A DNA stretch of 64,000 nucleotides. It comes from Acidobacteriota bacterium (GTDB lineage Bacteria; Acidobacteriota; Vicinamibacteria; Vicinamibacterales; CAVVIG01). Location: positions 1 through 64,000 of the forward strand of contig JACPZW010000085.1 of assembly GCA_016195265.1 (NCBI GenBank), written 5' to 3'. Of this stretch, positions 1 through 64,000 are shown piece after piece. Each line of letters begins with the position of its first letter. Positions within the stretch are counted from its first letter, which is position 1. The notes under the pieces are model-generated. The model made no database searches. It saw nothing but the letters and a program-made list of their open reading frames with translations, and was not told where the DNA came from. Made by a program: the position numbers and the translations under genes.

Positions 1-384
1 ATCGTCATGGAGCCGAACGACTACCAGACGTGGCTGAGCGGCGGCGCGCCGGAAGGATCGCTCGCGACGACCGGCGCGAAACTGTTCACGGACCTCGCGT
101 GCAACACGTGCCACCGGCCGGACGCGCAGGGGCGCGGGCCGGTGCTCGACGGATTGTTCGGGAAAACGGTATCGCTGCAGAGCGGCGAGACCGTGACGGT
201 CGATGAAGCGTACGTGCGCGAATCGATTCTGACGCCGGCCGCGAAGATCACGCGCGGCTTCCAGCCGATCATGCCGACGTTCCAGGGCATCGTGTCCGAG
301 GAACAGCTCCTCGCGCTCGTCGAGTACGTGAAATCACTGAAAGCGCTTCCTGTCGTCAGCGGCGCGGAAACGCAGGCCCGATAG
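1..384 (+). CDS. coxB: Cytochrome c oxidase subunit II, C-terminal part with fused cytochrome c domain (partial)
   Basis: The frame is open from base 1, so the 5' end lies outside the window and the ATG at 7 is internal. The first residues ([14 protein letters not shown]) resemble the end of the CuA cupredoxin domain of subunit II. A class I cytochrome c domain follows, with heme motif CNTCH around residues 34-38 and a distal Met in the IMPTFQG segment. Fusion of cytochrome c to subunit II defines caa3-type oxidases, in which this domain delivers electrons to CuA on the outer face of the inner membrane. The stop lies 5 bp before ctaD, so the genes form an operon. Confidence 0.9.
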
Positions 385-389
385 ATTTT

Positions 390-1998
<1,609 letters not shown>

Positions 1999-2006
<8 letters not shown>

Positions 2007-2655
2007 TATCCACGCGCACCCGGCGCTCGCGCATCACTTCGACAGCCTCGAGGAGCAGAAAGAGGCGGCCACGCTCGGGATGTGGGTGTTCCTGGTCACC
2101 GAAGTGCTGTTCTTCGGCGGGATCTTCGCAACCTACGCGATCTACCGCAGCTGGTATCCGGAGGCGTTCGCCGCGGCGAGCCACGAGCTGGACGTTACGC
2201 TCGGCACGATCAACACCGCCGTGCTGATCACGAGCTCGCTGACGATGGCGCTCGCGGTGCACGCGGCGCAGCTGGGCCGGCGCACGAAGGTGATGGTGTT
2301 TCTCGTGCTCACGATGGCGCTCGGCGGCGTGTTCCTCGGCATCAAGGGCGTCGAGTACTACCACAAGTTCACCGAGCACCTGATTCCCGGACCCGGATTC
2401 CAGTTCGAGAAGGAGCACCTGCGCCACGCGCAGATCTTCTTCTCGCTGTACTTCATGATGACCGGCCTCCACGCGCTCCACATGATCATCGGATTCGGGA
2501 TCATGCTGGTGATGCTGTGGTGGGCGTGGCGCGGGACGATTACGAAGGAGTACTACAGCCCGATCGAAATCAGCGGCCTGTACTGGCACTTCGTCGATAT
2601 CGTGTGGATTTTCCTGTTCCCGCTGCTCTACCTGATCGGGCGGCACGCACACTGA
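1999..2655 (+). CDS. ctaE: Cytochrome c oxidase subunit III
   Basis: A 218-residue, seven-helix membrane protein of the COX3 family, which stabilises the proton-pumping core of the oxidase. The segment [20 protein letters not shown] is typical of the first helix, and the C-terminal [18 protein letters not shown] is the family end signature. The ATG overlaps the last codons of ctaD, so the two are probably co-translated. The length is near the bacterial norm (190-220). Nothing looks damaged. Confidence 0.95.
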
Positions 2656-2661
2656 GGGCTG

Positions 2662-2955
2662 ATGGCTGAGCACATCGTTCCCACGCGCGTCTACTACACG
2701 ATCTTCGCGATCCTCATGCTCTGCACCTACCTCACCGTGCGGATCGCGTTCTTCGATCTCGGACCGCTGAACGTCGTCGCCGCGCTCACGATCGCCGTCC
2801 TCAAGGCCACGCTCGTGGTGCTGTTCTTCATGCACGTGAAGTACAGCACGAAGCTGACGTGGGCCGTCGTCCTCGGCAGCGTTTTCTGGCTCGGGATCCT
2901 CCTCGCGCTGACGATGAGCGATTACCTGACGCGCGCGTGGCGCACGTACGGATAA
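2662..2955 (+). CDS. Cytochrome c oxidase subunit IV-like small membrane protein
   Basis: A 97-residue protein with three predicted membrane segments (YTIFAILMLCTYLTV; LNVVAALTIAVLKATLVVLFFMHV; VVLGSVFWLGILLALTM). The central KATLVVLFFMHVKYS motif is the hallmark of prokaryotic subunit IV (COX4_pro_2), an accessory subunit that helps assemble the oxidase. It lies 6 bp after ctaE and closes the operon. A palindromic repeat pair follows and may act as a transcript 3' end; no T-run terminator is seen. Confidence 0.9.
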   Translation: MAEHIVPTRVYYTIFAILMLCTYLTVRIAFFDLGPLNVVAALTIAVLKATLVVLFFMHVKYSTKLTWAVVLGSVFWLGILLALTMSDYLTRAWRTYG

Positions 2956-2973
2956 CGCCGGTACGGGTGATAT

Positions 2974-3032
2974 GTAGGCCGGCTCCTTTTGGAGCCGGCG
3001 CGATCAGGCGGGTCCAAAAGGACCCGCCCTAC
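2974..3032. repeat. Paired GGGTCC-type palindromic repeats
   Basis: Two opposed hairpins: GTAGGCCGGCTCCTTTTGGAGCCGGC and then GGCGGGTCCAAAAGGACCCGCCCTAC. The first is a variant with GGCTCC in place of GGGTCC whose stem bases have co-changed, so the hairpin stays paired. The pair fills the gap between the oxidase operon and the kinase gene. Confidence 0.85.
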
Positions 3033-3087
3033 TCGTCGGCTGCCTGCGCAAGCGTGCCAAGGAGTTCTGGCATACTGAGGCACCCCA

Positions 3088-4635
3088 GTGTCCGAGCCTC
3101 GACCGACGCCTGAAGAAAACGTCGCGCTGCTCGAAAAGGCACAGCAGGTGGCCCACGTCGGCAGCTGGGTCGCCGAGCTGGACGGATCCGACCGTCTCAG
3201 CTGGTCTCCGGAAACGTACCGCATTTTTGGCGTGACGCCCGGCCTGTTCGCAGGCACCTCCGAAGCGTTTCTTTCCCTGGTCCACCACGCGGACCGTGAC
3301 GCCGTGCGCGCGGCGAGCGCCGCGGCGGTGGACGAGGCCCGGCCGTACGACATCGACCACCGCATCGTCCGTGCCGACGGCACGGTGCGCTGGGTCCACG
3401 AGCAGGCCGACATCGTGCGCAACGCGAACGGGCGACCGGTCCGCATGATCGGCGTCGTGCAGGACATCACCGAGCGCCGCGATCTCGAGGAACAGTTCCG
3501 CCAGGCCCAGAAGATGGAGGCGATCGGCCGCCTCGCCGGTGGCATCGCGCACGATCTGAACAACGCGCTGACCGCCATCGCCGGCTACGCGGATCTGGCG
3601 CTCGGTGAGATCTCGGTCAACCATCCGGCGCGCACCGACGTCGAGGAGATCAAGCGCGGGGCCGAGCGGGCCGCATCAGTGACGGCGCAGCTGCTCGCGT
3701 TCAGCCGCAAACAGCTCATCGCGTCGCGGGTGTTCGACCTGAACGAAACGGTGATGGCGATCGCGCGCCTGCTCTCGCGCCTGCTGGGCGCGGACATCGA
3801 CGTCCGCACGACGCTCGCCGCGTCGCTGCCGCCGATCGTCGGCGATCCCGGCCAGGTCGAGCAGGCGATCATCAACCTCGCCGTCAACGCGCGCGACGCC
3901 ATGCCGGCCGGCGGACGGCTCGACCTAACGACGTCGCTCGACGATCTCGACGACGCGTTCGCGCGGGCGCACGTGCCGATGACGCCGGGGCGCTACGTCG
4001 CGCTGCACGTCGCCGACACGGGCCACGGCATGTCGCGCGACACGCAGGCGCGCATCTTCGAGCCGTTCTTCACGACGAAGGACGTCGGCAAGGGGACGGG
4101 GCTCGGTCTGTCGATGGTCTACGGCACGCTGAAGCAGATCGGCGGCTTCGTCTTCGTGGACAGCGAGATCGATCGCGGCACCACGTTCCACCTCTACTTT
4201 CCGCCCGCGGTAGGACAGCCGTGCGCGCCGCCGCCCGAGCCCGATCCGCAGCGATCGAAGCGGGGCGCGGAAACCGTCATGGTCGTGGAAGACGAACCCG
4301 CGGTCAGGAATTTCGTCGCGTCCGCGCTGCGCAACGAAGGGTATCGACTGGTGCTGGCCGGGTCGGCCGAAGAAGCCGCGCGGGTGTCGGCGGCCCTTGA
4401 CGGTCCGATCAATCTGCTGCTGACCGACGCCATCATGCCCGGCAAGAGCGGCATCGAGCTCGCCAGCGCGATGGTCGCGGCGCGGCCCGGCCTGCCCGTC
4501 ATCATCATGTCGGGCTACACGAAGGAGACGCTCAGCGTGAGCGGCCTCAAGGATCCCGTCAACCTGCTGCGCAAGCCGTTCTCGCCGACCGAGCTGCGCC
4601 AGCGCATTCGCGCGGCGCTCGGGCATCAGATGTAG
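3088..4635 (+). CDS. PAS-containing hybrid sensor histidine kinase with C-terminal receiver domain
   Basis: 515 residues. An N-terminal PAS_3-type fold (about 15-130, WSPETYRIFGVTP and DGTVRWVHEQ) is followed by HisKA with phosphoacceptor His155 (GGIAHDLNN), an HATPase_c domain (N box NLAVNARDAM; G boxes DTGHGM and GKGTGLGLSMV) and a receiver domain (about 393-515) with phospho-Asp447 (LLTDAIMPG). No membrane helix is seen, so it is a soluble sensor. The order PAS-HisKA-HATPase-REC is a common orphan hybrid kinase layout, and no response regulator gene is adjacent. GTG at 3088 is chosen because GAGG lies 7 bp upstream. The signal sensed is unknown. Confidence 0.92.
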   Translation: MSEPRPTPEENVALLEKAQQVAHVGSWVAELDGSDRLSWSPETYRIFGVTPGLFAGTSEAFLSLVHHADRDAVRAASAAAVDEARPYDIDHRIVRADGTVRWVHEQADIVRNANGRPVRMIGVVQDITERRDLEEQFRQAQKMEAIGRLAGGIAHDLNNALTAIAGYADLALGEISVNHPARTDVEEIKRGAERAASVTAQLLAFSRKQLIASRVFDLNETVMAIARLLSRLLGADIDVRTTLAASLPPIVGDPGQVEQAIINLAVNARDAMPAGGRLDLTTSLDDLDDAFARAHVPMTPGRYVALHVADTGHGMSRDTQARIFEPFFTTKDVGKGTGLGLSMVYGTLKQIGGFVFVDSEIDRGTTFHLYFPPAVGQPCAPPPEPDPQRSKRGAETVMVVEDEPAVRNFVASALRNEGYRLVLAGSAEEAARVSAALDGPINLLLTDAIMPGKSGIELASAMVAARPGLPVIIMSGYTKETLSVSGLKDPVNLLRKPFSPTELRQRIRAALGHQM

Positions 4636-4647
4636 ACATGCCGATCT

Positions 4648-4783
4648 GTAGGGCGGGTCCTTTGGGACCCGCCTGACCGTGCCGGGTCCAAAGGACCCGG
4701 CCTACTGATCATCGCGACCGCCGGGTCCAAAGGACCCGGCCTACTGATCATCGCGACCGCCGGGTCCGAAGGACCCGGCCTAC
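4648..4783. repeat. Array of four GGGTCC-type palindromes
   Basis: One TAGGGCGGGTCCTTTGGGACCCGCC unit is followed by three CCGGGTCCAAAGGACCCGGCCTAC units. The last two repeat with a period of about 39-40 bp (CTACTGATCATCGCGACCG spacer), so this part is a true tandem duplication. It sits between convergent genes. Confidence 0.85.
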
Positions 4784-4786
4784 ATA

Positions 4787-5419
4787 TCACCGGAGCGGCT
4801 TCAACCCCGGCGTCACACCCGGCGGCAGTGGCGTCCGCGCCGTGTTCAGCACCATCGCCAGCATCGTGTAGTACCCGCTGATCCCCATCGCGTCGACGAC
4901 GCCCTGCTCACCGACGCTGGCGACCGCGCGCGCGTACGTCGCATCGCCGACGGCCTGCGTCCGCGCGATCTCGTCGCACAACGTGAAGAGCGCGTCCTCG
5001 TTCTCCGTCATGGCCGCCGGACGGCGGCCCTCCGCGAGCGCCGCGATGACGTCGGCGCGCACGCCGGCCTGGCGCGCCAGCGGTTCGTGCGCGTTCCACT
5101 CGTACTGCTGCGTCCATCGCCGCGCGGTCAGCAGGATCACGAACTCGCTGAGCCGTGGCGGCAGCGCGCTCTTGTACCGCAGGTAGTCGCCCATCGCGCG
5201 CGCGCGGTTCATCAGTTCGGGGCTGCGCAGTAGCGGCACGAACGGACCCGAGATGTCCACCGAACGCGCGGCTTTGAAGTCGGCCACCGCCTGCTTCTGC
5301 GCGTCCGTCAGTTGTCCCGCGGGAATCGGCGGCAGGCGATCCTGTGCGTCCGCCCGGCCGACCATGGCCGCCATGACGATAATCACCAGCCCCCCCATCG
5401 CCAGCATCATCTTTCGCAT
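4787..5419 (-). CDS. Secreted carboxymuconolactone decarboxylase-family (AhpD-like) protein
   Basis: 210 residues from MRKMMLAMGG. The longer 609-codon frame in the track is a fake extension. The start is set by GGAGG five bases before the ATG. A signal peptide (about 1-25, ending ADA-Q) precedes an all-helical CMD fold with LSEFVILLTARRWTQQYEW and NAHEPLARQAG. The EWNAH segment matches the CMD family, but the CxxC pair of peroxidase AhpD is missing, so a redox-relay role is not supported. The stop falls 3-4 bp from a palindromic repeat. Substrate and reaction are unknown. Confidence 0.8.
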   Translation of the reverse strand: MRKMMLAMGGLVIIVMAAMVGRADAQDRLPPIPAGQLTDAQKQAVADFKAARSVDISGPFVPLLRSPELMNRARAMGDYLRYKSALPPRLSEFVILLTARRWTQQYEWNAHEPLARQAGVRADVIAALAEGRRPAAMTENEDALFTLCDEIARTQAVGDATYARAVASVGEQGVVDAMGISGYYTMLAMVLNTARTPLPPGVTPGLKPLR

Positions 5420-5461
5420 CCGTGCCTCCGCATGTCCTGACATCCTCGCACAGTTGATAAT

Positions 5462-8299
5462 GTGAGGCGCGTGATACGACTGCGCCCGCTGACGCCGTTC
5501 CTGCTCAACCTCGCCATCGCCGCGGCAGCCCGCCTGATCCTGCCGGTGACGCTTGCCGACGGCGGCGAGCGTTATCTGTACTACATGATGAGCCTGTTCT
5601 TCCCGTACGCGAGCTGTCCCAGCTTTCACTGCTTCCGGTTCGTGCCGCCGCTGCTCGTGTCGCTCCTCCCGCTGCAGATCGTCGACGCGTTCATCGTCAC
5701 CGGAGTGTTGTGCCAGGTCGCGGCAGGGACGCTGCTCTGGCACATCGCCGGGCGTTTGGGCGGCTCGCGCCAAGTGGCCTTCCTGGCGACCGCCCTTTTC
5801 TGGACGTTCTGGGGACCGCTGCCGGCGCTGCGCGATCCGATGTTGATCGCTGATCCGGTCCAGGCGCTGTGGGTCATCGCGGGATTGTTTCTCCTGATCG
5901 AGCGCCGCTATGCCGCCGCGCTTCCGGTGCTGGTCGTCGGCGCCGGCGTGAAGGAGAGCGTGGTGCTCGTCCCGTGCGTCTATGCCGCGTTCCTGATTCT
6001 GTCGGGCGAAAGCGTCCGCGGACGACTGTTGTGGATCGCCGGGCTCATCGGCGCGCCGTTGCTGGCCTGGGCGCTCGCGCGAAGAGGTCTGATCGCCTCG
6101 TTCGACTACCTGCCGGCCGGCGCGGCCTCGACGTCTGGACCCGTCGTTCCCAACACGGGTCTGGCCGTGCTGTGGCCGACGATCGGCTATTGGTTCAGTC
6201 TGCTCGGCCCCTGGCCTCACAACGCCGTCATCGCGGCGCTTTACGTGTTCACCGCATTTGGCGCCGGCTGGATTTTCGGCATCCTCGGTCTGGCGTCGGC
6301 GAACCGGCGGCAACGCGCGCTTGTCGCGGCTGCCTCGCCCGCGATTCTGTTCCTGTGCATGTACCAGGAGCCGCATCGCGCCATCACGTCGTACCCGTTC
6401 GCCATGGCGATTCCGGCCGCGTTGTATCTCGCGCCGCTGCCCGCGCCGCTCGTCGCCGCCGTGCTGGTCGTGAACGCCGCGTTCACCCTTCGCATGAGCG
6501 CGACCGTGTCGTGGCTGCCGCGCATGCCGATCCTGATGGCGCTGCTTCTGGCGCTCACGGCGTGCTGCGTATGGTGGCGATGGCGCGACGCGCGGTCGCC
6601 GCGCAACGATCATCACGGGCGCGTGACGCCGGCCACGCCGGAATCACCCGGCGGGTGGTGGACCGCGACGAGCGTAGTCGCCGTGGCGGTGTTGCTGATA
6701 GGCGTGATCGGCCGCGATCTGCTCGCCGCGCGGTCCGCGATGCCATCGACGCTCGCCGTGCCACCCTCCGGCATGATCGCCGTGGACGAAGCCGGCGCGC
6801 CTGGACTCGCCCTCGCGCCTGACGAAACGCGGATCGTCTTCACGGGGAGTCGCGGAGATCCCGGCGCCAGACAGCTCTGGCTCACGTCCATCGGATCGAC
6901 GGCGTCCGAACCGATCCCCGGCACCGAAAACGCGACGGCGCCGTTCTGGTCGCCCGACGGACGAGCCGTCGGATTCTTTGCGGGCGGCCAGTTGAAGCGA
7001 ATCGATCTGGGCTCGGGAAGCGTGCGCGTGCTCGCCGACGCGCCGGCGTCGCACGGCGGCACGTGGTCACCGCGGGGGACGATCCTTTTTGCCGCTGGAT
7101 CCGAGTCGCCCATTCAACAGGTGCCCGACGCCGGCGGTCCGGCGACGCCGGCGACCGCGTTCGATCGCGCACAGCCTCGCGCGTCGCACCGGTGGCCGCA
7201 AATCCTCCCCGACGGCGAACACTTTCTTTTCACGGAAGTCGGACCCGCACTCGGCGAGGGCGCGCTGCGACTGGGGACGATCGGATCGCGGGAGAGCCGT
7301 CGGCTCCTGAAGGACGCGTACGGCGGGTTCTACGTGAAACCCGGCCTCGTGTTCTTCGCCCGGGAAAACGCCGTCCGCGTCCAGCCCTTCGACCTGCGCC
7401 GGCGGACGATGTTCCCGACCGACCATGCGACGTCGCTGCCCATTGCTGCGTCGTCCGCGTTCAGCCGCATCGCGATGACTGCCACCGCGCGCGCGATGGC
7501 GTTCGCCGGGCCCGATGCATCACGGGCGGACGCGCCGGCGCCCGCGCAGGCGCGCTGGTACGATCGCGCCGGCCGTCCAATCGACCGCGCGGCCGATCCC
7601 GACGCCATAGGCCGCGTCGAATCGCCGGACGGCAGACAGATCGCCCTGACGGTCCGGCCGACGGACACCGGACTGTGGGAGATTCGCGCGCAGCCCGCCG
7701 GCGGCGGCGCCGGTCGCACCCTCGTCGCGAACCTGCCGGCCGCGACGACGCCGACGAGCTGGTCGGCTGACGGCCGAATCCTGCTGTACCAAACCGTGTA
7801 TGGCGACGCGCCGGGCGTGTGGGCCGTGCCGATCGCCGGCGGCCCACCCGAGCGGCTGTTTCGCGACGCGCCGCTCGCCACGCAGGCGCAGTTCTCGCCG
7901 GACGGCAAGTGGATCGCGTACAGCGCCGTCGACCGAAAGCGCGGCGACGTGCGCCAGGTGTACGTCGAACCGTACCCGCCGACCGGCGACCGGTGGACGG
8001 TGTCCCCGGACGCCGGCGACCAGCCGCGCTGGCGTGGGGACGGACGCGAGATCGCGTTCGTGGTCTCGAATCGATTGATGACGGCCACGACGGTCGATAC
8101 ACGGGGCGGCTTCCACATGGACGGTCCGCGGACGCTGTTCGAGACCCGCGTGGCGCGCGTCGTCGACGGCCGGTATCAGTACGCGATGGCCCCCGATGGT
8201 CAGCGCTTCCTCGTCAACGCCGTCACCGGACCGGTACCGGCAGTCTCCGTCACGGTGATGACCAACTGGACGCGCGCGCTGCGGTTGGTCGACAAGTAG
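5462..8299 (+). CDS. Multi-pass membrane protein fused to a TolB/WD40-like beta-propeller
   Basis: 945 residues from a GTG start. The N-terminal half (about 10-430) has some ten hydrophobic helices with a layout like polytopic glycosyltransferase/DUF-type integral membrane proteins. I see no catalytic motif that fixes a function. The C-terminal half (about 440-945) carries PD40/TolB blades (FWSPDGRAVGFF, QFSPDGKWIAYSAVDR, WRGDGREIAF). In Acidobacteriota this propeller is usually the C-terminal part of Ser/Thr protein kinases; here a membrane domain takes the place of the kinase. The stop codon is the TAG of a repeat-like sequence (AAGTAGGCCGTGTCC). Divergent from the upstream gene. Confidence 0.75.
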   Translation: MRRVIRLRPLTPFLLNLAIAAAARLILPVTLADGGERYLYYMMSLFFPYASCPSFHCFRFVPPLLVSLLPLQIVDAFIVTGVLCQVAAGTLLWHIAGRLGGSRQVAFLATALFWTFWGPLPALRDPMLIADPVQALWVIAGLFLLIERRYAAALPVLVVGAGVKESVVLVPCVYAAFLILSGESVRGRLLWIAGLIGAPLLAWALARRGLIASFDYLPAGAASTSGPVVPNTGLAVLWPTIGYWFSLLGPWPHNAVIAALYVFTAFGAGWIFGILGLASANRRQRALVAAASPAILFLCMYQEPHRAITSYPFAMAIPAALYLAPLPAPLVAAVLVVNAAFTLRMSATVSWLPRMPILMALLLALTACCVWWRWRDARSPRNDHHGRVTPATPESPGGWWTATSVVAVAVLLIGVIGRDLLAARSAMPSTLAVPPSGMIAVDEAGAPGLALAPDETRIVFTGSRGDPGARQLWLTSIGSTASEPIPGTENATAPFWSPDGRAVGFFAGGQLKRIDLGSGSVRVLADAPASHGGTWSPRGTILFAAGSESPIQQVPDAGGPATPATAFDRAQPRASHRWPQILPDGEHFLFTEVGPALGEGALRLGTIGSRESRRLLKDAYGGFYVKPGLVFFARENAVRVQPFDLRRRTMFPTDHATSLPIAASSAFSRIAMTATARAMAFAGPDASRADAPAPAQARWYDRAGRPIDRAADPDAIGRVESPDGRQIALTVRPTDTGLWEIRAQPAGGGAGRTLVANLPAATTPTSWSADGRILLYQTVYGDAPGVWAVPIAGGPPERLFRDAPLATQAQFSPDGKWIAYSAVDRKRGDVRQVYVEPYPPTGDRWTVSPDAGDQPRWRGDGREIAFVVSNRLMTATTVDTRGGFHMDGPRTLFETRVARVVDGRYQYAMAPDGQRFLVNAVTGPVPAVSVTVMTNWTRALRLVDK

Positions 8300-8379
8300 G
8301 CCGTGTCCTTTTCACCTTCGCGGAATGCTTCGGCGGACCGCCGTAGGCTTGGCGGGGGCGGTCGGACCCGGCGAATTGG

Positions 8380-8409
8380 TTGACGCGCCGCGAAGCCGCA
8401 GACTACTGT
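8380..8409 (+). promoter_or_regulatory. Candidate sigma70-type promoter for the sugar cassette
   Basis: TTGACG (8380-8385), an 18-bp spacer and TACTGT (8404-8409). Transcription would start close to the ATG at 8420, giving a nearly leaderless message. This favours 8420 over the GTG at 8408, which overlaps the -10 box. Confidence 0.5.
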
Positions 8410-8419
8410 GAATCGCCCG

Positions 8420-9436
8420 ATGAAAATTGCGTTGATCGGTTTTGGGTACTGGGGACCGAACTACGCGCGCGTGCTGCACGATCTGCCCGGCGTCGAGCTG
8501 ACGGCCGCCTGCGATCGGCGCGCCGATCGGCTCGCGCAGATCCGCGAGCGCTACCCCGCCGTCGATGCCGTCGCATCGGTCGCCGAGGTGCTCGACCGCC
8601 CCGACATCGAGGCCGTCGTCGTCGCCACCCCGGCGTCCACGCAGTGCGACATCGTCCGCGTCGCGCTCGAGAGCGGGCGCCACGTCCTTGTTGAGAAACC
8701 CATGGCGCTCGACGCCGCCGACTGCGACGCGCTGGCTGATCTGGCGGACTCGATGAAGTGCGTGCTCATGGTCGGCTACACGTTTCTGTACAACGCCGGC
8801 GTGAGGAAGATGAAGGAATGGATGGCGCCAGCGGCGTTCGGCCAGGCGTACTACCTGCACGCCACGCGCACGAACCTCGGACCGATCCGCCAGGACGTGA
8901 GCGCCGTCTGGGATCTCGCGCCGCACGACGTGGCGATCTTCAGCTACCTGCTCGGCGAACAGCCGCTGTGGGCCTCTGCGATCGGCACGCGCGTGCTGAA
9001 GAACGATCGAGAGGACATCGCGTTCGCCACGCTCGGCTATAAGAATGATGTCGTCGGCAACATCCACGTCAGCTGGGCGGATCCGAACAAGGTCCGCGAG
9101 GTCGTCGCCGTCGGCAGCCTCCGGCGCGTCGTGTTCGACGATCTCAACGACGTCGAGCGCGTGCGCGTCTTCGAGCGCGGCGTGTCGGCGGCGGAGGCCG
9201 TCGCCGACACGTTCGGCGAGTTCAAGCTGCTCGTGCGCGACGGCGACATCATCAGCCCGAAGGTCGAACCGAGCGAGCCGCTCAAGACCCAGTGTCTGGC
9301 GTTCGTGGACGCCATCGCGACCGGCAAGACGCCGCTCGCCAGCGGGCGCTTCGGCGGCGGCGTGATTCGGGCGCTTGCCGCAATCGAGAAGTCGATGCGC
9401 AGCCGCGGGGCTGCCGTCGAGGTGACTGGTAGGTGA
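8420..9436 (+). CDS. Gfo/Idh/MocA-family NAD-dependent sugar (nucleotide) dehydrogenase
   Basis: About 338 residues from the ATG at 8420. The N-terminal Rossmann fold shows KIALIGFGYWGPNYAR, and the family motif EKPMAL (VLVEKPMAL) lies near residue 97. The C-terminal alpha/beta domain follows (DLAPHDVAIFSYLLGE). In WlbA-type pathways such enzymes oxidise C3 of a UDP-linked sugar before an aminotransferase and an acetyltransferase act. A DegT aminotransferase, a GT2 and a decayed acyltransferase lie downstream, supporting a role in making an acylated amino sugar for surface glycan. The exact substrate cannot be read from sequence. The stop TGA is part of a short tandem repeat. Confidence 0.88.
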   Translation: MKIALIGFGYWGPNYARVLHDLPGVELTAACDRRADRLAQIRERYPAVDAVASVAEVLDRPDIEAVVVATPASTQCDIVRVALESGRHVLVEKPMALDAADCDALADLADSMKCVLMVGYTFLYNAGVRKMKEWMAPAAFGQAYYLHATRTNLGPIRQDVSAVWDLAPHDVAIFSYLLGEQPLWASAIGTRVLKNDREDIAFATLGYKNDVVGNIHVSWADPNKVREVVAVGSLRRVVFDDLNDVERVRVFERGVSAAEAVADTFGEFKLLVRDGDIISPKVEPSEPLKTQCLAFVDAIATGKTPLASGRFGGGVIRALAAIEKSMRSRGAAVEVTGR

Positions 9437-9463
9437 CAGGCAGGTGACAGGCAGGTGACAGGC
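9433..9463. repeat. 11-bp tandem repeat (AGGTGACAGGC)
   Basis: About three copies of AGGTGACAGGC start at the stop codon of the dehydrogenase and run into the acyltransferase remnant. The gene's stop TGA is the one in the first copy. Confidence 0.8.
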
Positions 9464-9467
9464 ACTC

Positions 9468-9766
9468 GTGATAAACGGTGACAAGCCGGCGAACTATTCC
9501 GCCCGGGCGGCCAGGAAGGTTCGGGCCTACACGCCTCGGCCGCGCGTCCCGCATTCGCGCAGGCACGATCATCTATGCCGCCGTGGACATCGGCGAGGAT
9601 TTCGAGACCGGCGCGCATCCTCGGTCCCGTCGGCAAAGTCGAGTGTCCGTTCGGCATCGTCATTCCGTACGACGAGCACGGCCTTGACGTGCGGCGCCGG
9701 CCCGAGTGGACGAGCGTCGCTCCCCTCCCGCGGCCCGTTACCCTTCCCCCGAGGACGCAGCGATAG
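9468..9766 (+). pseudogene. Decayed hexapeptide-repeat acyltransferase (WlbB-like) remnant
   Basis: Three frames hold pieces of one acyltransferase. Frame 3 has INGDKPANYS; frame 1 has GRFGPTRLGRASRIRAGTII followed by YAAVDIGEDFETGAH, typical of left-handed beta-helix coils; frame 2 has ARILGPVGKVECPFGIVIP, like the C-terminal end (NPARIL..V..ECPFG) of such enzymes. The middle of the beta-helix, probably over 100 codons, is missing at about 9610. So the gene has at least one frameshift and an internal deletion. The position between dehydrogenase and aminotransferase fits the N-acyltransferase step of a WlbA-WlbB-WlbC type pathway. Family assignment rests on pattern memory only. Confidence 0.6.
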
Positions 9767-9770
9767 GCGG

Positions 9771-10478
9771 ATGCGCGTCTTAGCCGCCACGTTCGCCTAC
9801 AACGAGGGCGACAAGATCCGGCGAACGCTCGCGCGCCACCCGAGCCCGCGCGCGTACGATCTGCTCGTCTTCGACGATGGATCGAGGGATCGCGCGCTGG
9901 AGGGCATCGATCCGACAGTCATCGTGCTGCGGAACGAGACCAACCGCGGCATCGGCTCGGCGATGAAGGACGTCTTTCAGTACGCGATCGACAAGCAGTA
10001 CGACGTCCTCGTCATCCAGGCGGGCAACGACAAGGACGATCCGCTCGAGATTCCGAGACTGCTCGAACCGATCGAGAGCGGCCGCGCGGACTTCGTGCAG
10101 GGATCGCGGTACCTGCGCGGCGGCGGCTTCGGCAACATGCCGGCGTACCGGATGTTCGCGACGAGGGTCGTCCACCCGGGCGTGTTCTCCCTCGCGGCGC
10201 GCAAGCGCGTGACCGAGAGTACCAACGGCTTCCGCGCGTTCAAGGTCGAGTTGCTGCGCGACCCGCGGATCGACTGGCGTCAACCGTGGCTGGACCGGTA
10301 CGAGCTCGAGCCGTACGTGCTGCTGAAGACCATCCGCCTCGGCTACCGGCACTGCGAAGTCCCGGTGACCAAGATCTATCCGAAGCACGATCTCGGCTAC
10401 ACGAAGATGCGCCCGTTTGTCGACTGGTGGAGCATCCTGAAACCCGTCGTCTATCTGGGTCTCGGTCTGAGAAAATAG
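9771..10478 (+). CDS. Family 2 glycosyltransferase (DPM1-like)
   Basis: 235 residues from ATG 9771 (MRVLAATFAYNEG); the track's longer ORF is extended through the upstream pseudogene. GT-A motifs visible are AYNEGDKIRRTL, the nucleotide-binding LLVFDDGSRD and the DxD-like QAGNDKDDP in place of the common D.DLQ.P. The GSRYLRGG segment is typical of dolichol/undecaprenyl-phosphate sugar transferases. No membrane anchor is present, so the enzyme should be cytosolic or peripheral and act on a membrane carrier. It is 5 bp from the aminotransferase, in the same operon. Confidence 0.88.
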   Translation: MRVLAATFAYNEGDKIRRTLARHPSPRAYDLLVFDDGSRDRALEGIDPTVIVLRNETNRGIGSAMKDVFQYAIDKQYDVLVIQAGNDKDDPLEIPRLLEPIESGRADFVQGSRYLRGGGFGNMPAYRMFATRVVHPGVFSLAARKRVTESTNGFRAFKVELLRDPRIDWRQPWLDRYELEPYVLLKTIRLGYRHCEVPVTKIYPKHDLGYTKMRPFVDWWSILKPVVYLGLGLRK

Positions 10479-10483
10479 AGGGA

Positions 10484-11593
10484 ATGGCCACTCTCACGAA
10501 AGTTCCGTTCGTCGATCTCAAAGCACAACGTGACTCCATTCAGGCGGAGGTTGACGCGGCCGTCCTGAACGTCTTCGACAAAGGAGATTTCATTCTCGGC
10601 GCGGCGGTCGAGAAGTTCGAGGCGGATTACGCCGCGTACATCGGCGCGAAGCACGCGATCGGCGTCGGCACCGGGCTCGCCGCGATCGAGATCGCGCTGC
10701 GCGCGTACGGCGTCGGACCGGGCGACGAAGTGATCACGGCCGCCAACACATTCATCGCGACGGTCCTCGCAATCACGGCCGTCGGCGCGACACCGGTGTT
10801 CGTGGACATGGACGGCGAGCGCTACACGATCGATCCGGCCGCGATCTCCGCGGCCATCACGCCGAAGACGCGCGCGATCGTGCCGGTCCATCTCTACGGC
10901 CAAACGGCCGATCTCGACGGCGTCCTCGCGGTCGCGCGCCGCCACAATCTCCTGGTTATCGAAGACGCGGCGCAGGCGCACGGCGCGAAGTACAGGGGGA
11001 CGCGCGTCGGCACGTTCGGGCACGCCGCCGCGTTCAGCTTCTATCCCGCAAAGAATCTCGGCGCGTATGGCGACGGTGGAATGATCACCACGAATGACGA
11101 TGCCGCGGCGGCGAAGATGCGGCTGCTCGGCAACTACGGTCAGCGTGTGAAGTATTACCATTCGATCACCGGGACCAACTCGCGGCTCGACACGGCGCAG
11201 GCCGCGGTCCTCGGCGTGAAGCTGCCGCGTCTCGACGGCTGGAACGCGGCGCGCCGGCGTCACGCCTCGGCGTACAGCGGGCGATTGAAGAACATCGTGC
11301 ACACGCCCGCGCCCGCCGCGGACGCGGAGCACATCTTTCATCTCTACGTGATCGAAACCGAGCGCCGCGACGCGAGGCGCGAGGCGCTGAAGCAACGCGG
11401 CGTCGACACCGGCATCCACTATCCCGTGCCGGCGCACCTGCAGGAATGCGTCGCGTACCTCGGCTACAAGCTGGGGACCTTCCCCGTCACCGAGGCCGCG
11501 GCCGGGCGGATTCTCTCCCTGCCGATGTATGCAGAGCTGAGCGACGCGCAGATCGACTATGTGTGCGACGCCGTCGCGGATGTTCTAAAGTAG
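10484..11593 (+). CDS. DegT/DnrJ/EryC1-family sugar aminotransferase
   Basis: 369 residues from ATG 10484 (MATLTKVPFVDLKAQRD), with GAGGG just upstream. A PLP-dependent fold I enzyme: GTGLAAIEIALRA phosphate-binding region, VIEDAAQAHGA with the ring-stacking/Asp segment, and Schiff-base Lys in FSFYPAKNLGAYGDGG. These enzymes transaminate keto-sugars made by partner dehydrogenases, here most likely the Gfo/Idh/MocA protein two genes upstream (compare WlbC, FdtB). The stop TAG is followed directly by a repeat cluster (AAGTAGGCGCACCACGTAGG). Complete and of normal length. Confidence 0.92.
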   Translation: MATLTKVPFVDLKAQRDSIQAEVDAAVLNVFDKGDFILGAAVEKFEADYAAYIGAKHAIGVGTGLAAIEIALRAYGVGPGDEVITAANTFIATVLAITAVGATPVFVDMDGERYTIDPAAISAAITPKTRAIVPVHLYGQTADLDGVLAVARRHNLLVIEDAAQAHGAKYRGTRVGTFGHAAAFSFYPAKNLGAYGDGGMITTNDDAAAAKMRLLGNYGQRVKYYHSITGTNSRLDTAQAAVLGVKLPRLDGWNAARRRHASAYSGRLKNIVHTPAPAADAEHIFHLYVIETERRDARREALKQRGVDTGIHYPVPAHLQECVAYLGYKLGTFPVTEAAAGRILSLPMYAELSDAQIDYVCDAVADVLK

Positions 11594-11602
11594 GCGCACC
11601 AC

Positions 11603-11755
11603 GTAGGCCGGGTCCTTGGAGCCCAAGTAGGCCGGGTCCTTCTGGACCCGGCTGACCGGCGGGTCCGAAAGGACCCGCCCTACAATTCGCGACCGGCGGG
11701 TCCGAAAGGACCCGCCCTACAATTCGACAGGCGGGTCCAATTGGACCCGCCCTAC
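11603..11755. repeat. Array of GGGTCC-type palindromes
   Basis: Five or so units of both orientations, including a tandem pair with spacer ACAATTCGCGACCG or similar and a variant loop (GGGTCCAATTGGACCC). It ends 9 bp before the permease start, so the permease has no visible ribosome-binding site other than repeat sequence. Confidence 0.85.
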
Positions 11756-11764
11756 TGGACACAA

Positions 11765-14176
11765 ATGGGAAACCTACTGGGCGACTTCCGCTACGCGCTC
11801 CGGTCGCTGCTGCGCCAGCCGACGTTCACGGCCGTCGCCGTACTGACTCTGGTGCTCGGCATCGGCATGAACACGGCGATCTTCAGCGTCATCAAGGCGG
11901 TGCTGCTGAACCAGCTGCCGTATCAGGATCCCGATCGTCTCGTCGTCTTGTGGGAGCAGAGCCCGACGGGCGCGACCGATCTCGTCGCGCCGCTCACCTA
12001 CGTGGACTGGAAGAACGAGTCGAAGGCGCTGCAGTCGCTGGCGGCGTACCGCAGCCTGCGCTACGCGTTCGCCGGCGACGGTCAGCCGCTCGACGTGCCG
12101 AGCGTTCGTGCGACGCCCAACGTCTTCTCGCTCCTGCGCGCGACCCCGCTGCTCGGCCGCGCGTTCCTGCAGGAAGAGGGCGAGCCGGGCGCGGACCACG
12201 TCGCGATTCTCAGCCAGGCGTTCTGGGAACGGCACTTCGGCGGATCGCCGAGCGTGATCGGCCGCAAGATCCAGCTCGACGCGCAGCCCTACACCGTCGT
12301 CGGCGTGATGCCGGCCGTGTTCGATTTCCCGCCGAGCGGCAACATCGACGTCTGGACCCCACTCAGCTTCGATCCCAACGATCAGCACGGCCGGTCCAGA
12401 AAGGCGCGGTCGCTGAACGTCGTCGGCCGCCTTGCTGACGGCACGTCGTTCGAGCAGGCGCAGCGCGAGATGACGCTCGTCGCCAGCCGGCTCGCGACGA
12501 CGTATCCGGACAGCAACGCCGGATGGGGCGCCCGGGTGATCGCGGCGCAGGAGCAGCTCGTGACGACGGTGCGTCCAGCGCTCGCGCTGATTTCGGCGGC
12601 GGTCGGATTTCTGCTGCTCATCGTCTGCGCGAACGTCGCGAATTTGATCCTCGCGCGGCTCTCGTCGCGCCAGACCGAGATTGCGGTGCGCGCCGCGCTC
12701 GGCGCCGGACGCTGGCAGCTCGTGCGTCAGGTGATGGCGGAGAGCTTCCTGCTCGCCGGCATCGGCGGCACGCTCGGTTTGTTCGTCGCGTGGGCTGGCG
12801 TGCGCTTCGTCCACGCGCTGCCAGAAGGCAGCCTGCCCCGCATGAACGACGTCCGCCTCGACGGCGGCGTGCTGCTCTTCGCGCTCGGCATTTCGGTGAT
12901 GGTCGCGCTGATCTTCGGTCTCGTCCCGGCGCTGCAGGCGTCGCGCAGCGGGATGCGCGACACGATGCGCGCGTTCTCCGGCACGACGAACAGGAGCGCC
13001 GGCACGCGGCTGCTCGGCGCGCTCGTTGTCGTAGAAGTCGCGCTCGCGCTGACGCTGCTCGTGGCGGCCGGTTTGATGACGCGGAGCTTCGCGCAGCTGA
13101 TGCGCGTCTCGCCGGGCTTCGAGCCCAACAATCTGCTCGCCGTCCAGATCTACCTGCCGACGACGAAGTACAAGAACGCCGTCGAGCGGACGCGTTTCTA
13201 TATGGATGCGCTGCACCGCGTCGGCGCGCTGCCGGGCGTGACGTCGGCCGCGGGCGTCAGCGCGCTGCCGATGTATCCCGTCGGCATCGACTACGCGCTG
13301 CCGTTCACGATCGACGGCCAGGCGCCGCCGACCAACGGCGAGGAGCCGCGCGCCGACATCCGCGTTGCGTCGCCCGGCTACTTCGAGACGATGAAGATGG
13401 CGCTGCGCAAGGGCCGCTTCATCAACGATCACGATTTGCCCGGGCTGCCGGGCGTCGTCGTGATCAACGAGACGATGGCGCGGCGGTATTTCGGCGGCGA
13501 GGATCCGATCGGGAAGATCGTCCGCAATCCGCACGGCAGGGGCGAGGTCGTCGGCGTCGTCGGCGACGTGAAGCATTACGGGCTGGATGGCGGTCCGCGC
13601 GCGGAGCTGTTCATGCCGGCGTGGCAGCAGCCGCTGAACGGCATGGCGCTGGTCGTGCGGACGACGGCCGATCCCAAGTCGTACGTGGAATCGATTCGTC
13701 GCGAGATCCTCGCGGTCGACGCCGAGCAGCCGATTTTCGATGTGAGCACAATGGTGGACGTCGTCTCGCGGTCTGTCTTCCTGCCGCGCATCAGCATGGT
13801 GCTGCTGGGCGCGTTCGCCGTCTCGGCGCTGCTGCTCGCGGTTGTCGGGATCTACGGCGTCGTGTCGTACTCGGTAACGCAGCGGACGCGCGAGCTCGGC
13901 GTGCGGATGGCGCTCGGCGCGGACGCGGGCGCGACGCTGCGGCTCGTCCTCGGACGCAGCATGATGCTGGTCGGCGGCGGGGCCGCACTCGGCATCGTGC
14001 TCTCGGTCGCGGTCACGCGCGCGATGGGCGTGCTGCTGTACAACATCAGCCCGTTCGATCCGGTCGTCTTCGCCGGCGTCTCGGCGCTGCTCGTCGCGGC
14101 GGGCCTCGTCGCGAGCATCGTTCCCGCGCTCCGTGCAACGCGCGTCGATCCGATCGTCGCCCTCCGCGTACCGTAG
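11765..14176 (+). CDS. MacB/FtsX-family ABC transporter permease (acidobacterial orphan permease type)
   Basis: About 803 residues from ATG 11765 ([19 protein letters not shown]). An N-terminal MacB periplasmic core (MacB_PCD, about 20-250) is followed by an FtsX domain near 280-400, a second periplasmic core and a C-terminal FtsX domain (about 680-800). This is the duplicated, four-domain architecture of acidobacterial permeases (ADOP). The signatures [19 protein letters not shown]-like and [15 protein letters not shown] are present. No ATPase or membrane-fusion partner lies near, so the transported or sensed molecule is unknown. Confidence 0.9.
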
Positions 14177-14305
14177 GCCGAAATCGCGCGGCTCTTCGTC
14201 GTTGCGGCGTCCCTCGAGAGACCTTTTCGATGTCGGCGTAACGCCCCTCGGAAGGTGCTAATATCCGCCGGCCGTCAAGTGAAGTCAGACGCACAGAGGT
14301 AAGTG

Positions 14306-14788
14306 ATGAGCCAACGAACAAATGCTCTTGCCGATCGCCTCGAACAAGGGGCTCGCGCCCTCGCCAGCTTCGCGAGTGCCGTCACGGACGCGCAGTGGCA
14401 GACCCGGGTTCCGAAGGACGGGCGCAAGGTCGGCGTCGTCGTGCATCACGTCGCGAGCGTTTACCCGCTGGAGATCCAATTGGCACAGGCGCTGGCCCAG
14501 GGGCAGCCCGTGGCGGGCGTGACCTGGAATGCCGTCCACGAGATGAATGCCGGGCACGCCAAGGAGAACGACGCCGTCACGAAAGAAACGGCGCTGGAGT
14601 TGCTCCGGCGCAACAGCGCGGCTGCCGCGGCTGCAATCCGCGCGCTCAGCGATGAAGAGCTCGATCGGGCGGCTCCGGTGTCGCTCAACGCCGATGCCCC
14701 GCTCACGTGCCAGTTCATGCTCGAGGATCACGCCGTCCGGCACAGTTATCACCACCTCGCGCGTATACGGGAGGCGCTGAAGCCGTAG
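14306..14788 (+). CDS. DinB/YfiT-like four-helix metalloenzyme-fold protein
   Basis: 160 residues from ATG 14306, with AGAGG 7 bp upstream. Helical protein with the DinB-type His pattern: VVVHHVASVYPLE early and HSYHHLARIREA at the C terminus, which together could bind a divalent metal. DinB-fold proteins include thiol transferases (BstA) and mycothiol-dependent isomerases; the substrate here is unknown. A -10-like TAATAT lies near 14260 in the upstream gap. The stop TAG begins a different palindrome (GGAGGTGCGCGCCGCACCTCC). Confidence 0.8.
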   Translation: MSQRTNALADRLEQGARALASFASAVTDAQWQTRVPKDGRKVGVVVHHVASVYPLEIQLAQALAQGQPVAGVTWNAVHEMNAGHAKENDAVTKETALELLRRNSAAAAAAIRALSDEELDRAAPVSLNADAPLTCQFMLEDHAVRHSYHHLARIREALKP

Positions 14789-14821
14789 GCTGGAGGTGCG
14801 CGCCGCACCTCCGATCGACCA

Positions 14822-15886
14822 ATGAATCGCCGCCAGGTGCTCCGCGCACTGTTGATCGCGATGGCGCCGTCGCCCGCGATCGCTGCGAGGGCTTCGGTCT
14901 CGACCCTGCTGGGCGACGGTCAGCCAGGCTATTCGGATCAGCAGGTCAACAATCCTTACGGGCTCCTCATCGGACCTGACCGGGCGCTGTACTTCTGTGA
15001 TCTCGACAACCAGCGGATTCGACGATTCGATTTCAAGACGCGTCGGACGGCGACCGTCGCTGGCAACGGAGAGAAGGCGTACGCCGGCGACGGCGGACCG
15101 GCGACCGCTGGATCGCTGAACATGCCGCACGAGATTCAGTTCGACGGGCGCGGCAACCTGTACATCGCCGAGCGCGACAATCACGTGATCCGGAAGGTCG
15201 ACGCGAAGACCGGCGTCCTCTCGACGCTGGCCGGCACCGGCGTGGCCGGTTTCTCCGGCGACGGCGGACCCGCGTCGCGCGCGCGGTTGCGCCAGCCGCA
15301 CAGCATCGCGATCGACGCGCGCGGCCGGCTGCTCATTTGCGACATCGGCAACCACCGCATCCGGCAGGTCGATCTCGCGACCGGCACGATCGACGCCTTC
15401 GCGGGCACCGGCGAGAGGCAGGCGACGCCTGATGGCGCGTCACTGAAAGGTACGCCGCTGAACGGACCGCGCACGATCGCCCTCGACGCCGACGGCAACC
15501 TCTATCTCGCGCTTCGCGAAGGCAACGCGATCCATCGCATCGATCGAAAAACAGAAACGATCCATCACGTCGCGGGCACAGGCGAGCAGGGTTACTCGGG
15601 CGACGGCGGACCTGCAAAGCGCGCGACGCTCGGCGGGCCGAAAGGCCTCGCCCATGCGCGCGGACGGCTGTTCGTCGCCGATACGGAGAATCACGTCATC
15701 CGTCGCATCGATCTGAAGAGCGGCGTCATCACGACCGTGCTCGGCACCGGTCAGCGCGGCGACGGTCCGGAGACGGATCCGCAGCGCTGCAAGCTGTCAC
15801 GCCCGCATGGCCTCTTCGCCAACGGCAGCCTTCTTTATGTCGGTGACAGCGAGGCCCACCGCATTCGCGTGCTGAGGCAGGCGTGA
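14822..15886 (+). CDS. Exported NHL-repeat beta-propeller protein
   Basis: 354 residues. A short Arg-rich signal (MNRRQVLRALLIAMAP) is followed by five or six NHL blades, each with the pattern GTGVAGFSGDGGPA....PHSIAIDARGRLLICDIGNHRIR. The GDGGPA motif recurs four times (about 82, 138, 256 and neighbours). NHL propellers bind proteins or small ligands; no catalytic residue can be named. The gene overlaps the next one by 1 bp (TGATG), so the two are likely co-translated. Confidence 0.85.
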   Translation: MNRRQVLRALLIAMAPSPAIAARASVSTLLGDGQPGYSDQQVNNPYGLLIGPDRALYFCDLDNQRIRRFDFKTRRTATVAGNGEKAYAGDGGPATAGSLNMPHEIQFDGRGNLYIAERDNHVIRKVDAKTGVLSTLAGTGVAGFSGDGGPASRARLRQPHSIAIDARGRLLICDIGNHRIRQVDLATGTIDAFAGTGERQATPDGASLKGTPLNGPRTIALDADGNLYLALREGNAIHRIDRKTETIHHVAGTGEQGYSGDGGPAKRATLGGPKGLAHARGRLFVADTENHVIRRIDLKSGVITTVLGTGQRGDGPETDPQRCKLSRPHGLFANGSLLYVGDSEAHRIRVLRQA

Positions 15887-16566
15887 TGCGTTGGTCGCGC
15901 CTCGCGGCGTGCGTTCTTCTGGTCTGCGCCGCCGGTTGCTCACGCCCGCTGGTCAACTCGGATTGCGAATGGCCGCGCACCGAACGGCTGCGAAATCTCA
16001 ACGACAATGCCCTCTTCGCAGAGGATCTGGCGATTCGCTACGCCGACGCGCATCGAGGCCGCCGATCAGGCCATTTCGTGGACTGGGACCAGTACGACGG
16101 TGCGCGCGAGACCTGCATGGCCACGCTCTTCGCCGTCGTGGCTGACGCGCACCATGTGACGCCCGCGCGCGTGCGCGAAGCCCTCACACATCGCGGCGTC
16201 GCCTTCGATGGTGTTGTCCTGCTGTCGTTTCTCGCGATGTACGTGTTCGTCGTCAGCCGCGTCGTCCGTCGTATCTTTCGCAGCGCGCCGGACCATCCCG
16301 CGTTCGTCCTGTCCGCTGTCGTCATCGCGTCGATTGTCCTCAGTGTGCTCGGCGTCGCCTTCCTTCATATCTGGGCGGGCGCGGCGGAAGTCTTTCGCGT
16401 CGGCAATCAGCACGTCAGCTATCGCGGCGAGCGGGTCCCCTGGCGGGCGTTCATGCCGCACCTGTTCGCAGCCGGCGTCATCGTGGTGTGGGCGACCGCC
16501 GCGAGACACTATCGTGTCGTCGCCGGCGGCGAGCCAACGCCGGAGGTCACCTCGCTCTTGGATTAG
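15886..16566 (+). CDS. Putative membrane lipoprotein, unknown function
   Basis: 226 residues. The N terminus (MRWSRLAACVLLVCAAGCSRP) resembles a type II signal with Cys19 as lipidation site. Then a soluble stretch with DNALFAEDLAIRYADAHRGR, and three hydrophobic segments (about 108-125, 137-165, 190-208). I do not recognise the family. It overlaps the NHL gene by 1 bp and probably shares its message. Rich in Trp/Arg/His near the end of the third helix. Confidence 0.6.
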   Translation: MRWSRLAACVLLVCAAGCSRPLVNSDCEWPRTERLRNLNDNALFAEDLAIRYADAHRGRRSGHFVDWDQYDGARETCMATLFAVVADAHHVTPARVREALTHRGVAFDGVVLLSFLAMYVFVVSRVVRRIFRSAPDHPAFVLSAVVIASIVLSVLGVAFLHIWAGAAEVFRVGNQHVSYRGERVPWRAFMPHLFAAGVIVVWATAARHYRVVAGGEPTPEVTSLLD

Positions 16567-16592
16567 TCGCCGTATCGTGAGAGCATCCGCAC

Positions 16593-17375
16593 ATGCGGCC
16601 CATGCTCACGAAGACGCTCGGCTTTCTTGCAGCCGGCGTACTGCTCGTCACCGCGCCGGTTCGCGCGGATGAGATTAAGGTCGTCACGTCCGGCGCGTTC
16701 ACCGCAGCGTATCTGGAACTCACGCCGGCCTTCGAGCGCGCGTCGCACCACACCATCACGACGGTGTACGGCGCGTCGATGGGCAGCACGCCCACCTCCA
16801 TTCCCAATCGCCTCGAACGCGGCGAGCCGCTCGACGTCGTGATCCTCGCCGACACCGCGCTCGACGCGCTGATTAAGGCGGGCAAGGTCGTCGCGGGCAG
16901 CCGCGTGGATCTCGTGCGGTCGCGCATCGGCATGGCCGTCCGCACAGGCGCGCCGAAACCCGACATCAGCACCGTCGCCGCGCTCACGCGCGCGCTGCTC
17001 CAGGCGAAGTCCGTCGCGTTCTCCGACAGCGCGAGCGGCGTCTACATTTCGACCGAGCTGCTCCAGCGCCTCGGCATCGCCGACCGCGTGATGCCCAAGA
17101 GCAAGCGGATCCAGAGCGAGCCCGTCGGCGCCGTCGTCGCGCGCGGCGAGGCCGAGATCGGCTTCCAGCAAATCAGCGAGCTGCTGCCGGAAAAAGGCAT
17201 CGACGTCGTCGGACCGCTGCCGGCGGACGTCCAGAAGATCACGGTGTTTTCGGCCGGCATCGTCGCCGGCGCGAAGGCGCCGGACGCCGCGCGCGCGCTG
17301 ATCGCCTATCTCGCGTCGCCGGCCGCCGCCGCGGCAATCGCGAAAGCCGGCCTCGAGCCCGCACACGCCCGGTGA
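16593..17375 (+). CDS. ModA-like periplasmic substrate-binding protein
   Basis: 260 residues: signal peptide (about 1-24, ending VRA-DE) and a periplasmic binding protein type II fold with EIKVVTSGAFTAAYLELTPAFER and NRLERGEPLDVVILAD. This matches the molybdate/tungstate-binding (ModA/extracellular SBP_11) superfamily. No ModB or ModC genes are near, so it is an orphan; many orphan ModA-like proteins in soil bacteria have no proven ligand. The final codons overlap the GNAT gene start (GTGACA), suggesting translational coupling. Confidence 0.85.
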   Translation: MRPMLTKTLGFLAAGVLLVTAPVRADEIKVVTSGAFTAAYLELTPAFERASHHTITTVYGASMGSTPTSIPNRLERGEPLDVVILADTALDALIKAGKVVAGSRVDLVRSRIGMAVRTGAPKPDISTVAALTRALLQAKSVAFSDSASGVYISTELLQRLGIADRVMPKSKRIQSEPVGAVVARGEAEIGFQQISELLPEKGIDVVGPLPADVQKITVFSAGIVAGAKAPDAARALIAYLASPAAAAAIAKAGLEPAHAR

Positions 17376-17884
17376 CATCCACGCGCGCGCGGGTGACGCT
17401 GACCGACGCGACGAAAAAGGACGTGGCAGCCATCGTCGCGCTGCAGACGGCCACCGCCCAGCGCTTGACCGCGGATTTCGGCAACGGTCACTGGTCGCAC
17501 CTTCCGACCGAGCGCGGCGTGCTGCAGTCGATGCGCGAATCGCGCGTGTTCGTCGCGCGCGGCCCCTCCGGCATCATCGCCACGCTGCGGCTCACAACGA
17601 AGAAGCCGTGGGCGATCGAACGGTCGTACTTCACCGTCGTGTCGCGGCCGCTCTACCTGCTGGACATGGCGGTGGACGTGACGATGCAGCGAGAAGGAAT
17701 CGGACGCCAGTGCATGGAAGAGGCGGCGCGCATCGCGCGCGAGTGGCCGGGCGACGCGATTCGGCTCGACGCGTACGACTCGCCCGCCGGCGCCGGCCCG
17801 TTCTACGCCAAGTGCGGCTATCAGCCGAAAGGCGCGGTCACCTATCGTATCGTGCCGCTCCTCTACTACGAGCTCCTGTTGTAG
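17372..17884 (+). CDS. GNAT-family N-acetyltransferase
   Basis: 170 residues from the GTG that overlaps the ModA-like stop. Visible GNAT features: LLDMAVDVTMQREGIGRQCMEEAAR (the acetyl-CoA pyrophosphate loop, variant of Q/RxxGxG/A) and the C-terminal GPFYAKCGYQPKG. The substrate cannot be predicted. Co-transcription with the binding protein does not by itself suggest a joint function. Confidence 0.85.
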   Translation: MTSTRARVTLTDATKKDVAAIVALQTATAQRLTADFGNGHWSHLPTERGVLQSMRESRVFVARGPSGIIATLRLTTKKPWAIERSYFTVVSRPLYLLDMAVDVTMQREGIGRQCMEEAARIAREWPGDAIRLDAYDSPAGAGPFYAKCGYQPKGAVTYRIVPLLYYELLL

Positions 17885-17905
17885 TCTGTGCCGCGTGACT
17901 GGCCG

Positions 17906-18084
17906 ATGCCGCCGAGGCTCCTGACGCTCCTGCTTGCCCTCGCCGCGCAGCCGCCGCGGCAGATCGACGCTACGCTGCTCGACAATCCGTTCCTGCGCGT
18001 CCATCTCGTCACGCTGAACGACGTCAACCACTACCAAATGTGGGCACGACGGAAAGCCTGACGATTCTGATTGAACTGAAGTAA
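17906..18084 (+). pseudogene. Remnant of a small secreted (cupin-like) protein
   Basis: A 51-codon ORF starts with a signal-like MPPRLLTLLLALAAQ and continues IDATLLDNPFLRVHLVTLND, then ends early. In another frame VGTTESLTILIELK* follows directly. The two halves look like the start and end of one small secreted protein of the kind often annotated as cupin-like in Acidobacteriota, with the middle lost and a frame change near 18035. The downstream gap to the esterase start carries a candidate TACACT -10 box at about 18127. Confidence 0.45.
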
Positions 18085-18168
18085 TCGCTCGGCTGAAGCC
18101 TCGCGCTACTGGACCCCGCATCGCGCTACACTAAGCCGCTGTTTTTGCTCTTGTTCCAAGGAGAACGT

Positions 18169-19766
18169 ATGAGGATTCTGCGCGCGGCGTTGTTCGCCGT
18201 CACCATCGCCATCCTGGTCGCGATTCAGATCCCAGCGTCCGCGGCGCCTCCGGCGGCGCCGGCCGCCCTGGCAGCATCGACCTCGTGCGAGAACCTCGCG
18301 TCGCTCGCGCCGCCGCACGCGACGATTAATTCCGCGGAGCCCGTGGCTGCCGGTGCATTCGTTGCGCCAGCCGCCGGCCGCGGCGGCCCGGCTGGAGGAC
18401 GAGCGGGACGTGGCGGCGGCCCGCCCGCGAATCCGTACGCGAACGTGCCCGCGTTCTGCCGCGTGTCGGCTACGCTGAAGCCGAGCCCCGATTCGGACAT
18501 CAAAGCTGAAGTCTGGCTGCCCGCGTCAGGATGGAACGGCAAGTATCAAGCGGTTGGCGGCGGCGGCTGGGCCGGCGTGATTTCGTACACGGCGATGGCC
18601 GCGGCGGTGACCGCGGGCTACGCCACGGCGAGCACGGACACGGGCCACACCGGCGGCACCGCCGACTTCGCGCTCGGCCATCCCGAGAAGCTGGTCGACT
18701 TCGGCTACCGCGCGATTCACGAGACGACTGTGTTCGCCAAGCCGGTCGTGGACGCGTTCTACGGCAGCGCGCCGGAGATTTCGTTCTTCAACGGCTGCTC
18801 GACCGGCGGACGTCAGGCGATCACCGAAGCGCAGCGCTATCCGGCTGACTTCGACGCCATCGTCGCGGGCGCGTCCGCGTGGGATGGCATGCGCATGCAC
18901 GCGGTGCGCGTCGGCTTCACGAAGCTCGTGACGAGGAACGCCGACGGCGTGATTCCGCCGAGCAAGTTCCCGATGATCCACAACGCGGTGCTCGACGCGT
19001 GCGACGCGCTCGACGGCGTGAAGGACGGCGTCATCGAGAATCCGCTGCAGTGCCACTTCGACTACGCGAAGCTCGCGTGCAAGGGCGCCGACGGTCCGGA
19101 CTGCCTGACGCAGGGACAGGTCGAGTCGGCGAAGGCGTTGACGTCGCCGATGACGGACACAAAGACCGGCAGGGTGGTCGACGAGCGTCATCTCTGGCCG
19201 GGCTCGGAACTGGGCTGGGCGACGCTGGGCGGCGCCGAGCCGCTCGGATTGTCGGTGTCCGGGCTCGCGAACATTCTCTTCAAGGATCCGAAGTGGGATT
19301 GGCGCACGTTCGAGATCGCCAAGGGATACGAGGAAGCCGCGAAAGCGGACGGCGGCGCGCTGTTCTCCGGCGATCCGAACCTGAAGCCGTTCTTCGATCA
19401 CGGCGGCAAGCTGCTGATGTATCACGGCTGGAGGATCAGCAGGTCACGCCGCAGATGAGCACGATCTACTACGACAAAGTCCTGAAGAAGGTCGGCAAGG
19501 ACGCGGCCGCGAAAGGCATCGCGCTCTTCATGGTGCCGGGAATGAATCACTGCCAGGGCGGCGCCGGCGCGGACACGTTCGACAAGATGGGCGCGATCGA
19601 ACAGTGGGTCGCGTCCGGCAGCGCGCCGAAGCAGATTGTCGCGTCGCATCTGACCGCCGGCAAGGTCGATCGCACGCGTCCGCTGTGCCCATTCCCGCAG
19701 GTCGCGAAGTACAAGGGCGCCGGGAGCACGGACGAGGCGTCGAATTTCTCGTGCGCGATGCCGTAG
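18169..19766 (+). pseudogene. Tannase/feruloyl-esterase-family enzyme, interrupted by a single-base frameshift
   Basis: Start chosen at ATG 18169, with AAGGAGA 5 bp upstream. A signal peptide (about 1-27) precedes a tannase-family alpha/beta hydrolase with nucleophile motif GCSTGG (Ser211). Frame 1 ends at 19458 after LLMYHGW; the other frame carries on with EDQQVTPQMSTIYYDKVLKK, VPGMNHCQGG and a normal end at 19766. The GCS and NHC motifs match the family's CS-D-HC disulfide-linked triad, and the break falls exactly at the GWxD motif that holds the catalytic Asp. One missing G (TGGGAGGAT to TGGAGGAT, near 19432) would explain it. Either a real mutation or a sequencing error. Confidence 0.85.
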
Positions 19767-19773
19767 AGGAATT

Positions 19774-19838
19774 GTAGGGCGGGTCCTTTTGGACCCGCCT
19801 GATCTGACTCATGCCGGGTCCGAAAGGACCCGGCCTAC
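19774..19838. repeat. Paired GGGTCC-type palindromes
   Basis: TAGGGCGGGTCCTTTTGGACCCGCC and GCCGGGTCCGAAAGGACCCGGCCTAC in opposed orientation between convergent genes. The last unit overlaps the stop codon of the minus-strand membrane protein. Confidence 0.85.
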
Positions 19839-21679
19839 TGATCAGGAATTCGCCAGCTGTAGCCGAAGTGGTACGCGGTACCGACGAGCGGTTGCAGCTG
19901 GCGGTTGGCCGAACGGCCGACGGTCCAGTCCCACCTCTGTTCCGCGTCCCGATACTCGAGATCAACCGGCGGATCGTTCCTGAACGAATAGATGCGGCCG
20001 ATCGGGCGTCCGCCATCGCGAATCGTGCACACGACGCGCGCGCCTTCGGCGACGAGGCGATCGACCGACGGTCGCACGAATCCATCGCGATCGCGGCCGT
20101 CGACGAACTCGACGTAGTAGTCGAATCGATCGACGCCGTACGCCCTGTAGAACGCCTCAGGCGCCCGCGGCGTCCCGAACTGATCCTTGCCGAAGTCCAG
20201 CAGATGATTCGGATCCGGCGGCGCCAGCGATCCGCCGTAGCTCAGGCCGTAGTAGAACTCCCCAAAGTGCCCGAGCGCCGTCAGCGTCGTCAGATGAAAC
20301 ACGAACGGCAGGTGCGCATTGGCGTCTGACGCCGACCGCACGTAGTACGCCGCCGCCTTCGTCGCACGGCACGCGCTCATGTTCAGATCGGAGCCCATCT
20401 CGTGCGTCAACTGCTCCGGGAGCAGGCCGGCGCGGGCAGCGGAGGCGAACGCGACCGCGTGGGCCTGTCGGGCCATCGCCACGGCGAGCGCGAGCAGCAG
20501 CGCGAGCGCCAATCCACCGCGCGCCACCCGCGGCAGACGATCGGCCAGCGCGACGCGGCCTTCGGCGATCGCGGTGATCGTCCACGCGACGAGGAACAGC
20601 GACGGCACGGCGAGCGGCGACGCGTTGAGCCACGTCGCCTCCGGCACGTGACCGACCGCAATCAACCCCGTCACGTAGCGGAGAACGCCGTACGACGCGA
20701 GCAGCCACCACGCGGCGAGCGCGCCCACCGCGCGGCCGCGCAGGCCCTCGACGGCTGCGAGCGCGCACGCGAGCGTCACGCCGATCCACGCGCCGCGTAA
20801 CGGAAAGTACCAGTCCACCGCGCGCGTCCACGCCGCCCACGCGGCGCTCGGCGGCCCGAGACCGCCCTGCCCTCCGCGCAGCAGCACGTAGCCGATCATC
20901 GTGAGATCGGTGCCGCGCCGTTTCGCGGCGACGCCGATGAGCACGTCGAAGGCGACGCCGAGCGCGAAGATCGCGAATCCTGCGAGGAAGACGCGATCGC
21001 GTGTGAGCCGCCGCAGTCGATCGGCGAGGCCATCGCCGGCGGTCAGCACGAGCCCGAGGACCGCCACGATCGGCAGCATGATGAAGCCGTCGGTCAGCGA
21101 GATGAATCCGGCGAGCGCGACGAACGTCGCGATCCACGCCGCGCGGCGCGTGCGCATCGCGCGCGTCTCGGCGATGAACAGCAGCACGAGGAGCAGCGGC
21201 GTCCACGTCAGCCGGCCCCATCCGCTCTTCGACACGAAGACGAAGTACGGCGAGACGAGCACGAGGATCGCGAACGTCCAGCCCGTCGCCGCGCTTTCGA
21301 GCACGACCGCGCCGAACCACACGCCGGCGATCGCCAGGCCGATGTTCGTCACGCCGCTCGCCGTGAACAACAGGCGCTCGGAGATCGGCAGGTGCAGAAG
21401 CCTGAGGGCGCCGGACGTCAGGTAGTAGAAGGAGGTGTCTCCCAGGCCGTGCTGGGAGATGAACATCGACTGCAGGAAGTTGTAGCGGACGCCGTCGCCC
21501 CAGCGAGCGATATCCAGCAGCGGGAGCGCGTGCAGGCGGAGGCCCGGCATGATCTCGGACATTTCGTCCGGGGAGCGGCAGAGCGCGTCCATGAGATCCG
21601 TGAAGCGGAAATAGAGGCCCAGCGCCGCCGCCAGCACCGTGAGCACCGCAACCGCGCGCCGCCAACCCGACCGCCGCAC
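19835..21679 (-). CDS. Large multi-pass inner-membrane protein (PMT/glycosyltransferase-39-like layout)
   Basis: About 614 residues from a GTG at 21679 that has GGGAG 5 bp upstream; the track's longer version runs into the divergent gene. Some 11-12 hydrophobic helices, an early periplasmic-loop segment DLMDALCRSPDEMSEIMPG, and a soluble C-terminal domain of about 170 residues (HLPFVFHLTTLTALGHFGEF to the end). The layout resembles lipid-linked-sugar-dependent transferases, but the family DD/DE motif is not clear, so the function is open. The stop TAG is the edge of a palindromic repeat. Confidence 0.65.
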   Translation of the reverse strand: MRRSGWRRAVAVLTVLAAALGLYFRFTDLMDALCRSPDEMSEIMPGLRLHALPLLDIARWGDGVRYNFLQSMFISQHGLGDTSFYYLTSGALRLLHLPISERLLFTASGVTNIGLAIAGVWFGAVVLESAATGWTFAILVLVSPYFVFVSKSGWGRLTWTPLLLVLLFIAETRAMRTRRAAWIATFVALAGFISLTDGFIMLPIVAVLGLVLTAGDGLADRLRRLTRDRVFLAGFAIFALGVAFDVLIGVAAKRRGTDLTMIGYVLLRGGQGGLGPPSAAWAAWTRAVDWYFPLRGAWIGVTLACALAAVEGLRGRAVGALAAWWLLASYGVLRYVTGLIAVGHVPEATWLNASPLAVPSLFLVAWTITAIAEGRVALADRLPRVARGGLALALLLALAVAMARQAHAVAFASAARAGLLPEQLTHEMGSDLNMSACRATKAAAYYVRSASDANAHLPFVFHLTTLTALGHFGEFYYGLSYGGSLAPPDPNHLLDFGKDQFGTPRAPEAFYRAYGVDRFDYYVEFVDGRDRDGFVRPSVDRLVAEGARVVCTIRDGGRPIGRIYSFRNDPPVDLEYRDAEQRWDWTVGRSANRQLQPLVGTAYHFGYSWRIPDQ

Positions 21680-21738
21680 CGAAACTCCCACGCCGGGGAA
21701 GATTGTGCAAGAATCTGCGAACGAATGCGAGGCGCATG

Positions 21739-23982
21739 ATGAAACACACATTGACGGCCGGCGTTGGCGTCGTCTTAGCGGGAGCGAGCGTGGCGGCGGG
21801 CCTGGCGGCGGGCCGGATGACGCCGGCATCCAGAGTCGAGATCAAGACACTCTCCACGGCCGCCACGCGCGTGACCGGCGGCGACGTCCTCGTGCAGGTC
21901 ACTGCGCCGGCAGGCACCTCCACGAAAATGACCGTCGGCGAACGTGATGTGAGCAATGCGTTCCGCGCCGGCGCCTCGTCGACGGCTCGCGTCGGATTGA
22001 TAACGGGCCTTGCGAACGGGAAGAACGTCGTCGAGGTGCGCTCGAAGGCCGGCGGTCCGCCGGACGCGTCTCTGACGATCACGAACTACCCGATCACCGG
22101 CCCGGTCTTCTCCGGGCCGCAGATTCAGCCGTTCATCTGTCAGACCGACACGTTCAAGCTGCCCGACGGCACGACGCTCGGTCCGCCGCTCGACGCGAAC
22201 TGCTCGGCGAAGACCGTCGTGCAGTACGTCTATCGCACGACCGGGACGCCGCCGGCGTTCAAGCCGCTGACGACGCTGGCCTCCGTGACGCTGCCCCCGG
22301 ATCTCGCCACGACAACGACCAGCGCCGGCGCGACCGTGAACTTCATCGTCCGCGTGGAGACGGGCACGATGAACCGCGCGATTTATCAGAATGCGATTCT
22401 TCACGATCCGACCGTCGACGCGCCGGTGTCGCCGTTCTCGCCGCCGAAGGGCTGGAACAAACATCTGGTCGCCATTCACGGCGCCGGCTGCCCTGGCGGC
22501 TGGTACATCCAGGGCGGCGCGATGGGCACGTCGCCGCTCGACGCCGCGCGGCTGGGCGAAGGCGACGCGCTGTTTGTCAGCACGCTGAATCATCCGACCA
22601 ACAGCTGCAACGCGATCGTCGCCGGCGAGACGGCGATGATGGGCAAGGAGCACTTCATCGAGACCTTCGGCATGCCGGCGTACACGATCAGCACCGGTTC
22701 GTCCGGCGGCGCCTACACGAGCCTGCAGCTCGCGGACGCGTTCCCCGGTCTCTTCGACGGCGTCAGCATCGCCGCGACGTTCCCCGATGCGCTGTCCATC
22801 GCGCTCGCCGGTCTCGACGCGCATCTGCTGACGCACTATTTCGCGTCTCTCCCTACCGGCCCCACCAGCCCTACCAGCCCCACCCGCCCAGCGTTCACCG
22901 ACGCGCAAAAACTCGCGATCACGGGCTACTCGACGATCAAGGCGTTCGTGGACGCGGCGAACCAATCGCAGCGGACCGATCCCGTGCCGAATCGCGCGGA
23001 CATCGAGGGCTATCAGTCGGCGCGCTGGAATGCGGTCGTGCCGGAGAACCTGCGGTACGACCCGATGAACAACCCGCGTGGCGCGCGGCCGACCGTCTTC
23101 GACGTGGCGCGCAACGTCTACGGCACGAACACCGCGACCGGTTTCGCGCTGCGGCCGTACGACAACGTCGGCGTCCAGTACGGGCTGCACGCGCTCAACC
23201 GCGGCGCGATCACGTCGGCGCAGTTCCTCGATTTGAACGAACGGATCGGCGGCGTCGATCAGGATTCGAACTACATCGCGTCGCGCACGATCGGCGACGC
23301 GGGCGCGATCGCGCGGACGTATCAGAGCGGACTGCTGCTGAGCGGCAAGGGCGGCCTCGCGTCGATTCCGATCGTCGACAACGCGACGTCGAACGAAGCC
23401 GGCGGCTATCACTACGGCTGGTTTCACTACGCGCTGCGTGAGCGGCTGAGTCAGGCGAACGGCAACTCCGACAACCTGGTGATGTGGCGCAGCACCGTGG
23501 CGGCCGATGCGAAGGCGATGTTCGACACGTGGATGGCCGCGTACGCCGCCGACACGTCGAACGATCCGCAGCGGACGAAAGTCCTGCGCGCGAAGCCGGC
23601 GAACGCCGTCGAAGGCTGTTACGACAAGTCCACGCCGCCGGTGTTCATGGCCGAACACCTCGTTTTCACCAGCCAGCCGACGACGAAATGCTCCGCGCTC
23701 TATCCGGTGTACTCGAACACGCGGACTGAAGCCGGCGGATCCGTGGCGGGTAACGTGCTGAAGTGCCGGTTGAAGCCCATCGATCCAAAAGACTATAAAG
23801 TAACGTTCTCGGCCGACGAGCGCGCCCGCCTCAACAAGATCTTCTCCGGTGGCGTCTGCGACTGGTCGAAGCCTGGCGTGAACCAGGCGCCCGTGGTGGC
23901 GTGGCCGTCGGTCGGCCCGTCGCCGGAACATCTGTTGATCGACGGCGCCAAGACGACGACATCACCGGGGAGCCCGCTTTGA
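21739..23982 (+). CDS. Secreted DUF6351-family protein (putative esterase fold)
   Basis: About 747 residues. ATG 21739 has CGAGG 6 bp upstream (ATG 21736 is possible). The signal peptide runs to about residue 25 (MKHTLTAGVGVVLAGASVAA). The protein has the DUF6351 layout: an N-terminal Ig-like part, then VAIHGAGCPGGWYIQGG, ISTGSSGGAYTSLQLAD (a GxSxGG nucleophile-elbow-like motif), and a Cys-containing C-terminal part (VFMAEHLVFTSQPTTKCSAL). A Pro/Ser/Thr linker PTGPTSPTSPTRP sits near residue 375. It follows the tannase-family gene, so both may act on plant-derived esters; that is inference. Reaction unproven. Confidence 0.75.
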   Translation: MKHTLTAGVGVVLAGASVAAGLAAGRMTPASRVEIKTLSTAATRVTGGDVLVQVTAPAGTSTKMTVGERDVSNAFRAGASSTARVGLITGLANGKNVVEVRSKAGGPPDASLTITNYPITGPVFSGPQIQPFICQTDTFKLPDGTTLGPPLDANCSAKTVVQYVYRTTGTPPAFKPLTTLASVTLPPDLATTTTSAGATVNFIVRVETGTMNRAIYQNAILHDPTVDAPVSPFSPPKGWNKHLVAIHGAGCPGGWYIQGGAMGTSPLDAARLGEGDALFVSTLNHPTNSCNAIVAGETAMMGKEHFIETFGMPAYTISTGSSGGAYTSLQLADAFPGLFDGVSIAATFPDALSIALAGLDAHLLTHYFASLPTGPTSPTSPTRPAFTDAQKLAITGYSTIKAFVDAANQSQRTDPVPNRADIEGYQSARWNAVVPENLRYDPMNNPRGARPTVFDVARNVYGTNTATGFALRPYDNVGVQYGLHALNRGAITSAQFLDLNERIGGVDQDSNYIASRTIGDAGAIARTYQSGLLLSGKGGLASIPIVDNATSNEAGGYHYGWFHYALRERLSQANGNSDNLVMWRSTVAADAKAMFDTWMAAYAADTSNDPQRTKVLRAKPANAVEGCYDKSTPPVFMAEHLVFTSQPTTKCSALYPVYSNTRTEAGGSVAGNVLKCRLKPIDPKDYKVTFSADERARLNKIFSGGVCDWSKPGVNQAPVVAWPSVGPSPEHLLIDGAKTTTSPGSPL

Positions 23983-23996
23983 GAGGATTGTCACGA

Positions 23997-24599
23997 TTGT
24001 CGCGATCTTTGCCCCCGATGCCGGGTCCAAAAGGACCCGGCCTACATCTGCCGGAAGGACCCGGCCTGCATCTGCTGGCGCTCGCGCTGCTGGTCGGCGC
24101 CGGCTGCATCGCCCTCGTCGCGGCCGAACAGCGCATCACCACCAATCCGCGGCCTGATGAAGATCTCAAGCGGCTGTTCCCCAGCGCCGCGGCCTTCTCG
24201 GCGCTCGGCGGCGATCCGCTGCACTTCACGGCGTACGCGGCGGATCCGAAAGCGAATCCGCCGGCGCCGAAGCTCGGCATCGCGTTCTGGACGACGGATC
24301 TCGTGCCGTACGAGCACGGCTACCACGGTCCGATTCACATCCTCGTCGGCATGGATCCGAAAGCGACAATCGTCGGCGTCGTCGTGGACTACGACTCGGA
24401 GCCGTACGGGTACTTCTCGGTCGAGCCGCCGAAGTTCGCGGCGCAGTTCAAGGGCAAGACGATCAACGATGCGTTCCGGGTCGGCGTGGACGTGGACGCC
24501 GTGTCGCGCGCCTCGCTCAGCATCAACAGCGCGACCCGCGCGATCCGCGACAGCTCGCGCATGGTCGCGAAGTCGCTGCTGCCCGAACTCACGAAGTAG
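23997..24599 (+). CDS. Membrane-anchored periplasmic FMN-binding domain protein
   Basis: About 200 residues. A TTG at 23997 is preferred because GAGAGGA lies 9 bp upstream; ATG 24018 has no ribosome-binding site and is itself repeat sequence. A repeat-derived stretch (MPGPKGPGLHLPEGPGLH) precedes one transmembrane helix (LLALALLVGAGCIALVAA) and a periplasmic FMN-binding domain like those of RnfG, NqrC and NosR. The flavinylation site is probably the Thr in SINSATRAI (compare the SGAT motif). It lies 9 bp before a NapH-like gene, and ApbE, the flavin transferase, is next. Probable role: covalent-FMN electron carrier. Confidence 0.82.
   Translation: MSRSLPPMPGPKGPGLHLPEGPGLHLLALALLVGAGCIALVAAEQRITTNPRPDEDLKRLFPSAAAFSALGGDPLHFTAYAADPKANPPAPKLGIAFWTTDLVPYEHGYHGPIHILVGMDPKATIVGVVVDYDSEPYGYFSVEPPKFAAQFKGKTINDAFRVGVDVDAVSRASLSINSATRAIRDSSRMVAKSLLPELTK
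24020..24070. repeat. GGGTCC-type palindromes inside the FMN-binding gene
   Basis: One full unit (GCCGGGTCCAAAAGGACCCGGCCTAC) and one half unit (GGAAGGACCCGGCCTGC), read in frame as the N-terminal PGPKGPGLHLPEGPGLH. Confidence 0.8.
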
Positions 24600-24608
24600 C
24601 GTGAACCA

Positions 24609-25451
24609 GTGGACCCGGCGGCGGCAGAAAGCTGGCGCGAGATCCTCGGTCCGCAGGCGGCCGAGCTCGGGCTGCTCACCGCGTTTCTTGTCCTCGCGCT
24701 CGTCAGCTTCTTCCGCAAGAGCGTCCCGCTGAAATACGCGACGATGGCCGCGTCGGTCGGCTATCTGGGCTTCGTCAAAAGCCGGCTCGTCTCGGTCGTG
24801 GACATCTTCGGCCTGCTGTCCCGGGACCTGCCGATCTTCAAATACAACGTCGCGTGGTACGTGCTCTCGGTCTTCACGATCGCGTCGACCGTCCTGTGGG
24901 GACGGCTGTACTGCGGGCGCATCTGCGCGTTCGGGTCGATGACGCAGATCATGGACGCCGTCATCCCGGAGAAGATCCGGTTCGACGTCCCGGTCGCGCT
25001 CGAACGCCGCGCGGCGTGGATCAAGTACGGCTTGCTCGGCGCCGTCATCGTGTACTTTCTCGCGACGCGCGATCTGCTGATCTACCGCTTCGTGGAGCCG
25101 TTCTGGATGTTCAGCCTGTTCGGGACGCCCGTGATGTGGGCCGGCCTCGGCGCGCTGCTGCTCGCGACGGTCTTCGTCCGGAATCTCTACTGCCGGTTCC
25201 TGTGTCCCGTCGGCGCGCTGCTCGGCCTGATCTCAAACCTCACGGTGTTCAAGATCAAGCGTTGGTCCGAGTGCAACACGTGCAAGATCTGCGAGAAGAC
25301 GTGCGAGTGGGGCGCGATTCGCGGACCGCTGATCGTCAAGACCGAATGCGTCCGCTGCGACGACTGCGAGCGTCTCTACCTCGATCAGCAGAAGTGCCCG
25401 CACTGGATTATCCTGCGCCGTAAGAGCGAAAAGCTGTTCGTGTCCTCGTAG
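24609..25451 (+). CDS. NapH/NosR-C-terminal-like membrane 4Fe-4S protein
   Basis: 280 residues from GTG 24609. Five or so hydrophobic helices carry two CxxxCP/A-type motifs on the cytoplasmic side (LYCGRICAFG and LYCRFLCPVG), followed by a dicluster-ferredoxin-like tail with CNTCKICEKTCEW and CVRCDDCERLYLDQQKCP. This matches the NapH/RdxA/NosR family, which moves electrons across or along the inner membrane. With the FMN-binding protein upstream it recreates NosR as two separate proteins. The second cluster motif is irregular (CERLYLDQQKCP), so cluster content should be tested. The stop TAG is the first repeat edge. Confidence 0.85.
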   Translation: MDPAAAESWREILGPQAAELGLLTAFLVLALVSFFRKSVPLKYATMAASVGYLGFVKSRLVSVVDIFGLLSRDLPIFKYNVAWYVLSVFTIASTVLWGRLYCGRICAFGSMTQIMDAVIPEKIRFDVPVALERRAAWIKYGLLGAVIVYFLATRDLLIYRFVEPFWMFSLFGTPVMWAGLGALLLATVFVRNLYCRFLCPVGALLGLISNLTVFKIKRWSECNTCKICEKTCEWGAIRGPLIVKTECVRCDDCERLYLDQQKCPHWIILRRKSEKLFVSS

Positions 25452-25531
25452 GCCGGGTGTCCTCGTAGGCCTCGTAGGCCGGGTCCTTTCGGACCCGGCA
25501 TCGACGGCGGGTCCAAAAGGACCCGCCCTAC
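25448..25531. repeat. GGGTCC-type palindromes with partial tandem units
   Basis: Short TCCTCGTAGGCC repeats lead into a full unit (TAGGCCGGGTCCTTTCGGACCCGGC) and an opposed unit (GGCGGGTCCAAAAGGACCCGCCCTAC). It lies between convergent genes. Confidence 0.85.
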
Positions 25532-25535
25532 TCAT

Positions 25536-26612
25536 TCATGGAGCCTCAGTCGGCGACGCCACGAGGACGAAGCGACTCTTCAACGCCGCAGAAACCAGGA
25601 CGTTGTTGTTCGCGCCCACAATCACTCCAGCAACGCCGACGCCGGCGACGCCGGGAAGGCGTTCGATCAACGCCATGCCGGCCTCAGGTCCGAGGATGAA
25701 GACACCTTTGGCGAGCGCGTCGGCAATGACGGCGCGATCGGTGACGAGCGTCACACTCCGGCACAAGCGTGCCGGCTGACCGGCACTGAGGTCGAGGATG
25801 TGGTGATACCGGACGCCGTCCTTGACGAAGAAGCGCTCGTAGTCTCCCGATGTGCTGAACGTCGCATCGCTCAATTCGACCGTCGCGAATGGTGTGTGCT
25901 CGCCTCGCGGATCGGCGATGCCGAGTTTCCACGGGCGATCGCCGTGACGGCCGCCCGCGTACATGTCGCCGCCGGCCTGGATCATGAAGTCGCGCAGTCC
26001 GCGGTCGCGGAAGATCTTCACGGCGTGATCGACGGCGTAGCCCTTGCCGATGCCGCCGAGGTGGATGCGCATACCCTTCCGCTTCAGCATGACCGTGCCC
26101 GCGGTCTCGTCGATCTGAATCTGGCGGTAGTCGACGAGCGGCAGACGGCGGCGGATCGCGTCGGCTGACGGGATCGAGTCGTCTTGATCCTGATCGAACT
26201 TCCAGAGGTCGGCGAGCGGACCGAACGTGACGTCGAAGCGGCCGCCCGTCCAGTCGCTGACCTGCTGCGCGATGCGCAGGACGTCGCGCACGTCGCGATC
26301 GACCGCGACCGCGCGCTCGCCCGCCGCCGCGTTGACGCGGAGCACGTCGCTATCGGCCTTCCACACGCTCATCAGCGCGTCGAGGCGATCGAATTCCCGG
26401 AACACCGCGTCGAACGCCGACTGCGCGGCCGCCGGATCCGCGGTCCACGCGCTGAGGCGCAGCCCGGATCCCATCGCCAGGCCCGCGCGCTCGACGAGCG
26501 CCGCGCGCGTGGACGCTGCCTGGGTCTCCGGAGCCGGACTGGGCCGCCGGCATGCGCAGACCACTGCGGCGACGCCCGCCATGGCTATCGCTGTTATCCG
26601 CAGGTGCCTCAT
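25536..26612 (-). CDS. apbE: ApbE-family FAD:protein FMN transferase
   Basis: 358 residues. A lipoprotein-type signal (MRHLRITAIAMAGVAAVVCAC) anchors it outside the inner membrane. Family marks: MGSGLRLSAW, RFDVTFGPLADLW, LGGIGKGYAVD, IQAGGDMYAGG, the STSGDYERFF segment and the YHHILDLSAGQPA Mg2+/substrate site. ApbE moves FMN from FAD to a Thr of partner proteins, most likely the FMN-binding protein two genes away, although this gene points the other way (convergent). The intergenic repeat pair separates the two units. Divergent from katG across 144 bp. Confidence 0.92.
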   Translation of the reverse strand: MRHLRITAIAMAGVAAVVCACRRPSPAPETQAASTRAALVERAGLAMGSGLRLSAWTADPAAAQSAFDAVFREFDRLDALMSVWKADSDVLRVNAAAGERAVAVDRDVRDVLRIAQQVSDWTGGRFDVTFGPLADLWKFDQDQDDSIPSADAIRRRLPLVDYRQIQIDETAGTVMLKRKGMRIHLGGIGKGYAVDHAVKIFRDRGLRDFMIQAGGDMYAGGRHGDRPWKLGIADPRGEHTPFATVELSDATFSTSGDYERFFVKDGVRYHHILDLSAGQPARLCRSVTLVTDRAVIADALAKGVFILGPEAGMALIERLPGVAGVGVAGVIVGANNNVLVSAALKSRFVLVASPTEAP

Positions 26613-26661
26613 TTTCTCTGCCGGTCCATACCCGTAGGTTATCAGCGTCAGGCACAGGATC

Positions 26662-26691
26662 TTGGATCTAAGCCGGCGATGTGCCTATATT
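26662..26691 (+). promoter_or_regulatory. Candidate sigma70-type promoter of katG
   Basis: TTGGAT (26662-26667), 18-bp spacer, TATATT (26686-26691) in an AT-rich patch, which predicts a leader of about 60 bases before katG. No clear OxyR or Fur site was recognised. Confidence 0.5.
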
Positions 26692-26747
26692 TGATGTTCA
26701 TTCTCACTGGCGGTAGTGCGTCGAATAGCAACGTGTAACAGTCATAG

Positions 26748-28952
<2,205 letters not shown>

Positions 28953-28961
28953 TCTGCGGAT

Positions 28962-28990
28962 GTAGGGCGGGTCCTTTCGGACCCGCCTGA
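28962..28990. repeat. Single GGGTCC-type palindrome
   Basis: TGTAGGGCGGGTCCTTTCGGACCCGCCTGA, a single unit between the katG stop and its terminator. Confidence 0.85.
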
Positions 28991-28994
28991 CCCT

Positions 28995-29029
28995 GGGCGC
29001 GGGCTGGAAACGGCCCGCGCCTTTTTCTT
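28995..29029 (+). terminator. Rho-independent terminator after katG
   Basis: A 9-bp GC stem (GGCGCGGGC / GCCCGCGCC) with an 8-base loop (TGGAAACG), then TTTTTCTT. It overlaps the -35 box of the next gene's promoter. Confidence 0.85.
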
Positions 29030-29057
29030 GACATGTCATTTTAGTTTCATCTAAAGT
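29028..29057 (+). promoter_or_regulatory. Promoter and palindromic operator of the arsR-type regulator
   Basis: TTGACA (29028-29033), 18-bp spacer and TAAAGT (29052-29057). A perfect inverted repeat TTTAG-TTTCAT-CTAAA (29040-29055) overlaps the spacer and -10 box, a fitting place for autorepression by the ArsR-family protein. The start site would fall almost on the GTG at 29064, i.e. a leaderless message. Confidence 0.65.
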
Positions 29058-29063
29058 GTTCTC

Positions 29064-29414
29064 GTGGAGCACGCGCACCTCGCCGCCATCGCCTCCCCAC
29101 GCCGCCGCGAAATCCTGCGGCTCGTCTGGAGCAGGGAGATGGCCGCCGGCGACATCGCCGCCGCCATGCCGGACGTCACCTTCGGCGCCGTCTCGCTCCA
29201 GCTCCGCGCGCTGCAGGACGCCGGCCTCGTCGTCTGCCGGCCCGACCAGAAGAACCGTTTCTACAAGGCGAAGCGCGACGCGCTGGGGCCCGTCGGGAGA
29301 TCGCTCGAGCGGATGTGGGACGACGCGCTCTGGCGCCTGAAACTGGCCGCGCAACTCGAAGCGTCGCGCCGCGGACCGGCGCCGCGCCGGAAGCATCACA
29401 CACCGAAGCACTGA
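29064..29414 (+). CDS. ArsR-family winged-helix transcriptional regulator
   Basis: 116 residues from GTG 29064. A winged helix-turn-helix: SPRRREILRLVW, then the recognition helix in TFGAVSLQLRALQDAGLVV and wing residues DQKNRFYKAKRD. No metal-binding Cys motif (ELCVCDL) is present, so it belongs to the non-metal ArsR group commonly paired with SRPBCC proteins. The next gene starts 15 bp downstream. It probably represses its own operon through the TTTAG-N6-CTAAA palindrome. The basic tail (RRGPAPRRKHHTPKH) is unusual. Confidence 0.9.
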   Translation: MEHAHLAAIASPRRREILRLVWSREMAAGDIAAAMPDVTFGAVSLQLRALQDAGLVVCRPDQKNRFYKAKRDALGPVGRSLERMWDDALWRLKLAAQLEASRRGPAPRRKHHTPKH

Positions 29415-29428
29415 GAGAGAGGACAGAG

Positions 29429-30214
29429 ATGACTGGTACGTCTTCGTTGCCCGCGCTCCCCCATCGCCTCGATCGCACGATCGTGATCGAGGCGCCGCGC
29501 GATGTCGTCTTTCGTTTCTTCACCGACGAGAAACGCTGGGCCGCGTGGTGGGGCGCCGGATCGACGATCGATCCGAAGCCGGGCGGTCACGTGTTGATCC
29601 GCTATCCCGACGGCACGGAAGTCGTCGGCGAAGTGCTGGACGTCGACGCGCCTGAGCGCATCGCGTTCACGTACGGGTACGCGTCCGGCAAGATGATTCC
29701 GCCCGGCGGCTCGCGCGTGACGATTCGACTCGAAGCGGACTCGCGCGGCACGCGCCTGCACCTCCTGCACGAATTCGCGGACGCCGCCGTGCGCGATATG
29801 CACGTGCAGGGCTGGCGCTACCAGCTGTCCGTGTTCGCGAACGTCGTCGCCAACGAACTGCACTCCAGCGCGGCGACGGCGGTCGATGCCTGGTTCACTG
29901 CGTGGGCTGAGACCGACGCGGCGAAGCGGCGCGCCCGCTTGTCCGCGATCGCCGTGCCCAGCCTGCGTTTCCGCGATCGCTTCAGCCTCATCGACGGCGT
30001 CGACGAATTGAACGATCAGATAGGCGCCTCGCAGCGCTTCATGCCGGGCATCCGGATGGAACGGCGCGGCGACGTCCGCCAGTGTCAGGGCACCGTGCTC
30101 GCCGAGTGGGCCGCCCTGTCGAATGACAATCAGGAGCGCGGGCGCGGGACGAACGTGTACTCGTTCGGCCCGACCGGCAAGATTGAATCGGTGATCGGAT
30201 TTTGGACCTCGTAG
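29429..30214 (+). CDS. SRPBCC (AHSA1-like) domain protein with C-terminal SnoaL/NTF2-like domain
   Basis: 261 residues from ATG 29429, with GAGAGGA 5-6 bp upstream. The N-terminal part (about 10-145) is a START/AHSA1-like fold (RTIVIEAPRDVVFRFFTDEK, then WAAWWGAGSTI). The C-terminal part (about 150-260) looks like a SnoaL/NTF2 cone (AVDAWFTAWAETDAAKRRAR and VYSFGPTGKIESVIGFW). Both folds bind hydrophobic ligands; no catalytic residue is evident. In an operon with the ArsR regulator, a very common bacterial pair of unknown ligand. The two-fold fusion is the less usual part. Confidence 0.82.
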   Translation: MTGTSSLPALPHRLDRTIVIEAPRDVVFRFFTDEKRWAAWWGAGSTIDPKPGGHVLIRYPDGTEVVGEVLDVDAPERIAFTYGYASGKMIPPGGSRVTIRLEADSRGTRLHLLHEFADAAVRDMHVQGWRYQLSVFANVVANELHSSAATAVDAWFTAWAETDAAKRRARLSAIAVPSLRFRDRFSLIDGVDELNDQIGASQRFMPGIRMERRGDVRQCQGTVLAEWAALSNDNQERGRGTNVYSFGPTGKIESVIGFWTS

Positions 30215-30218
30215 CCCA

Positions 30219-30275
30219 GTAGGGCGGCTCCTTTCGGAGCCGCCTGATCAGCCGGGTCCAAAAGGACCCGGCCTA
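30219..30275. repeat. Paired palindromes, one GGCTCC-type and one GGGTCC-type
   Basis: TAGGGCGGCTCCTTTCGGAGCCGCCTGA followed by GCCGGGTCCAAAAGGACCCGGCCTAC. Same variant stem (GGCTCC/GGAGCC) as at 2974. Confidence 0.85.
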
Positions 30276-30288
30276 CATCCGTGGCCGC

Positions 30289-30294
30289 TATAAT
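30289..30294 (+). promoter_or_regulatory. Consensus -10 box 7 bp upstream of the peptidase ATG
   Basis: A perfect TATAAT. The -35 position falls in the palindromic repeat and has no good match. Initiation would be at or next to the ATG (leaderless). Confidence 0.4.
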
Positions 30295-30301
30295 CCGCGC
30301 G

Positions 30302-31021
30302 ATGCTGCGTCTGGCGTCGGCAATCGTCGGCCTCGCCATCTTCGCGCAAGGCGCGTCTCCGGCGGCGCAATTCGACGCGCTGTACGCCGACATCCGCGAC
30401 CAACACATTTCGCGTGACGCTGCGCGGGCGAAAGTCCGCGAGCTCCTTCCGCAGATCAAACAGGATTTCTACGCGCGCGGCGGCAAGGACGCGGCGAAGG
30501 ACGCGTGGCGATTTCCCGTCGCGGGCTACGCGGCGAATTCGATCGGCGGCACCAACGGCAGCGGGTACTTGCCGAACGGCTACGACTGGTTCGACGGCTA
30601 CAAGAGCAAGGGCCACCCCGGCCACGACATCTTCATCCGCGATCGCAATCAGGACGAACTGGACGATGGGACGGGTAAGCCCGTCAATGTCCTGAGCATC
30701 TCGAGCGGAATCGTCGTCGCGTATTCGCCGGACTGGAAGGCGGACAGCATTCTGCGGGGCGGGCGCTACCTTTATGTATATGACCCGTCACAGAACGGGA
30801 TCTTCTACTACGCGCACCAGCGCAGCCTGCTGGTGAAGCCGGGCGACATCGTCTCGCCCGGTCAGGTGATTGCGACCGTCGGTCGATCGGGACGCAACGC
30901 CGCCGCGCCCAGATCGCCGACGCATCTGCACGTGATGTTTCTCATGGTTGACGACGGCGACTATCCCACGCCGCGCGACATCTATCAGGATCTGGCGCGC
31001 GTTGGTCGGAGAGCCAAGTAG
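30302..31021 (+). CDS. Secreted M23-family metallopeptidase (LytM-like)
   Basis: 239 residues from ATG 30302, with signal peptide MLRLASAIVGLAIFAQGASPAA. The M23 fold shows the first zinc ligands in GHPGHDIFI (HxxxD), then GIVVAYSPDW, and the catalytic HLHVMF (HxH) near residue 206, so the zinc site (H, D, HxH) looks complete. Such enzymes cut peptide cross-links in peptidoglycan or act as amidase activators. The upstream helical part (about 25-60) is short. The final TAG stop is the first TAG of a palindromic repeat (AAGTAGGGCGGGTCC). Confidence 0.88.
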   Translation: MLRLASAIVGLAIFAQGASPAAQFDALYADIRDQHISRDAARAKVRELLPQIKQDFYARGGKDAAKDAWRFPVAGYAANSIGGTNGSGYLPNGYDWFDGYKSKGHPGHDIFIRDRNQDELDDGTGKPVNVLSISSGIVVAYSPDWKADSILRGGRYLYVYDPSQNGIFYYAHQRSLLVKPGDIVSPGQVIATVGRSGRNAAAPRSPTHLHVMFLMVDDGDYPTPRDIYQDLARVGRRAK

Positions 31022-31077
31022 GGCGGGTCCTTCTGGACCCGCCTGATTCGTGCCGGATCCGAAAGGACCCGGCCTAC
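31018..31077. repeat. Paired GGGTCC-type palindromes
   Basis: TAGGGCGGGTCCTTCTGGACCCGCC (its TAG is the peptidase stop) and GCCGGATCCGAAAGGACCCGGCCTAC with one uncompensated stem change. Confidence 0.85.
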
Positions 31078-31078
31078 A

Positions 31079-32197
31079 TCAGCGTCTGACGAACTTCTGG
31101 ACGCGGCGGCCGTTGCCGACTTCGGCCGTGAAGACATTGCCCTTCGAATCGACCGCGACGTTGTGGAGAAAGATGAACTCGCCGGCGTAGCGGCCGATCC
31201 GTCCGAAGCTGCCGACTTCGTTCAGCGTCCGCCGATCGTAGATGTGGACCTTGCCGTTGCCGGCGTCGGCGAGAAACAGGTACTCCTGCCGCGCGTCCGG
31301 TGAAAACGCGACCGAGAACGACGTGCCGAGTAGCTTCGTCTTCCGTTCGACGAAGATCTCGCGCTGAAACGTGCCGTCGATTGTGAAGACCTGCATCCGG
31401 TTGTTCGTGCGATCCGCCACGTAGACAAGTCCATCGTCCGAGACGCGGACGCCGTGGACGAGATTGAACTGCTGCGGTCCCGGTCCGTCATCCGCCAGCC
31501 GGTTCGGCGCGCTGTCGTCAGGCACGTTGCCGTACGCGCCCCACATGCGCTTGAACGTCCCGGTGTCCGCGTCGAGCACGATGACGCGGCGGTTGACGTA
31601 GCCGTCGGCGACGAAGACTTCGTTCGTCTTCGGGTAGACGTAGATGTCCGCCGCGTTGTTGAAGTTGTTCGTGTCGAGGCTGCCCTTGCTCTGGCCGCGA
31701 TGGCCGATCTGCATGAGGAACTTGCCGGCGGCCGTGAACTTCAGAATCTGATTTTCGGTCCGCTCGCGCAGCCGCGGCCCGCCCGCCGACGAGATCCATA
31801 CGTTGCCTTTGTAGTCGACGTGGATCGTGTGCTCGTCCTTCGGCCATTCGTAGCCCTGGCCCTCGCCGCCCCAACCTTGTATATAGTTGCCGGCCGCGTC
31901 GAACTCCATCACGGGCGGCGGCGCCGTGCAGCACACGGCCTCGGGATTCTTCGCTTTCTCATCATCATTGAGCGACCACGGCCGCTGGATGATCCACACG
32001 TGATCGCGCGCGTCGACGGCGAGGCCGGACACCTGACCGAGAATCCACTGCTTCGGGATCTTCGGCCACATCGGATCGACCTGGAAGGACGGTGCCGGCT
32101 TCGGCTGCGCCCGTGCCACGCGTTCCAGCGCGCGTTCTGCCACGATGAGACCGCTCAGCACCATCCCCAGCGCCAGGATTCCCGACGTCCGCTTCAT
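31079..32197 (-). CDS. Exported six-bladed beta-propeller (NHL/peptidylglycine-lyase-like) protein
   Basis: 372 residues with GAGAGG six bases before the ATG. Signal peptide about 1-30 (MKRTSGILALGMVLSGLIVA). The propeller has blade motifs HTIHVDYKGNVWISSAGG, NEVFVADGYVNRRVIVLDAD, GLVYVADRTNNRMQVF and FIFLHNVAVDSKGNVFTAEV. This resembles the NHL domain of peptidyl-alpha-hydroxyglycine alpha-amidating lyase, but the monooxygenase part is absent and the function in bacteria is unknown. A CC pair (EAVCCTAPPP) is present in an early loop. Confidence 0.82.
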   Translation of the reverse strand: MKRTSGILALGMVLSGLIVAERALERVARAQPKPAPSFQVDPMWPKIPKQWILGQVSGLAVDARDHVWIIQRPWSLNDDEKAKNPEAVCCTAPPPVMEFDAAGNYIQGWGGEGQGYEWPKDEHTIHVDYKGNVWISSAGGPRLRERTENQILKFTAAGKFLMQIGHRGQSKGSLDTNNFNNAADIYVYPKTNEVFVADGYVNRRVIVLDADTGTFKRMWGAYGNVPDDSAPNRLADDGPGPQQFNLVHGVRVSDDGLVYVADRTNNRMQVFTIDGTFQREIFVERKTKLLGTSFSVAFSPDARQEYLFLADAGNGKVHIYDRRTLNEVGSFGRIGRYAGEFIFLHNVAVDSKGNVFTAEVGNGRRVQKFVRR

Positions 32198-32212
32198 TCA
32201 AGACCTCTCAAT

Positions 32213-32293
32213 CAGGCGGGTCCGACCGCCTCCGCCAAGGCTACGGCGAGTACGTAGGCCGGGTCCTTTTGGACCCGGCGCGACCCGCCCTAC
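32213..32293. repeat. Composite of GGGTCC-type palindromes and a CCGCCTCCGCCAAGGCTACGGCGG unit
   Basis: A half unit, GGCGGGTCCGACCGCCTCCGCCAAGGCTACGGCGA, shows a second palindrome family (CCGCCNNCGCCAAGGCTACGGCGG) nested inside the first. A full unit TAGGCCGGGTCCTTTTGGACCCGGC and a tail GACCCGCCCTAC follow. Confidence 0.8.
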
Positions 32294-32319
32294 GATACAC
32301 TCTCGCGTCGAGGAGACCC

Positions 32320-33537
32320 ATGCGCTCGAACATATTTGTCGCCGTCACGTGCGGCCTCATCTTCACGCTCGCTCCGTCCACGTTCGCGCAGCGCGGTGGC
32401 GCCGCCGCCGCGCCCGCGCAGGCCGATGCGCCGCCCGATCCGATTAAGATGATGGTCGATCGGCTCGACCTCGAAAAATACAAGGCGACGATCAAAGGCC
32501 TGACGCAGTTCGGCGATCGCCGTCAGGGTACGTCGCGCAATCGCGCGGCCGTCGATTGGATCGAGGCGCAGCTCAAGAGCTACGGCTGCCCGACCGATCG
32601 CATCAAATACGAGTTCAACCCGCCGCCGCCGAATCCGAACGCAGGCGGACGCGGAGGACGCGGCGGTCTGGCGCAGGGTGGCGGCAAGCCGCGTGGCAAC
32701 CGGATCCCAACCGGCGTCAACACGGATCCGATGAAGCAGCCCGACGAGAAGCTGCGCCTGCTCAACATGGAGCCCACGACACCCGGTCCGCGTGAAGAGG
32801 TCTACTGCACCAAAGTCGGCGCGACGCATCCGGAAGAGATGTACATCGTCAGCGGCCACATGGACGGCCACGGCTGGGGCGAGGCGGCGAACGACGACGG
32901 CTCCGGCACGGCGCTCGTGATGGAGCTGGCGCGCATCTTCAGCAGCCCGGACGTCGTGACCGATCACACGATCCGCTTCGCGCTGTGGAACAACGAAGAG
33001 ACCGGCACCAACGGCGCGCGCGCGTACATCGCGCAGCGCCAGGCGCTGCAGGGGAAAGAGGATCCGCCGGGATCGGGCAAGTATCCAGAGCCGAAGTGGC
33101 TCGGCATGGTCCAGCACGACATCATGCTGTTCGATCACGGCATGCCGCTGCCCGACGGCACGATGCGCAAGGAGCAGCGGCTCGAGGCCGACGTCAACAT
33201 CGAGTTCCAGGTCGCGTCGAAGATGGCTGCGGAGTCCATGGCGCTGGCGTGGAAGTTCGAGGTCGCGAACGAGAAGTACGCGACGGATTATCCGGCCACA
33301 GTCAGCAGCCACATGACCAACACCGACTCGGGGCCGTTCCAGGACATCATCCCGTCCATCAGCCTGCGCGAGAACGAGCGCGGCACGCAGATCGGCAACG
33401 GCTGGGATCCGCAGTGGCACCAGCCGACGGATCTCTACAGCACGTACGACGACAAGGATTTCCGTCTCGGCCTCAACGCCGCGCAGACGACGCTCGGCGC
33501 CGTCGCGACGCTGACGGGTGCGACATTGAAAAAGTAG
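32320..33537 (+). CDS. Secreted M28-family zinc aminopeptidase-like protein
   Basis: 405 residues from ATG 32320, with GAGGAGA upstream. Signal peptide ends near residue 23 (STFA-QR). M28 core: MYIVSGHMDGHGWGEAANDD (zinc His and bridging Asp), ALWNNEETGTNGARAYI (catalytic Glu pair), FDHGMP and the late His in WHQPTDLYSTYDD. The zinc site appears complete. A Gly/Arg-rich, proline-rich loop (NPNAGGRGGRGGLAQGGG) is inserted near 105-130. It is followed directly by another M28-type gene, and the two may digest peptides together. Confidence 0.9.
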   Translation: MRSNIFVAVTCGLIFTLAPSTFAQRGGAAAAPAQADAPPDPIKMMVDRLDLEKYKATIKGLTQFGDRRQGTSRNRAAVDWIEAQLKSYGCPTDRIKYEFNPPPPNPNAGGRGGRGGLAQGGGKPRGNRIPTGVNTDPMKQPDEKLRLLNMEPTTPGPREEVYCTKVGATHPEEMYIVSGHMDGHGWGEAANDDGSGTALVMELARIFSSPDVVTDHTIRFALWNNEETGTNGARAYIAQRQALQGKEDPPGSGKYPEPKWLGMVQHDIMLFDHGMPLPDGTMRKEQRLEADVNIEFQVASKMAAESMALAWKFEVANEKYATDYPATVSSHMTNTDSGPFQDIIPSISLRENERGTQIGNGWDPQWHQPTDLYSTYDDKDFRLGLNAAQTTLGAVATLTGATLKK

Positions 33538-33593
33538 GGCGGGTCCTTTTGGACCCGCCTGGTTGTGCCGGGTTCGAAAGGACCCGGCCTACT
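33534..33593. repeat. Paired GGGTCC-type palindromes
   Basis: TAGGGCGGGTCCTTTTGGACCCGCC, whose TAG is the M28 stop, and GCCGGGTTCGAAAGGACCCGGCCTAC (one stem mismatch). Confidence 0.85.
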
Positions 33594-33607
33594 CGTCAGA
33601 GGATCTA

Positions 33608-35221
33608 ATGAAACGCATCGCACTGATCGCGCTCGCCATCGTCGCCGCACTCGCGCTGCCGGAAGCGCAGACCGAGAAGCTGGACTTCGCCACGATCGGC
33701 CGCATCAAGGACGAAGGCCTCAATCGCTCGCAGGTGATGGACCACATCTCCTGGCTGAGTGACGTTTACGGCCCGCGCCTCACGGGCTCGCCCGCGATTC
33801 AGCAGGCCAGCGAGTGGGCGATGAAGAAGTTCACCGAGTGGGGCCTCGCGAACGTCCACCAGGAGCGATGGAAGTTCGGCAAGGGCTGGTCGCTCGTCAA
33901 GCTGAACGTGACGATGGTCGAGCCGCAGGTGCAGCCGGTCATCGCGTACCCGAAGGAGTGGTCGTCCGGCACGAAGGGACCGGTCACCGCGGACGTCGTG
34001 CGCGTGAACATCCGCACCGAGGCGGACTTCGCGCGCTACCGCGGTCAACTGCGCGGCAAGATCGCCCTGACGCAGCCGGCCCGCGTCGTACGAATGTACG
34101 AAGGGCCGAACATCCTGCGGATGGACGACAAGTGGACGGCCGAGGCCGAGACCACGCCCGTGCCGGCGCCGGCCACGGGGCGCGGAGCCGGCGGCGGCCG
34201 CGGCGCCGCGCAGGAGTTCCGGCAGAAGCTCGAAGACTTCTACGTCGCCGAGGGTGTCGTCGCGACGTTCGATCGCGGCAGCGACAGCGACATGGCGGCG
34301 GCCGGCAGCGATCTCACCTGGCAGCAGCAGCATCCCGACGGCGGCACCGTGTTTCCCGGCGGCAGCTACGCGCGCGACGAGAACGCCGGCAAGAACGTCC
34401 CCGGCCTGACGCTCGCGGTCGAGCACTACAACCGCATGATGCGCGTGCTGGACAAGAACGTGCCGGTGAAGGTCGAGCTGAACGTCGAGACGAAGTTCTA
34501 CGATGAAGCCACGATGAACGGCTTCAACACGATCGCGGAGATCCCGGGCACGGACCTCGCGTCGGAGGTGGTGCTGCTCGGCGCGCACTTCGATTCGCAT
34601 CCCTACGCGACCGGCGCGACCGACAACGCGACCGGCAGCGCGGCGATGATGGAAGTAATGCGGATCATCAAGACGCTCGGCATCAAACCGCGGCGGACGA
34701 TTCGCGTAGCGCTCTGGGGCGGCGAGGAAGAGGGCCTGCTGGGCTCTCGCGCGTACGTGCGCGATCACTATGCCGACGTCGAGACGATGGCGCTGAAGCC
34801 CGAGCACGCGAAGCTGGCGGCGTATTTCAATTCCGACAACGGCACCGGCCGGGTGCGCGGCGTGTGGATGCAAGGCAACCTGGCCGTGCGTCCGATCTTC
34901 GAGCAGTGGATCGCGCCGCTGCGGGATCTCGGCGTGACGATCCTCGGTCCGCGGTCGGTGACGTCCACCGATCATCTGTCGCTCGACAACGTCGGGCTGC
35001 CGGCGTTTCAGTTCGTCGTCGATCGACTCGAGTACAACTCGCGCACGCACCACTCGAACATGGACACGTTCGATCGCGTTCAACGCGACGACATGGTGCA
35101 GCAGGCGGCCGTCATAGCGGTCTTCGCGTACGAGGCCGCGATGTGCGACGAAAAACTGCCGCGCAAGGCGCTTCCCGCGCCGCAGCGCGGCCGCGGCACG
35201 AACCCGTCGGCTGATCGGTAG
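33608..35221 (+). CDS. Secreted M28-family peptidase with inserted PA-like domain
   Basis: 537 residues from ATG 33608 (AGAGGA 5 bp upstream). The track extends it through the repeat, which is unsupported. Signal peptide about 1-20 (MKRIALIALAIVAALALPEA). An N-terminal SPAIQQASEWAMKKFTEWGL region and a PA-like insertion (about 120-280, ADFARYRGQLRGKIALTQPA) precede the M28 catalytic core: LLGAHFDSHPYATGATDNAT (His, Asp), LWGGEEEGLLGSRAYVRDHY (Glu-Glu), YFNSDNGTG and THHSNMDTFD. All zinc ligands look present. Probably exported aminopeptidase/carboxypeptidase. Confidence 0.9.
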   Translation: MKRIALIALAIVAALALPEAQTEKLDFATIGRIKDEGLNRSQVMDHISWLSDVYGPRLTGSPAIQQASEWAMKKFTEWGLANVHQERWKFGKGWSLVKLNVTMVEPQVQPVIAYPKEWSSGTKGPVTADVVRVNIRTEADFARYRGQLRGKIALTQPARVVRMYEGPNILRMDDKWTAEAETTPVPAPATGRGAGGGRGAAQEFRQKLEDFYVAEGVVATFDRGSDSDMAAAGSDLTWQQQHPDGGTVFPGGSYARDENAGKNVPGLTLAVEHYNRMMRVLDKNVPVKVELNVETKFYDEATMNGFNTIAEIPGTDLASEVVLLGAHFDSHPYATGATDNATGSAAMMEVMRIIKTLGIKPRRTIRVALWGGEEEGLLGSRAYVRDHYADVETMALKPEHAKLAAYFNSDNGTGRVRGVWMQGNLAVRPIFEQWIAPLRDLGVTILGPRSVTSTDHLSLDNVGLPAFQFVVDRLEYNSRTHHSNMDTFDRVQRDDMVQQAAVIAVFAYEAAMCDEKLPRKALPAPQRGRGTNPSADR

Positions 35222-35236
35222 TCGGCGCAGTGATCT

Positions 35237-35371
35237 GTAGGGCGGGTCCTTCCGGACCCGCCTGTAGGGCAGGGCCTTTGCATTGATGTGTAGGGCGGGT
35301 CCTTTTGGACCCGCCTGTAGGGCGGGGCCTTTGCGTTGATGTGTAGGGCGGGTCCTTTCGGACCCGCCTGA
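35237..35371. repeat. Tandem array of GGGTCC-type palindromes, about 53-bp period
   Basis: Three GTAGGGCGGGTCCTTNNGGACCCGCC units, the first two each followed by TGTAGGGC(A/G)GGGCCTTTGC(A/G)TTGATGT. The period is a palindrome plus a degenerate half palindrome, showing local duplication of a composite unit. Confidence 0.85.
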
Positions 35372-35385
35372 TCCGTAGGTTCCCG

Positions 35386-36776
35386 ATGTTCGACTCAATT
35401 CTTCAAGATATCCGCTACGCGCTGAGGTTGCTTCGCCTCAATCCCGGCTTCGCCGCCGTCGCGATCCTCTCGCTGGCGCTCGGCTCTGGCGCGAACACTG
35501 CGATCTTCCAGCTCCTCGACGCCGTTCGTCTCCGCACGCTTCCAGTCATTGCACCAGAGCAGCTCGTCGAGATTCGCGTCGACGACATGACTCACGCCAG
35601 GGGGACGTGGATGCGCGATGCCGCGCTGACCAATCCGCTCTGGGAGAAGATCCGAGAGCACCAGGACGCGTTCGCCGGTCTGTTCGCCTGGGCGGATGAG
35701 TCCCTCGACGTCTCGTCGAGCGGTGAGGTGAAGAAAGCGGACGGACTGTGGGTGAGCGGTGACTTCTTCGGTGTGCTGGGAGTGCGGCCCATGCTTGGCC
35801 GTGTGTTCACGGCTGGAGATGATCGCCGTGGCTGCGGGCAAGGCACGGGCGTGGTGATCAGCTCACCGGTGGGAATTGGAACAACCGAATGTGGATGGAG
35901 GGCTCAGACGCGAGTCGCGCGCGCGTCGCGTTCAGGAACATGATCGGCACCGGGTACTTCCGCACGTTGAGGGCGACTGTGATCGAGGGGCGCGAGTTCA
36001 CGGAGCAGGACGAGACGCCGTCGTCTTTGAAGGTTGCCGTGGTCAACGAAGCGTTTGCGCGAGATTTCGCGTTGGGACCCCGCGCGCTCGGCCAGCATGT
36101 GCGGTTGGAGGCCACTCCATTCGAGCCCAGCACCGCGTACGAGATCGTGGGCCTCGTGAAGAACATGAAGTATCGCGACCTGCGGGAAGACTTCCGACCC
36201 GTCGTGTTCCTGCCCCTGTCGCAGGCGGCGCTTCGGAGACCTGGCGGCCAGCTCGTGATTCGGTCCGGCGCTTCAACCAATGTGCTGGTTTCATCGCTGC
36301 GGAGCGCGTTTGAAGGCATGAGCCCGGAGATGCGCTACTCGTTTCGCGTCTTCGATGCGGTCGTGCAGGAATCGCTGCTGCGGGAACGGCTGATGGCCGC
36401 GCTCTCCGGCCCATTCGGCGCGCTCGCCCTCGTGTTGACGGCGCTCGGACTCTACGGCGTCATCTCGTATACAGTCGCCCAGCGCACGCACGAGATCGGC
36501 ATCCGGATCGCGCTGGGTGCGGAACGCAACAGCGTCATCGCGCTCATCCTGCGTGAGGCAGCCACAGTGCTCGTGCTCGGCTTGTGTGCCGGCACACTCC
36601 TCACACTCGCCGCAGGCCGGGCAGCCTCCGCGTTGCTGTTTGGCTTGGAGCCGCACGACCTGCTGTCTCTGACAATCGCCGGATTGTCCCTGGCGCTCGT
36701 CGCGGCCGGCGCAAGTTATCTCCCGGCTCGACGTGCGGCGAGCGTCGACCCGGTCGTCGCGCTACGGCAGGACTGA
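35386..36776 (+). pseudogene. MacB/FtsX-family permease broken by an internal deletion
   Basis: The first part (35386 on) reads MFDSILQDIRYALRLLRLNP, with the MacB core to GVVIS near 35860. In another frame LTGGNWNNRMWMEGSDASRA continues with the second periplasmic core and the last FtsX domain (VAQRTHEIGIRIALGAERNS to the end VDPVVALRQD). Compared with the intact copies at 11765 and 41175 (about 800 residues), roughly 340 codons around the first FtsX domain are missing and the frame changes at about 35855-35862. ORF-track entries 35386..35943 and 35889..36776 are the two halves. Not functional as a permease. Confidence 0.88.
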
Positions 36777-36924
36777 GGCAGCGGCCTTTGCATGCACGTG
36801 GCAAGTTCTGCCAACACGAAGTTGAGCCGTTGCGGCAGATTCTGCATCCTCGGGTACTCCATCCGCCGGATTCCTGAGCAATTCCGCGTCATCCCATGTG
36901 GCATGCCGTTCGCTCCTGACGCGC

Positions 36925-36930
36925 TAGAAT
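36925..36930 (+). promoter_or_regulatory. -10-like box close to the Uma2 gene start
   Basis: TAGAAT 6 bp before ATG 36937, with no ribosome-binding site in between. A leaderless start is possible. No clear -35 match. Confidence 0.35.
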
Positions 36931-36936
36931 GAGCGC

Positions 36937-37536
36937 ATGCCCGGCCCTGGGAGTCCTGGGAGCGATGAAATGAAACCCGCGGGTTCCGGCGTGAAGCTCA
37001 CCTACGACGACTACGTGCTGTTCCCCGAAGACGGACAGCGGCACGAGTTGATCGACGGGGAGCATTTCGTGACTCCAGCGCCAAATCTCAAGCACCAGGC
37101 CGTCTCCGGAAATGTGTTCGGGATGATCTGGTCGTTCCTTCAGCGCGAGCCGATTGGACGCGCCTTCAGCGCACCGCTCGACGTCATCTTCTCGCACTTC
37201 GATGTGGTAGAACCGGACGTCCTGTACATCTCTCACGAGCGCTTCGCGCAACTCGAGCCGTCGCAGTGGGTGAAAGGCGCGCCGAACCTCGTCGTCGAGA
37301 TCGGGTCCCCGTCCACGCGCAGGCGCGACGAGACGATCAAGCGCCGGCTGTACGAGAAGTTCGGCGTCGAGGAGTACTGGGTGATCGATCCGGAGATCGA
37401 CACCATCAAAGTCTATCGCCGCGTGAACGAGCGCTACGAACGGACTGTGGAACTCTCGCTCGAACATGGCGACGTGCTCACGACCCCCTTGCTCCCCGGC
37501 CTGAATCTGCCTCTCTCGACCATCTTCCAAGACTGA
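36937..37536 (+). CDS. Uma2-family (DUF820) PD-(D/E)XK nuclease-fold protein
   Basis: 199 residues; ATG 36937, although ATG 36970 (MKPAGS) is also possible. Uma2 layout: KLTYDDYVLFPEDGQRHELIDG, the VVEPDVLYIS Asp segment, and PNLVVEIGSPSTRRRDETIK supplying the E-x-K-like motif, then EYWVIDPEIDTIKVYRR. Uma2 proteins are expanded in cyanobacteria and soil bacteria; their substrate is not known and they are often mobile. No partner gene is evident. The length is normal. Confidence 0.88.
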   Translation: MPGPGSPGSDEMKPAGSGVKLTYDDYVLFPEDGQRHELIDGEHFVTPAPNLKHQAVSGNVFGMIWSFLQREPIGRAFSAPLDVIFSHFDVVEPDVLYISHERFAQLEPSQWVKGAPNLVVEIGSPSTRRRDETIKRRLYEKFGVEEYWVIDPEIDTIKVYRRVNERYERTVELSLEHGDVLTTPLLPGLNLPLSTIFQD

Positions 37537-37576
37537 TCGATCGCGACGCGCGTCTAACCTCATCGGAGGACATGCA

Positions 37577-37822
37577 ATGACTCTGCGCATTCGCATCGTC
37601 GTGGCCGCCGTGTGGATTGGGTCGCTCGCGCTCGTGGGCTCGCTCGCGTCCGCGCAGGCGCGCCGCGCCGAGCCGGCCGCCGTGATTTCCGGCGCTGACA
37701 TCGGGTTCCGGCCTGAAGGCTGGCAGGGAAAAGCGCGAACAGGCACCTGGTTGGTCCGGATCGACGGGCAATGGGTCGAGGCCGCAGGCGCGCCGAAGGT
37801 CTCACCCGTGACGACACGTTGA
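37577..37822 (+). CDS. Small secreted protein of unknown function
   Basis: 81 residues with GGAGG 7 bp before the ATG. Signal peptide of about 27 residues (VVAAVWIGSLALVGSLASAQA). The mature part has SGADIGFRPEGWQGKARTGTW and LVRIDGQWVEA. Similar small exported proteins with an (ADIGFRVEG..TGTLVVRINGQWVE)-like core are frequent in Acidobacteriota, from memory. Function unknown. The stop TGA is followed directly by a palindromic repeat. Confidence 0.65.
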   Translation: MTLRIRIVVAAVWIGSLALVGSLASAQARRAEPAAVISGADIGFRPEGWQGKARTGTWLVRIDGQWVEAAGAPKVSPVTTR

Positions 37823-37848
37823 GGCGGGTCCGAAAGGACCCGCCCTAC
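37822..37848. repeat. Single GGGTCC-type palindrome
   Basis: AGGCGGGTCCGAAAGGACCCGCCCTAC in the reverse orientation, starting on the last base of the preceding stop codon. Confidence 0.85.
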
Positions 37849-38007
37849 ATTTCAACGACGTCATGGCTCTACTCTAGTTTTTCCAGGCGCGTGGTTTCAC
37901 AGAATCTGACGTCGCTCGGCGGACAGCCCATTGACCGATGCGGACAATGGGTTGGCCGCATGATCTTTCTACTTGATCGGTCTCCGGCCATCGCGCAGCA
38001 TGCGCCG

Positions 38008-39213
38008 ATGAAGTATCGAACGCTCGCGACGGCCGTCCTGTTTCTGTTCGCCGCGTCCGCGACCGCCACGGCGCAGACCGCGGCCATCCGGAAGCCGCGC
38101 ATTGGCGACTGCACCCTCACGGTCGCGATCACGAGTCCGCCGGAACATGGCTGGCTGAAGATCCAGCTCAATCTCGAGAGCGTGGCGCAGAAGCGGCTCG
38201 ACCATTCCTCGACGAAGGTACCGGTGCGATTAAAGGGGCCGTTGGTCGACGCCGATCGCCTGCGGGCGGCCATCGTCGTTGACGGCCAGCCGATCGGTCC
38301 ATGGTCGGAGTTCATCGAGCCTGAAGAGGGCACCGGCGTTCCCGAATGCGCCGGCGAAGATCCGGCGCCGGATCAGCGTGACGCTTTTTCACCGTCAGGC
38401 TACGTCGGCACCGCGTACGACAACTTCGCGCCGCCAAGCTACCGCGGCTACAGCGCTGTGAACCCTGCGGACGCGGGCACCACGTGGAGCCGGTTGATCA
38501 CGGGGCTGGACCTCGAAGGTCGTGTGCTGGGCAAGCCGGAGAACCAGGTGCAATTGTGGCTCTTCGGCGAGACGGTGTACGGCGTCCGCAGCCAGAGCGT
38601 CGATTGCGCATCCGACCAGGCCAAGGACGTCTGTTCGCCCGCGAAGAATCCGGCGAACGCCGCCAACTACATCCTGGCTCATGCCACGAGTCTCGAGTTC
38701 TACTTTGGCCCCCGCCTCGAGCTCTTCACGTTTCAGAGCCACACACCGTTCCCGGGCAAGCTGTACGTGGACCTGCGCATCGGCTACGTGGCGCTCTCGA
38801 AAGACGACGTGTCCACGATTACCGCGTCGCATCACCTCGCCGGAGGACTGCTCGCGCCGGCCGGCAAGTTCGAGCGCAGTTTCATCGAAGCCGGCATCGG
38901 CAAGACCGACGCGCTCGTCGCGGCGCCGCCCTTGACGTCAGGGACGCCGACCACGGCGACGGCGACGGTGACGACGACAACGGCCGTGGTGACAGTGGTC
39001 ACGGCCCCCAACACCGGCTTCTTCAACAACTGGAATCGCTTCAAGCTCGACGGGTATCTGACGTTCTCGTCGCCAGGCCCGATAAGATTCCTCACGCGTT
39101 CGGAGCGCATGTTTGTCGAGTTCTACGTCGACCGGGCGACCAACAACAGCGATCCAAGCGCCGTCCAGACCTTCGTCGGCGTCGAGTACGACATCAGCAA
39201 GCTGTTCAAATGA
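38008..39213 (+). CDS. Exported protein of unknown function (possible outer-membrane or surface protein)
   Basis: 401 residues from ATG 38008 (MKYRTLATAVLFLFAASATATAQ), with signal peptide to about residue 22. No family recognised. Cys pairs occur near residues 31, 108, 205 and 213. A low-complexity segment PTTATATVTTTTAVVTVVTAP lies near 315, coded by an ACG/GTG repeat tract. The C-terminal part (FVEFYVDRATNNSDPSAVQTFVGVEYDISKLFK) ends in a beta-strand-like stretch. It shares a 4-bp ATGA overlap with the following acyl hydrolase, so the two are an operon and may act together at the envelope. Confidence 0.6.
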   Translation: MKYRTLATAVLFLFAASATATAQTAAIRKPRIGDCTLTVAITSPPEHGWLKIQLNLESVAQKRLDHSSTKVPVRLKGPLVDADRLRAAIVVDGQPIGPWSEFIEPEEGTGVPECAGEDPAPDQRDAFSPSGYVGTAYDNFAPPSYRGYSAVNPADAGTTWSRLITGLDLEGRVLGKPENQVQLWLFGETVYGVRSQSVDCASDQAKDVCSPAKNPANAANYILAHATSLEFYFGPRLELFTFQSHTPFPGKLYVDLRIGYVALSKDDVSTITASHHLAGGLLAPAGKFERSFIEAGIGKTDALVAAPPLTSGTPTTATATVTTTTAVVTVVTAPNTGFFNNWNRFKLDGYLTFSSPGPIRFLTRSERMFVEFYVDRATNNSDPSAVQTFVGVEYDISKLFK

Positions 39214-40979
39214 CGACGCGCCTGCATCTTCACGCGTACGTGCTCGCGGGCGCGTGCGTGCTGCTGTCCGGATCGCAGCCCGCGGCCCAGCGCACGTGCC
39301 CGGCCTGTTTCATCACGCGCTTCTGGGAAGTGCCCACCGACGAATGGACCGGGAAGATCGCCGAGCCGTTTCTGGCGCCGGAAATGGCGCCGCGGTACGC
39401 CGGCAAGCTGCGGACGACCGACTTCGGCGTCGCCTTCTCCGGCGGCGGCACGCGATCGGCGACGGCGACGATGGGCCAGCTGCGCGGTCTGCGCCGCAAC
39501 GGATGGCTGTCACGCGTGAAGTACATGACCGCGGTGTCCGGCGGCGCCTGGGCGGCGATTCCGTACACATATCTCGATGCGGACCAGCCGGTGGATGGAT
39601 TTCTCGACCTGTATCAGGATCCGTCCTCGCTCGACAAGGTCGCGCTCGACTACGTCACGCCGCGTTCGCTGGCCGCGAGTATCGGCAATTCGGGCCTGTT
39701 TTCGTCAGGACTGAAAGAGGCGTTCAACATCGGGCGGCAGAAGCTGCTGTCCGATCAGTTCAACAAATACGTCGACCTCGCGCGCAAAGGGCTCGCGGCG
39801 ACGAGCGGCACGCCGCTCGCGGATCCCGCGCGCATCGACAAGACCTACGCGCACATGATCGGCAGCGTGTTCGTCGCGCCGCACGTCAGCCACGGCACGA
39901 CGGACAATTTCGCGTGGGACGACGAGACCGTGACCGAATTCAACGCGCGCAACCCGCCGCTCGCGGGCGTGCATTTCGTCACGGTCGCGAAGGACCGGCC
40001 GTTCCTGATCGTCGAGGGCACGCTCATCCATCAGCATGACGCGTACGAATTCCCGCGGCTCGCGCCAGTGGAGATCACGCCGCTTTACATGGGCGTGCGC
40101 CAGCAGTACACCGGCAAGGTCGGCGGAACGTACGTGTGGCCGTGGGCGTACGACAGCGCGACGGTGCGCGACGAGCGCCCTCCCTTCGTCAGCGTGACGA
40201 CTGATCCCGTGACACGCGCGATGACGCTGGCGGACGTCGCCGGCACCGTGGGCGCCGCGCCGGAGCTCGGCACGATCGTCCTCAAGCAGATCAACGCGCT
40301 CACCGACTTCTTTCCGAAATTCAACCACTTCGCCGTCAGAGAGGGCCACGCGACGGCGATGAGCCGGCTGGTCTCGCACGGCGACGGTGGAGGCGTGGAC
40401 AACCTCGGCCTCATGCCGCTCCTCGCGCGCCGCGTGCACAACATCATGGTGTTCATCAACACCGACACGAGTGATTTCAGGAGGAACGACGATCTCGAAT
40501 CGCTGTTCCGCGAGATCGACATCTTCAGCGGCGGCGGCGACCGCGCGATGATTCACGTCTTCGACAAGGATCGCTATGAGGAGGTGAAATCTCACTTCGC
40601 GGCGAGCGCCGCCAAAGGAGACGCGCTCGTCTACTGCGGCACCAACTGGACCGTTCACGAGAACGAGTTGTTCAACGTGCGTGGATACACCGGACTGAAC
40701 ATCTGCTTCTTCTACAACGCCATGTCGGCCAACTGGATGTCCCAACTGCCAGCCGAGACCCGGCGGCTGCTCGAGCATCGGGACAAGGACGCCAAGGAGT
40801 TCGACGATTTCCCGTGGTATCGCACGTTCGGACAGGACAAGTTCCGCCTCATCAAGCTGGACGCGCGCCAGGTGAACATGCTGTCGAATCTCACCGCCTG
40901 GACCGTGGCCAATCCCGTCTCCGTCACGGAAGTCCTCCGCGCGATGGGCGATACGCTGCCCGCACCACAACATCCGTAG
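39210..40979 (+). CDS. Exported patatin/cPLA2-like acyl hydrolase
   Basis: 589 residues from ATG 39210, overlapping the upstream stop by 4 bp; the track frame begins too early. Signal peptide about 1-26. The fold has oxyanion motif SGGGTRSATATMGQLRGL, nucleophile Ser in AVSGGAWAA and the catalytic Asp in DGGGVDNLGLMPLLAR, a Ser-Asp dyad as in patatin and group IV phospholipase A2. Probable activity is phospholipid or lysophospholipid hydrolysis; the bacterial substrate is unknown. Cys residues near the N terminus (RTCPACF) are unusual. The downstream gap holds a CACAGAGG-type repeat. Confidence 0.82.
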   Translation: MTTRLHLHAYVLAGACVLLSGSQPAAQRTCPACFITRFWEVPTDEWTGKIAEPFLAPEMAPRYAGKLRTTDFGVAFSGGGTRSATATMGQLRGLRRNGWLSRVKYMTAVSGGAWAAIPYTYLDADQPVDGFLDLYQDPSSLDKVALDYVTPRSLAASIGNSGLFSSGLKEAFNIGRQKLLSDQFNKYVDLARKGLAATSGTPLADPARIDKTYAHMIGSVFVAPHVSHGTTDNFAWDDETVTEFNARNPPLAGVHFVTVAKDRPFLIVEGTLIHQHDAYEFPRLAPVEITPLYMGVRQQYTGKVGGTYVWPWAYDSATVRDERPPFVSVTTDPVTRAMTLADVAGTVGAAPELGTIVLKQINALTDFFPKFNHFAVREGHATAMSRLVSHGDGGGVDNLGLMPLLARRVHNIMVFINTDTSDFRRNDDLESLFREIDIFSGGGDRAMIHVFDKDRYEEVKSHFAASAAKGDALVYCGTNWTVHENELFNVRGYTGLNICFFYNAMSANWMSQLPAETRRLLEHRDKDAKEFDDFPWYRTFGQDKFRLIKLDARQVNMLSNLTAWTVANPVSVTEVLRAMGDTLPAPQHP

Positions 40980-40985
40980 CGTTTT

Positions 40986-41014
40986 CTCCTCCGTGTCCTC
41001 TGTGTCCTCCGTGG
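40986..41014. repeat. CCTCCGTGTCCTCTGTGTCCTCCGTGG-type repeat
   Basis: CTCCTCCGTGTCCTCTGTGTCCTCCGTGG, a degenerate tandem of CCTCNGTGT. The same family reappears in the large inverted repeat at 47177. A separate perfect hairpin, CGCGAGGCTGAAAGCCTCGCG, lies at 41133-41153. Confidence 0.75.
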
Positions 41015-41174
41015 TGCACCTCCCGTAACCGAACAGCCGGCGTCGCGGATCCGGACACATGCGCGGCATTCATCGTTTGAATGCAGCGATTTCCGAACGA
41101 ATCACGTCAAAGCATTGGCTAGAATGTTGCTCCGCGAGGCTGAAAGCCTCGCGCGACGAATTGGATGAGCACCA

Positions 41175-43619
41175 ATGACAAGTGATGTGAAGTTCGCGCT
41201 GCGGTCGCTGATGCGGGTCAAGGGGCTCGCCATGACGGTCGTGCTGACGCTCGCCCTCGGCATCGGCGCCAACGCCGCCATCTTCAGCATCGTCCGCGGC
41301 GTGCTGCTGCGCCCGCTCGTCAACAAGGACGAGGCGCACCTCGTCTATATCCGCCAGAGTGCGCCAGGCGTCGGCACGGAGAACACGGCGTTTTCCGTTC
41401 CCGAGATCGACGATCTGCGCGCCGGCTTGAAAAACGTCACGGGTCTTTGCGGCTTTTCGACGATCGGATTCACGATGGTCGGCCTCGGCGATCCACAGCA
41501 GGTGCGCGCGGGCGTGGTCGACGGCGCGTACTTCGACACCATGGGCCTGCACCCGGTACTGGGACGGTTGATCAACGCGGGCGACGATGGGCCGAGCGCG
41601 GCGGGCGTGGCGGTCCTCACGCATCGCTTCTGGTCGACGACGCTTCACGCGGATCCGGGCGTCATCGGCAAACAGATTCGTCTCGGCGCGCGGTCGGCGA
41701 CGGTCATCGGTGTCCTTGAGCCGTCGGTCCCCTATCCCTCCGAAACGGAGCTGATCGCGAACGTTGTGACGAGCCCGCATCACTTGTCCGCGACGATGGT
41801 CACGGGCCGCGAGCACCGGATGACGGAAGTCTTCGGCCGCCTCGCGCCGGGCACGGAACTGGACCAGGCGCGCGCGGAGCTGGCGACCGTGTACGGCGGC
41901 ATGGTCCAGTCGCACCCCGAGTCGTATCAGAAGAAGGCGAACTTCACGATCAACGCGGTGCGGCTGCGCGATCAGATCACGTCGAAGGCGCGCACGGTGC
42001 TGCTCGTGCTGCTGGCGGCGTCGGGTTTGATGTTCATCATCGCGTGCTCGAACGTCGCGAACCTGATCCTCGCGCGGACCGTGCGTCGCGAGTCGGAGCT
42101 CGCCGTCAGGACGGCTCTCGGCGCATCGACTAGCGCGTTGCGTCGAACGCTGCTGGCGGAGTCGCTCGTGTTGTGCGGCGCGGGCGGACTGCTCGGCGTG
42201 GCAATCGCGCAGCCGATGGTGACCGTGCTTTCGCGCTACGCGGCGCGCTTCTCGGTGCGCGCGCTCGATCTGCAGCTCGACTGGACGATGATCGCGGTCG
42301 GCGTTGGCCTGGCGCTGGCGTCGGCGGTCCTGCTCGCGTTCGTGCCGCGCCTGCCCTCGACCGATTCGACGAACGGCCTCGGCCTCGCCAACGGCAGTCC
42401 GCGGACGACGGGCACGGCGAATCGCAAGCTGCGCGCGTTCGCCGTCGTGCAGGTGGCCGCGTGCTTCATGCTGCTCGCCGGCGCCGGCATGCTGCTGCGC
42501 ACGCTGATGACGCTGCAGGCGTCGAATCCGGGCTTCGAAACGCGGAGTGTGCTGGCGATCAACGTGCCGGTGATGTCGTACGGGAAGACGGGCGACCAGA
42601 TTCGCGAGTTTTACCGCGAGATGCGGCGGCGCGTGACCGACATTCCTGGCGTCGCGCAGGTGGCCATCGGCGGCGCAGTGCCGTGGCGCGACCTCGGCAA
42701 CTTCGGTCAGGGTCTCGCGTTCACGGTCGAAGGGTGGAGGCGCGGCAAGGACGAGGACGACCCGCACGGCAAGTCGCGGTCGATTTCGCCGGGCTTCTTC
42801 GCGGCGCTCAACATCCCGATTCTGGAAGGGCGCGATTTCACGGACGCCGATCGCAACAGCACGGAAAGCGTGGTGATCGTCAGCGCCGCGCTGGCGCAGC
42901 GGCTCTTTCCCGGCCAGAGCGTGCTGAACCGCCACTTGAACTGGACCGATCCGGTCATCAAGTTCATCGGCGTGAGCGCGGAGCCGCGACGCATCGTCGG
43001 CATCGCCGCGGACATCAACGACGAGCAGATCGGCGGCGCGCCGACGATGATCATCTACCAGCCGTTCGAGCAGGCCACCGGCGGCGGGCGGCTGTTCGTC
43101 CACGCGCGGACGGATCCGTACGCGCTCGTGCCGCTGATCACGAAGACCGTGCGCGACATGGCGGCCGACCAGCCGATCGAGCGCGCGGCGACGCTCGAAG
43201 ACGTGCGCGCCGAAGTGCTGTCGCCGAACCGGCTGAACACGATCGTCTTCGGCGGTTTCGCGGCGGTCGCGCTGGCGATTTCGATCGTGGGCGTCGCGGG
43301 CGTGCTCGCGTTTTCCGTCAGCGCACGCATGCGCGAATTCGGGATCCGGATGGCGATCGGCTCGCAGCCGCGCGCGATTCTCACGAGCGTGCTGAAGGAA
43401 GGCGCGTGGATGGCCGGGCTGGGCGTCGTGTGCGGGGCCGTCGGCGGATTCGCGATGTCGCGCGTGATTGGCAGCATGATCAGTGATGTTCAGCTGCCGG
43501 GGCCGCTGCCGACGATCGGCGCCGCGCTCGTGCTGCTCGGCGCGGCTATCGTCGCCGCGGTGTGGCCGGCCGCGCGGGCCGCGCGGGTCGACGTCGTCCA
43601 GGCGTTGCGCGCCGAGTAG
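41175..43619 (+). CDS. MacB/FtsX-family ABC transporter permease (acidobacterial orphan permease type)
   Basis: 814 residues, complete. The N-terminal helix (VLTLALGIGANAAIFSIVRG) and MacB core are followed by the first FtsX domain (about 275-380, VRRESELAVRTALGASTSAL), a second core with FFAALNIPILEGRDFTDADR, and the last FtsX domain (about 680-814, MREFGIRMAIGSQPRAIL, ending VDVVQALRAE). No ATPase is adjacent. The start ATG has only a weak GAG upstream. A TAGAAT -10-like box (41120) and a hairpin lie in the leader. Serves as the intact reference for the broken copy at 35386. Confidence 0.9.
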   Translation: MTSDVKFALRSLMRVKGLAMTVVLTLALGIGANAAIFSIVRGVLLRPLVNKDEAHLVYIRQSAPGVGTENTAFSVPEIDDLRAGLKNVTGLCGFSTIGFTMVGLGDPQQVRAGVVDGAYFDTMGLHPVLGRLINAGDDGPSAAGVAVLTHRFWSTTLHADPGVIGKQIRLGARSATVIGVLEPSVPYPSETELIANVVTSPHHLSATMVTGREHRMTEVFGRLAPGTELDQARAELATVYGGMVQSHPESYQKKANFTINAVRLRDQITSKARTVLLVLLAASGLMFIIACSNVANLILARTVRRESELAVRTALGASTSALRRTLLAESLVLCGAGGLLGVAIAQPMVTVLSRYAARFSVRALDLQLDWTMIAVGVGLALASAVLLAFVPRLPSTDSTNGLGLANGSPRTTGTANRKLRAFAVVQVAACFMLLAGAGMLLRTLMTLQASNPGFETRSVLAINVPVMSYGKTGDQIREFYREMRRRVTDIPGVAQVAIGGAVPWRDLGNFGQGLAFTVEGWRRGKDEDDPHGKSRSISPGFFAALNIPILEGRDFTDADRNSTESVVIVSAALAQRLFPGQSVLNRHLNWTDPVIKFIGVSAEPRRIVGIAADINDEQIGGAPTMIIYQPFEQATGGGRLFVHARTDPYALVPLITKTVRDMAADQPIERAATLEDVRAEVLSPNRLNTIVFGGFAAVALAISIVGVAGVLAFSVSARMREFGIRMAIGSQPRAILTSVLKEGAWMAGLGVVCGAVGGFAMSRVIGSMISDVQLPGPLPTIGAALVLLGAAIVAAVWPAARAARVDVVQALRAE

Positions 43620-43644
43620 CCGCCACTTTCTTCCGCGGTCTCGT

Positions 43645-43755
43645 TGGCGTCCGGCTTTAGCCGGACCTCGGGCGGTGTGGCGTCCGGCTTCCCGCCTGCG
43701 CCCGGCTTCGGCGTGGCCCGCCATAGCGCAACGCGCGGAGGCGGCAGCCGGACGG
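43645..43755. repeat. Composite repeat with GGCGTCCGGCTT and GCGCAACGCGCGGAGGCGGCAGCCG modules
   Basis: Contains the hairpin GGCGTCCGGCTTTAGCCGGACCTC, then TGGCGTCCGGCTTCCCGCCTGCGCCCGGCTTCGGCGTGGC (partly palindromic) and GCGCAACGCGCGGAGGCGGCAGCCG. A second copy of the latter two modules is inside the gene at 44537. Confidence 0.8.
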
Positions 43756-43758
43756 CGC

Positions 43759-43764
43759 TACAAT
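43759..43764 (+). promoter_or_regulatory. -10-like box upstream of the two-gene nucleotidyltransferase module
   Basis: TACAAT 8 bp before ATG 43773; no ribosome-binding site lies in between, so the first gene may be leaderless. Confidence 0.35.
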
Positions 43765-43772
43765 TCGAGTAG

Positions 43773-44030
43773 ATGCCTGATTCGCGAGACGCGCCTCGCG
43801 CCGACACGAGCAAGATATCCGGCCGCGACTCAGCCACCGGCCTGTCGTGGGCACTCGAGTCTCCCGAGCAGCACTGGGCCGAGCACGACGCGCGCCAGCT
43901 CGCGTACTGGCGCACTCGATCGCCGGAAGAGCGCCTCGCGCAAGCAGCGGAGTACCGCTGGCGCCGGCACGGCGATATTCCGGAGCCGGCGGTCTGGACC
44001 TGGCGCTTCCTGCCGCCAGGCGAGCAGTAG
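43773..44030 (+). CDS. Small hydrophilic protein paired with a nucleotidyltransferase
   Basis: 85 residues, rich in Trp, Arg and Glu (LSWALESPEQHWAEHDARQL, AYWRTRSPEERLAQAAEYRW). I do not recognise a family; the predicted structure is mostly helical. Its stop codon TAG is immediately followed by the ATG of the nucleotidyltransferase gene (TAGATG), so they are translationally linked. The pairing resembles a toxin-antitoxin or modifier-target unit; this is an inference from gene order only. Confidence 0.6.
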   Translation: MPDSRDAPRADTSKISGRDSATGLSWALESPEQHWAEHDARQLAYWRTRSPEERLAQAAEYRWRRHGDIPEPAVWTWRFLPPGEQ

Positions 44031-44519
44031 ATGGTGGCAGCGCGGCCGCCGTCTCCTTCCTTCGTGCGCCTGTGCGAGTGTCTCAACCACGCCAGCGTCG
44101 AATTCGTCGTCGTCGGAAGTGAGGCCGTGGCGTTCCACGGCGTGCCCCGCTATAGCCTCGACTTCGACATCTTCGTGCGCTCCACGAGGGTGAACCTGTT
44201 TCGGGTGAAAGCCGGGCTCGATATGTTCGGCTTTGCCGATCTTACGAAGACGCTGGATCCTGAAGTGTGGGCACGGACGCGCCATACGCTGCGGCTGGGA
44301 GAGCCGCCGCTGCAGATCGATGTGCTCCTGCAGTTGAGCGGCGTGGAATATGAAGCGGTCGGGCGTTCGGCCATCGCCGGCAGCTACGGCGACGTGCGGG
44401 TGCGGTTCATGGCACGCGCGGATTTGATCGTCAACAAGCGCGCCGCCGGCCGCGCGAAGGATCTGGCGGACGTCGAGGCGCTCGAGTCCGCATCAGGGAC
44501 TGCCGAAGGCGAAGAGTAG
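44031..44519 (+). CDS. Nucleotidyltransferase-fold protein (DUF6036/MNT-like)
   Basis: 162 residues starting directly after the previous stop. The Pol-beta nucleotidyltransferase motif is FVVVGSEAVAFHG (G-S helix) followed by YSLDFDIFVR (DxD metal site). The second half includes PPLQIDVLLQLSGVEYEAVG, with the third Asp (QIDV), and KRAAGRAKDLADVEALE, which is typical of AbiEii/DUF6036-type proteins. These act as tRNA- or protein-modifying toxins in some systems. The partner protein could be the antitoxin. It has no obvious HEPN neighbour. Confidence 0.75.
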   Translation: MVAARPPSPSFVRLCECLNHASVEFVVVGSEAVAFHGVPRYSLDFDIFVRSTRVNLFRVKAGLDMFGFADLTKTLDPEVWARTRHTLRLGEPPLQIDVLLQLSGVEYEAVGRSAIAGSYGDVRVRFMARADLIVNKRAAGRAKDLADVEALESASGTAEGEE

Positions 44520-44536
44520 TACGGTTCGGACGGCGG

Positions 44537-44944
44537 CTATCGTCGCCGCGGTTTGGCCCGCGGTGCTTTCCTTGACCGCCGTAGCCTTGGCGTAGGCGGT
44601 TTCGGCGCCGTCTTTTTCGCCGGAGTCTTTTTCGCCGTCGCCTTGCGGCGCGCCACCTGCTTCGGCTTCGCGGCGTTCGGCGCGGCGTCAGTCGGCTGCG
44701 TGGCGTCCGGCTTCCCGCCTGCGCCAGGCTTCGGCGTGGCGCGCCGTAGCGCAACGCGCGGAGGCGGCAGCCGTACCGGCTCGTCCACGGAAATCCCCTT
44801 CGCCCGCCTCTCGATACGCGACGGATCGAGCACGTCGAGCAGACCGTCGTAGACTTCCTTCGCCCTGGAATCCGGAACTCCGCTCGCGATCCGCTCGCGC
44901 AGGTAGTTCGTGGCGGCGAGGATGTTCAGGTGCTGCCAGTTCAC
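44537..44944 (-). CDS. Small protein with histone H1-like basic tail, partly repeat-derived
   Basis: 135 residues from GTG 44944. Residues 1-55 (MNWQHLNILAATNYLRERIA, then SGVPDSRAKEVYDGLLDVLD) look like the original globular part. Residues about 57-85 (VRLPPPRVALRRATPKPGAG) are the translation of a dispersed repeat that is also found at 43645. The rest is a KA/KP-rich tail (KKTPAKKTAPK) with a fragment from a second palindrome family (TPRLRRSRKAP). Suggested function: none beyond nucleic-acid affinity of the tail. A TACAGT box 7 bp before the GTG suggests a leaderless start. Confidence 0.55.
   Translation of the reverse strand: MNWQHLNILAATNYLRERIASGVPDSRAKEVYDGLLDVLDPSRIERRAKGISVDEPVRLPPPRVALRRATPKPGAGGKPDATQPTDAAPNAAKPKQVARRKATAKKTPAKKTAPKPPTPRLRRSRKAPRAKPRRR
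44700..44772. repeat. Composite repeat inside a coding sequence (same family as 43645)
   Basis: GTGGCGTCCGGCTTCCCGCCTGCGCCAGGCTTCGGCGTGGCGCGCCGTAGCGCAACGCGCGGAGGCGGCAGCCG differs by only a few bases from the intergenic copy about 1 kb upstream. Confidence 0.8.
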
Positions 44945-45033
44945 GCGGTTGACTGTAACCCAAGTCGTCCTCTAGACGACGCGCCGCCCATGGCACGGCC
45001 TCTCTTTTTCGAACATGCGGGCGGCTACCGATG

Positions 45034-45231
45034 CTACGGCCTCAGGCGCGGACCGTGCAGTCGGCGAGCCCCCCAGAGCGCCCGAACGATAACGTGCTGT
45101 TCGTCGAACGTGTAGTAGAGATGACAGGCGACGAAGACCTCGACGTGGATCCTGTTCTCGAGCCACCACTGCTTCTCGCGTTTGACGTGCCTGCGCGCCG
45201 TCGCCGTGAATCGAACGCGGCGCGGCGTCAA
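45034..45231 (-). CDS. ParE/RelE-superfamily toxin with an internal deletion
   Basis: 65 residues from a TTG overlapping the antitoxin stop (TTGA). The N-terminal part (VRFTATARRHVKREKQWWLE) and C-terminal part (VACHLYYTFDEQHVIVRALW, GARR) are the two ends of a ParE toxin, joined at RIHVEVF/VACHL. A normal ParE is about 95-105 residues, so about 35 residues that hold two helices and a strand are missing in frame. It is unlikely to be toxic. The deletion leaves the operon order and frame intact. Confidence 0.75.
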   Translation of the reverse strand: MTPRRVRFTATARRHVKREKQWWLENRIHVEVFVACHLYYTFDEQHVIVRALWGARRLHGPRLRP

Positions 45232-45452
45232 CGCGATCTGAGGTCTTTCAGGATTTCTTCAGCGTCGATAAGGCGACCGGTGGCCACATCTGCATCGGAC
45301 TCGCGCAGGGCTTCGTGCAGTGCGGTCCGATCGGCATCATCGAGCCAGTCGCCTGGATCGAGCGCCAGGAGCTGCATTTCGGTGCCCTCGGGCAAGTCCG
45401 TCGGCTCGTCGACCACGAGTCGGCCGGCGTGGACGCGCGCCTTGATCGTCAT
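45228..45452 (-). CDS. ParD-like antitoxin
   Basis: 74 residues beginning MTIKARVHAGRLVVDEPTDL, a beta-strand N-terminal region like AbrB/ParD-type antitoxins, then an acidic helical C-terminal part (DDADRTALHEALRESDADVA, TGRLIDAEEILKDLRSR) that would wrap the toxin. It overlaps the toxin gene by 4 bp. Such antitoxins bind their own promoter; no operator was identified upstream. The pair is a decayed type II toxin-antitoxin system because the toxin is shortened. Confidence 0.75.
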   Translation of the reverse strand: MTIKARVHAGRLVVDEPTDLPEGTEMQLLALDPGDWLDDADRTALHEALRESDADVATGRLIDAEEILKDLRSR

Positions 45453-45470
45453 GCGAAGAAGCGCAACACC

Positions 45471-45791
45471 CTACACGCGGACGATCAATCCGCGGCCGGC
45501 GAATCCCGTAAGACGATCCAGGCTGTCGAGAAACGCCGCGTACAGCGGCGGCGTCCCGCGCAGGCTCCAGAGCACGAAGACGACGTCGAGCTTCGCGAGA
45601 AACGCCGGATCCCTGAACGCCTTGCCGTCGCCGACGACGGCGCGGACGCCGAGCGTGACTTGCATGTACAGATGATTGAACCACTTCAACCCATCGTCGT
45701 CCGGCAGCGTCGACGCGATGTCGCTCATCATCGAGACGACATCGTCGATCGACCGTGCGGGGCGACGGTTCAGAATGTCGGCGAGCGTCAT
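45471..45791 (-). CDS. DUF5995-like protein, truncated
   Basis: 106 residues. The segment SIDDVVSMMSDIASTLPDDD, GLKWFNHLYMQVT and FRDPAFLAKLDVVFVLW resembles the start of DUF5995 proteins, which are about 200-250 residues long. After VFVLW the sequence (SLRGTPPLYAAFLDSLDRLT) no longer follows the family in my memory and ends early. It could be a truncated gene or a variant end. It sits between a toxin-antitoxin remnant and a class V aminotransferase, in a stretch that has several broken genes. Confidence 0.5.
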   Translation of the reverse strand: MTLADILNRRPARSIDDVVSMMSDIASTLPDDDGLKWFNHLYMQVTLGVRAVVGDGKAFRDPAFLAKLDVVFVLWSLRGTPPLYAAFLDSLDRLTGFAGRGLIVRV

Positions 45792-45819
45792 CGATCAGTT
45801 CAGCCCTCAGCCCTCAGCC

Positions 45820-47130
45820 CTATCCAGGCAATCCGTTCCGCGCAACCTTCTGCATCGCCTCGACGAAGTAATCGATCTCCTCGAGCGGCGTGTAGATGTT
45901 CGGTGTGATGCGCAGCCCGCGATAGCTGAGGCTCGGCGTCTTGATGTTCTCGTGCCCGACGCCCGTGACGATGATGCGGTTCTTGTCCCAGAGGTGCGTC
46001 GAGAGCTTGTTCGTGTCGACACCGTCGATCGACACGACGGCGAGGCCCCACGTCTGCCCGGCGTCGAGGCTCGAGTGGATCTTGATGCGCGGGACGTCCT
46101 TCAATTGGTTCGCCCAGCGCAGCGTGAGGTAGCGCAGACGCGCGGCCTTACGCTCGATGCCGATCGCCTGCTGAAACGCGATCGCCTCGTTGATCGCCGC
46201 CTTCGTCGCCGCGGGACTCGTGCCGATCTCCTCGAACTTGCGGACGTCGTGGTCGGCGCGCTCGGGCGCCGCCTGCAGCGGCCACGTGCCCGCGATGCGA
46301 TCACGCCGCACGTACAGCAGCCCGGTGCCCGTCGGCGCCAGCAGCCACTTGTGCAGGCTCACGCCGTAGAAATCCATCTCGAGATCGCGCAGCTTGAACG
46401 GGAAGTGCGCGAGCGCGTGCGCGCCGTCGACGATCGTCGTGATGCCGCGCGAGCGCGCGAGGCGGCTGAGCTCGCGCACGGGGAACAGCTGTCCCGTCTG
46501 ATTGGTGATGTGGCAGAAGTGCAGGGCCTTCGTCTGCGGCGTGATCGCCTTCGTAAACCTGTCGAGCAGATCCGCCTGCGTCGTCGGGCACGGGAAGTCC
46601 AGCCGCGTCACTTTGATCTTGTCGCGCCGCGCGCGCTGGTCCCAGGTCGTCAGCATGCGGCCGTAGTCCTGTTCGGTGGTGATGATCTCGTCGCCGGGCT
46701 TGAGGTCGAGGCCGTTCTGCGCAATCTGCAGCGACTCGCTCGCGTTGCGCGTGATGGCGAGCTCTTCAGGGTCGGCGCCGAATTCCGCGCCGAGCCGGCG
46801 ACGCACGGTCTCGATGTTCCGCTCGATCAGGCCGCGGTGATACACCGGCGCCTGATTCGAGGAATCGAGGTAGCGCTTGTACGCCTCGTGGACCACCGTC
46901 GGGCTGGGACACGAATTGCCGTTGTTCAGGTTGATGAGCGTGCGGTCCAGCGTGAACGCGAACTGGATCTCGCGCCAGTACGTTTCATCGGCCGCGACCT
47001 CGTCCGGGGACCGGCTTTCGACGGCCGCCGTCGCCGCCGCCACCTCTTCGATGCCGTAGTTGTTGCGCGCGGCAAACGCCGCACCCGTGGCCACGCCGGC
47101 CAGCTTCAGAACAGAACGTCGACTCCACAT
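45820..47130 (-). CDS. Tat-exported class V aminotransferase-fold protein (isopenicillin-N-epimerase-like)
   Basis: 436 residues from ATG 47130, with AGGAGG 6 bp upstream; the longer track ORF is repeat-derived. A twin-arginine signal (MWSRRSVLKLAGVATGAAFA) precedes a PLP fold type I domain: LINLNNGNSCPSP, HFCHITNQTGQLFPVREL, TIVDGAHALAHFPF (cofactor Asp) and Schiff-base Lys in YGVSLHKWLLAPTGTG. Family members include cysteine desulfurases and isopenicillin N epimerase-like enzymes. Export by Tat fits a folded, cofactor-loaded enzyme. Substrate unknown; a cysteine desulfurase role is unlikely without an active-site Cys loop. Confidence 0.85.
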   Translation of the reverse strand: MWSRRSVLKLAGVATGAAFAARNNYGIEEVAAATAAVESRSPDEVAADETYWREIQFAFTLDRTLINLNNGNSCPSPTVVHEAYKRYLDSSNQAPVYHRGLIERNIETVRRRLGAEFGADPEELAITRNASESLQIAQNGLDLKPGDEIITTEQDYGRMLTTWDQRARRDKIKVTRLDFPCPTTQADLLDRFTKAITPQTKALHFCHITNQTGQLFPVRELSRLARSRGITTIVDGAHALAHFPFKLRDLEMDFYGVSLHKWLLAPTGTGLLYVRRDRIAGTWPLQAAPERADHDVRKFEEIGTSPAATKAAINEAIAFQQAIGIERKAARLRYLTLRWANQLKDVPRIKIHSSLDAGQTWGLAVVSIDGVDTNKLSTHLWDKNRIIVTGVGHENIKTPSLSYRGLRITPNIYTPLEEIDYFVEAMQKVARNGLPG

Positions 47131-47176
47131 GGCGAACCTCCTGTGTCGTGCGCAGTGTAATACCTTGACGGACGGA

Positions 47177-47503
47177 TAACCACAGAGGACACGGAGGACA
47201 CGGAGAAGAGGTGAATAGCCACAGAGACACGGAGACACAGAGGTGTTCGACGCGGGCGGCCTGCCGAGCAGGCCGCGATGATCGGCCGGACGCCGGTGCG
47301 CAAAACGACAAGGGGCCGGGATGCAGTTGTCGCTTGCGCGCCGGCGTCCGGCCGACCGACGCCGCTTCGCGGCGCCGCGTCGAACACGACTGCCTGTGAT
47401 TCCGATCTCCGTGCCTCTGTGACTCTGTGGCCCATTCCCTCTGTGTTCCTCCGTGTCTCGGTGGCGAATTTCCCTCCGTGTCCTCCGTGTCCCCGTGGTT
47501 AAC
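47177..47503. repeat. Large imperfect inverted repeat, about 325 bp, with CACAGAGGACACGGAGG arms
   Basis: The outer arms are AACCACAGAGGACACGGAGGACACGGAG and its near reverse complement CTCCGTGTCCTCCGTGTCCCCGTGGTT. Next inside, GTGTTCGACGCGG (47243) pairs with CCGCGTCGAACAC (47375), and ATCGGCCGGACGCCGGTGCGCAA (47281) with TTGCGCGCCGGCGTCCGGCCGAC (47334), around a loop near 47312-47328. Each arm also has a small hairpin (GCGGCCTGCCGAGCAGGCCGC). There is no gene in this 395-base gap. Confidence 0.85.
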
Positions 47504-47526
47504 TATTGGCCCATCAGGAGCACCTC

Positions 47527-47991
47527 ATGGCGAAGAAGCCACAGAAGAAGGCGCCACGCCAATCGAGACGGCCGCGAACAAAGCCGAAGCCGGCGGTGCG
47601 CTCGGCGACGCCGCGTCACGAATTCACGCGCGGCCTCTACGGCTGGATCACGCACACCGACCTCGCGAGCGCCGATCCATCGGCCACGAAGGTCTGGTGC
47701 GGGAAGGTCCTCGGCTGGACGTTCCGGCCGAGCATGCCGATGCCGGGCGGCGGCGAAGTACATCTCTTCGCGTACTCCGAGAAGGGCGGCGGCGGGATTC
47801 GACCGAACAATCCGCCCGAGATTCCGGGCAGCATCCCGTACGTCCACGTCGCTGACGCGCAGGCCGCGTTCGATCTGGCACTAAGAGAAGGCGCGGAGGA
47901 GATGCTGTCGCCGACGCGCGTGATGGAAGGCGTGACCGTCGCGATCGTCCGCGCGCCCGGTGGCGTCCCGATCGGCTTCTCGGGGCCATAA
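47527..47991 (+). CDS. VOC (glyoxalase/bleomycin-resistance)-family protein
   Basis: 154 residues from ATG 47527, with AGGAG 6 bp upstream. A Lys/Arg-rich N-terminal stretch (MAKKPQKKAPRQSRRPRTKP) precedes one VOC domain: GWITHTDLASADPSATKVWC, WTFRPSMPMPGGGEVHLFAY, IPYVHVADAQAAFDLALREG and the end GVTVAIVRAPGGVPIGFSGP. This resembles the VOC proteins of the CFP30B type. The metal-binding His/Glu are not all obvious, so activity is uncertain. The basic tail at the start is unusual for this family. The next gene begins 5 bp downstream. Confidence 0.82.
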   Translation: MAKKPQKKAPRQSRRPRTKPKPAVRSATPRHEFTRGLYGWITHTDLASADPSATKVWCGKVLGWTFRPSMPMPGGGEVHLFAYSEKGGGGIRPNNPPEIPGSIPYVHVADAQAAFDLALREGAEEMLSPTRVMEGVTVAIVRAPGGVPIGFSGP

Positions 47992-47996
47992 TCAAT

Positions 47997-49211
47997 ATGA
48001 ACACGCGCGCGATCATCATTGCGTTCGTCGCGTCGGTCGCGGCCGCCGCGGCCGGCAACTCGACACCAGCTCGTTTTCAGCCGGCACAACGAGCGACGCT
48101 CAGCCGCGCGCCGTTCGGCCGCATGGCCGACGGCACCGCAGTCGAGATCTTTACGCTCACGAGCGGCGCGGGCATGGACGTGCGGACGATGCCGTACGGC
48201 GCCGGCATCGTGTCGATTCGCGTGCCGGACCGCAATGGCGCCGTCGCCGATGTCGTCCTCGGCTTCGACACGCTCGACGAGTACGTGACGAAGAACCGCT
48301 TCTTCGGCGTCGTCGCCGGCCGCTACGGGAACAGGATCGCGCAAGGACGCTTCACGCTCGACGGCACGACGTACACGCTCGCGACGAACAACGGCGTCAA
48401 TCACCTCCACGGCGGCGTGAAGGGCTTCGACAAGGTCGTCTGGAGCGCCACGCCGTTCGAACGCGCCGGGACCGTGGGCGTCGTTTACAGTCACACGAGC
48501 CCGGACGGCGACGAAGGGTACCCCGGCGAGCTGCGCGTCCGCGTGACGTACTCGTTGTCATCGTCGAACGCGTTGACCGTTGACTACGACGCGACGACGA
48601 CCAAACCGACGCCAATCAACCTGACGCAGCACACGTACTTCAACCTAGCTGGTGACGGCAGCGGCGACATCCTCGGTCATCAGGTGACGATCGACGCCGA
48701 TCGCTTCACGCCCGTGGGTGCGACGCTAATTCCAACGGGTGAGCTCGCGCCGGTCGCCGACACGCCATTCGACTTCCGGCGGCCGATCGCCGTCGGTGCA
48801 CGTATCGGCGCGGATGATCCGCAGTTGAAGGCGGGAAACGGGTACGACCACAACTTCGTGTTGAACAAGACATCGGGCGGGTCCAGAGGGCCCGCCCCAC
48901 GTACCGTCGGACCACGCGGGTCCACGGGAAGCGCTCCGCTCCCGCAGCACGCCGCGCGCGTCGTCCATCCCGGGAGCGGCCGCACGCTGGACGTCTCGAC
49001 GAGCGAGCCCGGCGTCCAGTTCTACACGGCAAACTCTCTCAACGCCGTCGCTGGAAAATCCGGACACGTCTATCAGCAATACGCCGGGCTGTGTCTCGAG
49101 ACGCAGCACTTCCCCGATTCGCCGAATCATCCGGACTTCCCGTCGTCGATTCTGCGGCCCGGCGAGCGCTTTCAGTCGCGGACGGTGTTTGCGTTCGGCG
49201 TGACCAGGTGA
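47997..49211 (+). CDS. galM: Exported aldose 1-epimerase (galactose mutarotase) with a repeat insertion
   Basis: 404 residues; signal peptide about 1-20. The GalM fold has the conserved RYGNRIAQGRF, NHLHGG (catalytic His) and HTYFNLAGD motifs, the DHNF core and the catalytic-base Glu in CLETQHFPDSPNHPDFPSS. It interconverts alpha and beta anomers of aldoses. Between YDHNFVLNKT and HAARVVHPGSGRTLDVST sits a 25-residue foreign insert (SGGSRGPAPRTVGPRGSTGS) made by palindromic repeat DNA, in a surface-loop position, so the enzyme may still work. It is next to a VOC gene, co-transcribed. Confidence 0.9.
   Translation: MNTRAIIIAFVASVAAAAAGNSTPARFQPAQRATLSRAPFGRMADGTAVEIFTLTSGAGMDVRTMPYGAGIVSIRVPDRNGAVADVVLGFDTLDEYVTKNRFFGVVAGRYGNRIAQGRFTLDGTTYTLATNNGVNHLHGGVKGFDKVVWSATPFERAGTVGVVYSHTSPDGDEGYPGELRVRVTYSLSSSNALTVDYDATTTKPTPINLTQHTYFNLAGDGSGDILGHQVTIDADRFTPVGATLIPTGELAPVADTPFDFRRPIAVGARIGADDPQLKAGNGYDHNFVLNKTSGGSRGPAPRTVGPRGSTGSAPLPQHAARVVHPGSGRTLDVSTSEPGVQFYTANSLNAVAGKSGHVYQQYAGLCLETQHFPDSPNHPDFPSSILRPGERFQSRTVFAFGVTR
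48875..48950. repeat. GGGTCC-type repeats inside galM
   Basis: GGGCGGGTCCAGAGGGCCCGCCCCACGTAC plus a degraded second unit ending in the small hairpin GGGAAGCGCTCCGCTCCCGC. Read in frame. Confidence 0.8.
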
Positions 49212-49236
49212 TCCGCAGCGCCCTGCTCCGAGTCCG

Positions 49237-49463
49237 CAGGGCGGGTCCTTTCGGACCCGCCTGATCATGCCGGGTCCAACCGCCTCCGCGAAGGCTATGG
49301 CGGCCACGACGCAACGTGTTCGCCCGTGCCAAGGGCGAAGTTCGCGCACTTGAAGAAACCCAGCAGCAGCAGGAGGAAGGGCAGGCTTGAACAGCATGGA
49401 GGACTGTGTCGTCGCTCGACACTGAAAGGGCTACGTTGGCGGGTCCGAAAGGACCCGGCCTAC
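49237..49463. repeat. Intergenic segment with GGGTCC-type units and a CCGCCTCCGCGAAGGCTATGGCGG unit
   Basis: 49237-49303 holds AGGGCGGGTCCTTTCGGACCCGCC then a half unit joined to CCGCCTCCGCGAAGGCTATGGCGG. 49436-49463 holds GGCGGGTCCGAAAGGACCCGGCCTAC with unequal stems. The 130 bases between (49304-49435) contain no gene I can identify. Confidence 0.75.
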
Positions 49464-49467
49464 TTGG

Positions 49468-50925
49468 TCACTTCGCCGCGGCGGGCACGGCTTTCAGGAA
49501 TTCGGCGTACGGTGCGATCGCCCCGTGAATCGGCACAATCCGATCGATCTTGAGGTCGTGTCTTTTGATGTTCTCGAGCAGATTCGCGGTATATGGGTTC
49601 ACCGCGGATCCCGGGCTGAATACGTCGGCCTCCACGAGCAGACGTTCCTTCGGGAAGTATGCCATCAGGAGTGTGTCAGCGTGCGGACTGCCGGTGATGC
49701 GGTAGAGATTGACCGTCATCGCGCCGTCCTTCAGCACCATCTCCTCATCAACGGTCTCGATCTTCAGCGGCTTCGGGTTCTTCGCGAGCGCGTCGAGCAC
49801 GATCGAGTGCGATCGCGAGATCGCATCCTGATAGAACGCCGCATTCGCCTTCTGTGTGATGACCGTCAGGCCCTCGGAGACCGCCGCGCGAATGCCGCCG
49901 GAATGGTCGAAATGATGATGCGTGTTGACGACCGTCGTCAGCGGCTTGTCCGGCCGGAGCTCCTTCGCCTTTGCGATCACCGCGAGCGCGCGTGTGTCGT
50001 GCTGCGGCGTCTCGATCAGCGTCAGGTGATCCGCGAACTCCACGAGCACGCTGTGATGCGACTGGCCGGCGAGGAACCACACGCCCTTCGCGATCTCCTG
50101 CGCCGACACGACTGCGGGCGGCGGACCGGTGATCGGTGCGGCCGACGTCGCGGCTTGCGGCGCCGCCAGGTCACCCGCGTCGCCATCGACCAGCTGCTTC
50201 GATACCGTGATGTCCGCCGTCGTCCAGCGATCCGTCTTCGTCGTGAGGTGCGCCGGCAGCTTCAGGCCGTTGACGTCCTGGTAGTCGGCGAAGGTCGTCT
50301 CGATGGCGACGTCGCCCAGGTTGAGGTTGTCCGTCATCGACACGACGCGCGTCGGCAGTTTCGTGGCGATGTCGATCGCGAGCGTGAACTTGAGGCCGTT
50401 GGCGAGCGCGGCGTCGACGATGCGCTCCTTGTCGTGGGTGCGGGGGTTGGAGAGGATCGTTGCCGCGTCCATCGCGGCGCGGACGATCGTGAGCGGATGG
50501 TGATAGACATCCGCGCGCCGATCGTTGGCGGCGGCGTTCGCGACGCGCGTCGCCGTGCCGTTCGGCGCGACGTTGTAGCCGACGCTGCCGTCGATGCCGA
50601 GCACCTGCGCCTGCGGCGGCTGGCCCTGGAAGTACGTGAAGGTCGGCGTGCGCGTCTGCTCGATGCGCATCCGGCCGCCGGCGACGTCGATCGCGCGCTT
50701 GTAGTGGGCGAGCGTGAACGCCTGCCCTGTTGCATCGGGCGTCATGTCCTGGCCGAGGTTGCCGTTGGTCCCGGTGCCTTCCATGACGATCGTCCTGACG
50801 GCCTGCACGCGCACGCGTCCGCCGAGTGCGTCCGCGGCGTCGTTGACGATCTGCTGCTCGGGCGGCGCCTGCGCGCAGGCGCTAAGGGTCGCTGCGGCGA
50901 AGATGGCGAGCCATGATGTCTTCAT
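49468..50925 (-). CDS. Exported metallo-beta-lactamase-fold hydrolase
   Basis: 485 residues from ATG 50925 (AGGAG 5 bp upstream). The longer track ORF runs into a pseudogene. A lipoprotein-like signal (MKTSWLAIFAAATLSACAQA). The N-terminal half (about 20-250) is a beta-rich domain with TTFADYQDVNGLKLPAHLTT, as in LolA/outer-membrane-lipoprotein-sorting-like or DUF4292-like segments. The C-terminal MBL domain (about 275-480) has zinc motif THHHFDHSGG (HxHxDH), GSPHADTLLMAYFP (third His) and PIHGAIAPYAEF. Putative lactonase, esterase or sulfatase-type activity; substrate open. Confidence 0.85.
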   Translation of the reverse strand: MKTSWLAIFAAATLSACAQAPPEQQIVNDAADALGGRVRVQAVRTIVMEGTGTNGNLGQDMTPDATGQAFTLAHYKRAIDVAGGRMRIEQTRTPTFTYFQGQPPQAQVLGIDGSVGYNVAPNGTATRVANAAANDRRADVYHHPLTIVRAAMDAATILSNPRTHDKERIVDAALANGLKFTLAIDIATKLPTRVVSMTDNLNLGDVAIETTFADYQDVNGLKLPAHLTTKTDRWTTADITVSKQLVDGDAGDLAAPQAATSAAPITGPPPAVVSAQEIAKGVWFLAGQSHHSVLVEFADHLTLIETPQHDTRALAVIAKAKELRPDKPLTTVVNTHHHFDHSGGIRAAVSEGLTVITQKANAAFYQDAISRSHSIVLDALAKNPKPLKIETVDEEMVLKDGAMTVNLYRITGSPHADTLLMAYFPKERLLVEADVFSPGSAVNPYTANLLENIKRHDLKIDRIVPIHGAIAPYAEFLKAVPAAAK

Positions 50926-50940
50926 ATGAACTCCTGCCAA

Positions 50941-50965
50941 GGTCCGCCTGAAGGCGGACACTACC
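50941..50965. repeat. GTCCGCCTGAAGGCGGAC-type palindrome
   Basis: GGTCCGCCTGAAGGCGGACACTACC. The same type recurs at 51777 (GTCCGACTGAAGTCGGAC) and 58292 (GTCCGCTTGACGGCGGAC). Its CTA supplies the stop codon of the minus-strand fragment. Confidence 0.75.
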
Positions 50966-51540
50966 GATCCGGTCTGAGCGGCGCAAGACCCGCGGCGCTC
51001 GCCGAGCGGTTGAACGCCGGCACGTCCTGATCCATGACGCGACTGAACTCCGTTCTGGCGGCCGAACGGTCGCAGTCGATCCCTTCCAACACCTCGAGCC
51101 GCGTGATGTCGTTCAGGATGAACAGCCCGCGGCCGTATGTCGAGATGACGACGTCGTGCGCGAGCTTCGGCACGACGATCCATGTGACCGGCGCCGCCGG
51201 CAGGCCGTCCTTGAACTGCGTCCAGCGCCCGCCATCGTCCAGCGAGTAGAAGAAGCCGTGACCCGTGCCCGCGAACAGCATGCCGCGGCGATTCGGATTC
51301 TCGGCGATCGACAGCGCGTAGGACAGCGGATGCCGTGCCGGCAGGCTCGCTGATCTTCCTCCACGTCTGCCCGAAGTCCATCGTCTTGTAGAGAAATGGT
51401 TCGCGGTTGTCGACCAGATGGAAATCGATCGCGACGTACGCCGTGCCCGGATCGAAATGCGACGGCTCGATCTTTCGCACCGTCCCCCATGCCGGGAGGC
51501 CGGAAATGTTCTTCGTCACGTCGTTCCAGCGCCCGCCGCC
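50961..51540 (-). pseudogene. C-terminal fragment of a sortilin/BNR-like beta-propeller protein
   Basis: Frame A has RWNDVTKNISGLPAWGTVRK, DPGTAYVAIDFHL and EPFLYKTMDFGQTWRKIS. Frame B then gives SLPARHPLSYALSIAENPNR, RGMLFAGTGHGFFYSLDDGG, RWTQFKDGLPAAPV and DVVISTYGRGLFILNDITRL. Together they form the typical end of large VPS10/BNR (exo-alpha-sialidase-like) secreted proteins, normally 800-1100 residues. There is a one-base frameshift near 51345, and the N-terminal 600+ residues are absent: the sequence switches to an unrelated NYN fragment at 51540. No start codon is available. Confidence 0.75.
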
Positions 51541-51776
51541 GTTACGAGTTCCCCGCTTTAGCCCAAGCCGTCTGCGACGCTCATCACTGGGAGTTGAGCC
51601 AGACTCGTTTCTACACTGGTATTCCGGACAGTTCCGACAACCCATTCTGGAATCACTTCTGGGCTGGCAAGTTGCTCCATCTCAGCCGCCAGGGCGTCCA
51701 CGTGTTCAGCCGTTCGCTTCGCTATCGCAACAAGACGGTCAAGCTGCCGGACGGCTCGATGTACGCTTTTCTCACG
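51541..51776 (+). pseudogene. Fragment of a NYN (PIN-like) ribonuclease-domain protein
   Basis: A plus-strand frame, within the track ORF 51396..51893, reads YEFPALAQAVCDAHHWELSQ, TRFYTGIPDSSDNPFWNHFW, AGKLLHLSRQGVHVFSRSLR and YRNKTVKLPDGSMYAFLTV. This pattern is the middle of NYN/LabA-type PIN-fold proteins, as I recall them. Both the N-terminal first Asp strand and the C-terminal DV.I..D metal site are absent. The fragment abuts the propeller fragment at 51540 and a repeat at 51777, so it is a rearrangement scar. Confidence 0.65.
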
Positions 51777-51828
51777 GTCCGACTGAAGTCGGACACGAGG
51801 AAGCCGGGTCCAAAAGGACCCGGCCTAC
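51777..51828. repeat. Two palindromes of different families side by side
   Basis: GGTCCGACTGAAGTCGGACAC followed by GCCGGGTCCAAAAGGACCCGGCCTAC. They mark the right edge of the NYN fragment. Confidence 0.8.
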
Positions 51829-51861
51829 TTCCTCACTTCCTCACATCCTCACATCCGATCG

Positions 51862-54777
51862 CTAGAAATTCACCGCCACCCCGACCCTCATGATCCGCGG
51901 CGACACGAATGCCTGTGGATACAGGTACGTGTTGCCCACGGCGTTGTTCAGCCCGGTGATCGTGTAGGCGTTCGTCAGATTGTAGATGTCAAACTGCGGG
52001 GCGATCCGGCGCTGGCCGAACTTGAAGGAACGGGAGAAGCGCAGGTCGACGAGCGTCACGTCCGGCAGCCGCTCGGCGCCTCGTTCGCTGAGCAGGACTG
52101 TCTGCGTGGACCGCGTCAGCGCGACGCCCGTTGCCGCCGCCGCTGCGCGGCTCACCGAGTACGTGGAGACGTAGGGGTACCCGTTGTTCGAGACCAGGCT
52201 TCCCGCGACGCTGATATCGTAGGGCAACACATAGCTGCCCGAGAGCCGGAACGCGACCTTCGAGTCGTTGCCGATGATCCCGTTCGAGTACGCCACAAAG
52301 TTGGGATCGTTCAGGTCGCCGCCGGTCGTGCTCGAGATCGTGGCCGACTGGCCACCGGTACTGTTGATGCCTCCCGTGTTCTTGCCGAACGTCAGACCCG
52401 TCACCATCTGCCATCGCTGCGAGAACCGCTTCGCCGCCGTGAACTCGACGCCCTGGTATTTGGTGTCGAGGTACGGCTGGTTGTCGATGACGCTGTTCTG
52501 TAGACCGTTGAACGCCGCCTGCAGGTTGTAGACGGTCACCGAGACCGGCTTGGGCGCGGCAATCGTTCCGCCGGGACCGTTCGGCACGGTGAAGGTGAAC
52601 GGCGTGTACGCGGTCGACGGCACGAGCGTGTTCGTCGTGCCGATCTGATTGCGGTTCGTCCGGTAGTAATACATTACGCCGACGCGCATGTTGCGCACCA
52701 CCTCGCGCTCGACGCCCGCCGTGACTTCATCGGAGTACGGCCAGCTCGGACCGTTCGCGCCGGCGTAGTGCACGCTGAGGCCGGGAAATCCGCTGCATTG
52801 GCTCTGCTGGATCTCGGTCACCTGCGCGACGCCGTCGCCGTTTGGGTCGGTCCAGGGACAGGTTTGCGACGTCGCGCTGAGCGGGTTCACGTTCGTCACG
52901 CGATCGATGCCGACCTGCAGGCCGTAGCGGCTGTAGCTCGCCTTGATCGCCGTGCGGCCGTCCTTGATGGGATCGAAGGACGCGCCGGTGCGCCACACGG
53001 CGATGTTCTGGCTGATCGGCTGTGAGGCGTCGAATGCCTGCGGCCCGACGTACTGCCGCTGCCCGGCGGATTGCGCCGGGAGCATCCCGTTGTTGTGATC
53101 GAACCTGAAGCCGAGATTCAACGTCAGGCTGCCGCCGACCGACCACGCGTCCTGCACGAAGAATCCCGCGAGGTTTTCCTTGTTGATCGAATCGGTGGGC
53201 GTGTTGAATTCGCGCACCGACGTCGGTCGGCCGTTCGTGTAGAGCAGGTACATGTTGCCCTGGACTTCGTACCGGCTCTCGTACGACAGGCGCGCGTACT
53301 GCACGCCGGCCTTCAGCAGGTGATCGCCGCCGAGCCCCGTCGCGTTGTACGTCACCGTGTTGTCGAACTGCAGCCGGGAATTCGGTTGCTCTTCGTGGCG
53401 CGTCGCCGCGTTGTTGAACACGCCCAGCGTCGAATCCTCGACGCGAATGGCGGTCGCGGGCGTGTCCGGCTGATACATGTAGTTCGTCTGGCCGTCCATG
53501 TTGCTGAACGACGACTCGAACACAAGTCTGTTGCGAATACCCGTGTACTTCGCCTGCGTCGACGACGCGGGGTTGGTCTGCACGAGCGCGGCGATGTCCG
53601 GGATGGTGTCGTTCGAATCGCGGCGGTGGCCGCGAATCTTGTTGTTCCAGTTGTACGAGAACGTCCATTTCTGATTGGCCGACGCCGAGAACACGGCCTT
53701 GCCCGAATAGTTCTTCAGCGTGTTGTCGTCGAGCGCTTGCGTCTTGTCGAGGTTCCTGGAGTTGACGAGCTTGTCCACGATCCAGTATCGGTACGAGCCG
53801 TTCACCCACAACCGATCCTTGAGCAGGGCGCCGCCGCCCGCGACATTGAAGTCGTACGTGGTCTTCGTTGGGTTGCCGGGGTACGGCTGCCCGTCGGTCC
53901 CGAGCTTCGGGAACACGCCCGCATCGATGCCGCTCTGCAGGTTGTCGCTCTCGAGGCAACCCGGCGTGGGCGCGGATGGCGTAAGGCAGCCGCTCGAGTA
54001 CGAGTACCGCGCGTCGCCCTTCCACCGGTTGCCGGCGTCCTTGGTCACCATGTTGATCGACAAACCGCCGACCATCACTTCGGCCGGGATCGCCGACGTC
54101 ATGTAGTTCACTTCCTCGAACATCCCCTGGTCGTAGTACAGCATCGTCGCGCCGCCGCCGCCGCCGGGCCAGTTCACCACCGCGCCGTCGATGTTGTAGT
54201 TGACGTCGTTGGTGCTCGACCCATGCGACGACAGCGAGCTCTGCTGAATCGACTGCGTGCCGCCGACGTCGTACGTCGCCACTTGCACGCCGGGAATGAG
54301 CTTCGCGACCGACCAGGGATCGCGGCCCGTCGGCACGCCCTCGAGAATCGCCTGCGTCATCACGGTCTGCTGCACATTCGACTTGATGTCGACGGTCGGC
54401 GATTCGCCGGTGACGATGATGGTCTCGCTGACGCTCCCCACCTCGAGCTTCTCGTTCAGCGTGACGACGAACGACGCGCTGACGAGGATGCCGGCGCGAT
54501 CGACGGTCTTGAATCCCTGCAGCTCGATGCGGACCCGGTACGACCCGGGCGGGAGGCGATCGAACCGGTAACGGCCGCTGCCGTCACTGATCTGGGTCTG
54601 TGTGCCGCCGATCAAAGTGTCTCCCGACAACGACACCGTGACGCCCGGCAGAATCCCGCCGGAGCTGTCCGTGATGACGCCGGTGATCGACCCGCTTTGC
54701 AACTGCGCATGCGCGTCGACAGCCATCAGCGCAGACGACATCAGAGTCAGAAGCAGGAGCCGACGCACAGCCTTCAT
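51862..54777 (-). CDS. TonB-dependent receptor with N-terminal carboxypeptidase-regulatory-like domain
   Basis: About 971 residues from ATG 54777, which has GAGG 5 bp upstream; ATG 54783 or 54795 are possible. Signal peptide ends near DAHA-Q. An Ig-like CarboxypepD_reg domain (ITGVITDSSGGILPGVTVSL, PPGSYRVRIELQGF) precedes a plug (VTGESPTVDIKSNVQQTVMT, VPTGRDPWSVAKLIPGVQV) and a 22-strand barrel (QDAWSVGGSLTLNLGFRFDH) ending in Phe (RIMRVGVAVNF). The acidobacterial TonB-receptor type imports large or complexed nutrients. No TonB box was sought in detail. No partner gene is adjacent. Confidence 0.92.
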   Translation of the reverse strand: MKAVRRLLLLTLMSSALMAVDAHAQLQSGSITGVITDSSGGILPGVTVSLSGDTLIGGTQTQISDGSGRYRFDRLPPGSYRVRIELQGFKTVDRAGILVSASFVVTLNEKLEVGSVSETIIVTGESPTVDIKSNVQQTVMTQAILEGVPTGRDPWSVAKLIPGVQVATYDVGGTQSIQQSSLSSHGSSTNDVNYNIDGAVVNWPGGGGGATMLYYDQGMFEEVNYMTSAIPAEVMVGGLSINMVTKDAGNRWKGDARYSYSSGCLTPSAPTPGCLESDNLQSGIDAGVFPKLGTDGQPYPGNPTKTTYDFNVAGGGALLKDRLWVNGSYRYWIVDKLVNSRNLDKTQALDDNTLKNYSGKAVFSASANQKWTFSYNWNNKIRGHRRDSNDTIPDIAALVQTNPASSTQAKYTGIRNRLVFESSFSNMDGQTNYMYQPDTPATAIRVEDSTLGVFNNAATRHEEQPNSRLQFDNTVTYNATGLGGDHLLKAGVQYARLSYESRYEVQGNMYLLYTNGRPTSVREFNTPTDSINKENLAGFFVQDAWSVGGSLTLNLGFRFDHNNGMLPAQSAGQRQYVGPQAFDASQPISQNIAVWRTGASFDPIKDGRTAIKASYSRYGLQVGIDRVTNVNPLSATSQTCPWTDPNGDGVAQVTEIQQSQCSGFPGLSVHYAGANGPSWPYSDEVTAGVEREVVRNMRVGVMYYYRTNRNQIGTTNTLVPSTAYTPFTFTVPNGPGGTIAAPKPVSVTVYNLQAAFNGLQNSVIDNQPYLDTKYQGVEFTAAKRFSQRWQMVTGLTFGKNTGGINSTGGQSATISSTTGGDLNDPNFVAYSNGIIGNDSKVAFRLSGSYVLPYDISVAGSLVSNNGYPYVSTYSVSRAAAAATGVALTRSTQTVLLSERGAERLPDVTLVDLRFSRSFKFGQRRIAPQFDIYNLTNAYTITGLNNAVGNTYLYPQAFVSPRIMRVGVAVNF

Positions 54778-54853
54778 ACGCATCCTCGCTTTCATGGGGC
54801 GGATCAATTGACTCTTCTTGCACCGGTTCGAACCGGGATAGCATACATGAGCG

Positions 54854-55732
54854 ATGAGGCCGGGAAGGGACGTAACTTCGCCTCGCGCGCAGTCCCCTGA
54901 GCGGGAGACGGAGGGCGCGTGGAGCCTGCTGCTCGCGGCCGCGCGCAGCGCCGAACACCTGGCCGAGGCCGAGGCCGTGCCGGCCGGCGATCCGGCGCGG
55001 TCAATCATCGATTTGTATCTGCCGATCTGCCAGGCGCGGACCGATCGGCCGGTGACGGTCGGACATCTCGGACAGAGCCTGGACGGCTTCATCGCCACGC
55101 ACGCCGGCGAATCGCGCTTCGTCACCGGCGCGGAAAACATCCTGCATCTGCACCGCATGCGCGCACTGAGCGATGCGGTCGTCGTCGGCGCGGGGACCGT
55201 TGCCGCCGACGATCCGCAGCTGACCACGCGTCTGGTCCCCGGCCCCAGCCCGCTGCGCGTCGTCCTCGACCCGACGCGGCGCCTCGAGCCGCGGCACAAG
55301 GTGTTCACGGACGAATCCGTGGAAACCCTCTACGTCTGCTCGCGCGCGCTCGTCACGCCTGGAGAGAAGTGCTTCGGCCGCGCGACGATCGTCGGCGTCC
55401 AGAGCAACGCGGATGGTGTGGATCTGGTCGAGCTGCGCCGGCTGCTTCGCGATCGCGGGTGCGCGCGGATTTTCGTCGAGGGCGGCGGCGTGACCGTGTC
55501 CGCGTTCCTCGCGGCGGGCCTGCTCGATCGCCTGCACATCGCGATTGCGCCGCTGCTCATCGGCGACGGCCGGCCGGCGATCCGCATCCCGCCGCCCGCG
55601 GCGCTGAACGAATGCCATCGTCCGCGCTATCGCGTGTTCCGCATGGGCGGCGACGTGCTCTTCGATTGCGAGCTCACGCCGCGAGACGAAACGGCCGGCG
55701 ACGCCCAGCCGGGCCTCACCCGGGTGATTTAG
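54854..55732 (+). CDS. RibD C-terminal-like (dihydrofolate-reductase-fold) reductase
   Basis: 292 residues from ATG 54854, no clear ribosome-binding site. An N-terminal helical extension (about 1-60) precedes the RibD_C fold: VTVGHLGQSLDGFIATHAGE, RMRALSDAVVVGAGTVAADD, PLRVVLDPTRRL and the NADPH-binding RIFVEGGGVTVSAFLAAGLL. RibD_C reduces the ribosyl ring of a pyrimidine in riboflavin synthesis; here the deaminase domain is absent and the gene stands alone, near a PTPS-like gene, so a related pterin/pyrimidine substrate is plausible. Divergent from the receptor gene across 76 bp. Confidence 0.82.
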   Translation: MRPGRDVTSPRAQSPERETEGAWSLLLAAARSAEHLAEAEAVPAGDPARSIIDLYLPICQARTDRPVTVGHLGQSLDGFIATHAGESRFVTGAENILHLHRMRALSDAVVVGAGTVAADDPQLTTRLVPGPSPLRVVLDPTRRLEPRHKVFTDESVETLYVCSRALVTPGEKCFGRATIVGVQSNADGVDLVELRRLLRDRGCARIFVEGGGVTVSAFLAAGLLDRLHIAIAPLLIGDGRPAIRIPPPAALNECHRPRYRVFRMGGDVLFDCELTPRDETAGDAQPGLTRVI

Positions 55733-55736
55733 ATCT

Positions 55737-55909
55737 GTAGGGCGGGTCCTTTTGGACCCGCCACAGTGTTCTAGATCTGTAGGGCGGGTCCTTTGGACCC
55801 GCCACAGCGCTCAGCCGGGTCCGAACCGCTTTCGCCACGGCTACAGCGGTCAAGAAGGACCCGGCCTACTCCCGCAGATCAGTAGGGCGGGTCCTTTCGG
55901 ACCCGCCTG
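55737..55909. repeat. Array of GGGTCC-type palindromes with a nested CCGCTTTCGCCACGGCTACAGCGG unit
   Basis: Four or so TAGGGCGGGTCC..GGACCCGCC units, one half unit joined to ACCGCTTTCGCCACGGCTACAGCGGTC, and one TAGGCCGGGTCC end that supplies the stop of the glycosyltransferase-methyltransferase gene. The final units read into its last codons. Confidence 0.8.
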
Positions 55910-57869
55910 CCAGCCAAGCCGCCAGATCTTCATGACCGACGATCATCCGCGATCGTCCGGCCGCGACGTGTGCGAGGCGACGCGCACGCCAGTCCGCAAT
56001 CACATCCGCGCGCGCGGGTTCGATCGCGACGGCGGCTCGCGCCCAGCCGTCGATCAACTGCTCCTGCAGGTCGCGCGATTCGGGCGTCAGTTCCCAATCG
56101 CTGCGCTCGCGCCGCACTTCATAGCCACGCTCGGTGAAACAGCGCCCCGCCGCACCCGCTGCGTCGGGCCCGAGCGCGGGCCCGAATCCCTTGTCGGTCC
56201 GCTGATGCCGGTTGACGAGATCGCGGACGAATTCATCGTCGCGTTCGGCCGGCGAGCACTCGATTCGGCCGTCGTACGTCAGTGAGAACAGGACGGCCGA
56301 GCGATTCGCGGCGCACTGCTCCGCCAGCGCGCGGAGCCAGGATTCGGAGACGAGGTCGAGCAGCGCAGACGCCGTCACCAGATGGCGACCCGCGAACACG
56401 TCACCGAGGACCCTGAGATCGGCCGCGTGTGTCTTCGCCGACGGAACGCGCACGGACGCTCGCGCGAGCAGGCTCGGGTCATGGTCCACGAGCAGCCAGT
56501 CCTGCTCGGACGTTGGCAGTCGAGCGATCAGGTACCGCGCATTCGCGCCGGTGCCGGCGCCGAGATCGAGGATGCGCAGCGGCCGCGCCCGCGGCAGCCC
56601 GTCCGCGATCGCGCGCGTCAGCGCAGCGGACCGCGCCGCGGTGTCCGCTGGCTCACGCAGCGCCAGCCAGTCGGCGCTGAAGATGGCGTCGTGGCGGGTC
56701 CGCACGACCCGCCCTGCATCCGCAGTGTCCACGGACAGCGCGGCCGCCATCTTCTCCACCTGCTGATCCCACGTCGGAATTCGATCTCGCGCGAGCTGAG
56801 CGCCATGCGTCAATTGCGCGCGGAGGTTCGCGTCGGTCAGCACGCGTGTCAACGCGGACGCTAATGCGTCTGCATCGCCGGGCGGGACGAGAAGGCCCGC
56901 ATCGCGACCGACGAGTTCTTCGATGCCGCCGGTCGGCGTGCTGATTACCGGCACGCCGTGCGCAAGCGCTTCGGCGACGACCATGCCGTAGCCCTCGTAC
57001 AGCGTCGGCAGGACGAACAGGTCCGCGCGCGCGTACTCGGCGTCGAGCGCGGCGCCGGACATCTCGCCGGCGAATGTCACACGACCTTCGAGTCCGTCGG
57101 CGCGCACCTGCGCGCGCAGCCGCGCGGCCGTCGCCGGATCGCGATCGAGACCGCCGACGCACGTCAGCCGCCACGGAAGATCCCGCAGCATCGCGAGCGC
57201 GCGAAACAAAACGTCGTGACCTTTGCGCGGGGAGAGAGTCGCTACGCACAGCAGACGGAAGTTGGGCGGGTCCTTTGGATATGTAGGGCGGGTCCTTTTG
57301 GACCCGCCGGAGCGATCAGCCGGGTCCGAAAGGACCCGGCCTACTTGGTCCCGATCTACAGGCGGGTCCGAAAGGACCCGCTCTACTGGTCTATCCGTCC
57401 CTGGCTCCACGACGACGATGCGATCGGCGGGAACGTCGTACGCCGCGAGCATGGCCGCCGTCGCGCGACTGGTAACGATGACCTTCCGCGCGCACGCGAG
57501 CGCGCGGCGCTCGCCCGCTTCGAGCGTCGCCGCCAGCGACGCGCTGATGCCGGTCTCGGCCGCAAGCGGATGATGGACGAGCGCGACGAATCGAAGCCGC
57601 CCGGCCTCGCGCTCGACCGCGGCCGGCATGGCGCCGAACGCCAGACCATCGACGAGGACGGTCGCGCCGTCCGCAATTTCGCTGAGGACGCGGGCGGCTC
57701 TGGCGAGCGCGGCCGGCGCCGGCGTGGGAAAGCTGCCGACGATCCCGCGGACCTCGACGGTCCATCCGCGATCGCGCAGCCCGGCGACGATCCGCCGGTC
57801 GTACGCGTAGCCGCCGGTCAGGGTCCGGAGATCGCCTGGAACGATTACGACGAGTGCGGCAGAGCCCAT
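55866..57869 (-). CDS. Fusion of a GT4 glycosyltransferase and a class I SAM methyltransferase
   Basis: 667 residues. Residues about 1-400 are a GT-B, GT4 enzyme (PGDLRTLTGGYAYDRRIV, LHVIATLSPRKGHDVLFRAL-like, PTLYEGYGMVVAEALAHGVP and the EE-type nucleotide site). About 430-640 is a Rossmann methyltransferase (RILDLGAGTGANARYLIARL). A repeat-derived insert ([35 protein letters not shown]) interrupts the GT domain near residue 160-205 at the domain hinge, and a second repeat copy is in the linker between the domains. The C terminus ([17 protein letters not shown]) is repeat-coded. It overlaps the PTPS-like gene by 25 bp. Confidence 0.85.
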   Translation of the reverse strand: MGSAALVVIVPGDLRTLTGGYAYDRRIVAGLRDRGWTVEVRGIVGSFPTPAPAALARAARVLSEIADGATVLVDGLAFGAMPAAVEREAGRLRFVALVHHPLAAETGISASLAATLEAGERRALACARKVIVTSRATAAMLAAYDVPADRIVVVEPGTDRPVERVLSDPPVDRDQVGRVLSDPADRSGGSKRTRPTYPKDPPNFRLLCVATLSPRKGHDVLFRALAMLRDLPWRLTCVGGLDRDPATAARLRAQVRADGLEGRVTFAGEMSGAALDAEYARADLFVLPTLYEGYGMVVAEALAHGVPVISTPTGGIEELVGRDAGLLVPPGDADALASALTRVLTDANLRAQLTHGAQLARDRIPTWDQQVEKMAAALSVDTADAGRVVRTRHDAIFSADWLALREPADTAARSAALTRAIADGLPRARPLRILDLGAGTGANARYLIARLPTSEQDWLLVDHDPSLLARASVRVPSAKTHAADLRVLGDVFAGRHLVTASALLDLVSESWLRALAEQCAANRSAVLFSLTYDGRIECSPAERDDEFVRDLVNRHQRTDKGFGPALGPDAAGAAGRCFTERGYEVRRERSDWELTPESRDLQEQLIDGWARAAVAIEPARADVIADWRARRLAHVAAGRSRMIVGHEDLAAWLAGGSERTRPTDLRE
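56692..56718. repeat. GGGTCC-type palindrome at the domain junction of the fusion gene
   Basis: GGCGGGTCCGCACGACCCGCCCTGC, read as AGRVVRTRHD (minus strand), located where the glycosyltransferase ends and the methyltransferase begins. Confidence 0.7.
57263..57387. repeat. Array of GGGTCC-type palindromes inside the glycosyltransferase domain
   Basis: One half unit (GGCGGGTCCTTTGGATATG) and three full units within coding sequence; reading frame preserved over about 125 bp. Confidence 0.85.
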
Positions 57870-58279
57870 CGCAGGAACGCGTCGGTGATCCGGTCGTCGT
57901 AGGTGGCCGACGCGACGTGCGATTCGTGGAGCGTCACGCGCAGGCTTTCGATCGCGCTCGCCTGGCCGAGATCGCCGCGGCGGATCGCCGCCACCATCCG
58001 GTCGAACACGACGCGCGCGAGAAACTCCGTCGTCGTGTTGTGGCCCTTGAACAGCGGATCCTCGTCGAGGTTGCGGCAGTTCAAGCCTGCGACAATCGTC
58101 TTCAGCGCCCCGGCCGCGCGGCCGATGTCCACGACGATGCCGTCCGCGTCGACCTTCTGCCGGCGGAACTCGACGTCGACGATGAACGTGGCGCCGTGCA
58201 GCTTCTGCGCGGGACCGAAGACCTCGCCTTTGAAGCTGTGCGCCACCATGAAATGATCGCGAACCGTCACGCTGTACAT
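57845..58279 (-). CDS. 6-pyruvoyl-tetrahydropterin-synthase/QueD-family protein with altered zinc motif
   Basis: 144 residues from ATG 58279, with GGAG 7 bp upstream. T-fold motifs are VRDHFMVAHSF (first zinc His region), KLHGATFIVDVEF and LRVTLHESHVASATYDD (catalytic Glu/His segment). In canonical PTPS and QueD the second motif is LHGHxY, giving two zinc His; here the second His is Ala (HGA). The enzyme family turns dihydroneopterin triphosphate into pterin or deazapurine precursors. The change suggests a different substrate or metal site. Co-located with glycosyltransferase, MDR and RibD-like genes. Confidence 0.85.
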   Translation of the reverse strand: MYSVTVRDHFMVAHSFKGEVFGPAQKLHGATFIVDVEFRRQKVDADGIVVDIGRAAGALKTIVAGLNCRNLDEDPLFKGHNTTTEFLARVVFDRMVAAIRRGDLGQASAIESLRVTLHESHVASATYDDRITDAFLRWALPHSS

Positions 58280-58291
58280 CGGAACACTCCG

Positions 58292-58314
58292 GGTCCGCTT
58301 GACGGCGGACACCA
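58292..58314. repeat. GTCCGCTTGACGGCGGAC palindrome
   Basis: Same family as 50941 and 51777. It lies between the MDR gene stop and the PTPS-like start. Confidence 0.75.
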
Positions 58315-58319
58315 CAGAT

Positions 58320-59294
58320 TTAGTACTTGATGCGATGGCAAAGTGTATTGCCGGGTGATGCGGCCAGTTCCGCCATCACGCTTGGCAGCGCGTCGAAGTT
58401 GCTCTCGCCGCTGATCAGGACATCGAGCGCCGGGTCCGCGAGTGACGCCAGCGCGAACTGCATCCGCCGCCGCGTGTCCCACCGCGCGCGCTGCGTCGTC
58501 GCGACGTGCCCCACCTGCGACGACTTCACGGTCAGCCGGCGCGCGTGAAATTCTGCGCCGAGCGCGACCGGCACGTTCCGATCGCCGTACCAGCTCATCT
58601 CGATGATCGTCGCCTCGAATCCGGCGGCCCGCAGCGCGACCGCGAGTCCGTCCGGCGACCCGCTCGCATGAATCACCACGTCGGCCTCGCGCGGCGCGGC
58701 GTCCGGCGACGCGAACCGCACGCCGAGCGCGCGCGCGATCGGCGCGCGCTGCGGGTTCACGTCCACGAGCTCGACGTCGCAGCCGTGCACGCGGCCGGCG
58801 AGCCACGCGACGAGGCAGCCGACCGTACCTGCGCCGACGACCACGACGCGATCGCCGACGTGCGGCCGCCCATCCCAGAGTCCGTTGATCGCGGTTTCGA
58901 GATTCGCGGCGAGCACCGCGCGCGCGGGCGGGACGTTGTCTGGCAGCACGTGGACCGCGCCGGCCGGCACGACGTAACGCGTCTGATGCGGGTACAGCGC
59001 GAACACGTGACGGCCCGTCAACTCGCGCGGGCCGCGCTCGACCTGACCGACGCTCGCGTACCCGTACTTCACCGGCGCGGGAAACTCGCCGTCCTGAAAC
59101 GGCGCGCGCATGCGCGTGTGCTCGCTCGGCGGCACGCGGCCCTGAAACACGAGCGCCTCGGTGCCGCGGCTGATGCCGCTGTAGCACGCGCGAACGACGA
59201 CGTCCGCCGGCGACGGGGCGGCGAGCGTCTCGCTGCGAATCTCGCCGCGTCCGGGAGCCGCGATCCAGAAGGCGCGCGCCTGGTCAGGTGCCAC
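58320..59294 (-). CDS. Medium-chain dehydrogenase/reductase (zinc-alcohol-dehydrogenase superfamily)
   Basis: 324 residues from a GTG. GroES-like N-terminal domain (YSGISRGTEALVFQGRVPPS) and NAD(P)-binding Rossmann domain (VGDRVVVVGAGTVGCLVAWL). The structural-zinc Cys cluster is absent, and the catalytic-zinc Cys/His/Glu set is not clear (SRGTEAL replaces the usual C..HSD), so it may be zinc-free, reducing or dehydrogenating a cyclic carbonyl. It is followed 40 bp later by the PTPS-like gene in the same direction. It diverges from the CDP-alcohol fusion gene with only 15 bp in between. Confidence 0.85.
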   Translation of the reverse strand: MAPDQARAFWIAAPGRGEIRSETLAAPSPADVVVRACYSGISRGTEALVFQGRVPPSEHTRMRAPFQDGEFPAPVKYGYASVGQVERGPRELTGRHVFALYPHQTRYVVPAGAVHVLPDNVPPARAVLAANLETAINGLWDGRPHVGDRVVVVGAGTVGCLVAWLAGRVHGCDVELVDVNPQRAPIARALGVRFASPDAAPREADVVIHASGSPDGLAVALRAAGFEATIIEMSWYGDRNVPVALGAEFHARRLTVKSSQVGHVATTQRARWDTRRRMQFALASLADPALDVLISGESNFDALPSVMAELAASPGNTLCHRIKY

Positions 59295-59309
59295 GAGTCA
59301 AACGATACA

Positions 59310-61484
59310 ATGAACCTTCTGAAACCTGGCAACCTTGTCACGGCCGTCCGCGCGGCGCTGACCGCCGGCATCGCGGTCGCACTGCTCCAGCCGCACACCG
59401 ATCCCATCGTGTGGACCGTCGTCGCCGCCGCCGTGCTCGTGACGGCGCTCGACGGCGTGGACGGCTGGATCGCGCGGCGCACCGGCACGGTGTCCGCGTT
59501 CGGCGCACGGTTCGACATGGAAGTGGACAGCGCGCTGATCCTCGTTCTCTCGATCCTCGCGTGGCAATACGAGAAAGCCGGGGCGTGGGTGATCCTCTCC
59601 GGACTGCTCCGCTACCTCTTCGTCGCCGCCGGCTGGCAGTGGACGTGGCTCCAGCAGCCGCTCTTCCCCAGCCGCCGGCGTCAGACGATCTGCGTCGTCC
59701 AGGTCGTAGGGTTGATTGCGACGGTCTCGCCGGTCGTCACGCCGCCGACCAGCATCGCGATTGCGGCGACGGCACTGGCCGTGCTCTTTGTTTCATTCGC
59801 TATCGACACGATCTGGCTGATGGGCCGACCAAGGTCGGCCCCTACCGCGGATTTGGGCCGAGCAAGCTCGGCCCCTGCGCCGGATATCGTCGGGCCCGGG
59901 CAGCGCTGGGGGACACTCGCGGTCGCCGTCGCGTTGCTGAACGTGTCGCTCGCGTTCGACAATCTCTGGCCGACACCTGCGATCACGTGGCTTGGGTGTC
60001 TGTCGATCGAGTTCGCCGTCTGCATTCTTCTATTGATCGTCGTGCGCCAATTCGTCGCGCCACCGTCGCGCGCGGCGATCGGCTGGCTGAGCGCGATCTG
60101 GCTGGTGCTGGTCCTCGGCCGGTACGCCGACGTCACCGCGCCCGCACTCTACGGCCGCGACATCAATCTGTACTGGGACCTGCGGTTCATCCCCGACGTG
60201 GCCGCGATGGTGATCCGGGCGGCGCCCGCCTGGCTGATTCTGCTCGCGTGTGTCGTGGCGGCGCTCGTGGTCCTGCTGCTCTATGGGATTCTCCGGGCGG
60301 CGATCGCCCGACTCGCCCGCGCCATGGAGCAGCCGCACGAGCGTCGCGCACTCGCGGTCCTCGCGCTCGCGATGGGCGTGCTCTTCGCCGTCCGGCCCAC
60401 CCCGCCGCTGCAGGACGATCCGCACGTGCTGACGTTCTCCGCACCCGTGACCGCCGTCTACGCGCGGCAGGCGCGGCTCGTCTTCCAGGCCGTCACCGGA
60501 TCGCGCGCGATCGCACCGAGCCCATCGATGGCTTCGGATCTCGCGCTCGTGGACGGCGCGGACGTCTTCCTCATCTTCATCGAGTCGTACGGCGCCGTCA
60601 GCTGGGATCGGCCGGCGTTCGCCGCCTCGCTCGCCGACAGCCGCCGTCAGTTCGACGGCGCCATCCACGCGACGGGACGCGACGTCGTTTCCGCGTTCGT
60701 CGAGTCGCCGACGTTCGGCGGATCGTCGTGGCTGGCGCACATCAGCCTGATGTCCGGCGTCGAAGTCCGCGATCCGGAAACGAACGCGCTGCTGATGACG
60801 AAGCCGCGCGACACGGTGGTCACCGCGTTCAAGCGCCGCGGCTTCCGCACCGTCGCGTTGATGCCCGGGCTGAAACAGCAGTGGCCGGAGGGCGTGTTCT
60901 ACAAGTTCGACGACATCTACAACGCGGACCGGCTGAAATATCGCGGACCCGGGTTCGGCTGGTTCACGATTCCCGATCAGTTTTCGATCGCGAGCCTTGA
61001 CGCCGCCGAGGTGGCGCGGCCGGCGCGCGCGCCGCTCTTCGTGTTCTATCCCACGATCAGCACGCACTTTCCGTTCAGCCCGACGCCGCCGTATCAGCCC
61101 GACTGGCCGCGCGTGCTGACCGCGGATCCGTTCACGGAGGCAGAGGTTGACGACGCGTACTCGACCCAGCCCGACTGGCTGGACTTCGGGCCGGGCTATG
61201 TCGCCGCGCTGACGTACGACTTTGCGGCGATCGGCGGATATCTGACGCGGCGACCCGAGAAAGATGTCGTGATGATTCTGCTCGGCGACCACCAGCCGCC
61301 CGCGGCCGTGAGCCGCGAGGGCGCGCCGTGGGACGTGCCGGTGCACGTCATCGCGAGCCGTCCGGCCGTGCTCGACGCGCTGGTCGCGCGCGGGTTTCAT
61401 CGCGGCCTCTCGCCCGAGCGGCCGACGCTCAGCAAGATGCACGCGTTGCTGCCGACCTTGCTGAGTGCGTTTGGATCGAAGTGA
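59310..61484 (+). CDS. Fusion of a CDP-alcohol phosphatidyltransferase and a sulfatase/alkaline-phosphatase-type membrane protein
   Basis: 724 residues from ATG 59310. The N-terminal domain (about 1-190) has the CDP-OH-P motif D(x2)DG(x2)AR(x8)G(x3)D(x3)D as DGVDGWIARRTGTVSAFG and then ARFDMEVD. A repeat-coded insert (MGRPRSAPTADLGRASSAPA) near 172-195 follows. Then about six helices and a periplasmic phosphatase-superfamily domain (about 420-720) with the early metal motif IFIESYGAVSW, THFPFSPTPP and LLGDHQPP. Such domains transfer or hydrolyse phospho-alcohols, as in LtaS. Suggested role: making and remodelling a phospho-alcohol-linked surface molecule. Confidence 0.82.
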   Translation: MNLLKPGNLVTAVRAALTAGIAVALLQPHTDPIVWTVVAAAVLVTALDGVDGWIARRTGTVSAFGARFDMEVDSALILVLSILAWQYEKAGAWVILSGLLRYLFVAAGWQWTWLQQPLFPSRRRQTICVVQVVGLIATVSPVVTPPTSIAIAATALAVLFVSFAIDTIWLMGRPRSAPTADLGRASSAPAPDIVGPGQRWGTLAVAVALLNVSLAFDNLWPTPAITWLGCLSIEFAVCILLLIVVRQFVAPPSRAAIGWLSAIWLVLVLGRYADVTAPALYGRDINLYWDLRFIPDVAAMVIRAAPAWLILLACVVAALVVLLLYGILRAAIARLARAMEQPHERRALAVLALAMGVLFAVRPTPPLQDDPHVLTFSAPVTAVYARQARLVFQAVTGSRAIAPSPSMASDLALVDGADVFLIFIESYGAVSWDRPAFAASLADSRRQFDGAIHATGRDVVSAFVESPTFGGSSWLAHISLMSGVEVRDPETNALLMTKPRDTVVTAFKRRGFRTVALMPGLKQQWPEGVFYKFDDIYNADRLKYRGPGFGWFTIPDQFSIASLDAAEVARPARAPLFVFYPTISTHFPFSPTPPYQPDWPRVLTADPFTEAEVDDAYSTQPDWLDFGPGYVAALTYDFAAIGGYLTRRPEKDVVMILLGDHQPPAAVSREGAPWDVPVHVIASRPAVLDALVARGFHRGLSPERPTLSKMHALLPTLLSAFGSK
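59822..59877. repeat. GGGCCGANCAAGNTCGGCCCCT-type palindromes inside the fusion gene
   Basis: GGGCCGACCAAGGTCGGCCCCTAC and GGGCCGAGCAAGCTCGGCCCCTG, 33 bp apart, with compensated stem changes; in frame. Confidence 0.85.
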
Positions 61485-61486
61485 GG

Positions 61487-61566
61487 AGTAGGGCGGGTTG
61501 AGTGACGTGTAGGCCGGGTCCTTTCGGACCCGGCATGACCGGCGGGTCCAGAAGGACCCGCCCTAC
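61487..61566. repeat. GGGTCC-type palindromes between convergent genes
   Basis: A half unit (TAGGGCGGG), then TAGGCCGGGTCCTTTCGGACCCGGC and GGCGGGTCCAGAAGGACCCGCCCTAC. The last unit's CTA is the stop of the PEGA gene. Confidence 0.85.
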
Positions 61567-62669
61567 ATATCAATAACGAGCGGTTTCGTCGTGACGATGA
61601 CCGACCGCTGCCGCTGCTCGCCGCTGGCGTACTTCAGCAGCAGGGCGTGCGTGCCGAGATCGACGGAGACGTCAACCGGCGTGTCGCCGATCAGCGCGCC
61701 ATCCAGCCACACCTGAGCCGCCGAGTCCGACGTCACGGTCATCGTCGATTTCGGCGGCACAATCGACAGCGGCGCGGTGTCGCCCGGCCTGATCTCGACG
61801 TGCCGCGTGTCCTCGTAGGCCAGCGCGCGATTCTCGATCCGGAGATCGTGCGGCCCGGGCGCGAGCAGCACCTGATGCTTTTCGTCCACGGTGATGGCAC
61901 GGCCTCGCTCGCTGACCGTGACGTCGAAGGGCGAGTACAGCGTCAGCCAGCCAGGGTAGATGGATTCGGCCAGCTCCTGTGAGTCGCCGCCCGCGATCTT
62001 GACGGTTTCTTCCACCGTGCCGTCGGTGTTCTGGAACACCACCGAGTGGGATCCGACGTGGAGATCCTCGATGAGCAGCGGCGTCACGCCCCGCGGCTTG
62101 CCGTCCACGATGACGCGGGCCGGCGCCGGCGCGGCGGTGACGTGCAGCTGTCCCGTCGACGCGCTGATCGCTTTCGCCGGCGGCGGCGTGAGGACGGCGG
62201 CGGCGCGGACCTTCGCCGCCGTCTGCGTCTGCATGGCCGCCTGCCAGTATTCACGCGCGAGCATCGCGACGACGATCAGAGACGTGACGGCCGCGAACGC
62301 CGTGGACATTCGCCAGACGAGCGTGAGCACGGGCGCGGGATTGAATCTGACAGACCGCGCGATCTCCGGCAGCATGCGGAGGGCGTCGATGACGACGGTG
62401 ACCATGTGCGGCGGGGCCTTTGAACCCGCCGCGATGGTGACGTAGGGCGAGTCCTTTGGACCCGCCGCGATGGTGACGTAGGGCGGGTCCTTTGGACCCG
62501 CCGCGATGGTGACGTAGGGCGGGTCCTTTGGACCCGCCGCGACTGCCGGGTCCAGAAGGACCCGGCCTACTTCTACGTCGGCGACGACGGTCCAGGCCGC
62601 GCGGCGCGCGCGCACCCAGCTCGCGGCGGCGTACGCCGCTGCACGCACGTGCGCCCGGCGATTGATCAT
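61563..62669 (-). CDS. Membrane-anchored PEGA-domain protein with repeat-array insertion
   Basis: 368 residues from ATG 62669 (TTG 62690 also possible; neither has a clear ribosome-binding site). Residues about 1-30 are Arg/Ala-rich (RRAHVRAAAYAAASWVRARR). A repeat-coded stretch follows with AGPKDPPYVTIA three times and a degraded fourth. Then a helical segment (ALRMLPEIARSVRFNPAPVL), one membrane helix (STAFAAVTSLIVVAMLA) and PEGA-type beta domains (ARVIVDGKPRGVTPLLIEDL, AQVWLDGALIGDTPVDVSVD). PEGA domains are probably extracytoplasmic sensory or carbohydrate-related modules; no enzyme motif is seen. Stop TAG comes from a repeat. Confidence 0.8.
   Translation of the reverse strand: MINRRAHVRAAAYAAASWVRARRAAWTVVADVEVGRVLLDPAVAAGPKDPPYVTIAAGPKDPPYVTIAAGPKDSPYVTIAAGSKAPPHMVTVVIDALRMLPEIARSVRFNPAPVLTLVWRMSTAFAAVTSLIVVAMLAREYWQAAMQTQTAAKVRAAAVLTPPPAKAISASTGQLHVTAAPAPARVIVDGKPRGVTPLLIEDLHVGSHSVVFQNTDGTVEETVKIAGGDSQELAESIYPGWLTLYSPFDVTVSERGRAITVDEKHQVLLAPGPHDLRIENRALAYEDTRHVEIRPGDTAPLSIVPPKSTMTVTSDSAAQVWLDGALIGDTPVDVSVDLGTHALLLKYASGEQRQRSVIVTTKPLVIDM
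62408..62570. repeat. Tandem array of GGGTCC-type palindromes inside the PEGA gene
   Basis: Four units of GGGC(G/A)(A/G)GTCCTTTGGACCCGCCGCGATGGTGACGTA with a 36-bp period, a multiple of 3, so frame is kept. An opposed GGGTCCAGAAGGACCCGGCCTAC closes the array. Confidence 0.85.
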
Positions 62670-62858
62670 CACGGGTGACGGCGGCTGCAAGAGCTAAACC
62701 AGAGACGCTTTTCGCGGATGTTCAATGGCGTGGACGGGCCGCAAAAACCGTGAGACAGAATCGTGATCGCGCTTACAGGATCTGACGCGCAGGAGGTTGC
62801 AACCGGCATGAATCCGGAAGAAAACCGCTGAGGGCCTTGGCGTTGGCCTTGCACTTTC

Positions 62859-64000
62859 ATGAGTGTCATTTCCCCTGAAGCCGTGATCCGCAAGCCCGTC
62901 GAAGACATCAAGCGCGATCACCCCGGCGCCGCCACGGGCGACCTGGACGAGCTGCGCCACGCGCTGACCGCGCGCCTCTCGGCCCTCGAAGCCGCGCTCG
63001 CGGATCCCGGTCAGAGCGCTGTGCTCGAACGCCTGACAATCGATCTCGCGCGCGTCGCGACGGCCGAGGCCGAAGCATCCGCCGCTCAGGCCTGGGCGGA
63101 CGCGGCCGCGAAAGTACGCGACCACGCCGTGACGCTCCGCGAGACCGCAGCGGCGCTGGACGCGGAGCGCGCGTCCACTGCCGCGCTGCAGCGCGATCTC
63201 GGCCGGCTCCGGACGGCCTACGAAGCCGAGTGCGGAACCGTCGCGCAGCTGAGGCGCGATCTGGCCGCCGCCCACACCGCGAGCAAGGGCGAGCGTGACG
63301 CGGCCGCGCAGGCCGCCGCGACGATCGCGCGCCTGCGGCAGGACCTCGACGGCGTCCAGCGCGCGGCCAAGGTCAGAATCGCCGAGCTCGAAGGCGCGTC
63401 GGCGCGCTCCACGGCCGAGTCCAACCGGCACGTTGCGGAAATGGACGCGCTCAAGGCGGAACTCGAGGCGAGCCGCGAGGCCACGGCCGCCGCCGAAGTT
63501 GACGCCCGCGCGCGTTACGACGCGCGGCTCGACAGCGATCGCGCGCAATTCGCAGAGCGCCTCGCGGACGCCCGCGCGCACATCGAGGAGCGCCTCGAGG
63601 AGGCCCGCACGCAGCTTGACGGCCGAGTTGCGAACGCGCAGGCGCCGCTGAACGGGCGCATTTGCGATCTCGAACTCGAGCTCGCGGCGGTTCAGAGCGC
63701 GGCGACGGCGAGAATCGCGGACGTGGAGAAGTCGGCGGACGGCTTCAGAATCGCCGCGGACCGGCTCAGAGACGATGTCGATCGTGCCAGGGGCGACGCG
63801 GACCGCGTCAAGAGCGACGCGGACCGCGTCAAAGAAGTCGCGCACCGCCTGACGGAGGAACTGGAAGCGGCGCGCTCCTCCGCCAGAGCCGCTGAGGCGG
63901 AGGCCGAAGCGCGATACGAACACGCGCGCGAGCAGGCCGACCGGCGCATCCTGGATCTGGAGCTCGAAATCGACGAGCGCAACCGCGAAATCAGGAAGCG
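62859..64000 (+). CDS. Long coiled-coil protein (3' end outside the window)
   Basis: The frame from ATG 62859 (MSVISPEAVIRKPVEDIKRD) stays open to base 64000, 380 codons. It is missing from the ORF track because it has no stop in the window. After a short non-coiled start (about 1-45) it is almost wholly heptad-repeat coiled coil, rich in Ala, Arg, Glu and Leu (RLRQDLDGVQRAAKVRIAEL; DDVDRARGDADRVKSDADRV). No signal peptide. Family not recognised; it could be a structural or polar-localisation protein. The start is not certain: no strong ribosome-binding site precedes it. Confidence 0.7.
   Translation, partial: MSVISPEAVIRKPVEDIKRDHPGAATGDLDELRHALTARLSALEAALADPGQSAVLERLTIDLARVATAEAEASAAQAWADAAAKVRDHAVTLRETAAALDAERASTAALQRDLGRLRTAYEAECGTVAQLRRDLAAAHTASKGERDAAAQAAATIARLRQDLDGVQRAAKVRIAELEGASARSTAESNRHVAEMDALKAELEASREATAAAEVDARARYDARLDSDRAQFAERLADARAHIEERLEEARTQLDGRVANAQAPLNGRICDLELELAAVQSAATARIADVEKSADGFRIAADRLRDDVDRARGDADRVKSDADRVKEVAHRLTEELEAARSSARAAEAEAEARYEHAREQADRRILDLELEIDERNREIRK

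Follow-up and report, generated by a model that had tools for sequence, protein, structure and literature searches.

A GTGG-tagged REP with an enlarged loop, found between genes and in frame within genes of an acidobacterial genome

Within the window analysed here, a stretch of 64,000 nucleotides from an Acidobacteriota bacterium, a hairpin-forming repeat is found twice at a distance of about 1 kb, once between genes and once inside an open reading frame. The locus thereby raises the question of whether the second copy really lies in coding sequence and, if so, how a mobile palindrome comes to be read as part of a protein. The answer favoured here, with a probability of about 0.85, is that the repeat is a REP with an enlarged loop, putatively mobilised by a RAYT transposase, which lands anywhere and is tolerated in frame within genes.

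A nested repeat in two copies

The locus is made up of the following features, where G022 and G023 are two genomes of the same genus:

41175..43619, plus strand: MacB/FtsX-type ABC permease, convergent with the host gene and conserved as its neighbour
43645..43666, plus strand: short REP, TTGGCGTCCGGCTTTAGCCGGAC, tag partly lost, one of the 40 exact GTCCGGCTNNAGCCGGAC hairpins of the genome
43677..43753, plus strand: long REP, intergenic copy, a GTGG tag and a CGTCCGGCTTC..core..CAGCCGGAC hairpin
43754..44532, plus strand: module absent at the G022 and G023 loci, with an ORF (43773-44030) and a DUF6036 nucleotidyltransferase (44031-44519)
44533..44566, plus strand: second copy of the permease 3' end (the first is at 43542-43575), supplying the AKPRRR and stop of the host ORF
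44537..44944, minus strand: host gene, 135 aa, GTG start, with a helical conserved N-terminus (1-48) and a disordered C-terminus built of repeats
44571..44599, plus strand: core-type repeat fragment, CCTTGACCGCCGTAGCCTTGGCGTAGGCGG, the second repeat piece in the host ORF
44700..44776, plus strand: long REP, intragenic copy, encoding residues 57-82 of the host ORF, VRLPPPRVALRRATPKPGAGGKPDAT

A repeat search of the window returns an 83-nt family with copies at 43671-43753 and 44694-44776, which are 93% identical without gaps, share the same orientation and are spaced 1023 bp apart. The element proper is 77 nt long, its bounds being set by comparison with other copies, and the two copies score 95.2 (intergenic) and 96.6 bits against model R1 (E ~1e-17). 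Since the next best copies in the genome reach only 78-87% identity, over shorter stretches, and the hairpin patterns give no matches in reversed controls, the pair is far beyond chance. The original prediction had the repeat at 43681-43750 and again about 1 kb away inside a gene, which is borne out, although the position it gave for the second copy, 44537, is the end of the ORF and the copy itself lies at 44700-44776. The translation it offered, VRLPPPRVALRRATPKPGAG, is correct, being that of the minus-strand ORF. It had passed over the short REP, which lies about 23 nt past the permease stop and adjoins the intergenic long REP, as well as the fragment at 44571-44599 and the duplicated permease 3' end. 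Searches of the window found no Rfam match and no tRNA.

Judged by its sequence, the 77-nt element can be classed as a GTGG-tagged REP in a nested long form, in which short-REP ends, GTGGCGTCCGGCTTNAGCCGGAC, enclose about 50 nt placed in the loop. The ends of the long form, GTGGCGTCCGGCT and AGCCGGAC, are those of the short hairpin repeat GTRG-yGTCCGGCTNNAGCCGGAC, and the added stretch is able to form a second stem; the stems are GTCCGGCT/AGCCGGAC and CCGCCT/AGGCGG. The intergenic copy folds as a single long imperfect hairpin. Both long REPs of the window carry GTGG and one C ahead of the stem, and the basal stem of the intragenic copy has a single change, GGAC to GTAC. Among the aligned copies the tag is GTGG in most, GTAG in one, GTCG in three and GTGT in one. 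The element has the features of a GTRG REP, namely a tag 0-2 nt before the hairpin, a basal stem of 7-20 nt closed by a short loop or joined to a second stem, and many dispersed copies (40 exact short copies in its own genome). It had been announced as a second, different family; it is a different form, but not one unrelated to the short hairpins. Covariation was rejected as proof of a selected fold, being weak (pair conservation 94.3% against 93.3% in a shuffle control, with few double changes). Among 193 genomes of the class, the strict long-REP pattern matches only in this genome and in G016, so the exact long form is narrow in its distribution; with a looser model, G019 and G022 have it as well.

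The host gene and its variable segment

In-frame entry into coding sequence could not be upheld if 44537..44944 were not a gene. The ORF is a real gene, as indicated by purifying selection on its N-terminus, by homologues and by synteny with the permease. Comparison of the N-terminal 43 codons gives a dN/dS of 0.15 with the congener G022 and of 0.09 with the congener G023, and in both genomes the gene is likewise convergent to the same MacB-type permease. Homologues at E <= 0.001 occur in 13 of 27 family genomes, a tally part of which matches the repeat only, and the N-terminus, MNWQHLNILAATNYLRERIASG..., is found again in the family and in named Acidobacteria MAGs, gp6 included. Searches of the host ORF in Pfam and PADLOC gave no match, and none of the family profiles names the protein. 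In the AlphaFold model three confident helices are found in residues 1-48 (pLDDT ~80-93) and the rest is without structure, with the lowest values of the model (~43-50) in the stretch encoded by the repeat. The tail beyond the insert is poorly conserved, and hence the case for frame preservation in this ORF rests on the shared AKPRRR end and on other genes. With a host gene thus supported and residues 57-82 encoded by the repeat, the claim that the family enters coding sequence in frame stands.

At codon 57-59 of the host gene, three congeneric orthologues carry three different repeats, each of them in frame. This genome has the long form, G023 a short form read as VRLKPDAT, and G022 a core-type repeat, PPTPRLRRSAEASREGG, in an insert of which CCTTGACCGCCGTAGCCTTGGCGTAGGCGG also forms part. 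The long and short forms within the gene have identical end residues, VRL...KPDAT, in the same frame, and the final residues AKPRRR are common to this genome and G023, again in the same frame. Such a pattern probably arose by insertion at codon 57-59 and a later exchange of repeats, leaving a different one in each sister species.

The two copies of the window need not be separate insertions. A local duplication of the stretch from the permease end to the REP, with the 0.8-kb module inserted between the copies, has a slightly better than even chance of being the correct history, in which case the intergenic copy would be what is left of the 3' part of the gene itself, or else the donor of that part. 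The two copies are 93% identical to each other as against 78-87% to every other copy in the genome, and the permease 3' end is doubled too, at a near-equal offset (991 versus 1023 bp). The second permease end matches the permease end of G023 exactly over 26 nt. The module that lies between the copies, bordered by the long REP at its left and the permease-end copy at its right, is missing from the loci of both congeners, where the permease and ORF ends overlap (in G023 it is the 3' ends of the host gene and the permease that do so). Against this, the interval from permease end to REP is not recognisably common to both copies, such that more than one event is needed, and a duplication accounts for the kinship of the copies but not for the entry of a REP into the gene. 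The copies are probably joined by a local duplication flanking the module rather than being the result of two unrelated hops; we infer a duplication together with an insertion, of which the long REPs would be part.

Near the host gene, an overlapping pair of small minus-strand ORFs (45034-45231 and 45228-45452) resembles a RelE/ParE-type toxin with its antitoxin, with no match for the pair in Pfam or PADLOC.

Repeats inside other genes

The genome was searched for repeats and gene context was taken from the stretches around them, with genes called by a GC3-GC2 rule in metagenome assemblies. Model R1 was applied to 150 of the 13,993 candidates of a first look, so the count of decayed copies is a lower bound; the model gives at least 21 long or core matches in 20 places in the genome. 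Those well inside genes are in the window ORF, a ROK kinase, an ornithine cyclodeaminase (OCD), an Lhr helicase and a sulfatase, and relatives of the latter four have no insert or a different one. The 40 exact short REPs divide into 22 intergenic copies and 18 in predicted ORFs, two of which are doubtful (L182 and L209, owing to the GC3-GC2 rule); the other 16 are in genes with domain or protein-like support, 12 of them well inside and two each near the N- and the C-terminus. The 12 comprise a PD40 protein, a CarboxypepD_reg/Vgb protein, CDC48 (twice), a sortilin-like protein, AcrB, IspD-IspF, SMC, a kinase linker, a hydrolase-like protein with sequence support only, and two kinases, where the activation loop is the site. 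By this genome-wide scoring, insertion in frame into real genes is frequent. Where same-strand gene pairs around intergenic copies were inspected, their ends, rather than homology, showed separate genes that look complete, and no split gene. Since coding sequence makes up about 90% of the window, copies in genes are rarer than random landing would give, which fits a purging of those that break the frame.

At least four reading frames are in use and none is preferred. Of the 18 short copies within genes, six are read as VRLKPDA/T, five as the PAEAGH type, four as ASGFSRT and three as VRLQPD; neither of the other two frames, one of which holds a stop, was seen, and the long copies are likewise read in several frames. 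The lack of a preferred frame is expected if any open, length-compatible reading is tolerated.

The variation seen in the host gene has parallels in conserved proteins. In CDC48 this genome carries two short REPs and G023 two others, G022 has a loop-expanded REP, and G021 has nothing. In SMC a single REP is present in this genome as against two in G023; G022 has another repeat in this gene, and G006 has none. AcrB and IspD behave in the same way, with variable inserts and relatives that have no insert, and in all four proteins the insert sites are linkers or loops. The long form also occurs within BacA and an MFS transporter of G016, where the Pfam domains run across the insert, and a Pfam domain similarly spans the insert in two protein kinases of this genome.

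Three alternatives bear on what these intragenic copies mean. An open frame could simply reflect the scarcity of stops in GC-rich DNA, making ORF 44537-44944 spurious: five of the six frames are mostly open in the repeat, with GC-rich genomic DNA being nearly alike, and 14% of frames contain a stop compared with 19% and 28% in two controls. The selection on the N-terminus, the homologues and the synteny render this highly improbable. A special depletion of stops in the repeat was itself rejected, the value being only slightly under that of equally GC-rich DNA. The repeat segments might alternatively go untranslated, through ribosome hopping over the hairpin or through the transcript ending there, with a product that has no insert, and very stable, GC-rich hairpins with short loops do sit within coding sequence. 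A bypass would lift the constraints on frame and stops, yet the supported intragenic copies are all in frame and stop-free, in four frames, and long conserved parts of AcrB, CDC48, SMC and the kinases beyond the insert exclude termination at those sites; this second alternative is accordingly very unlikely. Somewhat less improbable, but still unlikely, is that the inserts are kept because they are useful, for instance as linkers or regulatory loops such as the activation loop of the two kinases. In CDC48, SMC and ORF 44537, a given linker site is refilled with a different REP from one sister species to the next, but the variable content, the insert-free outgroups and the lowest model confidence fit a tolerance of junk in loops at least equally well, and an insert in the guanylate kinase of Rickettsia is neutral or slightly harmful (PMC2229807).

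Several host proteins show peculiarities of their own. The two kinases with a REP-coded segment in the activation loop, between DFG and APE, are neighbouring Ser/Thr kinases on contig C87 of this genome (L217:1027-3000 and L218:887-2038). An MFS transporter and a polysaccharide deacetylase are joined in one ORF with a core-type repeat at the junction (L086:551-2821), which could be a fusion or a missed start. In the Lhr helicase (L089:2-2272 and L125) an SHQPPATS-type tandem repeat is found in the same linker of two congeners, with the palindromic core inside it only in this genome. The sulfatase of G009 and G018 (L131, L129) has other in-frame tandem repeats in linkers, GLTGRP and DQRPTT.

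Probable mobilisation, and comparison with known repeats

Exact short REPs number 40 in this genome, 383 in G002, 320 in G016 and 169 in G008, with none in a reversed control. The three highest counts belong to the genomes with a REP-flanked RAYT, where RAYT (PF01797) genes have inverted short-REP copies with GTAG or GTGG tags on both sides, the same anatomy as in the REPtron of GTAG REPs (PMC3733652). It is the short form that flanks these genes; the long form was not found beside any RAYT gene, and the sole RAYT found in this genome (L062) is flanked by another REP family, GTAGGGCGGGTCC.... Because its ends are those of the short REP that flanks RAYT genes in relatives, the long REP, in which a secondary stem-loop of about 50 nt would have enlarged the loop, is most likely non-autonomous, with a RAYT (Y1/HUH) transposase copying it as single-stranded DNA. 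Insertion may take place anywhere, with selection removing the frame-breaking copies. The survivors in genes would be those in a disordered tail or surface loop that have a frame-keeping length and a stop-free frame, and these would simply be translated, with neutral or mildly costly effect. The GC-rich sequence keeps most frames open.

REPtrons of GTAG/GTGG REPs with RAYT/TnpAREP (PMC3733652; PMC6006769) share several traits with this family: the 5' GTRG tag lies 0-2 nt ahead of the hairpin, copies are dispersed and cluster just past gene ends, some of them are in frame within genes, and RAYT genes have inverted copies at either side (here in relatives). What sets this family apart is its 77-nt form, whose loop holds an additional stem-loop, the presence of 16 of its 40 exact short copies in supported genes, and the absence from this genome of a RAYT flanked by the GTGG-tagged family. 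Di Nocera et al. 2013 (PMC3733652) described in-frame REPs within genes, among them genes for replication and repair, and set hypothetical proteins of <120 aa aside because they judged them unreliable.

In Rickettsia, palindromes that code for protein are a classical finding (Ogata et al. 2000; review, PMC2229807). As with these RPEs, the present repeat is a putatively mobile palindrome found between genes and in frame in conserved genes, and presumably translated in several unrelated proteins; in-frame insertion with insert-free orthologues is seen in ROK, OCD, Lhr, sulfatase, CDC48, SMC, AcrB and IspD. The RPEs of Rickettsia are 105-146 nt long in the review (PMC2229807), whereas the repeat here is GTRG-tagged and GC-rich and its relatives flank RAYT. 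The R. conorii RPE-4/6 are CGTC-tagged, and CGTC repeats have no association with a transposase gene (PMC3733652). The long REP is set apart from RPEs by lineage and GTGG tag. Neisserial Correia/NEMIS and enterobacterial RU/ERIC MITEs are also small, non-autonomous repeats with occasional in-frame ORF fusions (PMC2229807, PMC2759123), but the usual MITE is bounded by terminal inverted repeats that carry a TA motif and is flanked by target-site duplications (PMC2229807). Here the ends of the element are inverted repeats of each other, no TA motif is seen, and aligned empty sites show no evident target duplication. A literature search turned up no earlier account from this lineage, although this does not prove that there is none.

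In-frame REPs and RPEs are thus already known, and what is new is the lineage and the nested long variant. REPs are termed extragenic, yet here about 40% of one family's exact copies lie within supported genes, and the gene hosts of these REPs of a soil or groundwater acidobacterium include SMC, CDC48, IspD, AcrB and, in their activation loops, two protein kinases. It may be suggested, tentatively, that REP insertion into coding sequence is a regular and continuing source of new linkers, with preferred sites refilled in each species and always in frame, such that REPs would shape proteins as well as intergenic DNA. The different repeats at the same sites in sister species form a natural series for asking whether peptides from mobile elements are neutral, harmful or useful, and could also serve to measure REP movement. 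The REPs also account for peptides that recur in the proteins of these bacteria, such as VRLKPDAT, VASGFSRT and PAEAGH; in annotation and in homology searches such peptides should be handled as repeat-derived.

The family that flanks this genome's own RAYT (L062) is abundant in the window, where GTAGGGCGGGTCCTTTCGGACCCGCC / GTAGGCCGGGTCC REPs occur at about 40 sites between 2974 and 62570. Predicted ORFs contain 8 of its 40 hairpin cores, three of them within a single 667-aa ORF (55866-57869).

Follow-up and report, generated by a model that had tools for sequence, protein, structure and literature searches.

Layered palindromic repeats in an Acidobacteriota genome and their association with GxxExxY nuclease genes

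The window, that is, the whole analysed stretch of 64,000 nucleotides from an Acidobacteriota contig, contains a multi-layered inverted repeat between two divergent genes. The initial annotation, made from the sequence of the window, suggested that this repeat might be a miniature mobile element or a structured transcript. The question is which of these it is, and whether some gene of the host could act on it.

The window element and its repeat family

The arms and nested complementary pairs described in the initial annotation are present. The outer arms (47187–47205/47474–47492) are 19 nt long and 100% complementary, further nested pairs are located at 47238–47255/47375–47392 and 47272–47303/47334–47365, and the layers of arms recur at intervals of about 34 bp (Table 1). 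The suggested ability to form a long hairpin or cruciform was confirmed by folding: the RNA fold energy of the 341-nt stretch is −217.9 kcal/mol, compared with −141.5 ± 5.9 kcal/mol in shuffled sequences (z = −13.0), and none of the 100 shuffles was as good. The flanking genes are indeed divergent: the minus-strand gene encodes an aminotransferase class V, and the plus-strand gene encodes a glyoxalase-like protein that scores just below the Pfam cut-off. The element lies between these two protein genes and carries no PF05635 ORF. The CCTCCGTGTCC unit noticed near 40986 also exists; it belongs to a single right-hand arm lacking a partner. Five arm-like 18-mers were found in the window versus 0.04 expected, and this excess, together with the fold z-score and the copies in the genome, rules out a chance or low-complexity palindrome. 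Two other short-period arrays are present in the window, CCCTACCAG with a period of 9 at 22851–22880 and TTCCTCAC with a period of 8 at 51824–51858; such arrays are seen around IVP genes. The ORF translations at 43500–44950 repeat LPPPRVALWRATPKPGAGGKPDAT, apparently a further dispersed repeat family that is translated in frame.

Table 1. Parts of the window element and the solo arm of the same family.
Feature	Position	Strand	Sequence	Observation
Whole element	47177–47503	.	TAACCACAGAGG to CCGTGGTTA	322-bp copy elsewhere in the genome, 86% identity
Outer left arm	47180–47207	+	CCACAGAGGACACGGAGGACACGGAGAA, period 9	Arm-family matches in genome and window
Inner left arm	47218–47242	+	GCCACAGAGACACGGAGACACAGAG	Inverted-repeat search
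P1, 5' strand	47243–47255	+	GTGTTCGACGCGG	11 of 13 P1 pairs compensatory
Hairpin P4	47256–47276	+	GCGGCCTGC-CGA-GCAGGCCGC	Almost invariant across copies
Long variable hairpin P3	47281–47355	+		24 of 26 P3 pairs compensatory
Hairpin P2	47360–47374	+	CGCCGC-TTC-GCGGCG; other strand GCCGC-GAA-GCGGC	Almost invariant
P1, 3' strand	47375–47387	+	CCGCGTCGAACAC	Arm pairing and core alignment
Inner right arm	47404–47430	-		Repeat search
Middle right arm layer	47434–47465	-		34 bp beyond the previous layer; repeat search
Outer right arm	47470–47501	-	CCCTCCGTGTCCTCCGTGTCCCCGTGGTTA	Inverted-repeat search
Solo right-hand arm, same family	40985–41014 (about)	-	Contains CCTCCGTGTCCTCTGTGTCCTCCGTGG	No partner arm nearby

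The element is not a single copy, so that the condition under which the initial annotation would fail, a lone copy lacking structural support in relatives, does not apply. A search of its own genome (G000; 4.5 Mb in 87 contigs) gave 106 matching pieces, including the long copy mentioned in Table 1; these correspond to about 45 loci, as counted by eye from the matched loci. Four sorts of copies can be noted. Full copies have layered arms that surround a core, and small ones measure about 90 bp (e.g., TTAACCACGGAGGACACGGAGG-(about 30 bp)-CCTCCGTGTCCTCCGTGGTTA); the other two sorts are copies consisting of the inner arms only and stubs. The arms are composed of inverted degenerate units of 8–9 bp (ACCACAGAGRCACRGAG...) layered around a core with the shape of a four-way junction. 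The copies read from this genome have the purine-rich strand first at their left end, and their arms end in ACCAC...GTGGT. Small copies were found between his genes and before the gene of the nuo 49-kDa subunit. The loop sequence of each small copy is unique, which is not predicted by simple transposition of the whole element. No prior description of the family was found in the titles and abstracts of open-access papers on REPs, MITEs, cruciforms, and IVPs.

A common order, P1, P2 (GCCGC-GAA-GCGGC), P3, P4 (GGCCTGC...GCAGGCC), and P1', was found in 24 cores. As the cores were located through P2 and P4, these two hairpins owe part of their conservation to the search itself, in which P1 and P3 played no role. 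In 20 aligned cores, 37 of the 54 base pairs show double (compensatory) changes, and P1 and P3 vary yet keep pairing; the sequence of P3 differs among subfamilies, and its self-complementarity is always retained. The number of compensated cells in the alignment is 220, compared with 85 ± 8 in shuffles and 21–55 in slid control structures; as the shuffles ignore relatedness and the structure comes from this very alignment, the magnitude of the difference is relied on besides the counts. RNA transcribed from either strand would be expected to leave an excess of one wobble type, G.U or A.C. The mismatches in the cores comprise 29 G.U and 35 A.C, and those in the arms 87 G.U and 69 A.C (p = 0.17). 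Since the two types are equally common, the structure is read as DNA rather than RNA, and the compensatory changes appear to reflect pairing in DNA. Alternatively, the equal frequencies could be caused by templated correction between the arms.

Association of the arms with GxxExxY genes

In the own genome, the arms and the four-way core at C34:54150–54830 enclose an ORF (C34:54256–54603) encoding a protein of the GxxExxY family (PF13366, TIGR04256). The second intact GxxExxY gene of this genome (C7:5339–5677) is located between CACGAAG arms. Thus, both intact GxxExxY genes are bracketed by arms, one of them with the core inside. The order arm–gene–core–arm is identical in four genera of the family, the own genus and three others. 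The flanks of the match in L087/L193 contain a circularly permuted four-way core: the GxxExxY gene is enclosed by the loop of P1, and P3 forms the outer stem.

The frequency of such bracketing was estimated from the local complementarity of two 220-bp flanks in 27 genomes of the family, with a threshold of 15, the maximum reached at random window positions. Complementarity above 15 was found at 22 of 30 GxxExxY loci and around none of the 28 PIN genes of similar size (p = 1e-9). The same threshold was exceeded at 4/396 control positions and 0/1500 random window positions. A sample of 80 GxxExxY loci was also taken from named organisms (Acidobacteria, Chloroflexi, Planctomycetes, Bacteroidetes, Cyanobacteria, Chlamydiae, Proteobacteria, and archaea of the Methanothrix/Methanosarcinales); here, the threshold was exceeded at 47 loci, compared with 1 of 366 control positions. 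Nearly all of these 47 loci share the motif ACCACAGAGRCACAGAG with CRCRRAG variants, the purine strand being on the 5' side of the gene. The arm sequence tracks the nuclease clade: when pairs from the same genome are excluded, protein identity correlates with cross-locus arm pairing (Spearman rho 0.36; 0 of 2000 permutations). The CACAGAG/CACGGAG arrays can also be read through as nuclease N-termini, e.g., HGDTEDTEMNKPQSHRGTE.

In four genera (L284, L285, L286, and L287), a similar large gene is followed directly by an element with a GxxExxY gene of the CACAGAG clade; the genes 3' of the element differ. The large gene matches DrmMI/Eco57I-like methylases in L285 and L286, and in the latter it is preceded by a gene for a DrmD-like SNF2 helicase, giving a DISARM-like pair.

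The association is also seen at the level of whole genomes. Among 149 genomes of the phylum, four or more arm motifs were found in 32 of 57 genomes with PF13366 and in 3 of 92 without it (p = 9e-14; these genomes are related and not independent, so Fisher p-values overstate significance and are indicative only), and 1078 of the 1130 arm motifs fall in genomes with PF13366. Twenty-five of the 57 positive genomes have fewer than four motifs of the searched kind. Two genomes, G050 and G054, contain 90 and 98 arm motifs, yet only damaged (partial or interrupted) GxxExxY matches; the paired arms of G050 are oriented oppositely (GGT..ACC). At least four motifs are present in 25/37 Y1-positive genomes with GxxExxY compared with 2/30 without it, and in 7/20 Y1-negative genomes with GxxExxY compared with 1/62 without it. 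Among the GxxExxY-positive genomes, Y1 transposases add a weak effect (25/37 versus 7/20, p = 0.03). The own genome, which is 91% complete, contains 79 arm motifs and gave no Y1_Tnp match at E <= 1e-10. Repeat abundance is linked to GxxExxY as the candidate chromosomal partner gene and not to a RAYT, the REPIN system serving as an analogy only.

GxxExxY proteins are about 120 aa in length. All 29 sequences compared match PF13366, and four members score 131–147 bits with TIGR04256, for which the cut-off is 35. Residues D62, E72, K74, and Q86 are invariant in all 29 sequences and correspond to the catalytic D, E-x-K, and Q of PD-(D/E)XK nucleases. The fold was predicted with a pLDDT of 91 by a model built from 61 relatives. 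Its closest solved structure is SSO0001, a Cas4 protein (4ic1; E = 9e-4, TM 0.57 on the query), followed by AdnAB and the lambda and LHK exonucleases; by sequence, no solved chain matches GxxExxY. GxxExxY is predicted to be a minimal Cas4-like nuclease. It resembles the Cas4 nucleases of CRISPR adaptation in this closest fold and in the catalytic pattern of the superfamily; however, it is only about 120 aa long, is assigned by curated models to GxxExxY and not to Cas4, and is bracketed by dispersed hairpins. Defence models gave only weak matches to the nuclease, mostly of the Cas4 type. The family is large, with at least 582 confirmed stretches in species genomes. A phage or plasmid origin of the nuclease was rejected, as it was found in none of 50,697 phage records, in seven plasmid records, and in one of 2.9 million viral contigs. 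In the open-access papers searched, no link between GxxExxY and repeats was found, one algal-virus paper being covered by its title and abstract.

Polymorphism of the element sites

The site of the window element and seven further element sites were compared with genomes of the same genus. In G023, only a right-arm stub, TCTCCGTGTCCTCTGTGGTTAAC, is present between the same two genes as in the window. Of the seven other sites in this genome, the one before hisG and the C27 site are filled, C25 and C81 contain right-arm stubs, and L070, L074, and the site before the nuo 49-kDa gene are empty. Four sites were aligned in G022; sequence or gap length indicates that three of them are filled or nearly so, and a deleted stub is present at the nuo site. 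In the pairs of filled sites, the loop has diverged and the arms have been retained. The stubs show loss by deletion; some of the empty sites may also be losses, gains being inseparable from clean losses. The flanks have diverged by roughly 10–20%, and no target-site duplication or exact boundary was readable in the comparisons of filled sites with empty sites or stubs.

Beside the same aminotransferase gene in G022 (L115, about 2520–2760), the core of the element is reduced to GTGTTCGACGCG-TCGAACAC, and P1 is closed on itself. This fits either loss or gain of P2–P4 at the tip of P1. Beside the aminotransferase gene of other relatives (L116 and L118), a different short-period bracket family, GAAGTCTGAAGTC, was found.

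The suggestion of a miniature mobile element therefore holds in that the family is dispersed, multi-copy, and polymorphic within the genus; no target-site duplication was found, and the likely enzymatic partner is a PD-(D/E)XK nuclease and not a known transposase.

Possible origin of the repeats and comparison with known systems

We consider it probable that the window element belongs, as a non-autonomous copy with a core, to a dispersed family of REP-like palindromes, for which the chromosomal GxxExxY protein is a trans-acting partner that acts on DNA hairpins. The support for this partnership comes from association; cleavage by the nuclease and the resulting mobility are inferred. The arms and the P1–P4 core would extrude as a DNA hairpin or cruciform when the DNA is single-stranded or supercoiled, with a four-way junction in the core. 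GxxExxY might recognise the ACCACAGAG arms or the junction and nick or trim the DNA there. Repair or copying of the hairpin could then allow the repeats to spread, to layer, and to become homogenised. Growth and turnover at the tips of hairpins, and not simple cut-and-paste, are suggested by the unique loops of the small copies and by the layering of the arms.

Other explanations can be offered. The palindromes might be kept by neutral mutation, namely by template switching between the arms and slippage of the 8–9 bp units, the GxxExxY gene being carried as one that tolerates such arrays or has been captured by them. The fast divergence of the loops between arms that stay complementary, the equality of G.U and A.C, and the tandem degenerate units are all in agreement with this, as is the bracketing of PF05635 genes by other motif families. 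Genes of the latter kind, encoding four-helix-bundle proteins of the 23S rRNA IVP type, were found between inverted arrays at 16 of 29 loci and at none of the 28 PIN controls. Their arrays consist of degenerate 7–9 bp units with a different motif at nearly every locus (L133–L162, e.g., L146, L147, L149, and L162), such as GATTAGG, GGTAGGGCA, ACGGTTCC, CAGCTGT, and GTTCACGGG. Since other motifs enclose these genes, such arrays may have a general tendency to bracket genes; the bracketed four-helix-bundle genes may also be a parallel system. However, GxxExxY is repeatedly accompanied by the same arm motif in both bacteria and archaea, the arm type follows the nuclease clade, and none of the 28 PIN genes of similar size is bracketed, which makes neutral mutation unlikely as the explanation.

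The transcript proposed in the initial annotation fares worse. A structured RNA, whether a regulatory RNA, a processing site, or a terminator, conserved for its function in the transcript, would account for the very stable predicted fold and the strong covariation, and its architecture would resemble that of 23S rRNA intervening sequences, which have complementary sequences at their borders and are cleaved by RNase III (PMC4990558). Nevertheless, G.U and A.C are equally common on a core of defined orientation, and no Rfam family reached the gathering threshold or came near it (the best score is 28.1 bits against 90 needed). The sub-threshold matches are weak matches of microRNA models to the GC hairpin, so a known RNA was rejected. 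A terminator would be costly where the small copies sit, namely among the his genes and ahead of the gene for the nuo 49-kDa subunit, and was ruled out by these copies within gene clusters. We regard a role in RNA as improbable.

It is still more improbable that these are REP/REPIN-like elements moved by a Y1 (HUH) RAYT transposase with GxxExxY as a mere passenger: dispersed extragenic palindromes, also between operon genes, have the appearance of REPs, and Y1 transposases occur in 67 of the 149 genomes with the weak added effect mentioned above, but such a partner was not detected at E <= 1e-10 in the own genome with its 79 motifs, seven GxxExxY-positive, Y1-negative genomes carry 7 to 79 motifs, Y1-positive genomes without GxxExxY rarely carry arms, and the arms end in ACC/GGT with no GTAG or CGTC tag seen by eye.

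The repeat family with GxxExxY as its candidate partner can nevertheless be compared with the REP/REPIN–RAYT system. In both, mostly intergenic palindromes are dispersed in tens of copies, most of them are non-autonomous, and a chromosomal partner gene is flanked by cognate repeats. The partner here is a PD-(D/E)XK Cas4-like nuclease and not an HUH enzyme, the arms are layered from degenerate units around a four-way-junction core, and the REPIN unit, a palindrome of 20–40 nt with a GTAG or CGTC end tag, was not found when the arm ends were read by eye. Like MITEs, the copies are short, dispersed, and non-autonomous, with imperfect terminal inverted repeats; unlike MITEs, they have unique loops and implicate no DDE transposase, and no target-site duplication was visible between their diverged flanks.

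The 23S rRNA intervening sequences with S23p/IVP (PF05635) are similar in that a small ORF is enclosed by complementary arms forming a long stem. In addition, the layers of the repeats described here look like insertions at hairpin tips, and intervening sequences replace the tetraloops of helices (PMC4990558). The differences are that the window copy and the other copies with checked neighbours lie between protein genes and not in rRNA, that the gene-bearing copies with these arms carry PF13366 and not PF05635, and that the covariation gives no RNA-strand signal.

That GxxExxY genes of many bacterial phyla, and of some archaea, lie between such arms suggests that enzyme and repeat form a pair not linked before, encountered here in a soil bacterium. 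More tentatively, GxxExxY nucleases and the ACCACAGAG bracket repeats could represent a widespread class of prokaryotic mobile or domesticated elements, in which a stand-alone Cas4-like nuclease processes hairpins or junctions and drives tip insertion and layering unaided by any HUH, DDE, serine, or tyrosine enzyme, and of which the IVP bracket elements could be a second branch. If so, the IVP branch would offer a setting in which ideas on the origin of rRNA intervening sequences can be tested. Should the link between GxxExxY and the repeats be correct, a class of nucleases would be added to the known ways of maintaining dispersed palindromes. This link provides a candidate substrate for the nuclease and a candidate enzyme for the repeats, both of which can be tested with a protein of 120 residues and a synthetic hairpin.
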